From: an uncultured Endomicrobiia bacterium | Lineage (GTDB): Bacteria > Elusimicrobiota > Endomicrobiia > DTEH01 | Assembly: GCA_937936785.1 (NCBI GenBank) | Contig: CALDDQ010000012.1 | Span: 1-64,000 of the forward strand | DNA: 64,000 bases | Reading direction: 5' to 3' | In this document: positions 1-64,000 of the stretch, one piece after another | How positions within the stretch are numbered: the stretch's first letter is position 1 | Layout of the letters: every line of letters starts with the position of its first letter | Made by a program: the position numbers and the translations under genes | Notes under the pieces: generated by a model | The model's database searches: none | What the model was told of the DNA's origin: nothing | The model's input: only the letters and a program-made list of their open reading frames with translations

Positions 1-627
1 TTTTGGTAAAATTTTTATTTCATACACGGTTACATTACTGATTTCTTTTGATTCATAAGCAATATGTTCTACAGAACCTTTAAACCTTTTGTCTGAATAA
101 GCATCTAAAAATATTTTTACCTCTTGGCCCAAAGTAACATGTCTAAGATCTGTTTCGTCAACATTTGCTTTAATAATTAATTTGTCTGCTAAAACAAAGA
201 TTATGTCGTTCAACGCAACTGTTTGCCCTGGTTCTTTGTTACGTGCAATTATAAACCCATCAATGGGAGATATAATAGGTGTTGGTTTATATACTTCATT
301 CCAATCTGTGTCTGATTGTAAAGTTTGTGTTTTGACAATGTCCAAAATAGCAGCTCTGTCAGTAGAACTCATCCATGCAATAATATCACCTTTTTTTACT
401 TTAGTACCTTCAACTACTAACATTTCTTCTAATCTACCTGCAATTTGTGGTTTTATTTCTAACCTGTTTCGCGGTTGGACAGATCCTGAAATACGAAATT
501 CTATTCCTATGGAACCGCGAGTGGGGTTAATTTCTATAAATGTTTTTTTACTAGCATTTTTTTTACATCCGGATACAAATAGTAAAATAAAACTCAATAT
601 TATTGTAACAGAAAAAAAATTTTTCAT
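1..627 (-). CDS. HlyD/MacA-like periplasmic adaptor (membrane fusion) lipoprotein, partial (C-terminus beyond window start)
   Basis: My translation of the minus strand from ATG at 627: MKNFFSVTIILSFILLFVSGCKKNASKKTFIEINPTRGSIGIEFRISGSVQPRNRLEIKPQIAGRLEEMLVVEGTKVKKGDIIAW...; lipobox SGC, biotinyl-lipoyl-like motif. Open to the window edge, so absent from the ORF track. Sits directly downstream of the TolC-like gene. Confidence 0.88.
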   Translation of the reverse strand, partial: MKNFFSVTIILSFILLFVSGCKKNASKKTFIEINPTRGSIGIEFRISGSVQPRNRLEIKPQIAGRLEEMLVVEGTKVKKGDIIAWMSSTDRAAILDIVKTQTLQSDTDWNEVYKPTPIISPIDGFIIARNKEPGQTVALNDIIFVLADKLIIKANVDETDLRHVTLGQEVKIFLDAYSDKRFKGSVEHIAYESKEISNVTVYEIKILPK

Positions 628-633
628 ATTTTA

Positions 634-1929
634 TTATTCTCCAATTCCAAGATAATTTTTCCATAAAGCATCAGAAATCGCTGCATTTTTTTTAGAAGTT
701 AAAAGTAATTTTTGTGAATTTATGTAATCATTTTCTACCGAGTACCAGTCATAATATGAAACAAGACCGTTTAAATATTTTAATGTAGTAATATGAACCT
801 GTTCTTCAGAAGATTGAAAATATTTTTCTCTAATTTTAATATAATCATAATCATCAACTAAATTGGCATAATATTGTTCTAACGATACTAATAGCTGTAA
901 TGTGATCTCTTTTAAATTTTGTTCTAAGACAAGTTTATTCTTTTTTGCTAAATCAAGATTAGTTTTATTTTTTCCACCAGCAAAAAGCGGAACTGATAGT
1001 CCTAATGATGAAGACCAACTTCTTGAATCCAGTGGAAATTCTGTTCCAGAAGCAGAAATGTTTGCAGATAAAGTTAGGTCTGGATAAAAAACACTTTTTG
1101 CATAAACTATTTCATGGTCTGCTTTAGCCAATCGCATCTGTGCAATTTTATATTCAGGTATTTGATTAAGAAAAATAGTAAAATCAGAAAATGCTTGTGG
1201 TTGAATAATATCAAAATTGCCCACAACGGTTATGTTAAAAAAGGTTTCTATTCCGATATCTTTTAAAAGTTGTCTAGCCATTAAATTTTTATTTCGTTGT
1301 GCTTTTTTTAGTTCAAATTCTGCGTTTAATAAATCAGATTCAACTTTTAACAAAGAACCTTTGTCTTCTCTGCCAGCATCGTAACGTAGTTTTATAAGTT
1401 CATAAGTATTTTTTCTGCGGGCATAAATTTTTTCTGACAAAACCAAAGTTTCCTGTGCAAACAAAAGGTTTATAAAACTTTTTTTTAAGTTGTATGTTAT
1501 ATCAGAGTACGAACGTTGAAACTGTTCTTTTGCAATTTTTAGGTCTAAATCTTTGATTTTTACCTGAGAAATGTCAGCAAAACCGTTAAACAAAGACAAC
1601 CGTCCAGAAATGCCGTAAGAATAACGTTGAGAGTCTTGCAAATTATCAGAGCCAGAGATAGTTGTTGCAGCGGAAGCGTTGATTTGTGGATAAAATGTTG
1701 CCCACGAGTTTTTATAGTTTAATTCTGCTTGGTCCAAAATATGTTTAGTTTTTAGTAACACAGGATTTTTTATTTTTGCTTCTGATAAAACTTTTTCCCA
1801 AGAATATTGGTCTGCAAATAAAAAATTTAGTGAAACTAATATAAAAATAAATGGAATTTTTATAAAGTTGTCAATCATTTTGGTAATAAAAAGTGTATTG
1901 TAATTAAAACTTATTTTAATGTGTTTCAC
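634..1929 (-). CDS. TolC family outer membrane efflux protein
   Basis: 431 aa, signal peptide, two repeated OEP-type halves (LGLSVPLFAGGKNKTNLDLAKKNKLVLEQNLKEI...); adjacent to adaptor gene. A later in-frame Met (1878) may be the real start. Confidence 0.88.
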   Translation of the reverse strand: MKHIKISFNYNTLFITKMIDNFIKIPFIFILVSLNFLFADQYSWEKVLSEAKIKNPVLLKTKHILDQAELNYKNSWATFYPQINASAATTISGSDNLQDSQRYSYGISGRLSLFNGFADISQVKIKDLDLKIAKEQFQRSYSDITYNLKKSFINLLFAQETLVLSEKIYARRKNTYELIKLRYDAGREDKGSLLKVESDLLNAEFELKKAQRNKNLMARQLLKDIGIETFFNITVVGNFDIIQPQAFSDFTIFLNQIPEYKIAQMRLAKADHEIVYAKSVFYPDLTLSANISASGTEFPLDSRSWSSSLGLSVPLFAGGKNKTNLDLAKKNKLVLEQNLKEITLQLLVSLEQYYANLVDDYDYIKIREKYFQSSEEQVHITTLKYLNGLVSYYDWYSVENDYINSQKLLLTSKKNAAISDALWKNYLGIGE

Positions 1930-1936
1930 ACGTAGT

Positions 1937-2563
1937 TCACGATTTGTGGTGATGTTTGTCGCCAGATTTTTGTTTTTTTTGTTTAAATATTTGTCGCATT
2001 TCTTGATAAAAATCTTGTTTCGCTTTAATTAATTTTTCATGTTCTTCTTTTGTCATTTTGTTGTCAGCCCAGATATCTTGTTCAAGTTTTTTTAATTCAG
2101 CTTCTTTTTTTAACAAATCGTTGGCTTGTTTTTTTGTAATAATTTTATCTTTTAGTGCTGAATCAATTTTTTGTTTAAAAAATTTATCTTTGTGTTCTTT
2201 TTTGTCCCAGTTTTTCATTGCTGTGTCTAACAAATTTTTGGTTTTTTCTTTAAATTCAGAAATCATTTTGTCTAAAGTTTCTTTTTCTTCTTTTGTCATA
2301 ACAGTATCATCCCAAATAGATTTTGCATAAGTATTAATATTTTTTTTCTGATTTAAAAGTTCATCACCTTGTTCTTTTGTTATTAACCCTGATTCTATTG
2401 CGTTTTCAATTCTGTTATTTAATTTTTTATCTCTTTTAAACTCTTCATTAAATTTTGTATTTTGTCTATTTTTTATTTTATATTGTTTCTTTTCCATTTG
2501 TGCAATTACTAACGATGAAAGCATTATTAGTATTAGTATTGTTAACACTCTGTTTTTTTTCAT
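1937..2563 (-). CDS. Exported, highly charged helical protein with two internal repeats (xGxITKxQxxxLL ... W.D..MTKEE)
   Basis: Signal peptide MKKNRVLTILILIMLSSLVIA; two copies of a ~60 aa unit; His-rich C-terminus (KHHHKS). Confidence 0.7.
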   Translation of the reverse strand: MKKNRVLTILILIMLSSLVIAQMEKKQYKIKNRQNTKFNEEFKRDKKLNNRIENAIESGLITKEQGDELLNQKKNINTYAKSIWDDTVMTKEEKETLDKMISEFKEKTKNLLDTAMKNWDKKEHKDKFFKQKIDSALKDKIITKKQANDLLKKEAELKKLEQDIWADNKMTKEEHEKLIKAKQDFYQEMRQIFKQKKQKSGDKHHHKS

Positions 2564-2568
2564 ATTTA

Positions 2569-3027
2569 TTATCCCTCCAAAATATTATAATTTTCAAAAT
2601 TACTTTCTTGAAGAAATTCTATTAGACCAAAAACAATTTCACCATAGTCAAAAGTATCTTTAGTGTAAAAACTTTTTTGAGTAGAGTTTGATGAAGAAAT
2701 ATTTTTTAAAAAAGGGAACGTTAAAATAAACAAAAATATTGTTATGGTGAAAAAAATGGTTACTGGCTTAAAAATTGTAGTTAAGTTTTTTTGTTTATGT
2801 ATGATAAAACTTTTTAATTTCTCATTAAAAAACGGGTTTAAATTAATATTATTTTGTTTATAAATATTAGCACAAATTTTTTCAAAAACATAAAATTCTT
2901 TTTTACAAGAAGGGCATATGTTTATATGTTCTAATAAAATCTGTTCTGCTTCATAATTTATCTGTCGGTCAAAATGTTTAGATATTAGTTTTATGACCTT
3001 TTTGCATGAAATATTTTTTCTATTCAT
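2569..3027 (-). CDS. Anti-sigma factor with zinc-finger (zf-HC2-like) N-terminus and one TM helix
   Basis: HxxxCxxC motif (HINICPSC), single TM (TIFFTITIFLFILTFPFL); directly downstream of ECF sigma gene. Start moved to ATG 3027, which is preceded by AGAGAGG. Confidence 0.72.
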   Translation of the reverse strand: MNRKNISCKKVIKLISKHFDRQINYEAEQILLEHINICPSCKKEFYVFEKICANIYKQNNINLNPFFNEKLKSFIIHKQKNLTTIFKPVTIFFTITIFLFILTFPFLKNISSSNSTQKSFYTKDTFDYGEIVFGLIEFLQESNFENYNILEG

Positions 3028-3085
3028 TTTTAACCTCTCTAAAAAATTAGACATTATAAACCAAAAAAACTTGCGTCAAGTAAAA

Positions 3086-3688
3086 TTAAATTTTTAATAA
3101 ATTATTTTTTAACAAATATTTTTTCAAATTTTGTTTTGCTCTAAACAATAATGATTCTACTGATGAAACACTTTTGTTTAATATCTGAGCAATTTCTGCA
3201 TACGATTTGTTTTCATAATGTGCTAACAACAACGCATTTTTTTGTTGTAATGGCAACAAATCAATTGCATAGTTTATTGTTTTAACAAGTTCATCACGGT
3301 ACTCAAAAAAATTCAAATTTTGTTCTTCTGACTTTTTTTCAACTTCAGAATTTTCAATTGAAACAATGGATTTAATTTTTTTTATGTTGTATTTAGTATA
3401 AGTAGCACAGAGGTTTATTGTAATTTTGTACAAATAAGTATAAACAGTGGATTTGAACTTAAATTTATTTATAGAAAACCAAAAATTTTCAAAAGTTTGT
3501 ATTAACAATTCTTCTGCATCATTTTTTGTTGCATAGTTTTTGATATAATTAAAAATTATATTATACAACTTAACTTTATGACGGTTAACAATTATTTCAA
3601 AAGCAGATTCTTTTTCAATAAAAGATTTGTTTTGAATAAATTTTACCAGTTGTTCATCTGAGAATGATTCTAAGTTTAATTTTTCCAT
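3086..3688 (-). CDS. RNA polymerase sigma factor, sigma-70/ECF family
   Basis: Region 2 (DAEELLIQTFENFWFSINKFKFKSTVYTYLYKITINLC) and region 4 (LLPLQQKNALLLAHYENKSYAEIAQILNKSVSSVESLLFRAKQNLKKYL). Confidence 0.9.
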   Translation of the reverse strand: MEKLNLESFSDEQLVKFIQNKSFIEKESAFEIIVNRHKVKLYNIIFNYIKNYATKNDAEELLIQTFENFWFSINKFKFKSTVYTYLYKITINLCATYTKYNIKKIKSIVSIENSEVEKKSEEQNLNFFEYRDELVKTINYAIDLLPLQQKNALLLAHYENKSYAEIAQILNKSVSSVESLLFRAKQNLKKYLLKNNLLKI

Positions 3689-3729
3689 AATATTTTAGAC
3701 ATCAAAAGTATAAAAAACTTGTGGATATA

Positions 3730-6594
3730 TTATTTGCACAATCCAGTAAAATGGCAGTATTGACAATTTTTTAAATTTTTTTTATCTGGGACAAAAGGTA
3801 TGTCAGGATTTATTATTTCAGTTAAAATATAGTTTAGCATGTGTATTGTTAAGTTTATAACTTCATCTTTTTGTTTTTCTGTGAGTTCTGGTTTAAAAAA
3901 ATATGCTAAATTTTGTTTTTTTTCTTTGATACAATATAATACTGCATTTACATTTTTTAACTTAAGTTGTTGTTGAATGATATTAATATAAATTGGTAGT
4001 TGGAATGACTTAATAGTTTTTCGTATAAAATCACGAGATAAATTTTTATCTTTGTATTTGTTAAGATCTGTGTTCATTATATCCGGTTTTGAACCAGATT
4101 TATAGTCAATTATTAAAATTTCTTGTGTTTTTAATAAATCAATTCTGTCAACAATAGATTTAAAGTTAAACTTTTTGTTTCCAATATAATGTGTATAATT
4201 AAAACTACTTTCAAGATATAAAATTTTTTCAATTTCGTTTTCACGAGAAACTTCTATGTTTAAAAATTTTTCTAACCAAAAAAGTAAAACTTCTTTTAAA
4301 AGATAAGAATCAGATTTCATAATTTTTAAAAATGTTTCATTAAAACTTTTTTCAAACAAGGAATAAAAATAATTTTTAAAGTTGTGGTCAATTATAAGTT
4401 TTTTGTTAACATATGGGGTGAAAGTTTCTTTTAAAAGTTGGTGTATAAAAGTACCAATTTCTTTCGGTTCTAGTTCATCTATTAAAGATTCTTTTTCGGA
4501 TAATTTTAATACATATTTGAAATAAAACTGTAGAGGACATTTTATGTAGGTGTCAATGCTTGATGTAGAATAAACAAAGTTTTCTAAATAGGACACAATA
4601 TTTTTTTCTTTTTTTATAACAAATTCTTTTGTTAAAAGTTCAGTCCTAAAAACAGCCGTTGGGACTTGTTCCTCGCAAATACTGTTTAATCGTTTTTGTT
4701 TATCCCATAAAAGTTCTTCCACAAACCTACTTCGTTCAGTTAAATTATTTTTTGCATAGATTAAAAAAACGTTTTTTGAAGAATAGATTAACCGTTTAAA
4801 ATGATACTTCTGAATTTCTTCTTCTTTTTCTAATCGGTTAATACCAAGATTTAACATAACTTCTCGTGGAATAAGTGGTTCATAAATTTTTATTTTAGGG
4901 AAAAATGTTTCGTTTAAATCTAAAAATATTACATTATCAAAACTTAAAGAGCGAGTTTCTAGTAAACCAAGTATTTGAACACCTTTTAATGGCGAACCTT
5001 TAAACGCAATCTTTTTGGTTGAGATCATATCAAGTATAAATTTGTACATTTCTTCTTTTGAAAAAAGATTGTTTTTAGAAGTGTTAATAAAAGAAATTTT
5101 TAGTTCGTTACACAAGTCTAAAAGTAAATCTATAATTTTTAGATTAAAAGGATATTCTTTTAATAAAATATTTTCTCTTAGCAGGAGAAGAAAATCGGAC
5201 AAATTTTTAATACAACTGTCTAAAGAATCTATTTTTTCCCAGGAATAAAAAAGTCTTTCATGTAAATTTTTTATTAAATTCTTAATCTGTAATTTTGTAA
5301 CATTGTAATCCATAGATTTTAGAGATAAAAAACAATCTTCGTATAATAAATCAAGATTTTCAATTTCAGATAAATCTAAAGTAATACTTCCAGCTATAGA
5401 ACATTTTTTAATCCCAAGCAGTAATTTTTCAATTGTATGAACTAAAACAGAATTAACTTCTGCTGGTTCACCAAAGTTTAAACTTTTAATTATTGGATGC
5501 ATTATTATGTTTAAATAATTTTTTGTATAATAAAATTCTTTTTTTGTAATATGAGCATCAAACAATGTTGTTAACAAAGAAAATATTGTGCTATGTGTAA
5601 TAGGATAACCAAGAGAAATATTTAATTCTTCAATTACAGAAGAAATTTCAAATAGTAAAGGAAAAATATTGGTTTCATCTGGCAAAACTATAACAGTAGA
5701 ATCTAATTCGTTTTTAGGAATAGTTTTTAACAACTCTCTTACAATACCAATTTGAGAATGTGAGTCGAATCCTGAATAAAAATTTATGTTAGTTTTTACG
5801 TTTGTATTATCTGTTGAAACTATTTGTAAATTTAAGTTGACTTCAACATTTTTTAACACACTCCATTCTTTAGAACTTCCACAAAAAAATAAAACAATTT
5901 TGTCTGAATATTTTTTTTGTAAATTTTTTATAACTTTAATTTCAGTTTCGTGTAGGTAAAATGGAGTAACGAAAATTATTTTATCAAATTTTGACAAATT
6001 ACACTCTTGTGATAGATTTGACGCTACTAAATATTTTTTTCCTCGGGAAAAAAGGTTTAATTCATCTAATTTAGAATGAAAAACATTTCTTATTTGAACA
6101 ATTTTTTGTAACATATAATTGATATTGTTTGGGACATCGTACCCAATTTGTGCGCTACGTTGTATAGTGTAAAGATTTTTTGAATCAATGTCTTCTAAAT
6201 CAAGATTTTCTATAAAAGCAAAAATTTCTTTTGCCCAGGGTAAGAATTGAATAAAATTGGTTTTATTCTGTAACATTTCTGGAGCAACAGTTTTTGTAAT
6301 TTCATAAATTAAATAATAAGCATCAAGATCTTTTAATGAATAAAAAGTTTTTTTTTGTAATAAAATATAATCTAAAAATTCTTCCATAGTAAAAAATGTT
6401 GGTGGATAGAAAGGTTTGTTAATTTTTTTTGATAATTCTTTTGTTATAAATAATGCCGGTCTTTTCCCACCAAAAATTAGTGCTATTTTATCAAAATATA
6501 TGTTTTGGTTTGTTGATAAAGAAATTAGATAATCTGTGATAGTTTTTATAATGTTTGTATCTATAGAATTTGTTATTATATTACTTTTTGTCAT
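3730..6594 (-). CDS. AddB-like PD-(D/E)XK nuclease family protein
   Basis: C-terminal nuclease motif (SIVDRIDLLKTQEILIIDYKSGSKPD) with flanking Cys set typical of Fe-S nucleases (YIKCPLQFYFKY ... NCQYCHFTGLCK); adjacent to UvrD/AddA-like gene. Confidence 0.8.
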   Translation of the reverse strand: MTKSNIITNSIDTNIIKTITDYLISLSTNQNIYFDKIALIFGGKRPALFITKELSKKINKPFYPPTFFTMEEFLDYILLQKKTFYSLKDLDAYYLIYEITKTVAPEMLQNKTNFIQFLPWAKEIFAFIENLDLEDIDSKNLYTIQRSAQIGYDVPNNINYMLQKIVQIRNVFHSKLDELNLFSRGKKYLVASNLSQECNLSKFDKIIFVTPFYLHETEIKVIKNLQKKYSDKIVLFFCGSSKEWSVLKNVEVNLNLQIVSTDNTNVKTNINFYSGFDSHSQIGIVRELLKTIPKNELDSTVIVLPDETNIFPLLFEISSVIEELNISLGYPITHSTIFSLLTTLFDAHITKKEFYYTKNYLNIIMHPIIKSLNFGEPAEVNSVLVHTIEKLLLGIKKCSIAGSITLDLSEIENLDLLYEDCFLSLKSMDYNVTKLQIKNLIKNLHERLFYSWEKIDSLDSCIKNLSDFLLLLRENILLKEYPFNLKIIDLLLDLCNELKISFINTSKNNLFSKEEMYKFILDMISTKKIAFKGSPLKGVQILGLLETRSLSFDNVIFLDLNETFFPKIKIYEPLIPREVMLNLGINRLEKEEEIQKYHFKRLIYSSKNVFLIYAKNNLTERSRFVEELLWDKQKRLNSICEEQVPTAVFRTELLTKEFVIKKEKNIVSYLENFVYSTSSIDTYIKCPLQFYFKYVLKLSEKESLIDELEPKEIGTFIHQLLKETFTPYVNKKLIIDHNFKNYFYSLFEKSFNETFLKIMKSDSYLLKEVLLFWLEKFLNIEVSRENEIEKILYLESSFNYTHYIGNKKFNFKSIVDRIDLLKTQEILIIDYKSGSKPDIMNTDLNKYKDKNLSRDFIRKTIKSFQLPIYINIIQQQLKLKNVNAVLYCIKEKKQNLAYFFKPELTEKQKDEVINLTIHMLNYILTEIINPDIPFVPDKKNLKNCQYCHFTGLCK

Positions 6595-6603
6595 AAATAA
6601 TAA

Positions 6604-9600
6604 TTATATATTTTCAAAATCTTTTTCTTCAAAATATATGAGGTGTCCAGATACAGATTTTTCCGGATACAATTCTTTAACAATATCAACATATTGTTGA
6701 ACCTGTTTTTTATAGTGATCAAAATTTTGTCTATTAAGTTTAAAATCTATTACCATAACAGTGTCTTGTGTAATAACTAATCTATCAATACATTTAATAG
6801 CACCTGTTTTTGTAGAAATAATTTTTTCTGTAAAAACTGTTCCTTTATCAATATAAAAAAATTTTTTCAACTTTTTGGTTTGTATAATTTCTTTTGCAAA
6901 AAGAATATGTTCATATAGATTATTTTTTGTATAATATAATGGTTGTAATTGATTTTTTATCCAAGATAGTTTTTTTTCTAACTCTTGATTGTTTAGATTA
7001 TCTATTAAAGAAAATATATGATGTAGGATAGTACTTTTTAACAGATTTTCTCTATTGAATATCTTTTCATTATCTAAAAATTCTTCTTCTAAAAATGTGG
7101 GTTTTATAAAATAATTCTGTGTTGGAATAGGCAAAATTTTGTTTATGAGAGGTTCTTTTTTAAAAATGGTTTTATTCCCAAATTCAAGGATACTTTTTGG
7201 CTCTATAAAAGAAAACAAAAATTTTGCTTTATTATTTTCATTATCTGCTTTTTGTGGTACAAAAATATATAATTCGTTTTTTGCTCTTGTGCAAGCAACA
7301 TATAAATTGTTTAAACTGTCTATGAAAGATTTTTTATATTCGCTGGCATATATTTTAGCTAGATTTTTAGAATAATAGGTATATTTTCGTGTAAGATATA
7401 ATAGGTTTAGACCATTTTTTGTAATATTAACAAAAAAATTTTTTTCGCCAATACCAGTATTAACTTTTAATTCAAAAAATGGTATAATAACAACTTTAAA
7501 CTCCAGCCCTTTTGATTTATGGATAGTTAAAACGTTGACAGAATCTGTATTAAATGAAGAAACAAAGAAGTCTTTTCCATCAGATTTTTCATAATAATCT
7601 AAAAAAGTATTGATAGTATTATATTTATCTGCATACTTTTTAATAAGTTCTAAAAAATGCATTATAAATCCTTGTTGTTGTGAAAAGTTGTTCAAAAGAT
7701 TAAATTTTGTTATTATACTAATTACATAATCATATAATGGAACAAATCCTGCAGAATTAAAATATTCTTCAAAATAAGTTTTCCACAAATCTGGAAATTC
7801 TGCAATAAACTCTTTATAGAAACAATAGTTATTAGAAGAACAATATTTTTGTGTAATGGAAAAAATAAAATTTTGTATTTGCTCAAACGACATTTTTGTT
7901 TGTGATAAAAATATATCTCCAAGAATAAAAGTCGCGAAAGACAAGTTGTCTGTAGGAGAGTTAAAAAATTTTAATAGAGAAACAAGTTCTTTGATTAGTC
8001 CGTTTTGTCTAATATCTAATGTATTTTCTGATTCAACGAAAATATTGTTTTCAAGTAGCCAGTGGGTAATATTTTCAACTTCAGAATTTTTCTGTGTTAA
8101 AATTGCAATTTCGTTTAAAGGACAATTTTGTTCCTTCAGCTCTAGAATAATTTTTAGAATACTAGAATATATGAAATCGTGTTCGTTTTCAGTTTCTTGT
8201 TCTTCAAGAAAAAAAATTTTTACATAACCTTTTTGTGAATCAAGATTAAAAAGTTGTTGTGAATTAGAATAAAAAGTTATTATATCAGAGATATCTGTAA
8301 TATCAAGGACAGATTCTTTGTCAGAATTTATAATTTCCAAAATTGCTTTTGAAAGATTATTTTGTGAAAAAAGTTGGTTGTTAAAATTTACAATAGTTTC
8401 CAAACTGCGATAATTTTTTTCTAATAAAGTTTTTTGAGAAACATAATTTTTAAAATCATTCAGTACTGTATCAAACAAACTAATTTCTCCACCACGAAAT
8501 CTATATATTGCCTGTTTTTTATCACCTACATAAAACAGTGTTCCACCATTAGACAACGCTTCTGAAACTAGAGGATATAGATTTTGCCATTGGAGGATAC
8601 TTGTGTCCTGAAATTCGTCTATTAAATAATGTTTAATTTGGTTTGAAAGCCTATAATATAATTCTGGTATTGTTAACAAATTTTGTGAAAATAAAAGTTT
8701 TGCATATTTGTTTAATTCTTCCAGAAACAAAACATTTTTTTTTTGTGATAAAGAAATAAAATCAGTAATTACATTGTTATATATGTCTATGTAAGAGTTT
8801 AAAGATGATGTTGCTTCCATTTCAGATAACAAAGCAAGTTTTTTTCTAATATTTTCCCACAAAAATAAAGTTTCATTAGAAACAATATTATTTTTGTTTA
8901 CAGGAAAATCTTTGTTTTGAAACTTTTTTGGCACAGAAGCGAGATCAAATGTATTTATGTTGTTTTTGATAAACTTTTCTAATTGATTATAAAATTGTTT
9001 ATTGGTATTTTTAGGTAAAGAATAAAAAAGTTGGTTAAACAATGACAACAACTCTTTTTTTAACTTTAATATTTGTGTGTTAGTATATTTTGATTTAACA
9101 AATTTTTCTGCAAATATATTTTGTATGTAAAATAAGTTTTTTAAAATTTCAAAAATATCTTTTTTAGGAAACCAACCAGGATTTGTGTTAAAATAGATGT
9201 AATGTTTTAAAAAATTGGAAAATATGACCATAACATCTTTTTTGTATGTTCCTTTTTCAATAAGATCATCTAATGAATATAATAAATAGTCAGAGTAAGC
9301 ATCTTCTATTTTAAAATTTGTAGAAAGGTTTAATTTAAAAGCGCAACTGTAAACAAGAGAGTTTACAAAACTATCAATAGTTCTTACTTGAAAAAAAGTG
9401 TAATTTTTAATTATATTTTCAAGTAGGAGATAAGCTTTTTGTTTAGCTGAGGTTGCATCTGTGAAAAGATATTCTAACAATTCATTTTTTTCTGACAGGT
9501 TATCAAACGAATCAAAAGATAATTTTTTTAAAAGATTTAAAATCCGGCTCTTCATTTCAATTGAAGCTTTATTAGTAAAAGTTATTGCAAGGATTTCTTT

Positions 9601-9720
9601 TAAAGAATTGTTTTGACCATTGAATAAAATTTTTAAGTATCTTTTTGCCAAAGAATAAGTTTTTCCAGAACCAGCCGATGCTTCTACTACAAAAATTTGT
9701 GTTAGAGGATTTTTGTTCAT
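6604..9720 (-). CDS. UvrD/AddA-like helicase-exonuclease
   Basis: Walker A VVEASAGSGKTYSLAKRYLKIL, motif II DEFQDTS, VGDKKQAIYRFRGG, motif VI LYVACTRAKNELYIF; C-terminal nuclease DRLVITQDTVMVIDFK. Confidence 0.9.
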   Translation of the reverse strand: MNKNPLTQIFVVEASAGSGKTYSLAKRYLKILFNGQNNSLKEILAITFTNKASIEMKSRILNLLKKLSFDSFDNLSEKNELLEYLFTDATSAKQKAYLLLENIIKNYTFFQVRTIDSFVNSLVYSCAFKLNLSTNFKIEDAYSDYLLYSLDDLIEKGTYKKDVMVIFSNFLKHYIYFNTNPGWFPKKDIFEILKNLFYIQNIFAEKFVKSKYTNTQILKLKKELLSLFNQLFYSLPKNTNKQFYNQLEKFIKNNINTFDLASVPKKFQNKDFPVNKNNIVSNETLFLWENIRKKLALLSEMEATSSLNSYIDIYNNVITDFISLSQKKNVLFLEELNKYAKLLFSQNLLTIPELYYRLSNQIKHYLIDEFQDTSILQWQNLYPLVSEALSNGGTLFYVGDKKQAIYRFRGGEISLFDTVLNDFKNYVSQKTLLEKNYRSLETIVNFNNQLFSQNNLSKAILEIINSDKESVLDITDISDIITFYSNSQQLFNLDSQKGYVKIFFLEEQETENEHDFIYSSILKIILELKEQNCPLNEIAILTQKNSEVENITHWLLENNIFVESENTLDIRQNGLIKELVSLLKFFNSPTDNLSFATFILGDIFLSQTKMSFEQIQNFIFSITQKYCSSNNYCFYKEFIAEFPDLWKTYFEEYFNSAGFVPLYDYVISIITKFNLLNNFSQQQGFIMHFLELIKKYADKYNTINTFLDYYEKSDGKDFFVSSFNTDSVNVLTIHKSKGLEFKVVIIPFFELKVNTGIGEKNFFVNITKNGLNLLYLTRKYTYYSKNLAKIYASEYKKSFIDSLNNLYVACTRAKNELYIFVPQKADNENNKAKFLFSFIEPKSILEFGNKTIFKKEPLINKILPIPTQNYFIKPTFLEEEFLDNEKIFNRENLLKSTILHHIFSLIDNLNNQELEKKLSWIKNQLQPLYYTKNNLYEHILFAKEIIQTKKLKKFFYIDKGTVFTEKIISTKTGAIKCIDRLVITQDTVMVIDFKLNRQNFDHYKKQVQQYVDIVKELYPEKSVSGHLIYFEEKDFENI

Positions 9721-9783
9721 AACAACTAAAAATTGTATTAAAAAATAACCAGTATAATCAATAATTATTATAAAAGATATTTT

Positions 9784-10365
9784 TTACAAGTTTAGTACAG
9801 AACTTTTAAATCCCTGAGGAGAAGTTTGAGGAGGTTTGGTATTATTAGGGTCAAGAATAACTTTTCCATCTACTAAAAAGTTGTACAAGTAATCTTGTCC
9901 CGCAGGAATTTTTACTATTATTTCCCACCTATTAGGAGCAACTTTAGTAAGAGATTGTGGTAACCAATCATTAAAATCTCCTATTAAAGAAACTTTTACC
10001 GCTTTGCTTGAAAAAAATACAAATTTTATATTACGGACTGTTGGAGCAGATTTTTCTATATAAGCAACATTGTTTTCTATAACAGGTTTTGATACAGGTT
10101 GTTTTTGTGATTTAACACTTTTTTGTTTTGAACTAATTTTATCAGATTCAATTTTTTGAATATTTTCAGCTGGAGTAATTTTTTCTTCTGTAAAAACTTG
10201 TTCTTGAATTGTTGTCGTTTGTTTAACGGAAGATGAAGTTGATGGTTGTTGTGTTTTTTGTGCGATATATTTTGGAATTGTGATTCTAACATATATTACT
10301 CCTATTGAAAAAACAAATATTACCACATTTGCAAAAATTAGAAGTTTTATTATGTTAGGTTTCAT
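9784..10365 (-). CDS. Membrane-anchored protein with AMPK/isoamylase-type glycogen-binding (CBM48-like) domain
   Basis: N-terminal TM helix, low-complexity linker, C-terminal KFVFFSSKAVKVSLIGDFNDWLPQSLTKVAPNRWEIIVKIPAGQDYLYNFLVDGKVILDPNN. Confidence 0.82.
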   Translation of the reverse strand: MKPNIIKLLIFANVVIFVFSIGVIYVRITIPKYIAQKTQQPSTSSSVKQTTTIQEQVFTEEKITPAENIQKIESDKISSKQKSVKSQKQPVSKPVIENNVAYIEKSAPTVRNIKFVFFSSKAVKVSLIGDFNDWLPQSLTKVAPNRWEIIVKIPAGQDYLYNFLVDGKVILDPNNTKPPQTSPQGFKSSVLNL

Positions 10366-10928
10366 TGTTGTAAAATTGCACTCAAAATTTTTAATATGTT
10401 ATCCAATTTAGCGTTTATTTCTGCAAGAGATTCTTTATCTGCAATATGTTCTGTATTAGGTTTTGATTGGTTTGTTACAATAGATTCTAAATTATGTAAC
10501 ACAGACAACAACTTTTCAATATGTTTTTCTGTTAATCCAGTATTTTGATTTGTTGAAGTAGATAAAGATTTTATAACTTCACTTAAATCCTTAAAATTAG
10601 CACTTATAGCATTAACTTGATTTGTCAATTCGTTTATTTGTGCTATAATTATATCTGAATTTGCAATATTAGTTGTTATTGGTTGTTCTTTTTGTAATGG
10701 TGGAGTAAAAGATTGGTTTGTTTCTTTGACAACGGATTCTGTAATTTCATCTTTTTTTTCTTTAGTTTTCAATACTTCATTAACAAACTGTGTATCTCTT
10801 GACTTTCTATAGTATTCTAACAAAAGAAATACTAACACTAATGATATAACGCCAACAACTGCTGCAACTATAGTTAACGGGTCTGAAAAAAAATTGTTCA
10901 TATTATTGAGTTCTATAAAAAAATACAT
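10362..10928 (-). CDS. Membrane-anchored coiled-coil protein of unknown function
   Basis: TM helix (TIVAAVVGVISLVLVFLLLEYY) followed by predicted helical region; overlaps start of the CBM48 gene by 4 nt. Confidence 0.6.
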   Translation of the reverse strand: MYFFIELNNMNNFFSDPLTIVAAVVGVISLVLVFLLLEYYRKSRDTQFVNEVLKTKEKKDEITESVVKETNQSFTPPLQKEQPITTNIANSDIIIAQINELTNQVNAISANFKDLSEVIKSLSTSTNQNTGLTEKHIEKLLSVLHNLESIVTNQSKPNTEHIADKESLAEINAKLDNILKILSAILQQ

Positions 10929-11009
10929 ATAAAATCAATAGTTAAACCTAAAAGTTATAGTTATTGAAAAAAAATTGCCTTTTGAATATTTTTTTTGTAT
11001 AAAACAAAT

Positions 11010-12176
11010 ATGCAAAAAAGTATATTTATCAAAAAATATTTGTCTAATAAAAAAAATGAAATTGCGAATACACTTTCTAAGTTAGTGCAAATAAAAAGTT
11101 ATTCTTCTAATGAACAGCAAGCAATAAATTTTTTGACAACATTTATAAAAAACCATCCAGATAGTAAAGGTATTAAATTAAAAAAATTTTTAAACAATTT
11201 AGTATTTGAGATTGGTTCTGGAGAAAAAAGTATTCTTTATGATGCTCATATTGACACTGTTCCTGTGACAGACGAAACAAAATGGGCATATCCACCTTTT
11301 AGTGGAAAAATTGTAAATGGAAGAATTTATGGTAGAGGAAGTTGTGATGACAAAGGATGTGTTATAGCGCTAATATTTTGTATACTTGCATTAAACAAAT
11401 ATTTAAAAATTTCAAATACATTTTTAAATTACAAACTGTATTTTTCAATAAGTTCAAATGAAGAAGATTCTTCTGGCAAGGGGATTGAAGAAGTTTTAAA
11501 ACATATAAAACCAAATTATTCAATAATCTGCGAACCATCTGATTTAAAAATAATTTTAGGTCACAAAGGCAAGTTCGCTTTTAAAACAATTTTTTATGGA
11601 ATACCAGTTCATTCATCAGTTCCACACCTTGGCAAAAATGCAGTTTATATGGCAGCTGAATTTATAAAAAATGTTGAACAGATCAATAATAAATTTGAAA
11701 GAGTTAATTTATTAGGAAAAACTGTTACTTCAGTAACATTCGTAGAATCTAGAACCAATTCTTTAAACAGTATTCCTTATGAAACAAGTGTATATGTTGA
11801 CTATCGTGGTGTGGAGAAAGAACCACCAGAAAAAATTTATTCTAAATTTTTAAAAATAATTTCAAAAAAGTATAAAAAAAATGTTAAAATTTTTACGATA
11901 CACAGACATTTTTTACCGTGGATATTGGACAAAAATCATTTACTAACAATTTCTGCCAAAAAAACTTTTCAACAAAGTTTTGGTAAAAACGCAAAATTAG
12001 TTTTATGGCCATTTTGTACTAATGGGTCAATAACTATGGGAACCAAAAACATTCCTACAATAGGTTTTGGCCCGGGGAAGGAGACTATTGCGCATACTAA
12101 TAACGAATATATTTCTCTTAATCAAATTTTAAGTGCAATAAAATTTTATTTTTTGCTACCGTTTAATATCAGATGA
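11010..12176 (+). CDS. M20 family peptidase/deacylase (ArgE/DapE/CPG2-like)
   Basis: YDAHIDTVPV, GRGSCDDKGCVIA, SSNEEDSSGKGIE, CEPSDL motifs. ORF track starts at TTG 10995; ATG 11010 preferred. Confidence 0.88.
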   Translation: MQKSIFIKKYLSNKKNEIANTLSKLVQIKSYSSNEQQAINFLTTFIKNHPDSKGIKLKKFLNNLVFEIGSGEKSILYDAHIDTVPVTDETKWAYPPFSGKIVNGRIYGRGSCDDKGCVIALIFCILALNKYLKISNTFLNYKLYFSISSNEEDSSGKGIEEVLKHIKPNYSIICEPSDLKIILGHKGKFAFKTIFYGIPVHSSVPHLGKNAVYMAAEFIKNVEQINNKFERVNLLGKTVTSVTFVESRTNSLNSIPYETSVYVDYRGVEKEPPEKIYSKFLKIISKKYKKNVKIFTIHRHFLPWILDKNHLLTISAKKTFQQSFGKNAKLVLWPFCTNGSITMGTKNIPTIGFGPGKETIAHTNNEYISLNQILSAIKFYFLLPFNIR

Positions 12177-12317
12177 TTTTGTAGGAAAAATAAGATCAGT
12201 TTCTTTAATATCATCAAAATAGTTCGATTTTGTTTCGCAGCCAGAAACAAATATAAAACACCAAACTAAAAAAATTAAAAAAAAAACATATGCTAAAAAA
12301 TCATTTTTTTTATACAT
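12156..12317 (-). CDS. Small (53 aa) predicted lipoprotein
   Basis: My translation: MYKKNDFLAYVFFLIFLVWCFIFVSGCETKSNYFDDIKETDLIFPTKSSDIKR*; TM/signal followed by lipobox VSGC. Below the length cutoff of the ORF track; 3' end overlaps M20 gene tail. Confidence 0.5.
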   Translation of the reverse strand: MYKKNDFLAYVFFLIFLVWCFIFVSGCETKSNYFDDIKETDLIFPTKSSDIKR

Positions 12318-12345
12318 TGATTATTAAAAAAACAAAAAATAATTA

Positions 12346-12420
12346 TGGCGGTGGAGGGACTTGAACCCCCGACACGCGGATTATGATTCCGCTGCTCTGG
12401 ACCAACTGAGCTACACCGCC
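12346..12420 (-). tRNA. tRNA with CAT anticodon (elongator Met or Ile2)
   Basis: Reverse complement GGCGGTGTAGCTCAGTTGGTCCAGAGCAGCGGAATCATAATCCGCGTGTCGGGGGTTCAAGTCCCTCCACCGCC(A): full cloverleaf, loop ATCATAA. Confidence 0.95.
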
Positions 12421-12738
12421 TTGTATACAAATTTTATTAAAATTTTAGTTGATTGTCAATATAGAAAATTTGTAAACAAACTTGAGAAATATTAAATTTA
12501 TTATTTTATAGAAATAAAATCATAAAAATATTATTAATTGTTTGGGTAATAAAATCTTATCTTGAACACAAATTATTTGAAAAAAAATTTAAATATCAGG
12601 TTAATTTTTCCTGTATTAAAATTTTTTGTTGTAATGTTCAAAAAATACAAAATCTAAAAAAACATTGACAATAAATATATAATTTTGTACAAAAACAACA
12701 AAAGTTTACAAAAATAGTATAAAACAAAACATAAATTT

Positions 12739-12822
12739 GGGCAGGTGGCGGAGCGGCCAATCGCATCAGACTGTAAATCTGACGCCCGTTGGGCTACGTG
12801 GGTTCAAATCCTACCCTGCCCA
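12739..12822 (+). tRNA. tRNA-Tyr (GTA)
   Basis: GGGCAGG...CCTGCCC acceptor stem, long variable arm (type II), anticodon loop CTGTAAA, GGTTCAAATCC T arm. Confidence 0.95.
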
Positions 12823-12880
12823 AGTTAATTAAAAATAGTGCTTCTTTATATATAAAAAATAAAAATTTGTAATTAATAAT

Positions 12881-12953
12881 GCGGGAGTAGTTCAGTTGGT
12901 AGAACATCTGCCTTCCAAGCAGATCGTCGCGGGTTCGAGCCCCGTCTCCCGCT
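12881..12953 (+). tRNA. tRNA-Gly (TCC)
   Basis: GCGGGAG...CTCCCGC acceptor stem, anticodon loop CTTCCAA, GGTTCGAGCCCC T arm. Confidence 0.95.
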
Positions 12954-13093
12954 TGGTTTTTATCTAATTATCCGATTTGTGAACGAACAAAAATAAAATT
13001 TATCTGCGAGAACTCTAATAACTTACTTTTATCATTCAAGAGGTTAATTTGAAAAAAATTGTCTGTGCGAATAATATCTGAAACTGAAATTTT

Positions 13094-13787
13094 ATGAAAG
13101 TTTTAATAGTAGAAGATGAACCAGATATTTGTGAAATTATTAAAATCTCGTTAGAATCAATAAATTATGAAGTTATTTCAAAATCTTGTGCAGAAGAGGC
13201 AATTTCTTTTCTTGAGAAACAATCTACGGATCTAATTATAATGGATTTAAACTTACCTGATATTAATGGATATGATTTGTGTAAAATTATAAAATCAAAA
13301 CCTGCACTTGCTGGTATTCCAATAATAATAATAAGTGGCAAATTTGTTCACCCGGAAGATAAAATTCTTGCGTTAAATATTGGTGCTGATGATTATATCA
13401 CAAAACCGTTTAACACAGGAGAACTTATTGCTCGGGTTAATGCAGTAATGCGAAGAAGTGTGGTTTATAAGATAGAAGAAAAGATTTTAGTAGATGAACA
13501 GTTAAGGATTAATTTAGAGACACATATAGTAACTGTTGACGAAAAAAACATTAATCTAACCCCAAAAGAGTTTGATTTGTTATGTTATTTGGTAAAAAAC
13601 AAAGGTAAAGTATTTAATAGAGAAAATTTATTAAATTATGTTTGGGGGAATAAGTTATTTTGGTACAACACGAACTGTAGACGTGCACGTTGGCCGGTTG
13701 AGAGAAAAATTGCCTCAGAAGTATGCTAAGAAAATTATTACTAAAGCTTGATTAGGATATAAGTATGATGATATAAAGGAAGAGTAA
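13094..13787 (+). pseudogene. OmpR/PhoB-family response regulator with a frameshift (about 13655) and an in-frame TGA (13749-13751)
   Basis: Receiver domain intact (VEDEPDICEII, IIMDLNLPDINGYDL, DDYITKPF). The ORF leaves the family reading at NKLFWYNT; shifting frame at 13655/13656 restores NKYFGTTRTVDVHVGRLREKLPQKYAKKIITKA, then TGA, then LGYKYDDIKEE*, the expected end of a wHTH domain. Confidence 0.85.
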
Positions 13788-13790
13788 TCA

Positions 13791-14300
13791 ATGAAGATTG
13801 TTTTGACAGGATTTATGTGCACAGGTAAAACTTCTGTTGGAATGTTATTGTCTAAGAAACTTGGGTTAGAATATGTTGATGTTGATAAGGAAATAGAAAA
13901 TATTGAAGGGAAGAAAATCGTAAAAATATTTGAAGATAATGGAGAAAAATATTTTCGTGATCTTGAAACAAGGGTAATATTGGAAATTAGTAAAAAAGAC
14001 AATTGTGTAATTTCAACTGGTGGTGGTGCTGTTTTAAGAAAAGAAAATATTGATAATTTACGTAATAATGGCAAAATTATTAACCTTACTGCAAGACCAG
14101 AAACTATTCTTGAACGGTTAAAGAAACAACCCGGGATACGTCCATTGTTAAATAAGCCAGATCCATTAAAAGAAATTGTTAACTTGATAACTTTTAGAGA
14201 TAAATTTTATAAAAACTGTGATTTGCAAATTGAAACAGATAATTTGAAAGTAGAAGAAGTTGTTGAAAAGATTTTAACTTTTATAAACCAAACAAAGTAG
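13791..14300 (+). CDS. aroK: Shikimate kinase
   Basis: GFMCTGKTSVGMLLSKKLGLEYVDVDKEIE, STGGGAVLRKEN; followed by aroB. Confidence 0.95.
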   Translation: MKIVLTGFMCTGKTSVGMLLSKKLGLEYVDVDKEIENIEGKKIVKIFEDNGEKYFRDLETRVILEISKKDNCVISTGGGAVLRKENIDNLRNNGKIINLTARPETILERLKKQPGIRPLLNKPDPLKEIVNLITFRDKFYKNCDLQIETDNLKVEEVVEKILTFINQTK

Positions 14301-14316
14301 ATACAAAGATAAGAAA

Positions 14317-15426
14317 ATGAAAACAGAAGTTATAATAAAAGAAGAGAAAAAAGTAGAGATATTAGTTGACAAAATTGAAAAGTTAAATAGTATTTTATTA
14401 AAAAACAAATTTTCTAAATGTACAATTTTAACGCATAAATCTTTGTGGAAACTTTATAGTAAAAAGTTTAAAGATAGTTCTTTTAATAAGAATCTAATTT
14501 TATTTCCTGAAGGTGAAAAAATAAAAAGTTTTCATTATTTGAAGTTGTTATATAAAAAATTTTTAGAATATAAATTTGACAGGAACAGTGTGTTAATAAT
14601 TTTTGGTGGAGGTGTGTTAGGAGATTTAGGCACTTTTGCAGCGTCAACATATATGAGAGGAATAAATGTTGTTCAAATTCCTACCACGTTACTTGCAATG
14701 ATAGATTCTTCTATCGGTGGAAAGACAGCAATAAACTTGCCTGAAGGAAAAAATTTAGTTGGAAGTTTTTATCAACCAAAAACAATTTTATGTGATTTAG
14801 AATTTATAAAAACTTTACCTAAAGATGAAATTCATAATGCATTAGGTGAAATTTTAAAATATGCTTTGTTAAATAAAAAAATTTTTAGTATTTTAAACAA
14901 AGATATAAATAAAGATTTATTTTATTCTCCAATAAAAATTACTCCATTGTTACAAGAACTTGTTTTGGAATGTATTAAGACAAAATTGGATATTATAAGA
15001 TTGGACGAAAAAGAATTGTTAGGTTTAAGAGAAAAATTAAATTTAGGGCATACTATTGCACACGGGCTTGAAACTGTTATGGGATTTAAAACGGTTTCAC
15101 ACGGGAAATCTGTAATTTTAGGGTTGTTGGCAGAAACTTATATCTCAAATTTAACAAAAATGTTACCTTTTACTGAATTTATAAAAATAGAATCTTTGAT
15201 AGAAAGATATGTTAAAGATATAAATTTTAATAAAAGACTAAAAGAGTGTCCAATAGACAATATAATTGAATGTTTAAAGTATGACAAAAAGGTTCGTATG
15301 GAGAAAATACGTTTTATCCTTCCAAAAAAAGTTGGATTTGTTGTGTCAACGAATAATGTTTCAAAAGAAATTATAAAAAAATCAATTGAATATATTTTTA
15401 ATCATAAAAAACTTTCATGGATTTAG
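14317..15426 (+). CDS. aroB: 3-dehydroquinate synthase
   Basis: FGGGVLGDLGTFAASTYMRGINVVQIPTTLLAMIDSSIGGKTAINLPEGKNLVGSFYQP; LNLGHTIAHGLE. Confidence 0.97.
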   Translation: MKTEVIIKEEKKVEILVDKIEKLNSILLKNKFSKCTILTHKSLWKLYSKKFKDSSFNKNLILFPEGEKIKSFHYLKLLYKKFLEYKFDRNSVLIIFGGGVLGDLGTFAASTYMRGINVVQIPTTLLAMIDSSIGGKTAINLPEGKNLVGSFYQPKTILCDLEFIKTLPKDEIHNALGEILKYALLNKKIFSILNKDINKDLFYSPIKITPLLQELVLECIKTKLDIIRLDEKELLGLREKLNLGHTIAHGLETVMGFKTVSHGKSVILGLLAETYISNLTKMLPFTEFIKIESLIERYVKDINFNKRLKECPIDNIIECLKYDKKVRMEKIRFILPKKVGFVVSTNNVSKEIIKKSIEYIFNHKKLSWI

Positions 15427-16475
15427 AAGTAATAAGAAATATTCAGAAAAAAATAAAAAGTAGTGAGATGTTATTAGTTTTTGACAAAGCAGAAATATTT
15501 TATATTTTAAAAAAATATGTTGACGGTATTACTTTGGCAATTTTTAATGATGAAATATTATGTTTAACTTCAAACATGATAAAATCGCAAGTTATAAAGT
15601 TAATTTCAGGGATAAAAATTATCTCGGCAGAAGGTATTGAACAACAGTTAAAAAGTTTGAACAGAAAAATTAAAATTTTGTTATTGAACAATAATGTTAG
15701 CATAGATATGTATGATAGATTAAAGAAAAAGTATAAAATAAAATATTCAAAAATAATTTCAGAGTTAAGAATGATAAAAAATAATTCTGAAATAAAAAGT
15801 ATAAGACAGGCATCTGTTATAACTTTAAAAATATTAAACTTGGCAATACAAAATATCCGGTGTGAAACAACAGAAATAGAAGTTAAAAACTACATATTAA
15901 AAAAATGTTTAGATTTTGGTGTAGAACCGTCTTTTGAACCTATAGTTGCTTTTGATGAAAACACTGCGTATCCACATCATATAAGTAGTGAAAAAAGGTT
16001 TAGTAGAAAAAGTTTTGTAATGATAGATATGGGTTGTAAGGTTGATGGATATTGTAGTGATGTAACGAGGATGTTTTTTGTAGAGGCAGCACCGTTGGTG
16101 AAGTTTTATTATAAAAAATTATTAGAATTACAAAAAAAATTAATTTCAATGTGTTTAGTGGGGACAAAAGTTGCAAATATTGACAATTTTGCAAGAAAGT
16201 TTTGTAGAAGGTTAAATATAGAAAATAATTATTTACACACAACAGGCCATAGTTTAGGAATTGAGATTCACGAAATGCCAAGAATAAGTATAAAAGATAA
16301 AACTGTGCTAAAAGAAGGTATGGTAATAACGATTGAACCAGGAATTTATTTTGATAATGAAAGTAGTTTTTTATCAGATTTTAATAACTCTAAATACAAT
16401 ATTAAAAATTTTGGTCTAAGGAAAGAAGATGTTGTTTTGATAGAAAAAAAAGGTCCACAAGTGTTGACAAATTAA
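15417..16475 (+). CDS. Xaa-Pro aminopeptidase (M24 family)
   Basis: MIDMGCKVDGYCSDVTRMFF, TTGHSLGIEIHEMPRI, GMVITIEPGIYF metal-binding motifs; followed by efp. Confidence 0.94.
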   Translation: MDLEVIRNIQKKIKSSEMLLVFDKAEIFYILKKYVDGITLAIFNDEILCLTSNMIKSQVIKLISGIKIISAEGIEQQLKSLNRKIKILLLNNNVSIDMYDRLKKKYKIKYSKIISELRMIKNNSEIKSIRQASVITLKILNLAIQNIRCETTEIEVKNYILKKCLDFGVEPSFEPIVAFDENTAYPHHISSEKRFSRKSFVMIDMGCKVDGYCSDVTRMFFVEAAPLVKFYYKKLLELQKKLISMCLVGTKVANIDNFARKFCRRLNIENNYLHTTGHSLGIEIHEMPRISIKDKTVLKEGMVITIEPGIYFDNESSFLSDFNNSKYNIKNFGLRKEDVVLIEKKGPQVLTN

Positions 16476-16537
16476 ATATAACAAAAATATGTTTTATAAA
16501 AATTCTAGTTTTGTGAACAAAAAGGAGAATAAAAAAT

Positions 16538-17113
16538 ATGGTAACAGTAGACACATCAGATTTCAGAAACGGTCTTAACATAAAAGTCGATAATGAAATT
16601 TATACAGTAATATGGTTTCAACACCACAAACCTGGCAAGGGTGGAGCTGTTATGAGAACAAAAATGAAAAATGTTCGTTCTGGTGTAATCATAGAACGCA
16701 CTTTTAAAGCTGGAGAGAAGTTTGAGTCAGTAGAGATTGAAAGAAGAAAAAAACAGTATATGTATAGCACTGGTGAAAATATAGTTTTTATGGACATGGA
16801 AACTTATGAAGAAGTTCATATACCAAAAAAACAGTTAGGTGAAGATATAAGATTTTTAAAAGAAAATATAGAAGTTGAAGGTCTTTATATTGGTGAAGAA
16901 TTCTTAGGTATTGAACTTCCAACATTTGTAGAATTAGAAGTTACACATACAGAACCTGGTATTCGTGGGGATACAGTTAGTAATGTAATGAAACCTGCTA
17001 TAGTAGAAACCGGGACAGAAGTTGAAGTTCCATTATTTGTTGATGTTGGAGATGTGGTAAAAATTGATACACGTACTGGTGAGTATGTGGAACGTGTTGG
17101 TAAAAAGAAATAA
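16538..17113 (+). CDS. efp: Elongation factor P
   Basis: HHKPGKGGAVMRTKMKNVRSG; VTHTEPGIRGDTVSN; VPLFVDVGDVVKIDTRTGEYVERV. Confidence 0.98.
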   Translation: MVTVDTSDFRNGLNIKVDNEIYTVIWFQHHKPGKGGAVMRTKMKNVRSGVIIERTFKAGEKFESVEIERRKKQYMYSTGENIVFMDMETYEEVHIPKKQLGEDIRFLKENIEVEGLYIGEEFLGIELPTFVELEVTHTEPGIRGDTVSNVMKPAIVETGTEVEVPLFVDVGDVVKIDTRTGEYVERVGKKK

Positions 17114-17227
17114 AATAATTGACTAAAAATTACTATTCTAATTAAAACTAATAAACAATTGTAATTTTAATAATATAGAATTTTAGCCACATATAATTTT
17201 ACTAATTAGATTTATTAAATCCTAATT

Positions 17228-18145
17228 TTATAAAACCATATTAATAGAAATTAAATGAACAATTCCAAGGTCTGATTTTGGAGAAACAGAATAATCAAAT
17301 CCAATTTTTTTGTATCTTATCCCAAAACCAACATTTATCCCTGATATAAAATCTAAATTGTTATTAGAAAGTAAGTATTTATATCCTACCCGTGTTAAAA
17401 AGTATTTTCCTAACAAATATTCTGCACCGATACCCAAAGATACAGTGCCGTCAATGATACCATAATTTAAATCACTTGATATAAATAATTTATCTTGCAA
17501 AAATTTTTTTGCTAATCCACAACGAAACAGCATCGGCAAAGAATCAGGGTTTTGGATACCAAATTGTATCCCTAAATTTTGTAAAGAAACTCCTAGAAGA
17601 ATTTTATTTGTTGAAAATTCATAAATACTACCAATGTCTATAGCAACACCTTGTGTTTGTTGGATATCCAATTTTTCTGTTATATATTTTATTGTGCTTC
17701 CAAATAAAATTTTTTCATTAACTTTTTTTGCCCAAGAAACTTGAAAGTTTCCCATCCAGACACTGGCAGACTGATAAGATTCATCATTTTCTGTGATTCT
17801 TTTTTCATATGGAACCGCGACATAATTTATTCCTATTCCAACCGGTCCAATGATTGTTTTAGGATATACAAAGTTTAAGTTGGATTTTGTTATACTTTCA
17901 AACCAGAGTATATGTTCTGCAGATATTTCAGGTTCTTTTATTTTTATAATACCGGAAGGATTGTAAAAAATTGAACTAACATCATCTGATACAGCAACAA
18001 AATTTTCGCCCATTCCCTGTGCTCTAACACCAGTAGGCATCTTCAAAAATACAAAACCTACGGTCCCGCTATTATTAGTTATATTTGCTGTGATTGCAAA
18101 ATCTGTTATTAAAAATAAAAATAAAAAAACTAATTTTGATTTCAT
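17228..18145 (-). CDS. PorV/PorQ-like outer membrane protein
   Basis: GFVFLKMPTGVRAQGMGENFVAVSDDVSSIFYNPSGI; beta-strand-rich C-terminus. Start moved to 18145, since GAGGAGG precedes this ATG. Confidence 0.82.
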   Translation of the reverse strand: MKSKLVFLFLFLITDFAITANITNNSGTVGFVFLKMPTGVRAQGMGENFVAVSDDVSSIFYNPSGIIKIKEPEISAEHILWFESITKSNLNFVYPKTIIGPVGIGINYVAVPYEKRITENDESYQSASVWMGNFQVSWAKKVNEKILFGSTIKYITEKLDIQQTQGVAIDIGSIYEFSTNKILLGVSLQNLGIQFGIQNPDSLPMLFRCGLAKKFLQDKLFISSDLNYGIIDGTVSLGIGAEYLLGKYFLTRVGYKYLLSNNNLDFISGINVGFGIRYKKIGFDYSVSPKSDLGIVHLISINMVL

Positions 18146-18159
18146 TTTTATATTCCTCC

Positions 18160-20790
18160 TCATTTAATCATTATTATTTTTGTTTTTGTTATACCAAGAT
18201 TTGATTTAAACAGAACTATGTAAATTCCACGAGAACAAGTTTTACCAGCATGATTTTTCCCATCCCATTCATAATAATAACCGAAACCGCCTTGCAATGT
18301 TGTTTTATCTTCAGGAAATTCATAAATTAGTTCTCCAGAAAGACTATATATTGAAATTTTAAGCCAATTAACTTCTTTACCTTGTGGCACAAGATATTTA
18401 ATAGTAACTTTTTGTCCTTTGCTTAAATCAAACGGATTAGGATAACCATATACTCTTGGTGTATCAAGTTGAATATTTAGTTGGGAAGGCAACCGTGTAA
18501 GTTTATAAAGTCCCGTGGATGTGCCTGTATATAAAGAACCAAGAATGAGGCATTTGGTAGTTCCTATTTCTTTTGTTTTAGCAAGCCATTTTACTTCGTT
18601 AGTGTTGTCTATTAAAGCAAAAATACCGTCAGAAGTTGTCCAGTAGACAATTCCAGAAGAGTATTTTATGTCATAAATTCCATGCATCCAACCTGGTTGG
18701 AATTCTCCCGGTTCAATCGGATAAGTTATATTAAAAATTCCCCAATCTTTACCACCATTGTATGAAACTTTAAAACTTCCATAGATATCTGTTGTTCCCA
18801 TTGGGTCAGAAGTTTTTGTTATAATTGAACCAACCATTTTTTGTGGGTCATCAGGGTTGATAGCAACTTTTGTTGTGAAATCGCCAGTTGCTTCACTAAT
18901 TATATCTTCAACTGCAACAGTCCCATCATCATTATCAGTAATTTTCTTAAATCCGCCAAAGGTATAGGTTCTTTCTTCCCAATAAGAAATTTCCCCCAGT
19001 CCAATATATAAAACATTTTGTTGTTTTGGATCTAATGTCAATAATTGTACAGACATTGACTTAAAGTTAATTGGTGCCCAGGTTTTTCCCCAGTCAGTTG
19101 TTTTATAGATATAGTTTCTATCTGTCTTATATCCAGGAATTTCACCCGGATTAGGTTCTCTAAAAGCGATATAACCAACTCCAGAATTATCACTTCTAAA
19201 AACAATTGATTTAGCAACTGGAAGACTTGAACCTAAAACCAATGACCACGAAGAACCACCGTTTTCACTTCTATAAACATAACCATCAGCAGAAACAATA
19301 ACTACATTTTCTTTTGGAGAAACCGCTGTTCCTTCATCAAATTCAAGAGCATTCCCTTGTGTAGTAACTGTGCTAAAAACTTCAGTCCAGTTAGTTCCAT
19401 CAACACTTTTATAAACAGCCATCTTGCTTAACACATACAGAGTTCCATCTGGACTTTTGCAACCGTCATACACAATAAGAGCATTCATCCCATTGTTTGT
19501 AGGAGACCAGGTTTTGCCACTGTCAGTACTCATTATAACTCCATATCTTGACTGGTCTGCAATAAACATTTTATTAGGATTTTGAGGGGCTATTACAAAA
19601 TCATTTGCTTGAATTTGGTTACTTCCATCCAGAAAACCCGTTGACCAATCAAAAAATTCACCAAAACCACTTGTTGCCGAAAAAGTTGAAATAAGAACTT
19701 TTCTTTTTTGCGGGTCATAAAAATAAATTTTTTGTCCATCTGGCGAGACAGCCATAGCAAAGCCAACATCTACAACAACTGAAGTTGATATTTTAGTAAA
19801 TTTTATTCCTTTATTCCACCAATCGTCGACAAAAGCCGCAGGGGTATAATATGTTTTATTATTCTCGCCCCATTCACTTTCCTGTGTTGAAGTTGCAACA
19901 TATATTGCGTAATATTTACTATCGGTAAATGTGGAATAAGTTACACAAGCAAATGCTACTGTGTTACTACCAGATGAAATACTCCAGGGAGCCGGTTTAG
20001 AAAACTGATACCCAAAAGGACTTGTCTGAAAACTTGCAGTAGCAATTGCAACATAAGAAAATGTTTTAACATCATCTGTGCTTACAAAAATATTGCCAAA
20101 CAATGCTTCTCCTAATTGAATCTGCCTATTCCCTAACCAAAACCCTTTTTGTTTACCTATTGGTGGAGTCATGTCAACTGCTGTAACAAACAAATTGTTG
20201 TTATTATCAAGTGCCATATCAATACCCGGTTTGTTATCAAAACCGCTATGGGTTGCATCCCTTGAAAGTGTCGTCCATGTTATTCCTTTATCTGTTGATT
20301 TACAAATAGAAGGAGACTGAGGACCACTATGTGCTAAAAGATAAAATTCATCAGGATTTTTTTTAGAATTTAAAATTTTTGTAAATTCGCCAACACCCAT
20401 AGGGATTGGTGTCCAGGATTCACCATAATTTTCTGAACGATATAATCCGGTATAAAAACCTGCATAAGGTGATGCTGGTTTTATTGCTGCAGCAATAATT
20501 ATATTTGGTTGTTGAGAATGAACCGCAAAAACATTTGTTCCTGCATTTGCTGTTTTAAAAAAATTTGTTTCGGTCCAGGTTTGTCCTCCGTCTTTAGATA
20601 CCCAGAGCCCGCCTTCCTGTGAACCAGCATAGATTATATTTTGATTACTGGCACAGATGTCAATATAATGAATCTCTCCTCCTTTTATATTGACTTTGGT
20701 GAAAAAATCTTCTGTTGCAGAGTATACTTTTGTGTTGAGATTTAATAAAAAAAATAGTGAAGATATTAGATAAAGAAATGTTTTTTTCAT
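18160..20790 (-). CDS. Exported BNR/sortilin-type beta-propeller protein with FlgD/T9SS-like C-terminal domain
   Basis: Repeated SxDxGxTW motifs (WVSKDGGQTWTE, YRSENYGESWTP, STDSGKTWSP, YRSENGGSSWSL); C-terminal YGYPNPFD...LKISIYSLSGELIYEF...YYYEWDGKNHAGKTCSRGIYIVLFKS. Confidence 0.87.
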   Translation of the reverse strand: MKKTFLYLISSLFFLLNLNTKVYSATEDFFTKVNIKGGEIHYIDICASNQNIIYAGSQEGGLWVSKDGGQTWTETNFFKTANAGTNVFAVHSQQPNIIIAAAIKPASPYAGFYTGLYRSENYGESWTPIPMGVGEFTKILNSKKNPDEFYLLAHSGPQSPSICKSTDKGITWTTLSRDATHSGFDNKPGIDMALDNNNNLFVTAVDMTPPIGKQKGFWLGNRQIQLGEALFGNIFVSTDDVKTFSYVAIATASFQTSPFGYQFSKPAPWSISSGSNTVAFACVTYSTFTDSKYYAIYVATSTQESEWGENNKTYYTPAAFVDDWWNKGIKFTKISTSVVVDVGFAMAVSPDGQKIYFYDPQKRKVLISTFSATSGFGEFFDWSTGFLDGSNQIQANDFVIAPQNPNKMFIADQSRYGVIMSTDSGKTWSPTNNGMNALIVYDGCKSPDGTLYVLSKMAVYKSVDGTNWTEVFSTVTTQGNALEFDEGTAVSPKENVVIVSADGYVYRSENGGSSWSLVLGSSLPVAKSIVFRSDNSGVGYIAFREPNPGEIPGYKTDRNYIYKTTDWGKTWAPINFKSMSVQLLTLDPKQQNVLYIGLGEISYWEERTYTFGGFKKITDNDDGTVAVEDIISEATGDFTTKVAINPDDPQKMVGSIITKTSDPMGTTDIYGSFKVSYNGGKDWGIFNITYPIEPGEFQPGWMHGIYDIKYSSGIVYWTTSDGIFALIDNTNEVKWLAKTKEIGTTKCLILGSLYTGTSTGLYKLTRLPSQLNIQLDTPRVYGYPNPFDLSKGQKVTIKYLVPQGKEVNWLKISIYSLSGELIYEFPEDKTTLQGGFGYYYEWDGKNHAGKTCSRGIYIVLFKSNLGITKTKIIMIK

Positions 20791-21082
20791 ACTCGCCTCC
20801 TTTTCAAATTTTTTATTTCAATACTTCTTGCAGATATATAAAATTGCTTTATATAAAATCAATAGTTTTATAAAGAAAGGTTATAGTAAAATATTTTTCA
20901 TATAATTTTTTAATAACATGTTTAAATTTAAACACCAATTAACAGTGTCAACGAATCAACAATAAATAGGTTTTGTATTTGTATTTGGTTAAAAATTTTT
21001 GGCAGTAGAAATTTTGTTACAATAATAGACAATGTGGTTTGTTTTTAAATGTTTTAGATACGTAAATTTTTTTTGTTCACTA

Positions 21083-21111
21083 TTGACAAATAAATCCTAA
21101 TTTAATATTTC
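21083..21111 (+). promoter_or_regulatory. Candidate sigma-70-type promoter for Rrf2-cys/met operon
   Basis: TTGACA (21083-21088), 17-nt spacer, TATTTC (21106-21111). By eye only. Confidence 0.4.
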
Positions 21112-21192
21112 AAAACTAAATTGATAGACAATATATAGAATTGTGGATATAAAATTTTGTTACATGGATTCAACTTTTTAGCAATCGTAATA

Positions 21193-21633
21193 ATGAAAAT
21201 ATCATTTAAAGGTGATTATGCACTAAAAATAATTTTGGATTTGTCAATAAATTTTGGTAACAAGATTCAAATAAAAGATATTTCTAAAAGGCAGGATATT
21301 CCATTAAAATTTTTGCAACAATTAGTTTTACAGTTGCGCAGTGCAGGGTATGTTAAAACAAGAACCGGTCCACAAGGTGGAATAATGTTAGCAAAAAACC
21401 CTAAAGACATTACTGTTGGAGAAATTATCAGGCTAATAGAAGGCACAACTTCGCCAATAGCGTGTGTAAACAATATTTCACATACAGTTTGTGGCTATGA
21501 ATCCAGGTGTGTGTTTTTACCAATGTGGGTTGAAATAAGAGATAGGATTAACAATGTTGTTGATAACACAACATTTGAAGATATGGTTAACAGATCAAAA
21601 GATTTAGAAAATGTTTCAAACTATATGATATAG
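21193..21633 (+). CDS. Rrf2 family transcriptional regulator (CymR/IscR-like)
   Basis: MKISFKGDYALKIILDLS...IKDISKRQDIPLKFLQQLVLQLRSAGYVKTRTGPQGGIMLAKNPKDITVGEIIRLIEG; three Cys. Start moved from TTG 21157 to ATG 21193. Confidence 0.92.
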   Translation: MKISFKGDYALKIILDLSINFGNKIQIKDISKRQDIPLKFLQQLVLQLRSAGYVKTRTGPQGGIMLAKNPKDITVGEIIRLIEGTTSPIACVNNISHTVCGYESRCVFLPMWVEIRDRINNVVDNTTFEDMVNRSKDLENVSNYMI

Positions 21634-21645
21634 GAGAAAAAAACA

Positions 21646-22578
21646 ATGAAGGTAGCAGAAAATATTTTAGAACTAATTGGCAACACACCACTTGTAAAAA
21701 TAAACCGTCTTGGAGAAAATTTGGAAGCAAAAATTTTTGCTAAATTAGAATATTTTAATCCCGGTGGTAGTGTTAAAGATAGGATAGGTCTTAGTATGAT
21801 AGAAACAGCAGAAAAACAAGGGCTGATAAACAAAGATACCATAATTGTAGAACCTACTAGTGGTAATACAGGTATAGCATTAGCTTTTATATGTGCAACA
21901 AAAGGTTATAGACTTATTCTTACAATGCCGGACACAATGAGTTTAGAACGTAGGGCAATATTGAGAATTTTTGGTGCGGAGATAATTTTAACTGATGGTG
22001 CAAAAGGTATGACTGGTGCAGTACAAAAAGCTGAAGAAATTGCAAGTTCTAACGCGAACGTTTTTATGCCGCAACAGTTTAAGAATCCAGCTAATCCAGC
22101 AATACATAAAAGAACTACAGCAACAGAGATTTGGGATGATACAGAAGGTAAAGTTGACATTTTTGTTTCCGGTGTAGGAACAGGTGGGACCTTGACAGGA
22201 GTTGGTGAGGTGCTAAAACAGTTAAAACCTGGTCTAAAAATTGTCGCTGTTGAACCGTTAGATTCTCCAGTAATTTCAGGTGGTAAGCCAGGACCACATA
22301 AGATTCAAGGAATAGGAGCAGGTTTTATCCCCGAAGTGCTTAATAAAAGTTTGATAGATGAGATAATAAAAGTTTCCAATGATGATGCAGGGGAGATGTC
22401 AAAAAAAATTGCAAAAAACGAAGGAATATTAGTAGGCATATCTTCAGGAGCAGCAATGTATGCTGCAATAGAAGTGGCTAAAAGAAAGGAAAATGCAGGA
22501 AAAAATATTGTAGTAGTTTTACCAGATACAGGTGAAAGATATTTGTCAACATGGTTGTTTCAAGAATATTTGGTATAG
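21646..22578 (+). CDS. cysK: Cysteine synthase (O-acetylserine sulfhydrylase)
   Basis: [55 protein letters not shown]. Confidence 0.96.
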
Positions 22579-22610
22579 CATAATTTTTGGCAATTTTAAA
22601 ATAGATGTAA

Positions 22611-23927
<1,317 letters not shown>

Positions 23928-23949
23928 ATTTTTCTGGAGAATAGATTTG

Positions 23950-25110
23950 ATGAATTCAACAAAAAATTTTGTTCAAAATGAAAATTTGTCTGTTGGTTAT
24001 GTTGAAACACAATACTATACTTTTGCAAAACCACCAAATGAACTTAAATTGGACAGTGGGGAAAAGTTAGGACCAATAACATTAGCATATGAAACTTATG
24101 GTAAATTGAATAAAAACAAAACTAATGCAATTTTACTTTGTCATGCGTTTTCGGGAGATGCACACGTGGCTGGAATTAATAAAGATGATGGTAGTATTGG
24201 TTGGTGGGATGCTATGGTTGGACCAAAGAAAGCGTTTGATACAGAAAAATTTTTTGTTATATGTTCAAACATAATTGGAGGTTGTAAAGGGTCAACAGGA
24301 CCAAGTTCTTTAAATCCGAAAACAAAAAAACCTTACGCGTTAGATTTTCCAGTGATTACAGTAAAAGATATCGTTAATGCACAAAAATGTTTGATAGATT
24401 ATTTAGAGATTGAAAAATTATTTAGTATTGCGGGCGGTTCTATGGGTGGTATGCAAGCGTTACAGTGGGTGGTTTCGTATCCTGACATGGTTCGTTCTGT
24501 GATACCAATTGCTACGACATTAAAACATTCTCCACAACAGATTGCGTTTAACGAAGTTGGTCGTCAGGCTATAATGTCAGACCATAACTGGAACAACGGA
24601 GATTATTATGGGAAAACGATACCTTCAAAAGGATTAGCTTTAGCAAGAATGATAGGACATATAACTTACATGAGTGACATTTCAATGAAAGAAAAGTTTG
24701 GTCGTAAGATTAAAGAAAAAAAACAGGTGTTTAAGTTTGAACCAGATTTTGAAGTAGAAGGATATTTACGTTACCGAGGGGATAGTTTTGTTAAAAGGTT
24801 TGATGCAAATTCATACCTTTATATAACCAAAGCAATGGATTATTTTGACCTGTTAGGAGAAAAAAAGTTGAACGAAGTTTTTAAAAATATAAAAACGAAG
24901 TTTCTTGTAATAGCATTTAAATCTGACTGGTTATATCCACTATATCAGTCACATGAAATTGTAAAGGCGTGTAAGATGGCAGATGTAGATACAACTTTTT
25001 GTGAGATAGAATCTACTTATGGTCACGATGCTTTTTTATTAGAAGTTGAAGAAGAAACACATTTGATAAAACATTTTTTAAATAAAATTTATTCAGAGAT
25101 TGAGGAATGA
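23950..25110 (+). CDS. metX: Homoserine O-acetyltransferase
   Basis: [46 protein letters not shown]. Confidence 0.96.
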
Positions 25111-25712
25111 AATTTTTTATGGAAGATAAAAATATTAGATTAGACTACAAAATTATTATAGATATAATAAAACCGGATTCTAATGTATTAGATTTAGGTT
25201 GTGCTTCAGGAGAGTTGTTGTTGTTGATTAAAGAAATAAAAAATGTTCGTGGGCAGGGTGTTGAGATTGATGATAAAGAAGTTTTTAGTTGTGTAGAGAA
25301 AGGGTTAAGTGTATTTCATGGTGATCTTGATAGTGGGTTAAAAGATTATTCAGATAAATCTTTTGATTATATAATATTAAACCAAACTATACAGCAGCTA
25401 AGAAATCCACATATGGTTTTAGAAGATGCATTACGAGTTGGAAAAAAAGTTATAGTTGGCATACCGAATTTTGCTTATTACAAAGCACGAATACAAATTT
25501 TTTTTAATGGCAGAGTTCCTGTTACTCCAGCATTGCCTTATGAATGGTATAATACACCAAATCTTCATTTTTTAAGCTTGAAAGATTTTTTAGAATATTG
25601 TAAAAAGAATAAAATTGTTGTTGAAAAAGAATTTTATATTAGAAAAGACAAGATTGTTTGTTGTTTACCAAATTTTTTTGCAGAAATAGGAATTTTTTTA
25701 ATAAGAAAATAA
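25107..25712 (+). CDS. metW: Methionine biosynthesis protein MetW
   Basis: [48 protein letters not shown] overlap with metX. Confidence 0.93.
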
Positions 25713-25718
25713 ATAAAA

Positions 25719-27410
25719 ATGAAACAGGAAATTAAAAAAGTGCGTTCTATATTAATCTGTGGCCAGGCAGGACAAGGAATACAAACTATAGGATATATTT
25801 TGGCAAAAATTTTAGTTGGTCATGGATATTATGTTTTTGCGTGGCAAGATTTTCAATCACGGATTCGTGGTGGTGAATCATCTTTTAGGATCGTTTTTGA
25901 CAGTGAGCCAGTAGCTTCTTTGCCACAAAAGTATGATATTATAGTCTCATTAGATGAAAAAAATACAAAACATTATAGGAATTTATTATCTGACGATGGT
26001 GTTTTAATATCAGATACCATAGATGATGAAAGTATTTTGTTTGTTCCATTTCAAACAATTGCACAGGATGTTGCCGGAGAAAAAATTTACTCTAATTCTG
26101 TTGCTGTTGGTTCTGTATGTAAAATTGTTGGTTTGGAATATAAAATTTTAGAAAAAGTTTTTAAGGATTACTTTAGTGAAAAAGGGGATGTTGTGTTACA
26201 GAAAAATTTGTCTGTTGTCAAGAAAACTTATGAAACTGTTTCATCCATAGAAAAAATAAAACGTGATAAAATTGAAAAAAAATTAGTTTCAAGAATTTTA
26301 ATTACTGGTAACGAATCGTTATCTTTAGGGGCGATTGCTGCCGGGTGTAAGTTTATGTCGGCATACCCAATGACACCTTCGACTGGAATAATAACATATC
26401 TGTCTGAAACATCTCATAAAACAGGTATTTTAACAGAACAAGTTGAAGATGAAATTTCTGCAATAAACATGGCAATTGGAGCAAGTTATGCTGGGGTTCG
26501 TTCTTTAACAGCAAGTAGTGGTGGTGGGTTTTGTTTAATGGTTGAAGGGTTGTCGTTAGCTGCTATGACAGAAACACCTATAGTTATAATATTAGGTCAA
26601 AGACCGGGTCCTGCTACCGGTTTGCCAACAAGAACAGAACAAGGAGAGTTAAATTTTGTTTTAAATGCAGGGCATGGAGAATTTCCAAGGTTTGTTTTTG
26701 CACCTTCTGATGCAGAATCTGCTTTTTATACAACAATAAAAGCGGTAGAACTTAGCCAAAAGTTTAGAGTTCCTTCAATAATTTTAACAGACCAATACTT
26801 GGCTGATTCCTACTGGACAGTAGAAGAGTTTTTTTTAGACAAAATATCTCTTAATTATTATTTTGCAAAAGAAGAAGATATAGGAGAAGAGTTTTATACT
26901 CATAAAATTACAACAACAGGAGTTTCTCCAAGATTAATTCCTGGCCGAACAAAACATTTGGTTATAACAGATTCAGACGAACATGATGAAAGAGGTAATA
27001 TTACAGAAGATAATGAAATAAGAAAACGTATGGTAGAAAAAAGATGGGCTAAGTTACATTTTATGGAACAAGAAATTGTTGCAAATGAAATTTTTTTAAG
27101 TTTAGATACAGAAATTGTTTTGATAACTTGGGGAACAAATAAATGGGTTGTTACAAAGGTTGCCAGATTATTAAATCAAAAAGGAATAAAAGCTGGAGTT
27201 GTAAGTTATACAGATCTTTGGCCGTTGAAAATTTCTCCGAAATTGATGAGTTTTAACAAAAAAAAGATTGTTGTTGAAAATAATTTTACAGGACAGTTTG
27301 CTAATCTGTTAGAGTCTAAAGGACTAAAAGTTGATAGAAAAATTTTAAAGTATAATGGTTTACCATTTTCAGAAGATGAACTTTTATCTGAAATAGAAAA
27401 AAATTTATGA
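25719..27410 (+). CDS. 2-oxoacid:acceptor (ferredoxin) oxidoreductase, fused gamma-alpha subunit
   Basis: N-terminal gamma domain (ICGQAGQGIQTIGYILAKIL...SRIRGGESSFRI) fused to alpha domain (GNESLSLGAIAAGCKFMSAYPMTPSTGIITYLSE). Confidence 0.93.
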   Translation: MKQEIKKVRSILICGQAGQGIQTIGYILAKILVGHGYYVFAWQDFQSRIRGGESSFRIVFDSEPVASLPQKYDIIVSLDEKNTKHYRNLLSDDGVLISDTIDDESILFVPFQTIAQDVAGEKIYSNSVAVGSVCKIVGLEYKILEKVFKDYFSEKGDVVLQKNLSVVKKTYETVSSIEKIKRDKIEKKLVSRILITGNESLSLGAIAAGCKFMSAYPMTPSTGIITYLSETSHKTGILTEQVEDEISAINMAIGASYAGVRSLTASSGGGFCLMVEGLSLAAMTETPIVIILGQRPGPATGLPTRTEQGELNFVLNAGHGEFPRFVFAPSDAESAFYTTIKAVELSQKFRVPSIILTDQYLADSYWTVEEFFLDKISLNYYFAKEEDIGEEFYTHKITTTGVSPRLIPGRTKHLVITDSDEHDERGNITEDNEIRKRMVEKRWAKLHFMEQEIVANEIFLSLDTEIVLITWGTNKWVVTKVARLLNQKGIKAGVVSYTDLWPLKISPKLMSFNKKKIVVENNFTGQFANLLESKGLKVDRKILKYNGLPFSEDELLSEIEKNL

Positions 27411-28243
27411 AAGAAAGTTTTGATAACAAAATAAAACCAGCATGGTGTAATGGATGCACAAATTTTGGTATTTTAACTGCAGTGAAAAAAGCTTTTATTA
27501 AACTTGACCTGCCAGCAAATAAGATAGTTTTAGTATCAGGCATAGGACAAGCTGCAAAATTGCCACATTATTTAAATTGTAATGTTTTTAATGGTTTGCA
27601 TGGTCGTGCGTTACCAGTAGCAACAGGAATAAAAGCTGTTAATCCACAACTTACAGTTGTAACTACTTGTGGTGATGGTGATTTTTATGGTGAAGGCGGA
27701 AACCATTTTTTACATACAATTCGTCGTAACACAAACATAACTTCTTTAGTGCACAACAACCAGGTTTATGCACTAACTAAAGGACAAGCTTCGCCAACAA
27801 CAGAGTTGGGCACTAAAACAAGGTTGCAATTTGACGGAGTAAAAGAAGAACCGTTAAATCCGTTATTGTTAGCAATAACAATGAATTGTAGTTTTGTAGC
27901 ACGTGGTTTTGCAGGAAATATTGAACATTTATCAGATTTAATTGTAGAAGCAATAAATCATAAAGGTTTCTCGTTAATAGATATAATTCAACCTTGTATA
28001 ACTTTTGGTATACGTCAAGTGCCATATTTTAAAGAAAAGATTTATTATTTAGACAAAAGTTATGATCCGACAGATAAATATGAAGCTATAAAAAAAGCTC
28101 AAGAATGGGAACAAAAAATTCCTATTGGTGTATTGTTCAAAATCAATAAAAAAAACATTTTTCCTGAAAAGGAAAAAAATTTGATTGACGAAAATTTGTT
28201 TAATAAAGATGTTGTTGAAGAGTTGATTAATACTTTTAAATAA
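27407..28243 (+). CDS. 2-oxoacid:acceptor oxidoreductase beta subunit (TPP-binding)
   Basis: WCNGCTNFGILTAVKKAF, GLHGRALPVATGIKAVNPQLTVVTTCGDGDFYGEGGNHFLHTIRRN. Confidence 0.94.
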   Translation: MKESFDNKIKPAWCNGCTNFGILTAVKKAFIKLDLPANKIVLVSGIGQAAKLPHYLNCNVFNGLHGRALPVATGIKAVNPQLTVVTTCGDGDFYGEGGNHFLHTIRRNTNITSLVHNNQVYALTKGQASPTTELGTKTRLQFDGVKEEPLNPLLLAITMNCSFVARGFAGNIEHLSDLIVEAINHKGFSLIDIIQPCITFGIRQVPYFKEKIYYLDKSYDPTDKYEAIKKAQEWEQKIPIGVLFKINKKNIFPEKEKNLIDENLFNKDVVEELINTFK

Positions 28244-28248
28244 AAATT

Positions 28249-28722
28249 ATGAAAGATAAAATGACAATAATATTTTTTAGTGGAACTTTGGACAAAGCTA
28301 TGGCAACATTAATTTTAGCAACTACAGCAGCTTCTATGGGTATGGAAGTATCAATATTTTTTACTTTTTGGGGATTAAATTTCTTAAAGAAAAAACGTAG
28401 TTATAAGAAAAAAGTTTTTATGCAAAAAATGTTAGAGTTTATGTCTTCAAAAGGTAAAAACGATTTGCCTTTGACCAATATGAACATGTTTGGTTTAGGA
28501 CCGTGGATGATGAAGAAACTTATGAAAAAGAAAAAAGCTGCTTCTATAGAAGAATTATTTTTGTTAGCAAAACAGTTCAATGTAAAATTATTTGCATGTT
28601 CTACATCTTGTAGTGTTATGGGTGTTGAGAAAGAAAATATGATTGATGAAGTTACAGACATTGTCGGAGCAGCAACATTCTTGGCAGAGGCTAAAGAGGC
28701 AAAAATTAATTTGTTTATATAA
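28249..28722 (+). CDS. DsrE/DsrF/DrsH-like family protein
   Basis: MTIIFFSGTLDKAMATLILATTAASMGMEVSIFFTFWGLNFLKK...; CSTSCSVMGV; next to TusA-like gene. Confidence 0.87.
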   Translation: MKDKMTIIFFSGTLDKAMATLILATTAASMGMEVSIFFTFWGLNFLKKKRSYKKKVFMQKMLEFMSSKGKNDLPLTNMNMFGLGPWMMKKLMKKKKAASIEELFLLAKQFNVKLFACSTSCSVMGVEKENMIDEVTDIVGAATFLAEAKEAKINLFI

Positions 28723-28746
28723 AAAATTTTATTTTTTAATAATTAA

Positions 28747-28974
28747 ATGAAGATAGTAGGAACATTAGATTGTATAGGAATGTATTGCCCTATACCAGTA
28801 GCAAAAACAACAATTGAATTAGAAGGGTTGAAACCGGGCGAAATATTGGAGGTTTTGGTAGATGACCCAACTGCAAAAAAAGATTTTGTTAATTGGTGTA
28901 ATTCTACTGGTAATAAACTTTTAGAAATGAAGGAAGAAGATGGAATTATTAAGTTTTATATAAAGAAGAAATGA
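28747..28974 (+). CDS. TusA family sulfurtransferase
   Basis: LDCIGMYCPIPVAKTTIELEGLKPGEILEVLVDDPTAKKDFVNWCNSTGNKLLEM (CPxP motif). Confidence 0.93.
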   Translation: MKIVGTLDCIGMYCPIPVAKTTIELEGLKPGEILEVLVDDPTAKKDFVNWCNSTGNKLLEMKEEDGIIKFYIKKK

Positions 28975-29126
28975 ACTATAGACAATTACGAAAAAAAGAA
29001 TATGTTCCAGGTGCTGAAAAAATGTTAATTTCAATTTTTTTGTTTATTATTCTACCTTTTAAAATTTTGTATGAAAAGGCTAAAAAGGTAGTTAATAAAA
29101 AAAATAATAAACCAAAAATTTTATAA
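28971..29126 (+). CDS. Small (51 aa) single-TM protein
   Basis: ATGA overlap with tusA-like stop; MNYRQLRKKEYVPGAEKMLISIFLFIILPFKILYEKAKKVVNKKNNKPKIL*. Below ORF track length cutoff. Confidence 0.55.
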   Translation: MNYRQLRKKEYVPGAEKMLISIFLFIILPFKILYEKAKKVVNKKNNKPKIL

Positions 29127-29150
29127 TATTAAATAAAAGGGAGAAAAAAT

Positions 29151-29756
29151 ATGTTAAAAAAATTTTTAATAAACATAATATGTATAGGTATTGTATACAA
29201 CATCTTTGCTCAGACAAAAAATGTAAAAACAAAAGAAGAAAAAGTTGTTGCTGAAAAATCTTTACAAAAAGAATTTACATTAGAAGAATTAAAAAAATAT
29301 AATGGTAAAAATGGTATGCCAGTATACGTTGCTGTTGATGGAATAGTATATGATGTTACAAATGTTGAAGCTTGGAAAACAGGGAATCATAAAGGTTTAC
29401 ATTCTGCTGGAGAAGATTTGACTGAAGCATACAAAAGAGCACCAAAAAAAATTCATGCTGATAGAAAAATTTTAGAAAAATTACCTAAAGTAGGTATTGT
29501 AGTTAAAGATAAAACAAAAGAAGATGTCGATACTTATTCTGGAGCAACTAAATCGGCAAAAAAAGTTAGTCCTACGGAATATCAAGTTATTCCATCTGAG
29601 TATGGAAAGGTTGTAACATGTCCTGTAATGAAAGTAGAATTTAAAGTCAAAAAAAATACTAAAGCGTTCAAATACAAAGATAAGGTATATTATTTATGCT
29701 GTTCTTCATGTGAAAAGAAGTTTAGAGAAAATCCAGAAAAATATATATCTGAATAA
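29151..29756 (+). CDS. Exported cytochrome b5-like heme-binding domain fused to YHS domain
   Basis: Signal peptide; FTLEELKKYNGKNGMPVYVAVDGIVYDVTNVEAWKTGNHKGLHSAGEDLTEAYKRAP...; C-terminal VTCPVMKVEFKVKKNTKAFKYKDKVYYLCCSSCEKKFRENPEKY. Confidence 0.87.
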   Translation: MLKKFLINIICIGIVYNIFAQTKNVKTKEEKVVAEKSLQKEFTLEELKKYNGKNGMPVYVAVDGIVYDVTNVEAWKTGNHKGLHSAGEDLTEAYKRAPKKIHADRKILEKLPKVGIVVKDKTKEDVDTYSGATKSAKKVSPTEYQVIPSEYGKVVTCPVMKVEFKVKKNTKAFKYKDKVYYLCCSSCEKKFRENPEKYISE

Positions 29757-29902
29757 AATTTTTATACAATTCATAATTTATAAAAAAATAAAAATGTGAA
29801 AAAATTGGTTTGATTAATATGAAATAAAAAACATGTATTTTGATATTAAAAGTGTGTTTTTAGTAAAATCTAACAAGTGAAACAAATGGAGGAAATGATA
29901 AA

Positions 29903-30049
29903 ATGGCAAAAGGAAGATGTATGAAATGTAAAAAAGAAGTTGAGATTAAAGATGAAAAAGAAACAGTAATGAAAAATGGAATGAAAGCAGTGAAAGGTTG
30001 TTGTCCAGATTGCGGGACTAAAGTGTTTCGTATTTTAGGGAAAAAATAA
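29903..30049 (+). CDS. Small zinc-ribbon protein (DUF5679-like)
   Basis: MAKGRCMKCKKEVEIKDEKETVMKNGMKAVKGCCPDCGTKVFRILGKK*; two CxxC pairs; GGAGG upstream. Below ORF track cutoff. Confidence 0.8.
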   Translation: MAKGRCMKCKKEVEIKDEKETVMKNGMKAVKGCCPDCGTKVFRILGKK

Positions 30050-30142
30050 GTTTTTGTAATAAACTTTGTAAATTAATTATTTGGTTTTTATAATTTTTAA
30101 TAAAAATTTTTTATATCACCAATAAAACTTTTATCTTGAAAG

Positions 30143-30171
30143 TTGACAAATAAAAAATAATGTTATATTTT
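30143..30171 (+). promoter_or_regulatory. Candidate sigma-70-type promoter of second Rrf2 gene
   Basis: TTGACA (30143-30148), 17-nt spacer, TATTTT (30166-30171); shares TTGACAAATAAA with the promoter at 21083. Confidence 0.4.
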
Positions 30172-30200
30172 TTATACTCTACTAATTAGATAGAATTACT

Positions 30201-30632
30201 ATGAAACTTAACAAAAAAATTAGATATGGATTACGTGCTATGGTTGAGATATCTAAGAATTATCCTAAAAGTGTTTTACAAAAAGATATTGCAAAAAAAC
30301 AAAAAATTCCATTAAAATTTTTAGATACTATAATTTCCGGTTTACGTATTCGTGGACTTATAAAAAATTATTCTGGGAAAAAAAGTGGTTATGTTTTAAC
30401 CAGAGAACCATCAAAAATTTCTATTTACGATATATATTTAGCATTTGAACCTGAAATTTCTGTAGTGGAATGTTTGTGTGAACCTAATTTATGCGAATTT
30501 AAAAAATTTTGTAGTATACGATTTTTTTGGAATGATATAAATAAAACGTTAAAAGAAAAGATGTTAGGTTATACGTTAAAGGATATTGTGTTGAATAAAA
30601 TTAAAATTTTGAAAAAAAATAAAAAGTGTTAA
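30201..30632 (+). CDS. Rrf2 family transcriptional regulator
   Basis: KKIRYGLRAMVEISKNYPKSVLQKDIAKKQKIPLKFLDTIISGLRIRGLIKNYSGKKSGYVLTR; Cys cluster ECLCEPNLCEFKKFC. Confidence 0.9.
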   Translation: MKLNKKIRYGLRAMVEISKNYPKSVLQKDIAKKQKIPLKFLDTIISGLRIRGLIKNYSGKKSGYVLTREPSKISIYDIYLAFEPEISVVECLCEPNLCEFKKFCSIRFFWNDINKTLKEKMLGYTLKDIVLNKIKILKKNKKC

Positions 30633-30669
30633 TAAATTTATTATTTTTAATATGTAGGAGAAAAAATTT

Positions 30670-31902
30670 ATGACTGAACTAATAAATAATTCGTTTGAAA
30701 GAAAGAAAAAGTTAAAAGAACTTATTTTAAAATTACATTCAGGTGAATCTGAAGAAAAAGTAAGAAAAGAATTAGAACAGAGTTTAACTCAAATTCCGTA
30801 TGGTGAAGTAGTAGAAGTAGAACAAGAACTCATAAAAGAAGGTTTATCAGAAAAAGAAATTTTAAAATTATGTGATGTTCACTCTTCAGTACTTCACGGT
30901 AAGATTGATTTATCAGCATCAAGAAAAGTTCCTGAAGGGCATCCTGTAGATACGATGCTTCGTGAGAATTTGGAATTAAAAAAAGTTGTTAAAGAAATTG
31001 AACAGGTATTATTTGAAATCAGAGATATAGAAGAAAATAAAATAGAACAAACAGTTATTAAATTACGTGGTTTGTACAACAGTTTGTATGATGTAGATAA
31101 ACATTATAGGCGCAAAGAATATTTGTTATTTCCATTTTTAGAAAAACAAGGTATTACAGGTCCACCAAAAGTTATGTGGGGTAAACATGATGAGATAAGA
31201 GATTTGTTAAAAGGGAGTATTGAATTGTTAGGAACAAAAGGTATAACAAAAGAAGAAATTTTATCTTCTGCACAAATCATACTATATCCTGCAATAAAAG
31301 CAGTTTTAGATATGATCAAAAAAGAAGAAGAAATTCTTTTACCTATGTGTTTAGATAAATTAAATGATTTTGATTGGTATGAGATTCATAAACAATCTTT
31401 AGAGATAGGTTTTTGTTTGTATGATCCTAAAGTAGATTGGCGTCCTGAATTGGTTAAAGATAATACTTTAGATGAATTAAACAAAGTAGTTGATAAAATT
31501 CAACTTCCAACAGGAAACTTTTCGGTTGAAGAACTTATTGCAATATTAAATCATCTACCAGTGGATATAACTTTTGTTGATAAAGAAGATAAAGTAAAAT
31601 ATTTTTCACAAGGTAAAGATAGAATTTTTCAGAGAAACAGGACAATTTTAAACCGTGATGTTCGACATTGTCACCCACCTGCTAGTGCGCATATAGTTGA
31701 TAAAATTATAGAAGATTTTAAGTTAGGAAAAGCATCCAGTGCACCGTTTTGGATAAACATGGGAGATAAAATGGTTTACATAGAATATTTTGCGTTAAGA
31801 AATGAAAATGGTGAATATCTAGGAATATTAGAGGTATCACAAAATATTTCCAAATATAGACAACTAACCGGCGAACAAAGAATATTGTCGTACAAAAAAT
31901 AA
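30670..31902 (+). CDS. DUF438 / hemerythrin-like / PAS domain protein
   Basis: N-terminal DUF438-like region, hemerythrin-like LYDVDKHYRRKEYLLFPFLEKQGITGPPKVMWGKHDEIRDLL, C-terminal PAS (LPVDITFVDKEDKVKYFSQGKDRIFQRNRTILNRDVRHCHPPAS). Confidence 0.88.
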   Translation: MTELINNSFERKKKLKELILKLHSGESEEKVRKELEQSLTQIPYGEVVEVEQELIKEGLSEKEILKLCDVHSSVLHGKIDLSASRKVPEGHPVDTMLRENLELKKVVKEIEQVLFEIRDIEENKIEQTVIKLRGLYNSLYDVDKHYRRKEYLLFPFLEKQGITGPPKVMWGKHDEIRDLLKGSIELLGTKGITKEEILSSAQIILYPAIKAVLDMIKKEEEILLPMCLDKLNDFDWYEIHKQSLEIGFCLYDPKVDWRPELVKDNTLDELNKVVDKIQLPTGNFSVEELIAILNHLPVDITFVDKEDKVKYFSQGKDRIFQRNRTILNRDVRHCHPPASAHIVDKIIEDFKLGKASSAPFWINMGDKMVYIEYFALRNENGEYLGILEVSQNISKYRQLTGEQRILSYKK

Positions 31903-31904
31903 TT

Positions 31905-32429
31905 ATGAAAACAAAAAATCTTTTAATAACACCAAAAACTAAGATATTGGAATTAATTGAAACATACCCGCAGTTAGAAGAGATTTTAATATCTTATATT
32001 CCTGCATTTAATAAATTAAAAAATCCAATACTTAGAAAAACAGTAGCTAAAATAGCAACATTGCAACAAGTTGCTGCTATTGGTAATGTTAATGTTGAAG
32101 ATTTAATAAATCTTTTACGAAAACACGTAGGGCAAGATTTAATTTCAGTTGAGAAAGATTCTAATTATGTAACAGTAAAACCTGACTGGTTTGATGAGAG
32201 TAAAATTGTAAAAGAATTTGATGTACGAGAATTATTGAAAGCAGGAGAACATCCAATAAACCAAGTTATTTCAGATTTAAACCAATTAAAAGAAAATGAA
32301 ATACTAAAAGTTATAGCACCATTTTTACCTGCACCAATGATAGACAAAAGTTTAAGTTTAAACTTTAAACATTGGGTTAAAAAAGAAAAAGAAGATTTTT
32401 TTGTAATATATTTTCAAAAGAGTAACTAA
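31905..32429 (+). CDS. DUF1858 plus DUF2249-like domain protein
   Basis: ITPKTKILELIETYPQLEEILISYIPAFNKLKNPILRKTVAKIATLQQVA; C-terminal FDVRELLKAGEHPINQVISDLNQLKENEILKVIAPFLPAPM. Confidence 0.85.
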   Translation: MKTKNLLITPKTKILELIETYPQLEEILISYIPAFNKLKNPILRKTVAKIATLQQVAAIGNVNVEDLINLLRKHVGQDLISVEKDSNYVTVKPDWFDESKIVKEFDVRELLKAGEHPINQVISDLNQLKENEILKVIAPFLPAPMIDKSLSLNFKHWVKKEKEDFFVIYFQKSN

Positions 32430-32472
32430 AATTTTTAATATTTATTGTCTCAACTTTTTTTATAATGAAAAG

Positions 32473-32508
32473 TAATATAACCGGAAAATTTGTTTCCCGG
32501 TTATATTA
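32473..32508. terminator. Bidirectional hairpin terminator between convergent genes
   Basis: Perfect 12-bp inverted repeat TAATATAACCGG - 12 nt loop - CCGGTTATATTA, between convergent stop codons at 32429 and 32520. Confidence 0.75.
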
Positions 32509-32519
32509 TGCTAAAAATT

Positions 32520-33095
32520 TTAATAATTTTCTGCCAAAATTTCGTAGTAAGATTGAGGATGTTTACATGCAGGACATTCTTTAGGTGCTTCTGTTCCTTC
32601 AACAACATAACCACAATTTATGCAGTGCCATTTTACTACATTTTTTTTTGCAAACACTTCTTTGTTTTGTAAGTTATTTATCAATTTTCTATATCTTGAT
32701 TCATGAAACTTTTCTACTTTAGCGATTTGTTCAAACGAAGTTGCAATTTCAGGAAACCCTTCATCTTTCGCAATTTTTGCAAAGTCAGAATAAATAGTAG
32801 TCCATTCCATATTTTCACCTTTAGCTGCTTCTTCTAAATTTTTTAAAGTATCTTGAATTTTTCCTGCCGGGTAGGTGACAGTAATTTCTACATCACCACC
32901 TTCTAAATGTTTAAAAAAAACTTTTGCATGTTCTTTCTCATTTTCTGCTGTTTCAGCAAAAATGTTTGCAATTTGGACATAACCATCCTTTTTTGCAACA
33001 GAAGAAAAATAAGTATATTTATTTCTTGCTTGAGATTCGCCTGCAAAAGATTTTAATAAATTTTGTTCAGTTTTTGTTCCTTTAATAGATTTCAT
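32520..33095 (-). CDS. rbr: Rubrerythrin
   Basis: Ferritin-like domain ([22 protein letters not shown]) plus C-terminal rubredoxin domain ([30 protein letters not shown]). Start moved to 33095, with AGGAGG upstream. Confidence 0.96.
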
Positions 33096-33130
33096 ATCTT
33101 TTTTTATCCTCCTTAATGATAGATAAGTTC

Positions 33131-33520
33131 TTAACTTGATTTCCAAAGACCGTGTAAATTACAATATTCTCGTGCAAAAATTTTTGTTCCTGTTATACAA
33201 TTACAAAATTCTACCTCTGGTTTATTGCCAGGTTTTAAAGATTTTCTATAACAGACATCATCAATTATAAGTTCAATCCATTGAATGTAATGTTTGTCTT
33301 CCATAGGATGAGCCACAGAACCAACTTTTACTATATAACCATCTTTTGTTTTTTCAATTATTGGTAAATGTTTTTCTTTTGCACCATCAGAAGTATTTTC
33401 TTGTTGAAGAACCATAGGTTTTCCACAACAAACAAGTTCTCCACCTCCAACAATTAACACTTCTACAATATTTCCACAAACACTGCATTTATAAATTTCT
33501 TTTTGTGTTTTTACTGACAT
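33131..33520 (-). CDS. dfx: Desulfoferrodoxin (class II superoxide reductase)
   Basis: Desulforedoxin-like N-terminus [84 protein letters not shown]. Confidence 0.96.
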
Positions 33521-33550
33521 ATTTTTTGCCTCCTTAAAAAGATAGATTTT

Positions 33551-33994
33551 TTATTCAGTTAAATTTGATATTTCTACAACATGTTCTTGTTCATCAATTA
33601 TGATATGTCTTAATTGATGTTCTAATGTTTCAAATTCATATTGTAGAGATTCTTTATTTTCTATAATTTTTTTATAGATTTGTTTATAATAATCAATAGC
33701 ATCTTTTTCACCTTTTAGGTTAACTTCTAATATTTGTTTTATACCATCTGCATTGTTTATTGTCTCAATTTTAGTTGTAACATCACAGCTTAAATAGTTA
33801 GTTACCAGAGATCTAAACATATCTTCGTGTTTAAGTTCATCGCTGGCAATTTCTTTTAATCGTTCAATCAATGGTTCAGAGTTTAATCCTTTAATTTTTT
33901 CTGAATGAGCAAGATATTGTATCCTTGCTGCATATTCTAACCCTACTGCTTTGTTTAACATTTCAGCAATTTCTTTTTTTATTTTTTCGTTCAT
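33551..33994 (-). CDS. Ferritin-like domain protein (bacterioferritin/Dps type)
   Basis: LNKAVGLEYAARIQYLAHSEKI...ASDELKHEDMFRSL...DEQEHVVEI metal-binding carboxylate/His motifs. Confidence 0.85.
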   Translation of the reverse strand: MNEKIKKEIAEMLNKAVGLEYAARIQYLAHSEKIKGLNSEPLIERLKEIASDELKHEDMFRSLVTNYLSCDVTTKIETINNADGIKQILEVNLKGEKDAIDYYKQIYKKIIENKESLQYEFETLEHQLRHIIIDEQEHVVEISNLTE

Positions 33995-34018
33995 TTTTTT
34001 CCTCCTTTAGGAATAAAT

Positions 34019-34414
34019 TTAGTTAGTTTTTTTACATTTTTTACAATATCCATAAAAATTTATCTTGTAGTCAGTAACTTGAAATTTTTTTTTAGACAAT
34101 GCATGTTTTATTTTTTCAAATATATTTAGTTGATCTATATCAAAAATTTTTTTACATTGGTTACAATAAAAATGATGATGTTTTTGGCTATTGCCATCAT
34201 ATCTGTTAAAATTTTTTTCAATAGATATCATTAAAATTTTATTTTGTTTTTTTAAAAGATCAAGGTTACGATAAACAGTTCCTAAACTGATTGATGGAAT
34301 ACGTTGTTTAACTAAAAGAAACAATTCCTCTGCTGTAGGGTGTGTTTTTAATTTTTTTAGTTCTTCAAAGATAATTTTTCTTTGTTTAGTATCTCTACGA
34401 GCAATTGTTTTCAT
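34019..34414 (-). CDS. Fur/PerR family transcriptional regulator
   Basis: TKQRKIIFEELKKLKTHPTAEELFLLVKQRIPSISLGTVYRNLDLLKKQNKI; HHHFYCNQCKKIFDID; YCKKCKK. Confidence 0.95.
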   Translation of the reverse strand: MKTIARRDTKQRKIIFEELKKLKTHPTAEELFLLVKQRIPSISLGTVYRNLDLLKKQNKILMISIEKNFNRYDGNSQKHHHFYCNQCKKIFDIDQLNIFEKIKHALSKKKFQVTDYKINFYGYCKKCKKTN

Positions 34415-34423
34415 ATAAACTAT

Positions 34424-34438
34424 TAATAATAATTACTA
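34424..34438. promoter_or_regulatory. Candidate Fur/PerR box upstream of fur-like gene
   Basis: TAATAAT-A-ATTACTA, a 7-1-7 imperfect inverted repeat (6/7 arm match), ~10 bp upstream of the fur-like start. Confidence 0.35.
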
Positions 34439-34517
34439 TTACTAATAATTTATTTGTTTTAAAATGTCAATATTAAGTTGAAAAAATGTTAAGTTTAAAT
34501 GTGTTATAAAAAATAAA

Positions 34518-34711
34518 TCAAGATACAATATTACCTTTTATTCCAATTGTTATATCACAATAAAGTTCTTTTACTAACTGAGTTTTTGGTCCATTTTTTT
34601 GTTTCAACAATTTGTAGAGCTTGTTCTGGACAAGATAGAATGCATAATCCACATCTGTTACATTTTTTTTCTTCAATCTGAATAATTTTTCTTCTAACTT
34701 TTTTTTATCAT
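34518..34711 (-). pseudogene. Degraded 4Fe-4S ferredoxin gene
   Basis: My reading of the minus strand: ATG at 34711 overlaps the fprA TGA (ATGA). Segments in different frames give MIKK..VRRKIIQIEEKKCNRCGLCILSCPEQALQIVETK / KNGPKTQLVKELYCD / ITIGIKGNIVS*. One CxxCxxCxxxCP motif kept (34627-34662), second lost; frame changes fall in A8 and A7 tracts. Confidence 0.75.
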
Positions 34712-35892
34712 ATTATTTTTATCTGTCTATGTTTTTGTAGAATTAGTGAAGTTAAATTTTTTAATGCAACAAAATCTTGTTCTTTAGGATATCCTTTAAT
34801 AAGAACTGGTGGAATAAGTTCAACTTTTAAGTTTGGAATCATTGAAGATAGTTGTTCAACAACTTTTGTTCCCCAACCGTAGGAAGTTATTATAGAAACA
34901 AATTTAGTTTTTGGCCGTAAAACATTTGCAAGAAAAGTTACATAAGTAGCGGCTGGATGTGCTGCTGTAAGGACTGTAGGTGTTGCAATAACAATAGTTG
35001 CTGCATCTACTAAAGAAATTGCAAGTTCGCCAATATCAGTTTTTGTTATGTTAAAAGGTTTTACTGGTATATTCAAATTTATAAACTCATCAATTAAATA
35101 ATCAACAATTTTTTGTGTACTACCATGCATGGAAACATAAGGCAAAACAACTTCATTTTTAACATTGTCAGAAATCCAGTCAGAATAAGATTCAATGATA
35201 AATTTAGGATTATTGTAGATAGGTCCATGACTTGGCGCAATGAAATTTATATCTAGTTGTTTAACAATTTCAACATTTTTACGGATAGGAATTCTAAACG
35301 GCATCATAATTTCTGCATAATATCTTTTTGCAGATGCGTAAACCCTGGTTTCATCTTTTACATAAAGGTCGCTGGTGGCAAGGTGTGAACCAAAAAAATC
35401 GCATGAAAACAAAATTTTATCTTCAATTAAATAAGTGATCATAGTTTCAGGCCAGTGTACCCATGGGGTTAGAAAAAACTGTAATGTTTTATCTCCTAAA
35501 GACAATTTTTCTTTATCATTTACAACAATAAATTTATCTTCTGGGATTAGCAAAAGGTCTTTTAACATATCTTTACATTTTATATTTGTGACAACTTTTG
35601 TTTTAGGATAAAGTTGTAAAATTTTTGGTATTGCACCAGAATGATCTTGTTCTGCATGGTTCGGAATTAAATAATCAATTGTTTTAATATTTAGAGATTT
35701 TAAATTTTCTACCAATTCATTTTCTTTTGTTGGATCTGTTGAATCTATTAGAACAGTCTTTTGTGAGCCAATTATTAAATAAGAGTTATAACTTGTTCCA
35801 TCAGGAAGAGGTATAAGTTCATCAAACAATCTTCTGTCCCAATCAATTGTTCCAACAAAATAAATATTTTTTTTAATTAATTCTGTAGTCAT
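34708..35892 (-). CDS. fprA: Flavodiiron protein (A-type flavoprotein)
   Basis: Metallo-beta-lactamase diiron site HAEQDHSGAIP, SCDFFGSH, PSHGPIY; C-terminal flavodoxin domain VVLPYVSMHGSTQKIVDYL. Confidence 0.95.
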   Translation of the reverse strand: MTTELIKKNIYFVGTIDWDRRLFDELIPLPDGTSYNSYLIIGSQKTVLIDSTDPTKENELVENLKSLNIKTIDYLIPNHAEQDHSGAIPKILQLYPKTKVVTNIKCKDMLKDLLLIPEDKFIVVNDKEKLSLGDKTLQFFLTPWVHWPETMITYLIEDKILFSCDFFGSHLATSDLYVKDETRVYASAKRYYAEIMMPFRIPIRKNVEIVKQLDINFIAPSHGPIYNNPKFIIESYSDWISDNVKNEVVLPYVSMHGSTQKIVDYLIDEFINLNIPVKPFNITKTDIGELAISLVDAATIVIATPTVLTAAHPAATYVTFLANVLRPKTKFVSIITSYGWGTKVVEQLSSMIPNLKVELIPPVLIKGYPKEQDFVALKNLTSLILQKHRQIKII

Positions 35893-35893
35893 A

Positions 35894-36412
35894 TTATTTG
35901 TTCTCCTTAAGATTTACATATGTTGGTGCGTTTTTAGATGTTGTGCCACGTTTTACTTCGTGATAATAGGCATAAGTCATTGGTTCTGTATTATTTAAAA
36001 TTTGTGCTTCTACAATTTTGCCAACAAAAATTGTATGAGTATTGATATCAAGTGAATTTATTGTTTCAAGTTCAATATAAGCAAGTGCGTTGTCTAGTAT
36101 AATAGGAAGTCCAGTGATTCCTATTTTATAATTAGTTCCCTCAAGTTTATCAATATCACGACCACTTTTAAAACCAAAATTTCCTATAAACTTTAGTGGA
36201 GTTTCTTTGTTAAGAATTGATATAGTAAATTTCTTACACTCACAAATACATTCATGAGTTAAATTATTTTTATTAATACTAATAGCAATAGTAGGAGGTT
36301 CTGAAGTTATTTGAAACACAGTATTTGCTATCTGTGCATTAAATTTAGTACCTTTTTTTGCACACACAAGATACATTCCGTAACTGATTTTAAACAATGT
36401 TTTTAGATCCAT
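35894..36412 (-). CDS. Flavin reductase-like (FMN-binding) protein
   Basis: FKISYGMYLVCAKKGTKFNAQIANTVFQITSEPPTIAISINKNNLTHECI; FGFKSGRDIDKLEG; adjacent to fprA. Confidence 0.9.
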   Translation of the reverse strand: MDLKTLFKISYGMYLVCAKKGTKFNAQIANTVFQITSEPPTIAISINKNNLTHECICECKKFTISILNKETPLKFIGNFGFKSGRDIDKLEGTNYKIGITGLPIILDNALAYIELETINSLDINTHTIFVGKIVEAQILNNTEPMTYAYYHEVKRGTTSKNAPTYVNLKENK

Positions 36413-36451
36413 ATAAATTCTCCTTTACCAGAGATATTGAATAATTTAAAA

Positions 36452-37102
36452 CTATTTGAATATCTCATTATTTGCTTTATACCAAAAAACTAAGTCTAAA
36501 TGTTCTATTGGAATTTTAATTTTTTTAGAAAATTGTATCATTTTTTCTTCTATATCATAATAAACTTTTTTGGTTAACGATTTAGGAATTTTGGAAATTA
36601 CATTATAGTGAACAAGGTTTCTTAATATGTGTCTGTCAAGAATAGCAATTTTTTGTCCAAAACCGATATTACGCAAAAAATGACTCGCTTCTTTTAACCC
36701 AACACCTTTAATATTTCTTACTAACCATTCTCGCAGCTTAAAAATATTTTTTTTATTAGTATTTAAATTATTCAAAATAACTTGTTTTATAGTTAGATGA
36801 TTATCTTTAACAAAAAGTTTCTGAACATTTGTTATAAATGTAGCTTTTTTATATTTAAATCTTACACCAGTAAGATTATCCAAAATTTTTTTATAATTTC
36901 CATTAATTAACAAATCTTTTTTTATAATATTTTCAACACAATTCCAACAAATTTTAGCTTTTGATTGAGGAGTTAATAGACAAAAAACTAATTCTGCAAA
37001 AATTTTTTCTTCTGAACCATTTTCCCATATTGATTTAAACTCGTTTAGTCGAGCAACAATTTGTGGTTTTATTTTTTGATAAATTTTTTTAAGGTCATTC
37101 AT
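36452..37102 (-). CDS. N-glycosylase/DNA lyase (archaeal-type Ogg)
   Basis: FCLLTPQSKAKICW; LREWLVRNIKGVGLKEASHFLRNIGFGQKIAILDRHILRNL (HhH-GPD motif). Confidence 0.88.
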   Translation of the reverse strand: MNDLKKIYQKIKPQIVARLNEFKSIWENGSEEKIFAELVFCLLTPQSKAKICWNCVENIIKKDLLINGNYKKILDNLTGVRFKYKKATFITNVQKLFVKDNHLTIKQVILNNLNTNKKNIFKLREWLVRNIKGVGLKEASHFLRNIGFGQKIAILDRHILRNLVHYNVISKIPKSLTKKVYYDIEEKMIQFSKKIKIPIEHLDLVFWYKANNEIFK

Positions 37103-37218
37103 TAAAATTTTAGAATATAATTTATTTCTTTTTTAAATAATAAATTCTACTAATGTAACAATTTTTAGGTGGAAAAGTTTTTAATTTAATTCCAAAAATA
37201 GTAACTAAATGCCATCTT

Positions 37219-40200
37219 CTAGTAGGTAATTTCCACTTCAACAGGAATTTTTTTAAATTTTATTTCTGTAGAACTAAAATTCTTCCATTGTTTACCATTA
37301 ATTTTTACTTCTTTAATTGGTTTTGATATTGGTGAAAACAAGATAATATCTCCAGGTTGTTTGAAATTGCCATAAATTCTTGCTTTTACTACATTATCAA
37401 TTTTTTTTAACTCATAGTTTAAAATTCCCCAAACTGTGGGTAAATTTTTTACTGAAACACCATACTTATATTCTAACCATTCATCCTTTAAACCTTTACA
37501 CAAAGTGATGTTTCCATTGTTTTCGTTTTCAATAACAAAAAAACTTCTTACAGAATTTATATAGTCTGATCCAACCCAAGTATGAGGCATGTCACCTATA
37601 AAATATGGGGCATCTTCAATTCTCCACACAATTTCTGCCCAATGATTCCAGTTATAAGGTCTTTGACAAGAAAAAAAATAGTCCAAAATTTTATGTGCTT
37701 TTTCTTTTTGGTTCAAATATATAAAAGACCTTAAATTTCGGTGTTCATAAGGAGTAAAATTTTCACCCCAATTTTTTCCTAAGATCCTCTTCTCTACATC
37801 CTTATAGTAAATATTTAAAGTATTTTCTAATTCCTTTCTTGGCATATAATCAAATTCATCTACAGGATATATTCCGATTGAAATTGAAGTTGCATCAAAA
37901 TCACCAAGCTCAGCACAGCCAGGGATATAACTAATTCCATGTGTCTGCATAGCAAGTTTTATTGATTCGTACAAATCTTTTCTATAATCTAAAACTTCAC
38001 GAGCATATTTATTTTTTAAATCTCTTTCCCCTAAAATCTCCATAATTTTTGTAGCATCCTTTAGGCCTTTTAATGCAAAGAAATTGTCCCAGTAAGAATG
38101 CATAGGTTTTTCGCTATAACCTTCATGGCTAATAGATTCTGGGACCAAACCGTATAAAATTCGTTTTTCTATTGGGCCATTTTTATATTCTGTACTTTTG
38201 CGTTTGTTACGTAATGAAATTATATAATCAGCAACTTTTATAATGTTGGATAAATGTTGTTTAAGAAAGAATTTATCTTTAGTATAGTTATAATATTGCA
38301 TGCACAGGTAAATATATTGTCCATGACTATCATTTTCTGGTACATGTTCTGCACCACGATCATCTACTGCACATGGTACGTGTCCATTTGGGAAAATATA
38401 TTTTGCATACCAATCAATAAATTCTCTCACTTCTTTAGTTAAACCCATTTTTAGTAATGCAGAAGATGTTAAAGAACCATCTCGTATCCATGATCTATTA
38501 TAAGATCTTGATCCGGGTTGTATTCTTGGACCATCTTTGTTTATTAAGATATATGCTAGATTAGATCGTATAGTTCTTGCCAATTTAAGATCTTCTGGAG
38601 GCAGATTAATTTCGAAGTAACTTAATTTAGAATCCCAATAGTTTACACTTTTGTTAAATTTCTCTGTGCCTAGTAAAACTGCTTGGTCGTATGTCATATT
38701 TGATTCATAAGCAATATTTTTTAGTTTGGAATCATATAATGGAATTAAAATAAAAATATCTTTTTCTTCATTTGGTTCTATTTCTAAGATATATTCTAAA
38801 GCAGCACTAGCATATGAAGAAAGATCGTTAATTATTTTGTTTGGAGGAACTTTTCCTTCTTTCAAATATTTTGTTATATCACCAGATGCATATTCTGCCG
38901 CACCAAAGTTTGTTGGTTTAGTTAGTGGTATAATATATTTTTCGTTGTTAACTGTAACAATTTTATCATCATAAGATATTGAACTAACTTTTGCCAACCC
39001 ACCGGTTGTATTTAGAAGTTGCCATGGAGGATTTACTTGAAATGGTCTTATGGCTAGAAATAATTTTCCATCTAATTTTGTGTTTAGATTGTTTTTTATT
39101 TTATACCATGCGATTATTTCAGAGTTATTTATTTCTCCTGAAGGGAAAAATTTTGCTATCAGAGTGAAATCATTATGATCCCACTTGACTAAGGGTATAG
39201 GCAAATATTTTTTTTCTAAGTCTTGTTCTAATTTTACATCTGCCCAGGTAATAAGTTTATTGTTTAAGTATAAAAATGGTTCTATGGTAAAACTTTCTTT
39301 ATCAACTTCCAGCGCTCCTTCTTCATTAACAAGGGATTCTTTAACATCACTGTCAATACCAACAACAGTCCAATAAGATTGTTTGTTTTGTAAATATTTT
39401 GGGTAAAAACCTTTTAAAGAATCTTCAGCTGCAATTTCAAATTTTTTTATTGGTGTAACTTTTTCTTCAACACCTTTTATCTCAATTTCTGATATACCAT
39501 AACCTTTTTGGCCACTACTTTTTTTTAGTTCAATTTTTAGGTATCTGCTTTCTCCATCTTCCACATAAATTCTGTCTCTTCCACCGTCGCTATTTTTTAC
39601 TCTATATATCTTTGTCCAGTTTTGAGCATCGGTAGATGCGAAGACATCATATTCTATCGCATAATCATTCGGGTGCCAATGAATAAATATTCCGCTGTAT
39701 TCTCGTGGTTTACGAAAGTCTATTTTTAACCACTGATTTTCATTTTTATCACTATGCCAATAAGTTTTTTTATTGCCATCAAATAAATTGTCCACAATTT
39801 TTTTGTTAACAGATGTAGATGCAGAGACAATAATTTCATCATCAGGTGATTTTAATCGTATTTCATAAATTGAAAAACCCCATACAGTGCCACGTTTAAT
39901 GCAGTTAATTTTTATGTATTTTACTTTATTCCGTTTTAAAAAAATTTCATCAGTTCCTCCATCGCTATCATCAACAAAATAAACTTTTGTCCAGTTTATG
40001 TTATCTTTTGAGAACAAAATTTCGTACTCTTTTGCATATGCATATTCCCAATCTATTACTAACCCAGAAATTTCTATTTCTTCACCTAAGTCTAATATTA
40101 ACCATTGGTTATCTGAATGTTCGGATGACCAACGAGTATGTTTATCTCCATCAACAACATTTTGTGGTCCAAGTTCTAATTTTTCTATTGAAGAAGAAGT

Positions 40201-40785
40201 GGCTTTTATATTTTTAATTTGTAAAAAATTATCTTTTATTTCTTCAATTTTTAACTCGTCAAAAAAAACTTTACCTTTTCCTCCTGTACCACAAGATATA
40301 GCAAGTTCTATCTTTTCAATTTTTGATAACTTTTCGTTAGGATTAGGACCCCAAGCAAATGTTATATCACGTTTTCTTACAATCATTTTTGTCCACTGAT
40401 CTTGAAATTTGTAATTAGTCCATTTTTTCCAGAAAACATTACCTTCTTTGTCAATTAGTTTAAATTCAACGTTATTATCTGGTATCTCACCTTTTATATT
40501 AAATGTTATCTTAAAGTTTTCTGGTAATTTAAGTGAAACATCTTTTGTTATAACAACGTAACCCATTTTATTAGTAAAATCTATATCTAATCCTAAGTAT
40601 GTACTTTTATCTTCGGTGGTAGTCATCATATTCATTACTACACCATCTGAATTTGTGGGTTTCCATATTGATATTTCATTAAAATCATCCAATATTTTGA
40701 CAGACGAAAAAAGATTAGAAATTATGATAGTTAAAATACAACAAATAAAATTTAATTTCCAAATTAACTTTTTGATTTTTTTCAC
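37219..40785 (-). CDS. Exported discoidin (F5/8 type C, two copies) protein with six-hairpin glycosidase-like C-terminal domain
   Basis: GTG start with GGAGGG upstream; discoidin copies NQWLILDLGEEIEISGLVIDWEYAYAKEYEILFSKDNINWTKVY and NQWLKIDFRKPREYSGIFIHWHPNDYAIEYDVFASTDAQNWTKIY; catalytic-like region SRSYNRSWIRDGSLTSSALLKMG...GAEHVPENDSHGQYIY. Confidence 0.8.
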   Translation of the reverse strand: MKKIKKLIWKLNFICCILTIIISNLFSSVKILDDFNEISIWKPTNSDGVVMNMMTTTEDKSTYLGLDIDFTNKMGYVVITKDVSLKLPENFKITFNIKGEIPDNNVEFKLIDKEGNVFWKKWTNYKFQDQWTKMIVRKRDITFAWGPNPNEKLSKIEKIELAISCGTGGKGKVFFDELKIEEIKDNFLQIKNIKATSSSIEKLELGPQNVVDGDKHTRWSSEHSDNQWLILDLGEEIEISGLVIDWEYAYAKEYEILFSKDNINWTKVYFVDDSDGGTDEIFLKRNKVKYIKINCIKRGTVWGFSIYEIRLKSPDDEIIVSASTSVNKKIVDNLFDGNKKTYWHSDKNENQWLKIDFRKPREYSGIFIHWHPNDYAIEYDVFASTDAQNWTKIYRVKNSDGGRDRIYVEDGESRYLKIELKKSSGQKGYGISEIEIKGVEEKVTPIKKFEIAAEDSLKGFYPKYLQNKQSYWTVVGIDSDVKESLVNEEGALEVDKESFTIEPFLYLNNKLITWADVKLEQDLEKKYLPIPLVKWDHNDFTLIAKFFPSGEINNSEIIAWYKIKNNLNTKLDGKLFLAIRPFQVNPPWQLLNTTGGLAKVSSISYDDKIVTVNNEKYIIPLTKPTNFGAAEYASGDITKYLKEGKVPPNKIINDLSSYASAALEYILEIEPNEEKDIFILIPLYDSKLKNIAYESNMTYDQAVLLGTEKFNKSVNYWDSKLSYFEINLPPEDLKLARTIRSNLAYILINKDGPRIQPGSRSYNRSWIRDGSLTSSALLKMGLTKEVREFIDWYAKYIFPNGHVPCAVDDRGAEHVPENDSHGQYIYLCMQYYNYTKDKFFLKQHLSNIIKVADYIISLRNKRKSTEYKNGPIEKRILYGLVPESISHEGYSEKPMHSYWDNFFALKGLKDATKIMEILGERDLKNKYAREVLDYRKDLYESIKLAMQTHGISYIPGCAELGDFDATSISIGIYPVDEFDYMPRKELENTLNIYYKDVEKRILGKNWGENFTPYEHRNLRSFIYLNQKEKAHKILDYFFSCQRPYNWNHWAEIVWRIEDAPYFIGDMPHTWVGSDYINSVRSFFVIENENNGNITLCKGLKDEWLEYKYGVSVKNLPTVWGILNYELKKIDNVVKARIYGNFKQPGDIILFSPISKPIKEVKINGKQWKNFSSTEIKFKKIPVEVEITY

Positions 40786-40876
40786 AAGTGTACCCTCCGT
40801 TATTTTTTATTTAACCTAGAAAATATCAAATTTTTTTATATTTTACAATTTAAAAAATCATTTAAACTACAATTTT

Positions 40877-41293
40877 TTAAGTTATTTGTTTCAAACTAAA
40901 CTTTGTCATAAAATCTATGCATTTGATACTTCTTACTCCATTAAATAACAAATTTTCTTTTAACTTATTATCGTTTGTTACAACGATAACTTCTATATTT
41001 GTTTCATATCTTTTTTTTGCAATACGAATTATCTGCGCATCAGCAGGTTGAGTTTCTTTTGGTCCTTCAGCATAAACCACCTCAATCTTACCCACACGCA
41101 TCTTTTCAAACGGGGCTAAACTATGAACATCGTACACTATAACCACTTCAACATTTTTATTTTCAGTAAACAACCGTGATAATTCTTTATTTAACCGTTC
41201 CCGAGCAGAAATTACACTTTGTGGATTTTGATTTTTTACATAACCTAAATATTGCATCAAATTACTTCCGTCAATTATATATTTTGTTTTCAT
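40877..41293 (-). CDS. NYN-domain (YacP-like) putative ribonuclease
   Basis: YIIDGSNLMQYLG; VIVYDVHS; DAQIIRIAKKRYETNIEVIVVTNDNKLKE. Confidence 0.75.
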   Translation of the reverse strand: MKTKYIIDGSNLMQYLGYVKNQNPQSVISARERLNKELSRLFTENKNVEVVIVYDVHSLAPFEKMRVGKIEVVYAEGPKETQPADAQIIRIAKKRYETNIEVIVVTNDNKLKENLLFNGVRSIKCIDFMTKFSLKQIT

Positions 41294-41562
41294 AAAAAAC
41301 CGAACTTTGAAAATAGGTTTGGATTTTTAAAAATTATTGATATTTTTTTGATTATTGCTATCAATAAACATTATATAATTTTTACAAATAAAATTAAAAT
41401 TCTTTTTATAAAAATGTAAAGTAGATAAACACAGTAGAGTAGTAGAAATAAACTTTAATTTGTTTCTATTACAAATACATCTATAAATCCGTAAATAAAA
41501 AAGTTAAAATACTAGTATCCAAAAAACTGTAGTTTTTGTAATCATAAAACACAACCAATATT

Positions 41563-42255
41563 TTACAAATCTTTAACGTGCATTTTTATTTTTAAGTTGT
41601 TATTAATTTGTTTATACCATTCTTCAAGAACAGCAACTTGTTTTTCTTGTAATAATTCTTGAGCAAATTTTTCTTTTTCTTTTTCAAAATTTTTCATATT
41701 ACCAAATTTGTTATTATAGGCAAGAACAATTTCGTTATTTGATATTTTTACTGATGACACTACAAACTCACGAAGTTTAAACATTGCAATTTGTTTTTTT
41801 CTTGATTCTTCAAACTCTTTTGGAGACATTTTTAGACGATATAACAAAGTACTGATGTAAGTTTCCCGGTCAAATCGTCCATCTTTTTGAAAAGCAGGTA
41901 TTCGCATAATGTTTTGATAAACTTCAGCATTAGTTACTACAATACCAAACTTTTTACTTTCTTGCCAAAAAACTTCCTCTTGCAAAAGATCACGAAACAC
42001 TTGTTGTTTTATTGATTTTGTGATCTCTTGCGTAATTTCGTGTCCTTGTTCTCTGTAGTTGTCAATATTTTGATTTACTATACGATTAAATCTTGACAAC
42101 GAAATTTTTGTTCCATTAACTGTTGCAACAGTGTCAATTGCAGAAGTAGCTCTGATGTATCCTCCAAAACCAAGAAATATTCCTGCAAGAAAACCTATTA
42201 CTGTTACTATAAAGATATCTCTACGATGTTTTTTAAAAAATGAAAAAATGTCCAT
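41563..42255 (-). CDS. SurA_N-type chaperone domain protein lacking a PPIase domain
   Basis: TM anchor, ATVNGTKISLSRFNRIVNQNID...VFRDLLQEEVFWQESKKFGIVVTNAEVYQNIMRIPAFQKDGRFDRETYISTLLYRLKMSPKEFEESRKKQIAMFKL; short C-terminal helix. Confidence 0.82.
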   Translation of the reverse strand: MDIFSFFKKHRRDIFIVTVIGFLAGIFLGFGGYIRATSAIDTVATVNGTKISLSRFNRIVNQNIDNYREQGHEITQEITKSIKQQVFRDLLQEEVFWQESKKFGIVVTNAEVYQNIMRIPAFQKDGRFDRETYISTLLYRLKMSPKEFEESRKKQIAMFKLREFVVSSVKISNNEIVLAYNNKFGNMKNFEKEKEKFAQELLQEKQVAVLEEWYKQINNNLKIKMHVKDL

Positions 42256-42352
42256 AAATAAGATTTTTTTCCTTTAAATGTAAGTAAACTATAATAAAAA
42301 ATTTTGTTAGTCAAGGTTGACTTGAAAAAATTTTTTTGATAGAAACTTTGTT

Positions 42353-43177
42353 ATGAAAAAATTTTTTCCTTTAATTATTTTAGTAATCATATTTTTAAGT
42401 TGTACTGATCCAAAAAATATTCTGTCTAAAGCAAAAAAGTATCAAGTACAAAATAAATATGACAATGCAGAAAGACTATACTTGAGATTGATAATTAAGT
42501 ATCCAACAGACGATCTTGCAGCAGAAGCTATGTATAATTTGGGTTTGATTTATAAAGACGTAAAAAAAGATTATCCTCAAAGTAAACTTTGGTTTTCTCA
42601 AATTATTACAAAATTTCCATATTCTGATTTTAAAGATCTTGCTCAGGTAGGGATGTTAGATTCTCCAGATTATTTTGGTTTAAACGAGAACAATACATTG
42701 TTATTAGGTGATCCGGAAACAGGTGGAAAAAATATGCGGATAAAAAATAAAACAAGTAAATTAGATTACAATTTGTTTTTATTAGAACAAACACTTTTTG
42801 CTGGAGAAAAAGTTGTCCGGGTAGAAAAAAGATATTATTTAAAAACAGGAACAGAGATACGGGAATTTTTGGCAGATCCAACAAAAAATAAAAATGCTAT
42901 TTATTCAGTGGTATTAAAGCTGCCGTATGAAAAAAATAATTTTTGGCAAACAAAAAAAGATGGTAAAAATGTTACTTATACTATAGTAGAAGATAATGTA
43001 AAAATAAAAATAAAAGATAAAGAATTTGTTAATTGTATAAAAGTTATGGAACAGGTAGAAAATTCTGTTGGGATAAAATATTTATATTATGCGCCAAATG
43101 TTGGATGTGTAAAAATTACAACTACAACTATCCTGCAAAAAGATAAAGAGTATGTATCTGTGCAAGGAATTTTTTAG
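42353..43177 (+). CDS. Lipoprotein with TPR/BamD-like N-terminal repeat region
   Basis: Lipobox FLSC; YDNAERLYLRLIIKYPTDDLAAEAMYNLGLIYKDVKKDYPQSKLWFSQIITKFPYSDF. Confidence 0.72.
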   Translation: MKKFFPLIILVIIFLSCTDPKNILSKAKKYQVQNKYDNAERLYLRLIIKYPTDDLAAEAMYNLGLIYKDVKKDYPQSKLWFSQIITKFPYSDFKDLAQVGMLDSPDYFGLNENNTLLLGDPETGGKNMRIKNKTSKLDYNLFLLEQTLFAGEKVVRVEKRYYLKTGTEIREFLADPTKNKNAIYSVVLKLPYEKNNFWQTKKDGKNVTYTIVEDNVKIKIKDKEFVNCIKVMEQVENSVGIKYLYYAPNVGCVKITTTTILQKDKEYVSVQGIF

Positions 43178-43274
43178 TTATTTTAAATTTTATAAATTTC
43201 AAAGTTACAAAAAATTAAGTTAAGATAAAAAATATATGATTTTTAAAAATTAAAAAAGGGGAATTGCAAAAAGA

Positions 43275-45914
43275 ATGAAAAATATATTTTCACATGGTGA
43301 ACCAGAAAATATGTATAAGGTTAATAATCCAAAATCGTACATTGTTATGCCGAAATTGCCACAGAAATTGGAGAAGTTAATTGATATTGCATATAACTTT
43401 TGGTGGACATGGACAACAGATGCTTTAGAACTTTTTCGTAGAATAGACAGAGATTTGTGGGAAGAGGTTTATCATAATCCAATAAAACTTTTAGGCAGTG
43501 TTTCTGAACAGAAATTAAAAGTGTTAGAATCAGATCCAAGTTTTATTGCACATTTAGAAGATGTGTACAAAGAATTACAAAAATATTTAACAGCAAACAC
43601 ATGGTTTTATAGAGAATTTTCAAAATCGCATCCAAAATGTTGTATAGCATATTTTTCAATGGAATATGGTTTATCGGAATGTGTTCCGATGTATTCTGGT
43701 GGGTTAGGAATTTTAGCAGGGGACCATTTAAAATCAGCTTCTGACATGGGATTACCTATGGTTAGTATAGGTTTGTGTTATAGGTATGGTTATTTTAAGC
43801 AACATTTAACAGATGACGGCTGGCAACAAGAAGAGTATGTAGAAAACCATTTTTTTAGGATGCCAATGAAACGTCTAAAAGAAGAAAATGGTTCTATACT
43901 AAAATTATTCATAGAGATTCCTAAAAATAACAATTCTCATTTAAATGATGAAAAAACTTCTAAAGATGGATTAGAAAAAATATTTTTTGAAGTTTGGGAA
44001 ATAAAAATAGGACGGAACTCGTTATATTTACTAAATACTGATCTTGCAGAAAATTCTGCTGAGAACAGAAACATTACACATCATTTATATGGTGGAGATA
44101 GAGAAATGCGGCTTAAACAAGAGATTGTTTTAGGAATGGGTGGAGTAAAACTTTTGCAATCGTTAAAAATTACACCTACAGTTTGGCATATGAACGAAGG
44201 GCATAGCGCATTTGTAGTTTTTGAACGGATAAAAGCGTTGATGAAAAATAATGGTTTGTCTTTTAAAGAAGCAAAGGAGTTTGTAGCTTCAAGTTCAATT
44301 TTTACCACTCACACACCAGTCCCTGCTGGTATTGATGTGTTTAGTGTAGATTTAATAAACAAATATTTTAACCATTATTGTAAAGATGTGGGTATAAAAA
44401 TTGACGATTTTTTATCCTTGGGAAGAGAAAATCCTGAAGATAAAAATTCTGGTTTTTCAATGGCAGTGTTAGCATTAAAAACTACTTCGTTTGCAAATGG
44501 TGTGAGCAAACTTCATGGCGTAGTGTCAAGAAATATGTGGAGAAATCTTTATCCGAACCTTCCATCAAATGAAATTCCTATTGACCACATTACAAACGGT
44601 ATTCATGCAAACACATGGATTTCGTATGAATTTGCAACTTTGTTTGACAGATACATAGGTCCTGCATGGAAAGATGAACCTGAAAATCAAACTATTTGGT
44701 CTCGTGTGAAAGAAATTCCCGATGCAGAACTTTGGCGTTCTCATGAACGTCGTCGTGAACGGTTAGTATCTTTTTCACGAAAGAGGTTAAAAGAACAACT
44801 TTTGCGACGTGGTGCTACAAGAGCAGAGATTGAACGTTCAGATGAAGTTTTAGACCCGGAAGCGTTAACTATAGGTTTTGCTCGCAGGTTTGCTGAATAT
44901 AAACGTGGGACATTGTTGTTTAGGAATTTAGATAGGTTAAAAAAAATTCTTTCTAACAAAGAGAAACCTGTTCAGTTGATAATTGCAGGTAAGGCACACC
45001 CGTTAGATAACATAGGAAAAGATATAATAAAGTACATAATACAACTTGCAAAAGATCCTGATTTAAGAGATAAGGTAGTATTTATTGAAGATTATGATAT
45101 GAACGTTGCGCATTATATGGTTCAAGGATGTGATGTGTGGTTAAACTTACCGAGAAGACCTTTGGAAGCTTCAGGAACAAGCGGTATGAAAGCTGCAGTT
45201 AATGGTGTGTTGAATGTTTCCATATTAGATGGTTGGTGGTGTGAGGCCTATAATGGTGAGAACGGTTGGGCAGTTGGTGGTGGAGAAGAGTATACAGATT
45301 TAGGTTTACAAGATGAGATTGAAAGTAGGATAGTGTACGATTTGTTAGAAAAAGAAGTAGTGCCGATTTTTTATTCTCGAGGAATTGATGGTTTACCTCG
45401 TGCATGGATAAAAAAAATGAAAGATTCAATGTTAGCAATATGTCCGATATTTAACATGAACAGATTAATGGAAGATTATACACGCAAATTTTATCTTCCG
45501 GCAGATATAAATTATAATAATTTTATAGCAAACAACTGGGAGATGACAAAAAATTTTAGTAAGTGGATAGAAAATTTACAATCTAACTGGGACAAAATTA
45601 AAGTGTTAGAAGTAAAAGATAATATAAAAGAAACTGTAATTTTGAACGAAAAAATTGAGGTAGAAGCAAAAATTAGTTTAGAAAAGATATTTTCAAAAGA
45701 AGTTTCAGTACAACTATATTGGGGATATTTAGATTCAAAAAATAGAATTACCGAACCACAAATTGTTGAAATGCAGGTTGTAGATGAACGGAATGGAGTT
45801 TATAGAGGGGTAATTATTTCCGATAGAGTTGGACATTGCGGATATGTAATAAGAATTTTACCAAAGTTTAATAACAAAATAATCTACCGCCCAAATTTTA
45901 TAAAATGGTACTAA
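43275..45914 (+). CDS. glgP: Alpha-glucan (glycogen) phosphorylase
   Basis: IAYFSMEYGLSECVPMYSGGLGILAGDHLKSASDMGLP; WHMNEGHSAFV; IDHITNGIHANTW; EASGTSGMKAAVNGVLNVSILDGWW. Confidence 0.96.
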   Translation: MKNIFSHGEPENMYKVNNPKSYIVMPKLPQKLEKLIDIAYNFWWTWTTDALELFRRIDRDLWEEVYHNPIKLLGSVSEQKLKVLESDPSFIAHLEDVYKELQKYLTANTWFYREFSKSHPKCCIAYFSMEYGLSECVPMYSGGLGILAGDHLKSASDMGLPMVSIGLCYRYGYFKQHLTDDGWQQEEYVENHFFRMPMKRLKEENGSILKLFIEIPKNNNSHLNDEKTSKDGLEKIFFEVWEIKIGRNSLYLLNTDLAENSAENRNITHHLYGGDREMRLKQEIVLGMGGVKLLQSLKITPTVWHMNEGHSAFVVFERIKALMKNNGLSFKEAKEFVASSSIFTTHTPVPAGIDVFSVDLINKYFNHYCKDVGIKIDDFLSLGRENPEDKNSGFSMAVLALKTTSFANGVSKLHGVVSRNMWRNLYPNLPSNEIPIDHITNGIHANTWISYEFATLFDRYIGPAWKDEPENQTIWSRVKEIPDAELWRSHERRRERLVSFSRKRLKEQLLRRGATRAEIERSDEVLDPEALTIGFARRFAEYKRGTLLFRNLDRLKKILSNKEKPVQLIIAGKAHPLDNIGKDIIKYIIQLAKDPDLRDKVVFIEDYDMNVAHYMVQGCDVWLNLPRRPLEASGTSGMKAAVNGVLNVSILDGWWCEAYNGENGWAVGGGEEYTDLGLQDEIESRIVYDLLEKEVVPIFYSRGIDGLPRAWIKKMKDSMLAICPIFNMNRLMEDYTRKFYLPADINYNNFIANNWEMTKNFSKWIENLQSNWDKIKVLEVKDNIKETVILNEKIEVEAKISLEKIFSKEVSVQLYWGYLDSKNRITEPQIVEMQVVDERNGVYRGVIISDRVGHCGYVIRILPKFNNKIIYRPNFIKWY

Positions 45915-45991
45915 TCAGTAAACTATCCAAGGTACTCTATTATATAAAAATTTAAAATCACATATAAACTTGTGATAAAGGAGAAAAAAGT

Positions 45992-48900
45992 ATGAAAAAA
46001 TATTTTGTTAGGATAATTTTTTGTTTTAGCACAATTTTTTTATTTTTAGTTCAAGTATATACTTATGAATCAATCCAAACTTTAAATTATAAAACGCAGA
46101 TAGCTTCCTTAGAACAACAAATTTTATCAAAAAATAATGAATTAGAAAATACAATAATTCTTTCAGTAGAAACTTTAGCCAGTGTAAATTCTTTTGCTTT
46201 AACAGCATCGGAAGCAGAACGGTTAGCCAATAATAAAAAGACTGTAATTGCGTTAAAATTTGGGTTAGGATCTTCAGGAGATATTATTCCAGCTAAAGCG
46301 TTGATAGATTTTTTAATAAACAAATTTGTTGAACAATTAAACAATGCATCATTTGATATTCAAATACAATATAAAGTGAAAGATGGAGAAATACCTGAAA
46401 TTGCAAAAACAGCTTTTTTACGTGCAAAACAGTATGCAAGAGAGCATGTAAGTAAAATTCAATCTGAAGAAGCCATTGCAGGTCGTGAATTAGAACAAGG
46501 AACAGATAAATATGTCTATCATGAACTTATAGGTTATGCTAAAGGTCTTTTAGAAGAAAAAAACAAATTTCAGCAGCAATACCAAACTTTAAAAACACAG
46601 ATTACAAAACTAAAATCTGAGTTAGATAACTTAAAAAAATCGCTGTTGGATAAAAAAAATTTGTTAAGCGAACAACAAAAAAGTGATGATTTATATCTGC
46701 AAATGAAAACCGAAATTGAAAAACAAAAAATGCTGGAAGAAGAACGTCAAAGACAATTAGATCAGCAAACATATCAACAGATAAAATCTGGGATAACAGA
46801 TGCTTCAGCAATAGATTTGTCCACAGAAATTCAGGAGATGGAAACTGTTGCTAACAAGTTAAAAAATAATGCTATATCTTATGCAACTTTTGAAACTGCA
46901 TTAAGTTTTATTGTACTTAGAGCAAAAAATAAAACACAAAATGTATCATTGGTTTCACCCAAAGGTCTTTCAGAAAAAGAAGAAGTAGAATGGAAAAAAC
47001 AACAATATAAAATTTTAGATTCTAAACTTAAAACGTTCTTAGAAAGATTAAAAGAGATAGAGAACAGTTTAGAGAAAGAGAAAATTAAACATATAGAAGA
47101 AATAAAAAAAATAGTAGAAGAAGCCAATAAAATTTTTTACAAGGACAACAAAGATGTTTTGTTAGAATATAAAAATCAGTTAGAAACTCAAGTGCCAAAG
47201 TTTGAGAATAGATTATATCAGTCAAAATATACACGATTGGTAGATGATATAGATGAAAGAATAAAAATTTTAAAAGATATGTTAAAAGATTTGCCTAAAG
47301 ATAGAAATGAAACCATGGCAATAAAAGAATATTATAATAATGCAAATAAGAAATATAATGATTTTAGAAAAGTTTTAATTAAAGAATATAACAAGGTGGT
47401 AACTAAAGTTAATGAATATATTAAAAAAAATTTTAATATTTTAAGTTATCCAACAACAATTGGATATTCCACAATAGAATATATAGCAGAAAATGATATA
47501 AAAATTTTTCCTGACAATTATGATGAACTAATAAAGTCTTATGATCAAAAAGAGAGAGAAATAAAAAACGAAATTCAAGAATTAGAAAATATTAGTACAG
47601 ATTTGAAATCTATCAGCGATAAACTAACTTCAACAAATTTAAGGTATTCAAATGTCAGAAAAAATATGGATGATTCCGTATCAACTTTTTTGGGGATAAA
47701 AGATACCATAAAAAATATGGAAGAAAAAATACTCTTGTTATCCAAAGAACGTGATTCGTATGTAAAAGAATTAGAAAAAATTAAAGAGAATTATATCGGA
47801 ATCCAAATTTTAACTTCAATGAAAAAACAGGAATATGGTTCGATACAACATGTTTCTCTCAGGCTTGGGGACATTGCATCTACAGTTTTAGGTTACATAA
47901 AAGAAGTTGATAAATTCATAGATTTTGCAAAAGAAAAAAATGATCCAAAAGTTTATCAGGTAGGCCCTGTGATTTTTAGGTATAAAAAATTTGTTGAAGA
48001 ATTTAAAAAAGAAGAAAATGTTTTGAGGACTGATTTAGAAAAATACTTAGATTTGTTAAAAAAAATTAAAATAGATTTTATAAATGTTTATACTCGTAGT
48101 CCTGAAAGTTTAATCACAGAGCCAAACACATCAAAATATTTTACAAAAAGTAAAATACCGCGTTTTGATAATGATAAATTTTATAAAGAATTAAATTCTG
48201 TATTATCAATCAAGAAAACCGATTTTAACTATTTTAATGATTACAACAGAGATTTTATTGCAGATGAAACAATCACAAATCTACGTAATCAAATTGTTGA
48301 GACAATGAACGAAATTTACAAACTTGTTGGGGAGATAGGGATAAAATTTGAACCTGCAAAAGTAATATCCTTATACATAGACAATCAACCAGTTACTGAA
48401 GGAACTAAATATGATACAATAACAATTTATCGTAAAGAAAGACAAACAGATAATTTAGATATTAAATTAATTGTTGATAGACCACAAAATGTTAAAGATG
48501 TAGAATTAAGTGTTGATGGTGGGATAACATATAAAAGAGGAATTCTTGATTTTAACGGTAAAGAATTTATTGGAAGTGTAGAGTTAGTGCCAAACAAAAC
48601 TGTTGAGATAAAGTTAAAAATTAACCAAAAGTTTGCACAAGATTATGTTGAACACCCACGTTTTGGGAAAGGGTTTACTTATTTTTATTCTACTGAAGAT
48701 CCACAAAAAGATATAGAAGAGATGTTACAAGATTTGATTTTTTCATATGAAACAAAATCCCAATTTAGTTTTATGAAAAATATTTCAGAAAATTTTGTTG
48801 GACAATATGAAAATATGCAAAATGCAATAAAAAAAGATTTTTCTACATATGACAATATAAGAATGAAATTGTATATTGATAACATAGTAATTAGTCCGGG

Positions 48901-49543
48901 TCGCGATACTGCGATGGTAGATGTTCGTTGGGAAAGATCTTGGACAAATGTGCAAACAAACAATCTTGAGGTAGGACAGTTAGGATCTAATAAGATAAAG
49001 CTAGAAAAAGTTCGCGGGAAATGGAAAATATTAGCATACTACGGTACACCAATGTTTGGTACTGCAGTAATTTCGTTAATTGATAATCCAACAGGTGGAA
49101 CTTTTATAAAAACAGATCTAAATAACATTGATACTAACACAAATTTACCAAAATTACCTGTTTATGAAGGACGAAGTTTGAGAAACCACACTGATGGAGG
49201 ATATTTTTTTTCATTTAATAATGACAAGGAATATAGTGTAATGAATGATTCTGTTTTACCGGATTATGAACTTCGTGATTTACAATATAAATTTTCAGAC
49301 AATGAAATTGTTTCATATGATTATGACAAAAGAATTTATGCTGTAGGGATAGGAAATTTGGATTCTGTTATAGAAGCACCTACAAGTGGTTATGAAAAAA
49401 ATGTTCCTGCTATAGTGGGATATGTTTATGTGTTTAAATGTGCAAATGGTAATTATGCCAAGTTTAAAATTACAAGCAAAGATGCTACAAAGATAATTTT
49501 TGATTATGTCTATCAACCAGATGGAAGCAAAAATTTGAGATAG
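45992..49543 (+). CDS. Large exported coiled-coil protein with C-terminal NTF2-like-looking domain, function unknown
   Basis: Signal peptide; long K/E/Q-rich heptad-like stretches (about residues 180-700); C-terminal MLQDLIFSYETKSQFSFMKNISENFVGQYENMQNAIKKDFSTYDNIRMKLYIDNIVISPGRDTAMVDVRWERSW...RGKWKILAYYG. Confidence 0.65.
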   Translation: MKKYFVRIIFCFSTIFLFLVQVYTYESIQTLNYKTQIASLEQQILSKNNELENTIILSVETLASVNSFALTASEAERLANNKKTVIALKFGLGSSGDIIPAKALIDFLINKFVEQLNNASFDIQIQYKVKDGEIPEIAKTAFLRAKQYAREHVSKIQSEEAIAGRELEQGTDKYVYHELIGYAKGLLEEKNKFQQQYQTLKTQITKLKSELDNLKKSLLDKKNLLSEQQKSDDLYLQMKTEIEKQKMLEEERQRQLDQQTYQQIKSGITDASAIDLSTEIQEMETVANKLKNNAISYATFETALSFIVLRAKNKTQNVSLVSPKGLSEKEEVEWKKQQYKILDSKLKTFLERLKEIENSLEKEKIKHIEEIKKIVEEANKIFYKDNKDVLLEYKNQLETQVPKFENRLYQSKYTRLVDDIDERIKILKDMLKDLPKDRNETMAIKEYYNNANKKYNDFRKVLIKEYNKVVTKVNEYIKKNFNILSYPTTIGYSTIEYIAENDIKIFPDNYDELIKSYDQKEREIKNEIQELENISTDLKSISDKLTSTNLRYSNVRKNMDDSVSTFLGIKDTIKNMEEKILLLSKERDSYVKELEKIKENYIGIQILTSMKKQEYGSIQHVSLRLGDIASTVLGYIKEVDKFIDFAKEKNDPKVYQVGPVIFRYKKFVEEFKKEENVLRTDLEKYLDLLKKIKIDFINVYTRSPESLITEPNTSKYFTKSKIPRFDNDKFYKELNSVLSIKKTDFNYFNDYNRDFIADETITNLRNQIVETMNEIYKLVGEIGIKFEPAKVISLYIDNQPVTEGTKYDTITIYRKERQTDNLDIKLIVDRPQNVKDVELSVDGGITYKRGILDFNGKEFIGSVELVPNKTVEIKLKINQKFAQDYVEHPRFGKGFTYFYSTEDPQKDIEEMLQDLIFSYETKSQFSFMKNISENFVGQYENMQNAIKKDFSTYDNIRMKLYIDNIVISPGRDTAMVDVRWERSWTNVQTNNLEVGQLGSNKIKLEKVRGKWKILAYYGTPMFGTAVISLIDNPTGGTFIKTDLNNIDTNTNLPKLPVYEGRSLRNHTDGGYFFSFNNDKEYSVMNDSVLPDYELRDLQYKFSDNEIVSYDYDKRIYAVGIGNLDSVIEAPTSGYEKNVPAIVGYVYVFKCANGNYAKFKITSKDATKIIFDYVYQPDGSKNLR

Positions 49544-49552
49544 AGGGAAAAT

Positions 49553-51142
49553 ATGAACAATTTAAGACAATTAAAAAAAATTTTGGTAAGCTTCATTGTT
49601 ATATTGATATTTAATTATTTAGTTTTTTCTCAATATAGAAAATCTAAAGATGGATTTAGATTTAATTTGGATAGCAGAGTATATACAAATCTAATTTCTG
49701 GTTCTACTGAACAGTCAGTGTTAAAAGAAGGCATTTTCCATGAAGAAGCTTTAATATTAGAATATAATAAAAAATTTATTTCTGGCTTGAATGTAAAATC
49801 CGGAGTTAGTTTTCGTTTTACTAATGATAAACAACTTAGTGGAAATTTACCAGAATTAAGAAATTATTATTTTACAATGTTTGCTGGTGATGAAAGCTAT
49901 TTTTTAAGTTTTGGTAACAATTATGCAAATTATTCAAAGTATGTTTTAGGCCGTAATGTTGAAGGTTTATTAGGAAAGGTTAGGTATGGAAATACACTTT
50001 TTATTCCTGTTTATGGTCAAATAACAAGAGCAGAAAATGATAAAAACTATCAAAGGATAATTTATGGTGTTCGTTCTCAAACAGAATTTAGTAATAAACT
50101 AAGATTTGGTATAAATTATCTAAACACATACGATAATAAAGACAGTGTAAAAACAGACGCATCGATTTTTTCTCAAGAAGAAAATAGTGTGGTTAGTATA
50201 GATGGAAATTTAGATTTTGGAAAACTGTATTTTGAAGGAGAAGTTGCAGGTTCTATATATAACGAACTAAAAAAATCTATTAAAGAAAATGATGTTGCAT
50301 ATAGAATAAAAGGTAAATATAGATATTCCGATTTTAGGGCAGAAGCAGAGTATGAAATTGTAGGAACATCTTTTAGTGCATTATCTGGCTGGGCAATAAA
50401 AGATCGTGTAATAACAAAAGTTCGTTCAGGGTATACATTTTCTCAATGGTTAGATACAGAAGTGGTCTATGAAACGTATCATAATAACTTACAAAATTTT
50501 TTACCTTATAAAGAGATAGCAAGTATTCCGCAAATAAATTTTAATTTTGTGTTTGGGAAAATTTTTGATGCACAGACAAACTATAAAATAAGAAAAGTTT
50601 ATTCTGATGATGCTAACAAAACTATTGATAGAGAAGTTAACACTATTGGTGGAGGAATAAATTTTAAGTTAAAAAAAATTCGGCCATCTGTGAATATAGA
50701 ATGGAACAATAACATTGATCAAAAAAATAATGTTAATAATTATAAAAATTTGTTTACTGAAATTTCTTTAAGGACAACTTTTGGTAATGAAAAAACTTTT
50801 TGGCAATTGTATCCATATTTTGGTTATAGAACAATAACTGACAATTTGGAAATAAATAATAAAAGTGATACAACTACAACAATAATTTTTCGTTTAAACA
50901 CTAGTGCAGGAAAATATTTTGAACTTAATGGTAATTTTTTAAAAATGGTTGCTACAAAAGATATTACAAATAGTAAATCTTTTAGAGACAATATATATTT
51001 TGATATAAAATACAAAATTAAAGGTTCACAAGATAAGATTTTATCTTTAAGTTATACAATAAACGATTGTGAACAACAAACAATTCAGATAGTAAAATAT
51101 TTAGAAAATATTTTTGAAGTAGGGCTGCAGTTAAAATTTTAA
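49553..51142 (+). CDS. Predicted outer membrane beta-barrel protein, function unknown
   Basis: Signal peptide ending FSQ; alternating polar/hydrophobic strands throughout; C-terminal LENIFEVGLQLKF; 9 bp from upstream gene. Confidence 0.6.
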   Translation: MNNLRQLKKILVSFIVILIFNYLVFSQYRKSKDGFRFNLDSRVYTNLISGSTEQSVLKEGIFHEEALILEYNKKFISGLNVKSGVSFRFTNDKQLSGNLPELRNYYFTMFAGDESYFLSFGNNYANYSKYVLGRNVEGLLGKVRYGNTLFIPVYGQITRAENDKNYQRIIYGVRSQTEFSNKLRFGINYLNTYDNKDSVKTDASIFSQEENSVVSIDGNLDFGKLYFEGEVAGSIYNELKKSIKENDVAYRIKGKYRYSDFRAEAEYEIVGTSFSALSGWAIKDRVITKVRSGYTFSQWLDTEVVYETYHNNLQNFLPYKEIASIPQINFNFVFGKIFDAQTNYKIRKVYSDDANKTIDREVNTIGGGINFKLKKIRPSVNIEWNNNIDQKNNVNNYKNLFTEISLRTTFGNEKTFWQLYPYFGYRTITDNLEINNKSDTTTTIIFRLNTSAGKYFELNGNFLKMVATKDITNSKSFRDNIYFDIKYKIKGSQDKILSLSYTINDCEQQTIQIVKYLENIFEVGLQLKF

Positions 51143-51168
51143 CATATAAAAAATATTTGTTTTATATA

Positions 51169-51197
51169 TTGACATAGTTAGAATAAAATTATAAAAT
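51169..51197 (+). promoter_or_regulatory. Candidate sigma-70-type promoter for DUF4912-GH57
   Basis: TTGACA (51169-51174), 17-nt spacer, TAAAAT (51192-51197). Confidence 0.5.
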
Positions 51198-51304
51198 ATA
51201 AGTAAAGTATTAAATTATTTATGTTAATAACTACAAAATTTACTTTCGCTACATTATTGTTTAAATATATTTAAAAACCATAAATATTTATGGAGGAGGA
51301 TTTT

Positions 51305-52198
51305 ATGGAAAATAAACCGACAAGTGGTAGTTTAAGTTCAAAACATGGGCAAGGGCAGCTGTATGCACAACAGTCAGCAATAAATTTGTCATCGACATAT
51401 AACGATACAAAAATATTTTTGTTACCACGAGATCCTGCGTGGTGTTATGCATATTGGGAAGTGTCAGTGGACAAAAAGGATGAATTAGTTAGGAAATATG
51501 GAGATAACAGTTTGTACAATTTATGGTTGCGTGTATATGATGTAACAAGTTTAGATTTTGACGGGACAAATGCACACAGGTATTTTGACATAAAAATTAA
51601 TTCTGAAGCAATAAATTGGTATATAAATGTCCCACAGACAAATCGTAGTTGGTGTGTAGATTTAGGTATAAAACTTTCTGAAGAAAAATTTATTACAATC
51701 GCAAGATCAAACATAGTAGTAATGCCCAGATATGGAGTTTCTGCGCTTACTGATGAACAATGGGCAGTTTTACAGCGCGAGTTTGAACGGTTATTAGAAC
51801 TTTCTGGAGTACAAATGATTGGAAGAAGTTCGTTTGATATAGCAAAATTAATGAAAGAAAGATGGGAAGAATTGTTGGCAATATCTCAGATACACGGGTT
51901 GATAAGTTCAGGTTTTGTTTCTTCGTTTAAAAAGGAACAGAAAGGACAAGAAAAAAATTTTTATTTAGTTGCAGATACAGAACTTATAGTTTATGGTGAA
52001 ACAATGCCAAACGCAAAATTGATAATTCAAAATGAAGAATATAAACTATCTTCAGATGGAAGATTTTCATTAAGGATGGGTCTTCCAGATGGAGTTAAAG
52101 AAATTCCAATAAAAGCTATTTCTGAAGATGGAACAATGGAACGAGAAATTAAATTTACTGTAACTCGTAAAACAGAATGGAACGAGGGAAGTAAATAA
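51305..52198 (+). CDS. DUF4912 domain protein
   Basis: LLPRDPAWCYAYWEVSVDKKDEL...YNLWLRVYDVTSLDFDG...WYINVPQTNRSWCVDLG. Start at 51305, since GGAGGAGG precedes it (ORF track started inside the RBS at 51290). Confidence 0.87.
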   Translation: MENKPTSGSLSSKHGQGQLYAQQSAINLSSTYNDTKIFLLPRDPAWCYAYWEVSVDKKDELVRKYGDNSLYNLWLRVYDVTSLDFDGTNAHRYFDIKINSEAINWYINVPQTNRSWCVDLGIKLSEEKFITIARSNIVVMPRYGVSALTDEQWAVLQREFERLLELSGVQMIGRSSFDIAKLMKERWEELLAISQIHGLISSGFVSSFKKEQKGQEKNFYLVADTELIVYGETMPNAKLIIQNEEYKLSSDGRFSLRMGLPDGVKEIPIKAISEDGTMEREIKFTVTRKTEWNEGSK

Positions 52199-52254
52199 AA
52201 AAGCATTGATTAGATATAAGAATTTAAACATAATGATTTAATAGGAGAAACAAT

Positions 52255-53841
52255 ATGCCACAAGGTTATTGGTGTTTAGTATTGCATAATCATTTACCAT
52301 ATGTAAGACATCCTGAGTATGAAGATTTTTTGGAAGAAGATTGGTTTTATGAAGCCATGTCAGAGACATATATTCCAATTTTGAACATTATGGAAAATCT
52401 TTTAAAAGATGGGATAGATTTTCGTATAACGATGTCATTAACACCTCCTTTGTGTAATATGATGGCTGACAAGTTGTTACAAGATAGGTACTATAACAAA
52501 TTATCAAAACTTATAGAACTTTCCGAAAAAGAAGTTTGGCGGTTAAAAGATAGAGAACCATTCTATACTACAGCTAAAATGTATGAACAGAATTTTAAAA
52601 TTTGTATGCGAGTTTATGAAAAGTATAATAGGAATATTTTGTCAGCATACAAAAATTTACAAGATAGTGGTAAGTTAGAAATAATAACTTGTAATGCAAC
52701 ACACGGTTTTTTGCCATTGATGTCTAACGATAGGGTTCGTCGTGCTCAGATTCGTATGGCAGTAAAAGATTATAATACAAAATTTGGTAGAAATCCGAGA
52801 GGGATCTGGCTTGCAGAATGTGCATATACTTATGGAGTGGATAAAATTTTAAAAGAAAATGAGATACAATTTTTTTTCATTGAAGCACATGGAATTTTGT
52901 ATGGAGAACCAAGACCAAGATATGGTGTTTTTGCACCGGTTTATACTCCCAGTGGTGTAGCAGTTTTTGCGCGTGACATGGAAACTGCACATCAAGTATG
53001 GTCAGCTGACGTTGGTTATCCCGGGGATCCTGATTATAGGGAATTTTATCGTGATATAGGATATGATACGGAATATGAATATATAAAACCATATTTGCAC
53101 CAGGATGGTGTTAGACGAAATATTGGGATAAAATATTATCGTGTAACAGGAAGAGTTGGGTTAGATAAAAAAGAACCTTATAATGTTCATTGGGCAATGG
53201 AAAAAGCAGCTTCACACGCAGGAAATTTTATGTTTAATAGAGAACATCAAATAAGATATTTAAGAAATATTTTTGATAGAGAACCAATAGTAGTGTCAAT
53301 GTACGATGCAGAACTTTATGGTCATTGGTGGTACGAGGGTCCAAAATTCCTAGATTATTTATTTAGAAAGATTCACTATGACCAGGATATTTTTAAAACA
53401 ATTTTGCCAACAGAATATTTGCAGATGTATTCAAGAAATCAAATACAAAATCCTTCTGCATCATCGTGGGGTGACAAAGGATATTTTGAAGTTTGGTTGA
53501 ACGGAACTAATGACTGGATTTATAGACATTTACACAAGTGTGAAGAACTAATGTGTGCTGCTGTGGATAGGTTTAATAAAGATAACATAGACCAGTTGAC
53601 ACAACGAGTTTTAAACCAGTTGTCACGCGAGTTGTTATTAGCTCAATCTTCCGATTGGGCGTTTATAATGACTACTGGAACTATGGTAGAATATGCACAG
53701 AAACGCACCAGAGACCATATCTCAAATTTTCAAACCTTATATTACCAACTGATAGAAAACCGAATTGATCACGGGTTTTTAAATTGGTTAGAATACAAAA
53801 ACAACATTTTTCCTGACATAGACTATAAGATTTATCTTTAG
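52255..53841 (+). CDS. GH57 family 1,4-alpha-glucan branching enzyme-like protein (DUF1957 C-terminal region)
   Basis: GYWCLVLHNHLPYVRHPEYEDFLEEDWFYEAMSETYIPIL; GIWLAECAYTYGVDKIL; MYDAELYGHWWYEGPKFLDYLFRKI; C-terminal SSDWAFIMTTGTMVEYAQKRTRDHISNF. Confidence 0.93.
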   Translation: MPQGYWCLVLHNHLPYVRHPEYEDFLEEDWFYEAMSETYIPILNIMENLLKDGIDFRITMSLTPPLCNMMADKLLQDRYYNKLSKLIELSEKEVWRLKDREPFYTTAKMYEQNFKICMRVYEKYNRNILSAYKNLQDSGKLEIITCNATHGFLPLMSNDRVRRAQIRMAVKDYNTKFGRNPRGIWLAECAYTYGVDKILKENEIQFFFIEAHGILYGEPRPRYGVFAPVYTPSGVAVFARDMETAHQVWSADVGYPGDPDYREFYRDIGYDTEYEYIKPYLHQDGVRRNIGIKYYRVTGRVGLDKKEPYNVHWAMEKAASHAGNFMFNREHQIRYLRNIFDREPIVVSMYDAELYGHWWYEGPKFLDYLFRKIHYDQDIFKTILPTEYLQMYSRNQIQNPSASSWGDKGYFEVWLNGTNDWIYRHLHKCEELMCAAVDRFNKDNIDQLTQRVLNQLSRELLLAQSSDWAFIMTTGTMVEYAQKRTRDHISNFQTLYYQLIENRIDHGFLNWLEYKNNIFPDIDYKIYL

Positions 53842-53903
53842 TTTTTCATAAATATAGTAGCAAAAATTTTTAATTTAACACTTAATTTGTGTAGGGATAT
53901 AAT

Positions 53904-54494
53904 TTAACTATTTTTGCTAGAAACCAATTTTTGTCTAACAGTAGAAAAAAAATCAATACTTTCTTTAAGTTTATAATCAGGATATGTCCAATTAAATGGA
54001 TGAAACTTTTGGTTAAAAAACATTAAAGTATTTTCAGCATATATACCTTCTGCAAGATAAATTCTGTGAGAGTAATTTTTTGTAGTAAACAGAACAAGTT
54101 TTGCTGCGTCAACATATCCAGGGTCAATGTTAACTTTTCGCAAACCTTCTTTGTCTGAAAACAAATTTTTTTCAATAATATTAGTTAAAAGTTTTATTTT
54201 CCAAAGTTGTTCAATACTGTGATTAGGTTCAAAACTTATCCAATAACGTAAAATATTTTTCCCAAACTCTTTTTCATAATAATCTGTAAAGTCAAAATAA
54301 AAAATCTCGCTCTGGAAATCAATTTTTAGTCCGACAAATAATTCACAGCAGTTTAGTTGTTCAACTATTTTAGAATTTATTATATCAACTATCTCGGATA
54401 TATTATTTTTTTTAAACTTTTCTATTGTCCAATTTTTAGAAAACAGTATTCCACAAATAATTTTGATTTTGTTAGGTATAACAAGTTTTCCCAT
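53904..54494 (-). CDS. DUF4416 family protein
   Basis: VNIDPGYVDAAKLVLFTTKNYSHRIYLAEGIYAENTLMFFNQKFHPFNWTYPDYK. Confidence 0.85.
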   Translation of the reverse strand: MGKLVIPNKIKIICGILFSKNWTIEKFKKNNISEIVDIINSKIVEQLNCCELFVGLKIDFQSEIFYFDFTDYYEKEFGKNILRYWISFEPNHSIEQLWKIKLLTNIIEKNLFSDKEGLRKVNIDPGYVDAAKLVLFTTKNYSHRIYLAEGIYAENTLMFFNQKFHPFNWTYPDYKLKESIDFFSTVRQKLVSSKNS

Positions 54495-54585
54495 AACAAT
54501 AAAACTTTACCAAAATAAATATAATATTTCAACAAAAAAATAAAAAATATTGACTATAAAAGGTTAATTTTATAATTAAAAAAAT

Positions 54586-55230
54586 ATGAATACCACAATT
54601 GTTACAAATAAATGGAATACTATTGATGACCAACTTGTTACAAAAGCGCAGGAAGGAGATTCTAAATCTTTAGAACAGTTAATTAAGCGTTATGAAGATA
54701 AGATTTATAATTTAGCATATAGAATATTAGGAGATGAAAACGAGGCATATGATGTGTTGCAAGAAACTTCAATGAGTGTATTTCAACATTTAAATGAATT
54801 TAAAAAAAAGTCAAACTTTTCTACCTGGATTTATAGAATAGCAATAAACGCTGCTTTAATGAAAAAACGCAGACACAAACCGCAGTTGGTATCTACAGAT
54901 AGTTCGGATAATATTTCTCAATTTATGGATATTGAAAAAATAAAAAATATCAGAGATTGGTCTTCTGATCCTGTGCTAAATATGGAAAATAAAGAATTGA
55001 GAAAAGTTTTGGACGAATCGTTACAAAAAATTCCAGAAAAATATCGTAGTGCAGTTGTGTTAAAAGATTTAGAAGATCGGTCATTGGAAGAAGTAGCAAA
55101 AATTTTAAACATATCAGTGCCAGCAGTAAAATCACGTTTGCACCGTGCACGGATGATATTAAGGTTCTTGTTAGAAAAATATGTTAAACAAGTTTATGGT
55201 TCTAAAATAAACAAAAAATTATCAAACTAA
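54586..55230 (+). CDS. RNA polymerase sigma factor, ECF (RpoE-like)
   Basis: LIKRYEDKIYNLAYRILGDENEAYDVLQETSMSVFQHLNEFKKKSNFSTWIYRIAINAALMKKRR; LQKIPEKYRSAVVLKDLEDRSLEEVAKILNISVPAVKSRLHRARMILR. Confidence 0.95.
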   Translation: MNTTIVTNKWNTIDDQLVTKAQEGDSKSLEQLIKRYEDKIYNLAYRILGDENEAYDVLQETSMSVFQHLNEFKKKSNFSTWIYRIAINAALMKKRRHKPQLVSTDSSDNISQFMDIEKIKNIRDWSSDPVLNMENKELRKVLDESLQKIPEKYRSAVVLKDLEDRSLEEVAKILNISVPAVKSRLHRARMILRFLLEKYVKQVYGSKINKKLSN

Positions 55231-55243
55231 ATACGAGAAAAAA

Positions 55244-55501
55244 ATGGTAGGATGTAAAGGCATAATCTATAAATTAACAGAAATGGTTGATCATGATATT
55301 GAGCAAGAAATTTATGAAGAGATTCTTGAACACATAGAACATTGTGACAAATGTTTTGCATTGTATAATACGTTTGTTAAAACGATATCATTATGCCATA
55401 ATATGGAAAAAATAAAACTTCCTAAAAAAAAGAAAAAAGATTTTCATCGTTGGATACATATTGAAGTTAGCCGTGTTGTAGTAAAAAAGTATAGGTGGTA
55501 A
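55244..55501 (+). CDS. Putative zinc-finger anti-sigma factor, short, no obvious TM
   Basis: HDIEQEIYEEILEHIEHCDKCFALYNTFVKT (zf-HC2-like HxxxCxxC); directly after ECF gene. Confidence 0.7.
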   Translation: MVGCKGIIYKLTEMVDHDIEQEIYEEILEHIEHCDKCFALYNTFVKTISLCHNMEKIKLPKKKKKDFHRWIHIEVSRVVVKKYRW

Positions 55502-55503
55502 AA

Positions 55504-55833
55504 ATGACTAAAGTAAAAGATTTAATTCAAACCATATCAACTTTAGAACAGGAATATGAAGAAAAAATTGTTAAATTAAAGGAACAATACAAACAAGAAG
55601 AATTAAAGTATATTTCCGAACTAGAAAAAAATAATGATAAAAATATACAAGAATATGAAATTATGTTAGTTAATAAAAACCAATCTTTAATATCTAAGTT
55701 TAAGGAAGAATTAGAAAAAGAATATGATAATAAAAAAATAGTTTTTGAACAAAAAGTTAAAGGATTAGAAAAAGATATAGATGTTTTTGTAAAAGTTGTA
55801 AAAGATAGGGTATTATCATATGTCGATAGATAA
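55504..55833 (+). CDS. Coiled-coil V-type ATPase stalk (G/H-like) subunit
   Basis: K/E-rich helix (EQEYEEKIVKLKEQYKQEELKYISELEKNNDK), first gene before subunit I; 14-nt overlap with the next gene. Start at ATG 55504 preferred over GTG 55495. Confidence 0.6.
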   Translation: MTKVKDLIQTISTLEQEYEEKIVKLKEQYKQEELKYISELEKNNDKNIQEYEIMLVNKNQSLISKFKEELEKEYDNKKIVFEQKVKGLEKDIDVFVKVVKDRVLSYVDR

Positions 55834-57751
55834 AATAAAAAAAGCATACGTCTTTGTTCATGATGAAGATTATTTAGATTTTGTTTTCGGCTTAAAACAG
55901 TTATCCATTGTAGAACTTGTAAATATTGAATATAAAAAACCATCTTTTTACTTTAACAATTTTTCGCAGGAAGAAATTAGAGAAAATTTGAGCAGATTAG
56001 AGTTTGGGATGGGTATTTTTAAAAAATATCTTTCCATAAAAGAAATGTATTTAACAAAACGGGAATATTTGAGCTTGAATAAAAAAGAAGTGATAGATTT
56101 TAGTAATTATGTTTATAAACATTTGGAAGAAATTGATAAAAAAATTAAAATTTTTGAGACAGAATTGGAACATTTAGAATCTAAAATTAATGTTTTAAAA
56201 AAGTTTGAACTGTTTGATGCAGATATAAATTTGTTAAAGAAAATAAAAAATATAAACTATTTTTTTTCAGAACTTGATTTTAAAAAGTATGAAAAGTTTA
56301 AAGAAAAAGTTTATAAATTCAAATATTTAACAATTCCGTGGGAAGAGAAGAATAAATTAACGGTATCGTTTTTTTGTTTATACCACAATATTATAAACGA
56401 AGAATTAAACAAATATTTATTAGAAAATAATGTTGAGATATACAATTTTTTGAAAGATTGTAGTAAAAATAGTTTGTTAGATGAAATTGTTGAAACAAAG
56501 GAAAAGATAAATATAATAAATTCTGAACTAAAAAATCTTAAGTTAGAAGTTGAAAAGTTTTATGAAAAAAATAGGAATAGATTTTTATCTTGTTATAAAG
56601 ATTTATTAGAACTCAATGACTACATTTTAGCACAAAACAATTTTGGTACAACGTCAAGAATAAAAATAATTTCGTTTTGGGTTCCGGAAATTTATTTGTC
56701 AAAACTTATAGAATATATAAACAAATATTCATCAATATATTATTTATTTATTGACCCTCTACCACAAGATGATGTGCCTATAGTATTAAAAAATAAACCT
56801 ATTGTTCAACCATATGAGTTTGTTACAACACTATATTCATATCCTAAAAAAGATAATCTTGACCCAACGGTATTTTTAGCACCGTTTTTTACTTTATTTT
56901 TTGCTTTGTGTATGAGCGATGTTGTATATGGAATATTTTTATTTTTTGTATGGTTTTTTTTGAAAAATAAAATAAAAACTTTTGGCAAACTTGAACAATT
57001 ATTTGTTTTGTTTAAATATTTGGGTATTATAACAATTTTTGCAGGTGTTATAACAGATAGTTTTATTGGATTTAATGTGTTAAAAAATTTTGGTTTTACA
57101 AAGCGAATAATTTTGTTTGATCCGTTAAAAAAACCGATAGATTTTTTAAAATTTTCGTTTTTGCTTGGGCTTATACAGATAACTTTTGGTATGATGATAA
57201 AATTTTTCAGAAGTGTTAAACTGAAAGATTTTTGGGGCATGATAGAGATGTTATTATGGAAAATTTTATTGATATCATTAGTTCCTGCAGTTTACCAGTT
57301 AATTTTTGCCCAGAGAGTTAATCAGGTAATATATTCAATAACTTTAAAAGTTGCTTTAGTTACAGGCATTGTTATGATAATAATTTTAGGAAGAGAAACA
57401 AAAAATATTTTTTTAAAACCGTTTAGTGCATTGTTTAAACTATATTCTATTGTTGGTTATTATTCGGACATATTTTCATATGCAAGAATATTAGCATTAT
57501 CTTTAGCAGGGACAGCAATTTCGCAAACAATAAATTTACTCTCAAATACAACCTGGAATATTAAATTTTTTGGTCCTATATTGAGTATACTAATATTTAT
57601 AGCAGGCCATATGTTTAATTTTACAGTGAACTGTTTAGGAGCATTTGTGCATTCTGCAAGATTACAATATTTAGAATTTTTTAGTAAATTTTTTGAAGGT
57701 GGTGGTAGACCAATAAAATATTTTTCGCCTATAAAACAATTTGTAAAATAA
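55820..57751 (+). CDS. V-type ATP synthase subunit I (a subunit)
   Basis: 643 aa, coiled-coil N-terminus, then YPKKDNLDPTVFLAPFFTLFFALCMSDVVYGIFLF...YSDIFSYARILALSLAGTAISQTIN...AGHMFNFTVNCLGAFVHSARLQYLEFFSKFFEGGGRPIKYF. Confidence 0.95.
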   Translation: MSIDKIKKAYVFVHDEDYLDFVFGLKQLSIVELVNIEYKKPSFYFNNFSQEEIRENLSRLEFGMGIFKKYLSIKEMYLTKREYLSLNKKEVIDFSNYVYKHLEEIDKKIKIFETELEHLESKINVLKKFELFDADINLLKKIKNINYFFSELDFKKYEKFKEKVYKFKYLTIPWEEKNKLTVSFFCLYHNIINEELNKYLLENNVEIYNFLKDCSKNSLLDEIVETKEKINIINSELKNLKLEVEKFYEKNRNRFLSCYKDLLELNDYILAQNNFGTTSRIKIISFWVPEIYLSKLIEYINKYSSIYYLFIDPLPQDDVPIVLKNKPIVQPYEFVTTLYSYPKKDNLDPTVFLAPFFTLFFALCMSDVVYGIFLFFVWFFLKNKIKTFGKLEQLFVLFKYLGIITIFAGVITDSFIGFNVLKNFGFTKRIILFDPLKKPIDFLKFSFLLGLIQITFGMMIKFFRSVKLKDFWGMIEMLLWKILLISLVPAVYQLIFAQRVNQVIYSITLKVALVTGIVMIIILGRETKNIFLKPFSALFKLYSIVGYYSDIFSYARILALSLAGTAISQTINLLSNTTWNIKFFGPILSILIFIAGHMFNFTVNCLGAFVHSARLQYLEFFSKFFEGGGRPIKYFSPIKQFVK

Positions 57752-57809
57752 CAAAAATTTTATTTTAAAATTTAAAAAATAATATTTTTTAAAAAAGGAG
57801 AAAAAGTTT

Positions 57810-58286
57810 ATGGAACAATATTTTGGAGTAGCGTTAGTAGTATTAGGAGCAGCAGTTTCTGCTGCGTTAGCAGGGATAGGTTCTGCGGTAGGGTGTGGTA
57901 TTGTTGGTGAAGCAGGTAGTGGACTTGCGGCTGAAGATCCAAATAAATTTGGAATTTTATTACTACTTCAAGCAATTCCTGGAACTCAAGGAATTTATGG
58001 TTTTGTGGGAATGTTTTTAATATTAGCTAAACTTGTGGGTGTAGAAATTACTTCAATAACAATTTCACAAGGTTTAGCAGTTGCATGTGCGGCGTTGCCT
58101 ATAGGATTGGTGGGTTTAGTTTCTGCGATATTTCAGGGTAGGGTTTGTGTTGGAGGGGTTAGTATGATAGCAAAACGTCCTGAAGAAGTTGGTAAAGCGA
58201 TGGTGTTTGCTGTGGTAGTAGAAACATATGCAGTGTTAGGTTTGTTAACTACAATATTACTGTTAGGAAATATAAAGTTAGGATAA
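57810..58286 (+). CDS. V-type ATP synthase subunit K (four-TM proteolipid)
   Basis: Two fused hairpins; GIGSAVGCGIVGEAGSGLAAEDPNKFGILLLLQAIPGTQGIYGF; IFQGRVCVGGVSMIAKRPEEVGKAMVFAVVVETYAVLGLL. Confidence 0.95.
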   Translation: MEQYFGVALVVLGAAVSAALAGIGSAVGCGIVGEAGSGLAAEDPNKFGILLLLQAIPGTQGIYGFVGMFLILAKLVGVEITSITISQGLAVACAALPIGLVGLVSAIFQGRVCVGGVSMIAKRPEEVGKAMVFAVVVETYAVLGLLTTILLLGNIKLG

Positions 58287-58290
58287 TAAA

Positions 58291-58899
58291 ATGGCTGATA
58301 TAGAAAAAATTGTTGAAAAAATAAAATCTGACTACGAAAAACAAATCTTAGATTTAAAAGAAGAGTTTGAACTAAAAAAATCTGAAATTAGGAATTTGTT
58401 AGAAAAAAAATTAGAACAACAAAAATTATATTTAGAAAAACAGTTTGCGAATAAATATGATTTAGACCAAAAACGTATTGTGACAGAAAAATTTATAGAT
58501 TACAGCAAAGATATTGAGTTAAAAAAACAACTTTTGTTAAAAAAAATATTTGATAATGGTATAAAAGAAATTACTCAAATTTCAAAAGAAGAATACAGAA
58601 AATATATAAAAAGTTTAATTGTTAACAATCTTTTTACTGACGAGAAAAATGAAATTTTGTTTGACATAACAAATAAATTATCAGAAAACGAAAAACAAGA
58701 ACTGATTTATGAAATAAAATCAAAAGAAAAAAAACAGACAAATTTAGAGATAGAAATTTCAAAAAGGACAGAACCAAAGGTTACTTTTGGAATAATAATT
58801 TTTTCTTCTAAAAGATCAAAAGATTTGTCTTTAGAAAGTATACTCAATACACTAAAAACTTCTTTAGAAATAGAACTTGGGAAAAAATTATTTTCATAA
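58291..58899 (+). CDS. V-type ATP synthase subunit E
   Basis: Position between K and C genes; N-terminal charged helix; SLESILNTLKTSLEIELGKKLF C-terminus. Confidence 0.82.
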   Translation: MADIEKIVEKIKSDYEKQILDLKEEFELKKSEIRNLLEKKLEQQKLYLEKQFANKYDLDQKRIVTEKFIDYSKDIELKKQLLLKKIFDNGIKEITQISKEEYRKYIKSLIVNNLFTDEKNEILFDITNKLSENEKQELIYEIKSKEKKQTNLEIEISKRTEPKVTFGIIIFSSKRSKDLSLESILNTLKTSLEIELGKKLFS

Positions 58900-58905
58900 T
58901 TAATT

Positions 58906-59676
58906 ATGAACTATATTCATTCAGTAGCAAGATTAAATGCAATAAGAAATTATAAGATTATTCCCAAACAAAAACTTAATGAAATTGAAAATTCAGGTTT
59001 AAATGCTTTAATAGAATTGTTGAAAGATTACAAGTATACAATAGTTACACAATATAATGAAAAAGAAATTTTGAAGTTGGAAAACTTTGATAAAATAATG
59101 ACAACAGAACTTGAAGAAACGCTGTCAATTTTGTCAAATCTACTTAATTCACGACACAGGTGGATTATAAATTGGTTAAAATCTTTTTTTGTCATGGAAA
59201 TAAAAAATAATGAAGATTTTGAAAATATAAATTTAGATATTGAACGCAAAAAACAGTTTTTAGAATATTTTTCCAAAATAAAACGGCTAAACAGCAAGAT
59301 AGTAGAAGAGATTTTTAAATCCATAGTTGATTTTGAAAACATAAAAATATTCCTTAGTGCAAAAATGATTTATACAATGCAGGAAGCGAATAAAATAGAT
59401 TTTTTACCAGGAGGAACAGTTGAAATACAAAAATTTTTAATATCGTATCCTGATGAAACATTGTTAGAAAAAGAATTGAGTAATACCTATGTTGGAATAA
59501 ATTTAAATATTTTTAATGAAACAAATTTTTATGAATATTTACACAATATTATTAAAAAATTAACTGGTAAAACATTGTATAAATTTTTTACTATAGAACC
59601 GTTGATAGCATATTTTTTTGATAAACTTTTAGAAGTTAGAAAAATAAAAGAGTTGTATATTAAGTTTACAAACTAA
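58906..59676 (+). CDS. V-type ATP synthase subunit C (V0 d/AC39-like)
   Basis: NYIHSVARLNAIRNYKIIPKQKLNEIENSGLNALIELLKDYKY; C-terminal EPLIAYFFDKLLEVRKIKELYIKF. Confidence 0.85.
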   Translation: MNYIHSVARLNAIRNYKIIPKQKLNEIENSGLNALIELLKDYKYTIVTQYNEKEILKLENFDKIMTTELEETLSILSNLLNSRHRWIINWLKSFFVMEIKNNEDFENINLDIERKKQFLEYFSKIKRLNSKIVEEIFKSIVDFENIKIFLSAKMIYTMQEANKIDFLPGGTVEIQKFLISYPDETLLEKELSNTYVGINLNIFNETNFYEYLHNIIKKLTGKTLYKFFTIEPLIAYFFDKLLEVRKIKELYIKFTN

Positions 59677-59681
59677 TTATT

Positions 59682-60026
59682 ATGAACACAAACATTTTGG
59701 TAGTTGGTGATTATGAATCTGTGATTATATATAAAACACTAAATTGTGATATTGTTTGTATTAGTAAAGATGAAAATTTTGATTCTGTAATAAATCAGGT
59801 TAAGAATAAAGAATATAAAATAATATTTGTAGTTGAAAATTTTTATGCTCAATTAAAAAAGAAATTTTTAGATAATAAATTAAAAATATTAAACAAAGAA
59901 ACAGCGCTAATTCCTATTATAGGAATCGGGAGTGTTTTAAAAAAATATGAAACTAATGTTGCAAAACAAAAATATCAAGAATTGTCAAGAATAGCTACAG
60001 GGCTAAAGTTAAATACTGATGAATAG
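59682..60026 (+). CDS. V-type ATP synthase subunit F
   Basis: Small protein with NILVVGDYESVIIYKTLNCDIVCI...KIIFVVENFYAQLKKKFLDNKLKILNKETALIPIIGIGS; directly before subunit A. Confidence 0.8.
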   Translation: MNTNILVVGDYESVIIYKTLNCDIVCISKDENFDSVINQVKNKEYKIIFVVENFYAQLKKKFLDNKLKILNKETALIPIIGIGSVLKKYETNVAKQKYQELSRIATGLKLNTDE

Positions 60027-60062
60027 CCAACGTTTTTATAATAGTATAATAGGAGAGAAAAA

Positions 60063-61793
60063 ATGATTGGTCGGATAGTAAAAGTTTCAGGTCCGTTAGT
60101 AGTAGGAACTGGAATAGAAGACATAAAAATGTTTGATGTGGTACGTGTAGGTAAAGAACGGTTACTTGGAGAAGTAATAGAGTTACATGATAAAAATTAT
60201 TATATTCAGGTTTACGAAAATACAACTGGTTTGTCTGTTGATGATCCAATTGAGAATACAGGTATGCCTCTTTCAGTAGAATTAGGGCCTGGATTAGTAA
60301 CAACAATTTATGATGGCATTCAGCGGCCATTAGAAAAAATTATGCAATTAAGTGGAAATTTTATTACTCGTGGGATAGAAGTTAATTCTTTAGATAGGAA
60401 GAAAGAATGGATGTTTAACGCTACGAAAAAAGTTAAAGATAAAGTTTTTGCTGGTGATATTATAGGTATTGTTGAAGAAACAATTTTGGTAAAACATAAG
60501 ATTATGGTTCCAACAGATGTTGTTGAAGGCGAAATTGTAGAAATAACTTCTGGAAAGTTTAGTGTTGAGCAACCTGTTTGTAAAATAAAGACATTTGATG
60601 GCATAAAAGAAATAAAAATGTACCAGAGCTGGCCTGTTAGAAAACCAAGATTATATAAAGAAAAGTTAGTTCCTGGTTTACCTTTATTTACAGGACAACG
60701 TGTTGTGGACACTTTTTTCCCGGTGGCAAAAGGTGGTACTTCTTGTGTTCCTGGACCGTTTGGTTCTGGTAAAACAGTTATTCAGCACCAGTTAGCAAAA
60801 TGGGCTGATGCAGATATTGTGGTTTATATAGGTTGTGGTGAGCGTGGGAACGAAATGACGGATGTGTTGATAGAATTTCCTGAACTAAAAGATCCTAAAA
60901 CTGGCCAATCATTGATGAACAGGACAGTCTTAATTGCAAACACGTCAAATATGCCGGTAGCAGCAAGAGAAGCTTCGGTTTATACCGGTATAACAATAGC
61001 AGAATATTTTAGAGATATGGGATATTCAGTTGCCGTTATGGCAGATTCAACTTCACGTTGGGCGGAAGCGTTAAGAGAAATTTCAGGCAGGTTAGAAGAA
61101 ATGCCCGGGGAAGAGGGATTCCCTGCATATTTGCCAAAAAAAGTTGCTGAATTTTATGAACGAGCTGGAAGAGTAAAATGTTTAGGTTCAGAAGATCGGG
61201 AAGGAAGTTTGACAGTTACAGGAGCAGTATCACCACCTGGAGGAGATTTATCAGATCCTGTAGTTCAGGCAACGTTAAAAGTAGTAAAAGTTTTTTGGTC
61301 GTTAGAGTCTGAGTTAGCTTATGCACGACATTTTCCCGCTATTAATTGGTTGACAAGTTATTCTTTATATTATGATGCATTGGAAGAATATTATAATACT
61401 TATTTAGGGAAAGATTTCGTTAAATTAAGAACCAGTGCAATGACAATTTTACAGAAAGAATCTGATTTAAAAGAAATAGTGCGATTAGTAGGTCTAGAAA
61501 CACTTTCAGAACAAGATAAACTTGTTTTAGAAATAGCAAGAATGTTAAGAGAAGATTTTTTATATCAGAGTGCATTTGATCCAGTAGACACATACTGTTC
61601 AGCACGAAAACAGTATCTTATGTTAAAAGCTATAATAACTTTATATAATAAGTGTAAGGAGACTGTGGATACACAAAAAATTTCAGTATCAGAGTTTATT
61701 TCTATTCAATTAAAAGAAAAAGTTTCCAAGCTAAGATTTATAAAAGAAACAGATATAAATCAAATTGAAGAGTTTGTTAAATCCATAGAATGA
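60063..61793 (+). CDS. V-type ATP synthase catalytic subunit A
   Basis: [91 protein letters not shown]. Confidence 0.97.
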
Positions 61794-61811
61794 ACAGATT
61801 AGGATAAAAAT

Positions 61812-62912
61812 ATGTTATGGCCTGGGATTATAAATTATTTTAAAAATTTTTTACCTGCGGTAAAAAAATCTGCAATAGTAACTTTATTTGAGGGTAATAC
61901 TCCATTAGTGAAAGCACATAACTTGGAAAGTTTGATATGTAAAAGATATGGTTTAAAACTGAATATTTATTTAAAATACGATGGTTGTAATCCTACAGGT
62001 TCATTTAAAGACCGTGGTATGACAATGGCAATTTCAAAAGCAAAAGAATCCGGGAGTAAAACAGTAATTTGTGCTTCTACGGGTAACACGTCAGCTTCTG
62101 CAGCAGCATATTGTGCCAAAGCTGGGTTGAGATGTTTAGTGTTGATACCAGAGGGTAAAATAGCTTTAGGAAAACTTTCGCAAGCAGTTATGCATGGAGC
62201 AGATATATTATCAATTAATGGCAATTTTGATGAAGCGTTAAAGTTGGCAAAAAAAATTTCAGAAGAATATCCTGTTACATTAGTTAATTCATTAAACCCT
62301 TATAGAATAGAAGGACAAAAAACTGCTGCGTTTGAGATTGTTGAACAACTTGGTTATGTTCCAGAGTATCAATTTATGCCAGTAGGTAACGCGGGAAACA
62401 TTACTGCATATTGGAAAGGATATAAAGAAATTGGTTTAAAATTAAAAAAATTACCAAAAATGATGGGATTTCAAGCTTCTGGTGCTGCACCTATTGTTCA
62501 TGGGCATCCAATAAATAATCCAGAAACTGTTGCAACTGCAATACGTATTGGCAATCCTGCTTCGTGGAAACAAGCTGTTGCTGCAAGAGATGAATCTATG
62601 GGTGTGATAGATTCTGTAACAGACAGAGAAATTTTAGAGGCGTATTATCTTTTATCTTCTTATGAAGGAATTTTTGTAGAACCTGCTTCTGCATCTTCAG
62701 TTGCTGGATTATTTAAGTATTTAAATAAAGGTTTTTTTAATGAATATAAAAAGTCAAATATATCTAAAACTATAGTTTGTATTTTAACGGGTCACGGTTT
62801 AAAAGATCCTGATTGTGCAATAAAAACTTCAGAAAAAAGAGTTTCTATAAAAAAGTTGAATATAAAAGAAACACTTAATATAAAAAAGGTTGCTCAGTTG
62901 TTGAAAATTTAA
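61812..62912 (+). CDS. thrC: Threonine synthase
   Basis: FEGNTPLVKAHNL; YLKYDGCNPTGSFKDRGMTMAISKAKESGSKTVICASTGNTSASAAAYCAKAGL; NPYRIEGQKTAAFEIVEQLGYVPEYQFMPVGNAGNITAYWKGY. Confidence 0.95.
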   Translation: MLWPGIINYFKNFLPAVKKSAIVTLFEGNTPLVKAHNLESLICKRYGLKLNIYLKYDGCNPTGSFKDRGMTMAISKAKESGSKTVICASTGNTSASAAAYCAKAGLRCLVLIPEGKIALGKLSQAVMHGADILSINGNFDEALKLAKKISEEYPVTLVNSLNPYRIEGQKTAAFEIVEQLGYVPEYQFMPVGNAGNITAYWKGYKEIGLKLKKLPKMMGFQASGAAPIVHGHPINNPETVATAIRIGNPASWKQAVAARDESMGVIDSVTDREILEAYYLLSSYEGIFVEPASASSVAGLFKYLNKGFFNEYKKSNISKTIVCILTGHGLKDPDCAIKTSEKRVSIKKLNIKETLNIKKVAQLLKI

Positions 62913-62983
62913 TAACAAGTAAGGTATTTATTAAAAAGAATAAATGCTTGAAAAGAAAAAAAAAGTTTTATACAAAAAACAAA

Positions 62984-63304
62984 ATGAAACCAAACGAAAA
63001 ATTTTTAGTTGCATTTTTTCATAGGATTGATGTATATCGTAGAATATTTTTTTTAACTATAAAACATCTTTTAGGTAAAACATATTATAATCGAGAAAAA
63101 GATTATTATGGTTACATAGGAGAAACCAAACAACTACATTGTGTACACAAAAATATGTCAAAACTTTCATCAACAAAATTTTATTGTACTGAGTGTGGAA
63201 AAACATTCCGTTTTTTACCGGAAGAGATTACAATTTTGTCTGAACTTTTAGGTATTTTAATAGTGGGCAGTTTAGTATATTTTCTTACGAAAAAGAAGAA
63301 ATAA
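62984..63304 (+). CDS. Small protein with zinc-ribbon-like motif and C-terminal TM helix
   Basis: LHCVHKNMSKLSSTKFYCTECGKTFRF...LSELLGILIVGSLVYFLTKKKK. ORF track start (62948, TTG) is uncertain; ATG 62984 chosen. Confidence 0.5.
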   Translation: MKPNEKFLVAFFHRIDVYRRIFFLTIKHLLGKTYYNREKDYYGYIGETKQLHCVHKNMSKLSSTKFYCTECGKTFRFLPEEITILSELLGILIVGSLVYFLTKKKK

Positions 63305-63363
63305 AAATTCTTGTCTATTAAAAATTTTGAACATCAAAACTTGTTATAAAAAATTAAGCCAGT

Positions 63364-64000
63364 ATGAAATTAAAAAAAATTGATGAATACCGGTTTGAAC
63401 TTCCAAAAACAGGACAGATGAATGTTTATGGTATAATTTATGCTACTGATAAAACTATAGAAAAAGTTATTCAAGACAAAGCCGTACAACAGGTTTACAA
63501 TGTAGCAACATTGCCCGGGATAGAAAAAGTGTCATTAGCTATGCCAGATATTCACTGGGGATATGGGTTTCCTATAGGAGGCGTTGCGGCGTTTAGAATT
63601 TCCGATGGGATAATTTCTCCGGGTGGGATAGGGTATGATATAAACTGTGGCGTGAGGTTATTGAGAACAAATTTGACAAAAGGAGAAATAAGCCCAAAGT
63701 TAGAAAATTTAATTTTTGCAATGTTTAATAACATACCTTCGGGGGTTGGTTCTACTGGAAGAATTAAACTTTCAATTGACGAAGTAAAAAAAGTATTAAA
63801 AAAAGGTGCTAAATGGTCAGTAGAGAGAGGGTATGGTTCTATAGATGATTTAAATTTTACAGAGGAAAATGGTTGTATGGAAACTGAAGATGTAGAAGAT
63901 GTTTCTATACGTGCTTTGGACCGTGGAAAAGAACAATTAGGAACACTTGGTTCTGGGAACCATTTTTTAGAGATACAGTTTGTTGAACAGATTTACGATG
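63364..64000 (+). CDS. rtcB: RtcB family RNA ligase, partial (runs off window)
   Basis: My translation from ATG 63364: MKLKKIDEYRFELPKTGQMNVYGIIYATDKTIEKVIQDKAVQQVYNVATLPGIEKVSLAMPDIHWGYGFPIGGVAAFRISDGIISPGGIGYDINCGVRLLRTNL...LGTLGSGNHFLEIQFVEQIYD. Confidence 0.95.
   Translation, partial: MKLKKIDEYRFELPKTGQMNVYGIIYATDKTIEKVIQDKAVQQVYNVATLPGIEKVSLAMPDIHWGYGFPIGGVAAFRISDGIISPGGIGYDINCGVRLLRTNLTKGEISPKLENLIFAMFNNIPSGVGSTGRIKLSIDEVKKVLKKGAKWSVERGYGSIDDLNFTEENGCMETEDVEDVSIRALDRGKEQLGTLGSGNHFLEIQFVEQIYD

What the first reader, a model, noticed from the sequence alone, without database searches (positions are those of the whole stretch)
45992..51142. Undescribed two-gene envelope unit: 1183-aa coiled-coil exported protein plus a beta-barrel
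The first protein has a signal peptide, very long helical K/E/Q-rich region and a C-terminal beta-rich domain resembling an NTF2-like fold. The second, 9 bp downstream, reads as an outer-membrane beta-barrel. I recognise neither as a named family. A periplasm-spanning helical rod next to an OM barrel suggests an envelope-bridging or export/tethering device. It is embedded between glgP and DUF4912-GH57.
Basis: inference. Interest (0 to 1): 0.6.

Follow-up and report, generated by a model that had tools for sequence, protein, structure and literature searches.

The report
Elusimicrobiota outer-membrane barrel operon, fused variant
The two genes are a rearranged, fused version of an undescribed gene set found across part of the bacterial phylum Elusimicrobiota, in which an outer-membrane barrel protein is encoded beside exported proteins that share a common tail but carry interchangeable helical bodies.

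Summary
Both genes exist exactly as described. A (45992-49543, 1183 aa) has a signal peptide, a helical body (~25-780), an Ig-like domain, an NTF2-like domain and a C-terminal beta domain weakly resembling HmuY. B (49553-51142, 529 aa) reads as an outer-membrane beta-barrel. Neither reaches a curated Pfam or NCBIfam cut-off. The genome belongs to class Endomicrobiia (Elusimicrobiota). The pair is conserved: of 46 type-1 barrel copies in 40 genomes, all have the A module on the same contig, 43 within 700 bp on the same strand. Elsewhere in the phylum the usual form is three genes: B, short A (~415 aa: Ig, NTF2, beta domain), then C (~880-1345 aa: helical body ending in NTF2). The three genomes with long A lack C and have order A-B, so the window looks like a fused, rearranged form. 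C tails are homologous in 78/78 pairs, bodies in only 19/78; at one locus tails are 73% identical and bodies at shuffled level. Best reading: the Ig-NTF2 module docks variable helical bodies to barrel B. Docking, topology and function are inferred. A straight periplasm-spanning rod is unlikely: the helical body is the least conserved part, and as one helix would be ~110 nm long.

The parts
45992..49543 (+). A: 1183-aa exported protein (signal peptide, helical body, Ig-like, NTF2-like, HmuY-like C-terminal domain)
   Evidence: orthologues: G007 40% identical, G010 48-49% over its C-terminal part
45992..46063 (+). signal peptide of A (residues 1-24, cleavage about VYT/YES; orthologue ISA/YES)
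   Evidence: sequence and alignment; inference, no signal-peptide program available
46064..48331 (+). helical K/E/Q-rich body, residues 25-780; 12 prolines break it
   Evidence: periodicity z 8.3-8.5; 36% identity to G007 against 48-52% for the C-terminal domains
48347..48685 (+). Ig-like domain, residues 786-898
   Evidence: Big_13 hit in 12 of 21 homologues; profile hit to a sulfite-oxidase Ig-type domain E 1.5e-5; all-beta in model
48686..49081 (+). NTF2-like domain, residues 899-1030
   Evidence: Foldseek matches to NTF2-like folds; hhalign of the A family to the C family, prob 98.9, E 2.7e-17 over Ig-NTF2
49133..49543 (+). C-terminal beta domain, residues 1048-1183, HmuY-like at its end
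   Evidence: PF14064 E 1.9e-4 best among members, below the 27-bit cut-off for the window protein; PDB 8b6a E 1.5e-4, 6eu8 0.016, 3u22 0.047, HmuY-type
49544..49552 (+). 9-bp gap with Shine-Dalgarno-like GAGGG; A and B probably co-translated
   Evidence: sequence; in G007 and G010 the stop and start overlap by 4 bp
49553..51142 (+). B: 529-aa outer-membrane beta-barrel, type 1
   Evidence: distant relative of the ~650-aa B2 barrels (hhalign prob 97.6, E 4.4e-12)
51169..51197 (+). promoter-like site (11/12) downstream of B, suggesting that DUF4912-GH57 is a separate transcription unit
   Evidence: consensus match only, total number of such sites is at chance level

Best explanation
A and B are the fused, rearranged form of an Elusimicrobiota outer-membrane unit whose usual form is barrel B, adaptor A (Ig, NTF2, small beta domain) and helical protein C (variable body with a conserved C-terminal NTF2 tail). 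B sits in the outer membrane. The Ig-NTF2 module of A and C is the constant docking part that places them at B. The long helical body is an exchangeable passenger, held as a folded helical bundle or array on the periplasmic or outer face. In the window genome adaptor and passenger are one chain (A), translated just before B. Shown: gene content, adjacency, shared module, body replacement, absence of a detectable separate C in genomes with long A. Inferred: docking of the module to B, side of the membrane, and the biological task (envelope or surface scaffold).
For: Type-1 B: 46 places in 40 of 285 genomes, all with the A module on the same contig, 43 within 700 bp on the same strand. Order B-A-C in other families, A-B directly adjacent only in the window genome and the two G007/G010-type genomes. 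Separate C found in 9 of 12 genomes tested and not detected in exactly the three with long A. A and C share the Ig-NTF2 core. Tails homologous in 78/78 C pairs, bodies in 19/78; G206a/G215a tail 73%, body 22.3% against 23.5% for shuffles. One B can lie between two A-C pairs (L101, L102: A1-C1-B-A2-C2). Proteins have signal-peptide-like N-termini; most B proteins end in an aromatic residue typical of barrels.
Against: No physical contact between A and B was tested; the structure models are poor (pLDDT 44 and 34) and no complex could be modelled. The tail could be an oligomerisation domain (as in the CaMKII hub) rather than a docking domain. The window's A body is not visibly related to any C body, so fusion versus independent gain is unresolved; the core tree puts long A between short A and C. 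Bodies may look unrelated partly because helical sequences diverge fast.
Confidence: 0.45

Rival explanations
1. Surface secretion: B is the port through which C or long A is exported and displayed as a surface fibre or adhesin, with the Ig-NTF2-beta tail as its secretion or anchoring signal.
For: Constant C-terminal module with swapped bodies is the layout of secreted passengers; bodies diverge most, as surface parts do; related B2 barrels lie beside giant exported repeat proteins.
Against: Only ordinary signal peptides are seen; B shows no translocon domain hit; no surface evidence.
Confidence: 0.25
2. Ligand capture and uptake: B is a channel and A a binding protein, using the HmuY-like and NTF2 pockets, for a small molecule such as haem or a glycan.
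For: Weak HmuY resemblance; NTF2-like folds often bind ligands (general knowledge); alpha-glucan genes flank the window pair.
Against: HmuY hits stay below cut-off and are absent from most short A proteins; no TonB-receptor hit for the B family; the glucan neighbours are not conserved in most genomes (for example glutamine synthetase in L102), although a GH57 gene does lie downstream in G007; does not explain swapped 900-aa helical bodies.
Confidence: 0.15
3. Periplasmic rod bridging inner membrane or cell wall to the outer-membrane barrel, as the first reader proposed (TolA-like or OmpH-like tether).
For: Long helical body with heptad periodicity beside an outer-membrane protein.
Against: No peptidoglycan-binding or tether family hit; no hydrophobic segment apparent beyond the signal peptide; body broken by prolines and less conserved than the tail; extended length far exceeds a periplasm.
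Confidence: 0.1
4. Unrelated neighbours without a common function.
For: No direct interaction data exist.
Against: Adjacency kept across several families and in both gene orders.
Confidence: 0.03

Closest known systems
HmuY family (PF14064; PDB 8b6a, 6eu8, 3u22)
   Same: The C-terminal end of long A shares the terminal strand motif (YVFKCANGNYAKFKITS...FDYVYQPDGSKNLR).
   Different: Below curated cut-off; seen only in long A and a few relatives; part of a much larger exported protein without an obvious lipobox; partner barrel shows no TonB-dependent receptor hit.
NTF2-like superfamily (CaMKII hub, DUF4440, SnoaL_2)
   Same: Predicted fold of residues 899-1030.
   Different: Exported and preceded by an Ig-like domain in A; the window protein has no sequence-level hit.
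B2 barrels (~650 aa) of Elusimicrobiota
   Same: Homologous barrel.
   Different: B2 has an extra N-terminal Ig-like region and lies with FecR, CARDB or giant exported proteins, and in several genomes with MotA/MotB/FliG-like genes.
Passengers with a conserved C-terminal sorting or docking domain (for example type IX secretion cargo; general knowledge)
   Same: Constant C-terminal module, variable body, dedicated outer-membrane partner.
   Different: No type IX system was identified or searched for systematically, and the tail is an NTF2-like fold; comparison is by layout only.

Membership tests
HmuY (PF14064) | Match above the curated Pfam score (27 bits) | tested here: not met
   15.7 to 20.5 bits for the long A proteins
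HmuY (PF14064) | Haem binding by a surface lipoprotein with a TonB-dependent receptor partner | not testable with these tools
   No obvious lipobox in A; no TonB-receptor hit for the B family; haem binding needs an experiment
NTF2-like superfamily | Alpha+beta cone fold | tested here: met
   Foldseek prob 1.00 to many NTF2-like structures, on a low-confidence model
NTF2-like superfamily | Sequence hit to an NTF2-clan Pfam family at cut-off | tested here: inconclusive
   2 of 21 relatives hit DUF4440/SnoaL_2 (best E 4.3e-5 and 5.1e-4); the window protein does not
Outer-membrane beta-barrel | Signal peptide, repeated amphipathic strands, terminal aromatic residue | tested here: met
   alternation z 3.1
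Outer-membrane beta-barrel | Match to a named barrel family | tested here: not met
   No significant Pfam, NCBIfam or PDB sequence hit for B; single weak hits in relatives
TolA/OmpH-type tether | Family match, or inner-membrane anchor with periplasmic helix | tested here: not met
   No such family hit in Pfam or NCBIfam; only an N-terminal signal-like segment seen in the sequence
Elusimicrobiota B-A-C unit (defined here) | Type-1 barrel next to an Ig-NTF2-beta exported protein | tested here: met
Elusimicrobiota B-A-C unit (defined here) | Separate C gene | tested here: not met
   not detected in the window genome, G007 or G010; its role is presumably in long A

The most novel reading that the evidence does not exclude
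A phylum-specific outer-membrane display or secretion platform in which an NTF2-like tail is the sorting or docking signal and unrelated helical bodies are swapped onto it; the window holds a natural adaptor-passenger fusion.
Probability: 0.3. Interest if true: 0.75.

Novelty: new variant of a known kind. Interest (0 to 1): 0.55.

Why it matters
Little is known about the cell envelope of Elusimicrobiota, and common outer-membrane components (BamBCD, FadL, LptD) are reported missing from Endomicrobiaceae (PMC11257099). A conserved barrel with dedicated exported partners and exchangeable bodies would be a lineage-specific envelope system, and body swapping on a constant tail gives a direct, testable prediction about sorting or docking.

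Tried and rejected
Pfam, NCBIfam and PDB profile searches did not name either protein. SMC hits to the helical body were rejected as coiled-coil composition. The genome-contig scan returned one relative (G010); an alignment including short A could not be used for it. Structure models from two-row alignments were poor; only the Ig-NTF2 part was interpreted. A functional link to glycogen genes was not supported because neighbours differ in most other genomes. Homology of the A body to C bodies was sought and not found. Paper searches for Elusimicrobiota with FliG, or with MotA and gliding, gave nothing relevant.

Full report
The observation. Both ORFs are at the stated coordinates. A (45992-49543) is 1183 aa, B (49553-51142) is 529 aa, 9 bp apart, each with a Shine-Dalgarno sequence and an export-signal-like N-terminus. 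The flanks are as described: an alpha-glucan phosphorylase upstream, DUF4912 and a GH57 protein with branching-enzyme C domain downstream. A promoter-like site after B suggests, weakly, that the DUF4912-GH57 genes are separate.

Anatomy of A. Residues 25-780 are helical, with periodicity at 3.5-3.6 residues far above shuffles (z about 8.4), broken by prolines. After it come an Ig-like domain (786-898), an NTF2-like domain (899-1030) and a C-terminal beta domain. The NTF2 assignment rests on Foldseek matches of a low-confidence model and on DUF4440/SnoaL_2 hits in relatives; the Ig assignment on Big_13 hits in 12 of 21 relatives and a profile match to a sulfite-oxidase domain. The extreme C-terminus resembles HmuY (PDB 8b6a E 1.5e-4; Pfam E down to 1.9e-4) but stays below the family cut-off, so membership is not claimed.

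Anatomy of B. No named family. Successive long strands in a very low-confidence model, a terminal aromatic residue in most of the family, single weak OMP_b-brl and Porin_2 hits, and mostly outer-membrane barrels among weak structural matches support a barrel. It is a distant homologue of ~650-aa barrels in the same phylum.

Pair conservation. A relative's record names the class as Endomicrobiia. In this class 7 of 96 genomes have the A module and each copy found lies beside a barrel. Across 285 Elusimicrobiota genomes the A module is in 41 and B or its relatives in 51. Comparing the listed places, 46 type-1 barrel copies in 40 genomes all have an A module on the same contig, 43 of them within 700 bp on the same strand. 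The three others are a decayed copy in the window's own genome, a copy whose A match is partial (its ORF starts about 120 bp away), and one copy with the listed A match 3.9 kb away. The closest relatives, four genomes of the window's own family, lack the pair, so it is patchy within the class.

The three-gene form. In other families the order is B, short A (about 415 aa, usually beginning KWWIFGK after the signal peptide), then C, an 880-1345 aa exported protein. C ends in the same NTF2-like domain, in several cases with the Ig-like domain before it (hhalign A family against C family prob 98.9, E 2.7e-17). In Endomicrobiaceae-type genomes C starts right after A but is cut by contig ends. A C-profile search finds C in 9 of 12 genomes and not in the window genome, G007 or G010, which are those with long A and order A-B. 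The window therefore seems to hold a form in which adaptor and helical passenger are one protein; whether by fusion with a lost C or by gain of another body is open, since its body matches no C body and the core tree places long A between short A and C.

Constant tail, variable body. Between 13 C proteins, the last 140 residues match in all 78 pairs (E <= 1e-3), the bodies in 19 of 78. At the same locus in two genomes of one genus (G206a, G215a) tails are 73% identical and bodies no more alike than shuffled sequence (22.3% against 23.5%). In the same two genomes the second C pair keeps its body (45%). In window A against G007, the Ig, NTF2 and C-terminal domains are 48-52% identical, the body 36%. 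Two A-C pairs can flank one B.

Interpretation. A constant C-terminal module with exchangeable bodies, encoded with a dedicated barrel, is best explained by the module placing the bodies at the barrel. This step, the side of the membrane and the task are inferred. Secretion to the surface, ligand uptake and a periplasmic tether are rivals; a straight periplasm-spanning rod is unlikely given the extended length and the lower conservation of the body.

Side finding. Relatives of B (B2 barrels) lie in several Elusimicrobiota genomes next to a FliG-like protein, MotA, two MotB-OmpA proteins and a TPR protein. FliG_C is above cut-off in 15 of 96 Endomicrobiia genomes, while the flagellar export protein FlhA is absent from all 16 genomes tested, with controls positive. 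[quoted passage not shown] A flagellum-free motor cluster beside an outer-membrane barrel deserves its own study. The window genome has no FliG hit.

Noticed in passing
L057:7086-15958 (G049), L113, L114, L115, L117, L119: FliF/FliG-like protein, MotA, two MotB-OmpA proteins, TPR protein and a B2 barrel clustered in Elusimicrobiota genomes; FlhA absent from all 16 genomes tested although the controls ring. Possible flagellum-free, ion-driven envelope machine.
   Followed up: partly
L016:5917-8470 (window genome, contig C25, minus strand): Decayed second copy of the pair: broken barrel with stops and an A-like ORF, next to tRNA genes and a serine-recombinase-like ORF.
   Followed up: partly
L120-L123, L126 (G001, G058, G024, G007, G049): A second kind of FliG-like protein (about 600-635 aa) in a different conserved cluster with very large (1500-2100 aa) and about 840-1250 aa proteins; function not examined.
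   Followed up: no
L133 and L134 contig ends; L020, L027, L064 contig ends: Assemblies of several Endomicrobiaceae-type genomes break inside the C gene, which may mean internal repeats in C.
   Followed up: partly
window 37219-40785, minus strand: 1188-aa protein with two F5/8 type C (discoidin) domains, GTG start.
   Followed up: no
L060:25-6735, L063, L058, L113: Giant exported repeat proteins (1500-2240 aa) beside B2 barrels, some with CARDB and FecR proteins.
   Followed up: no
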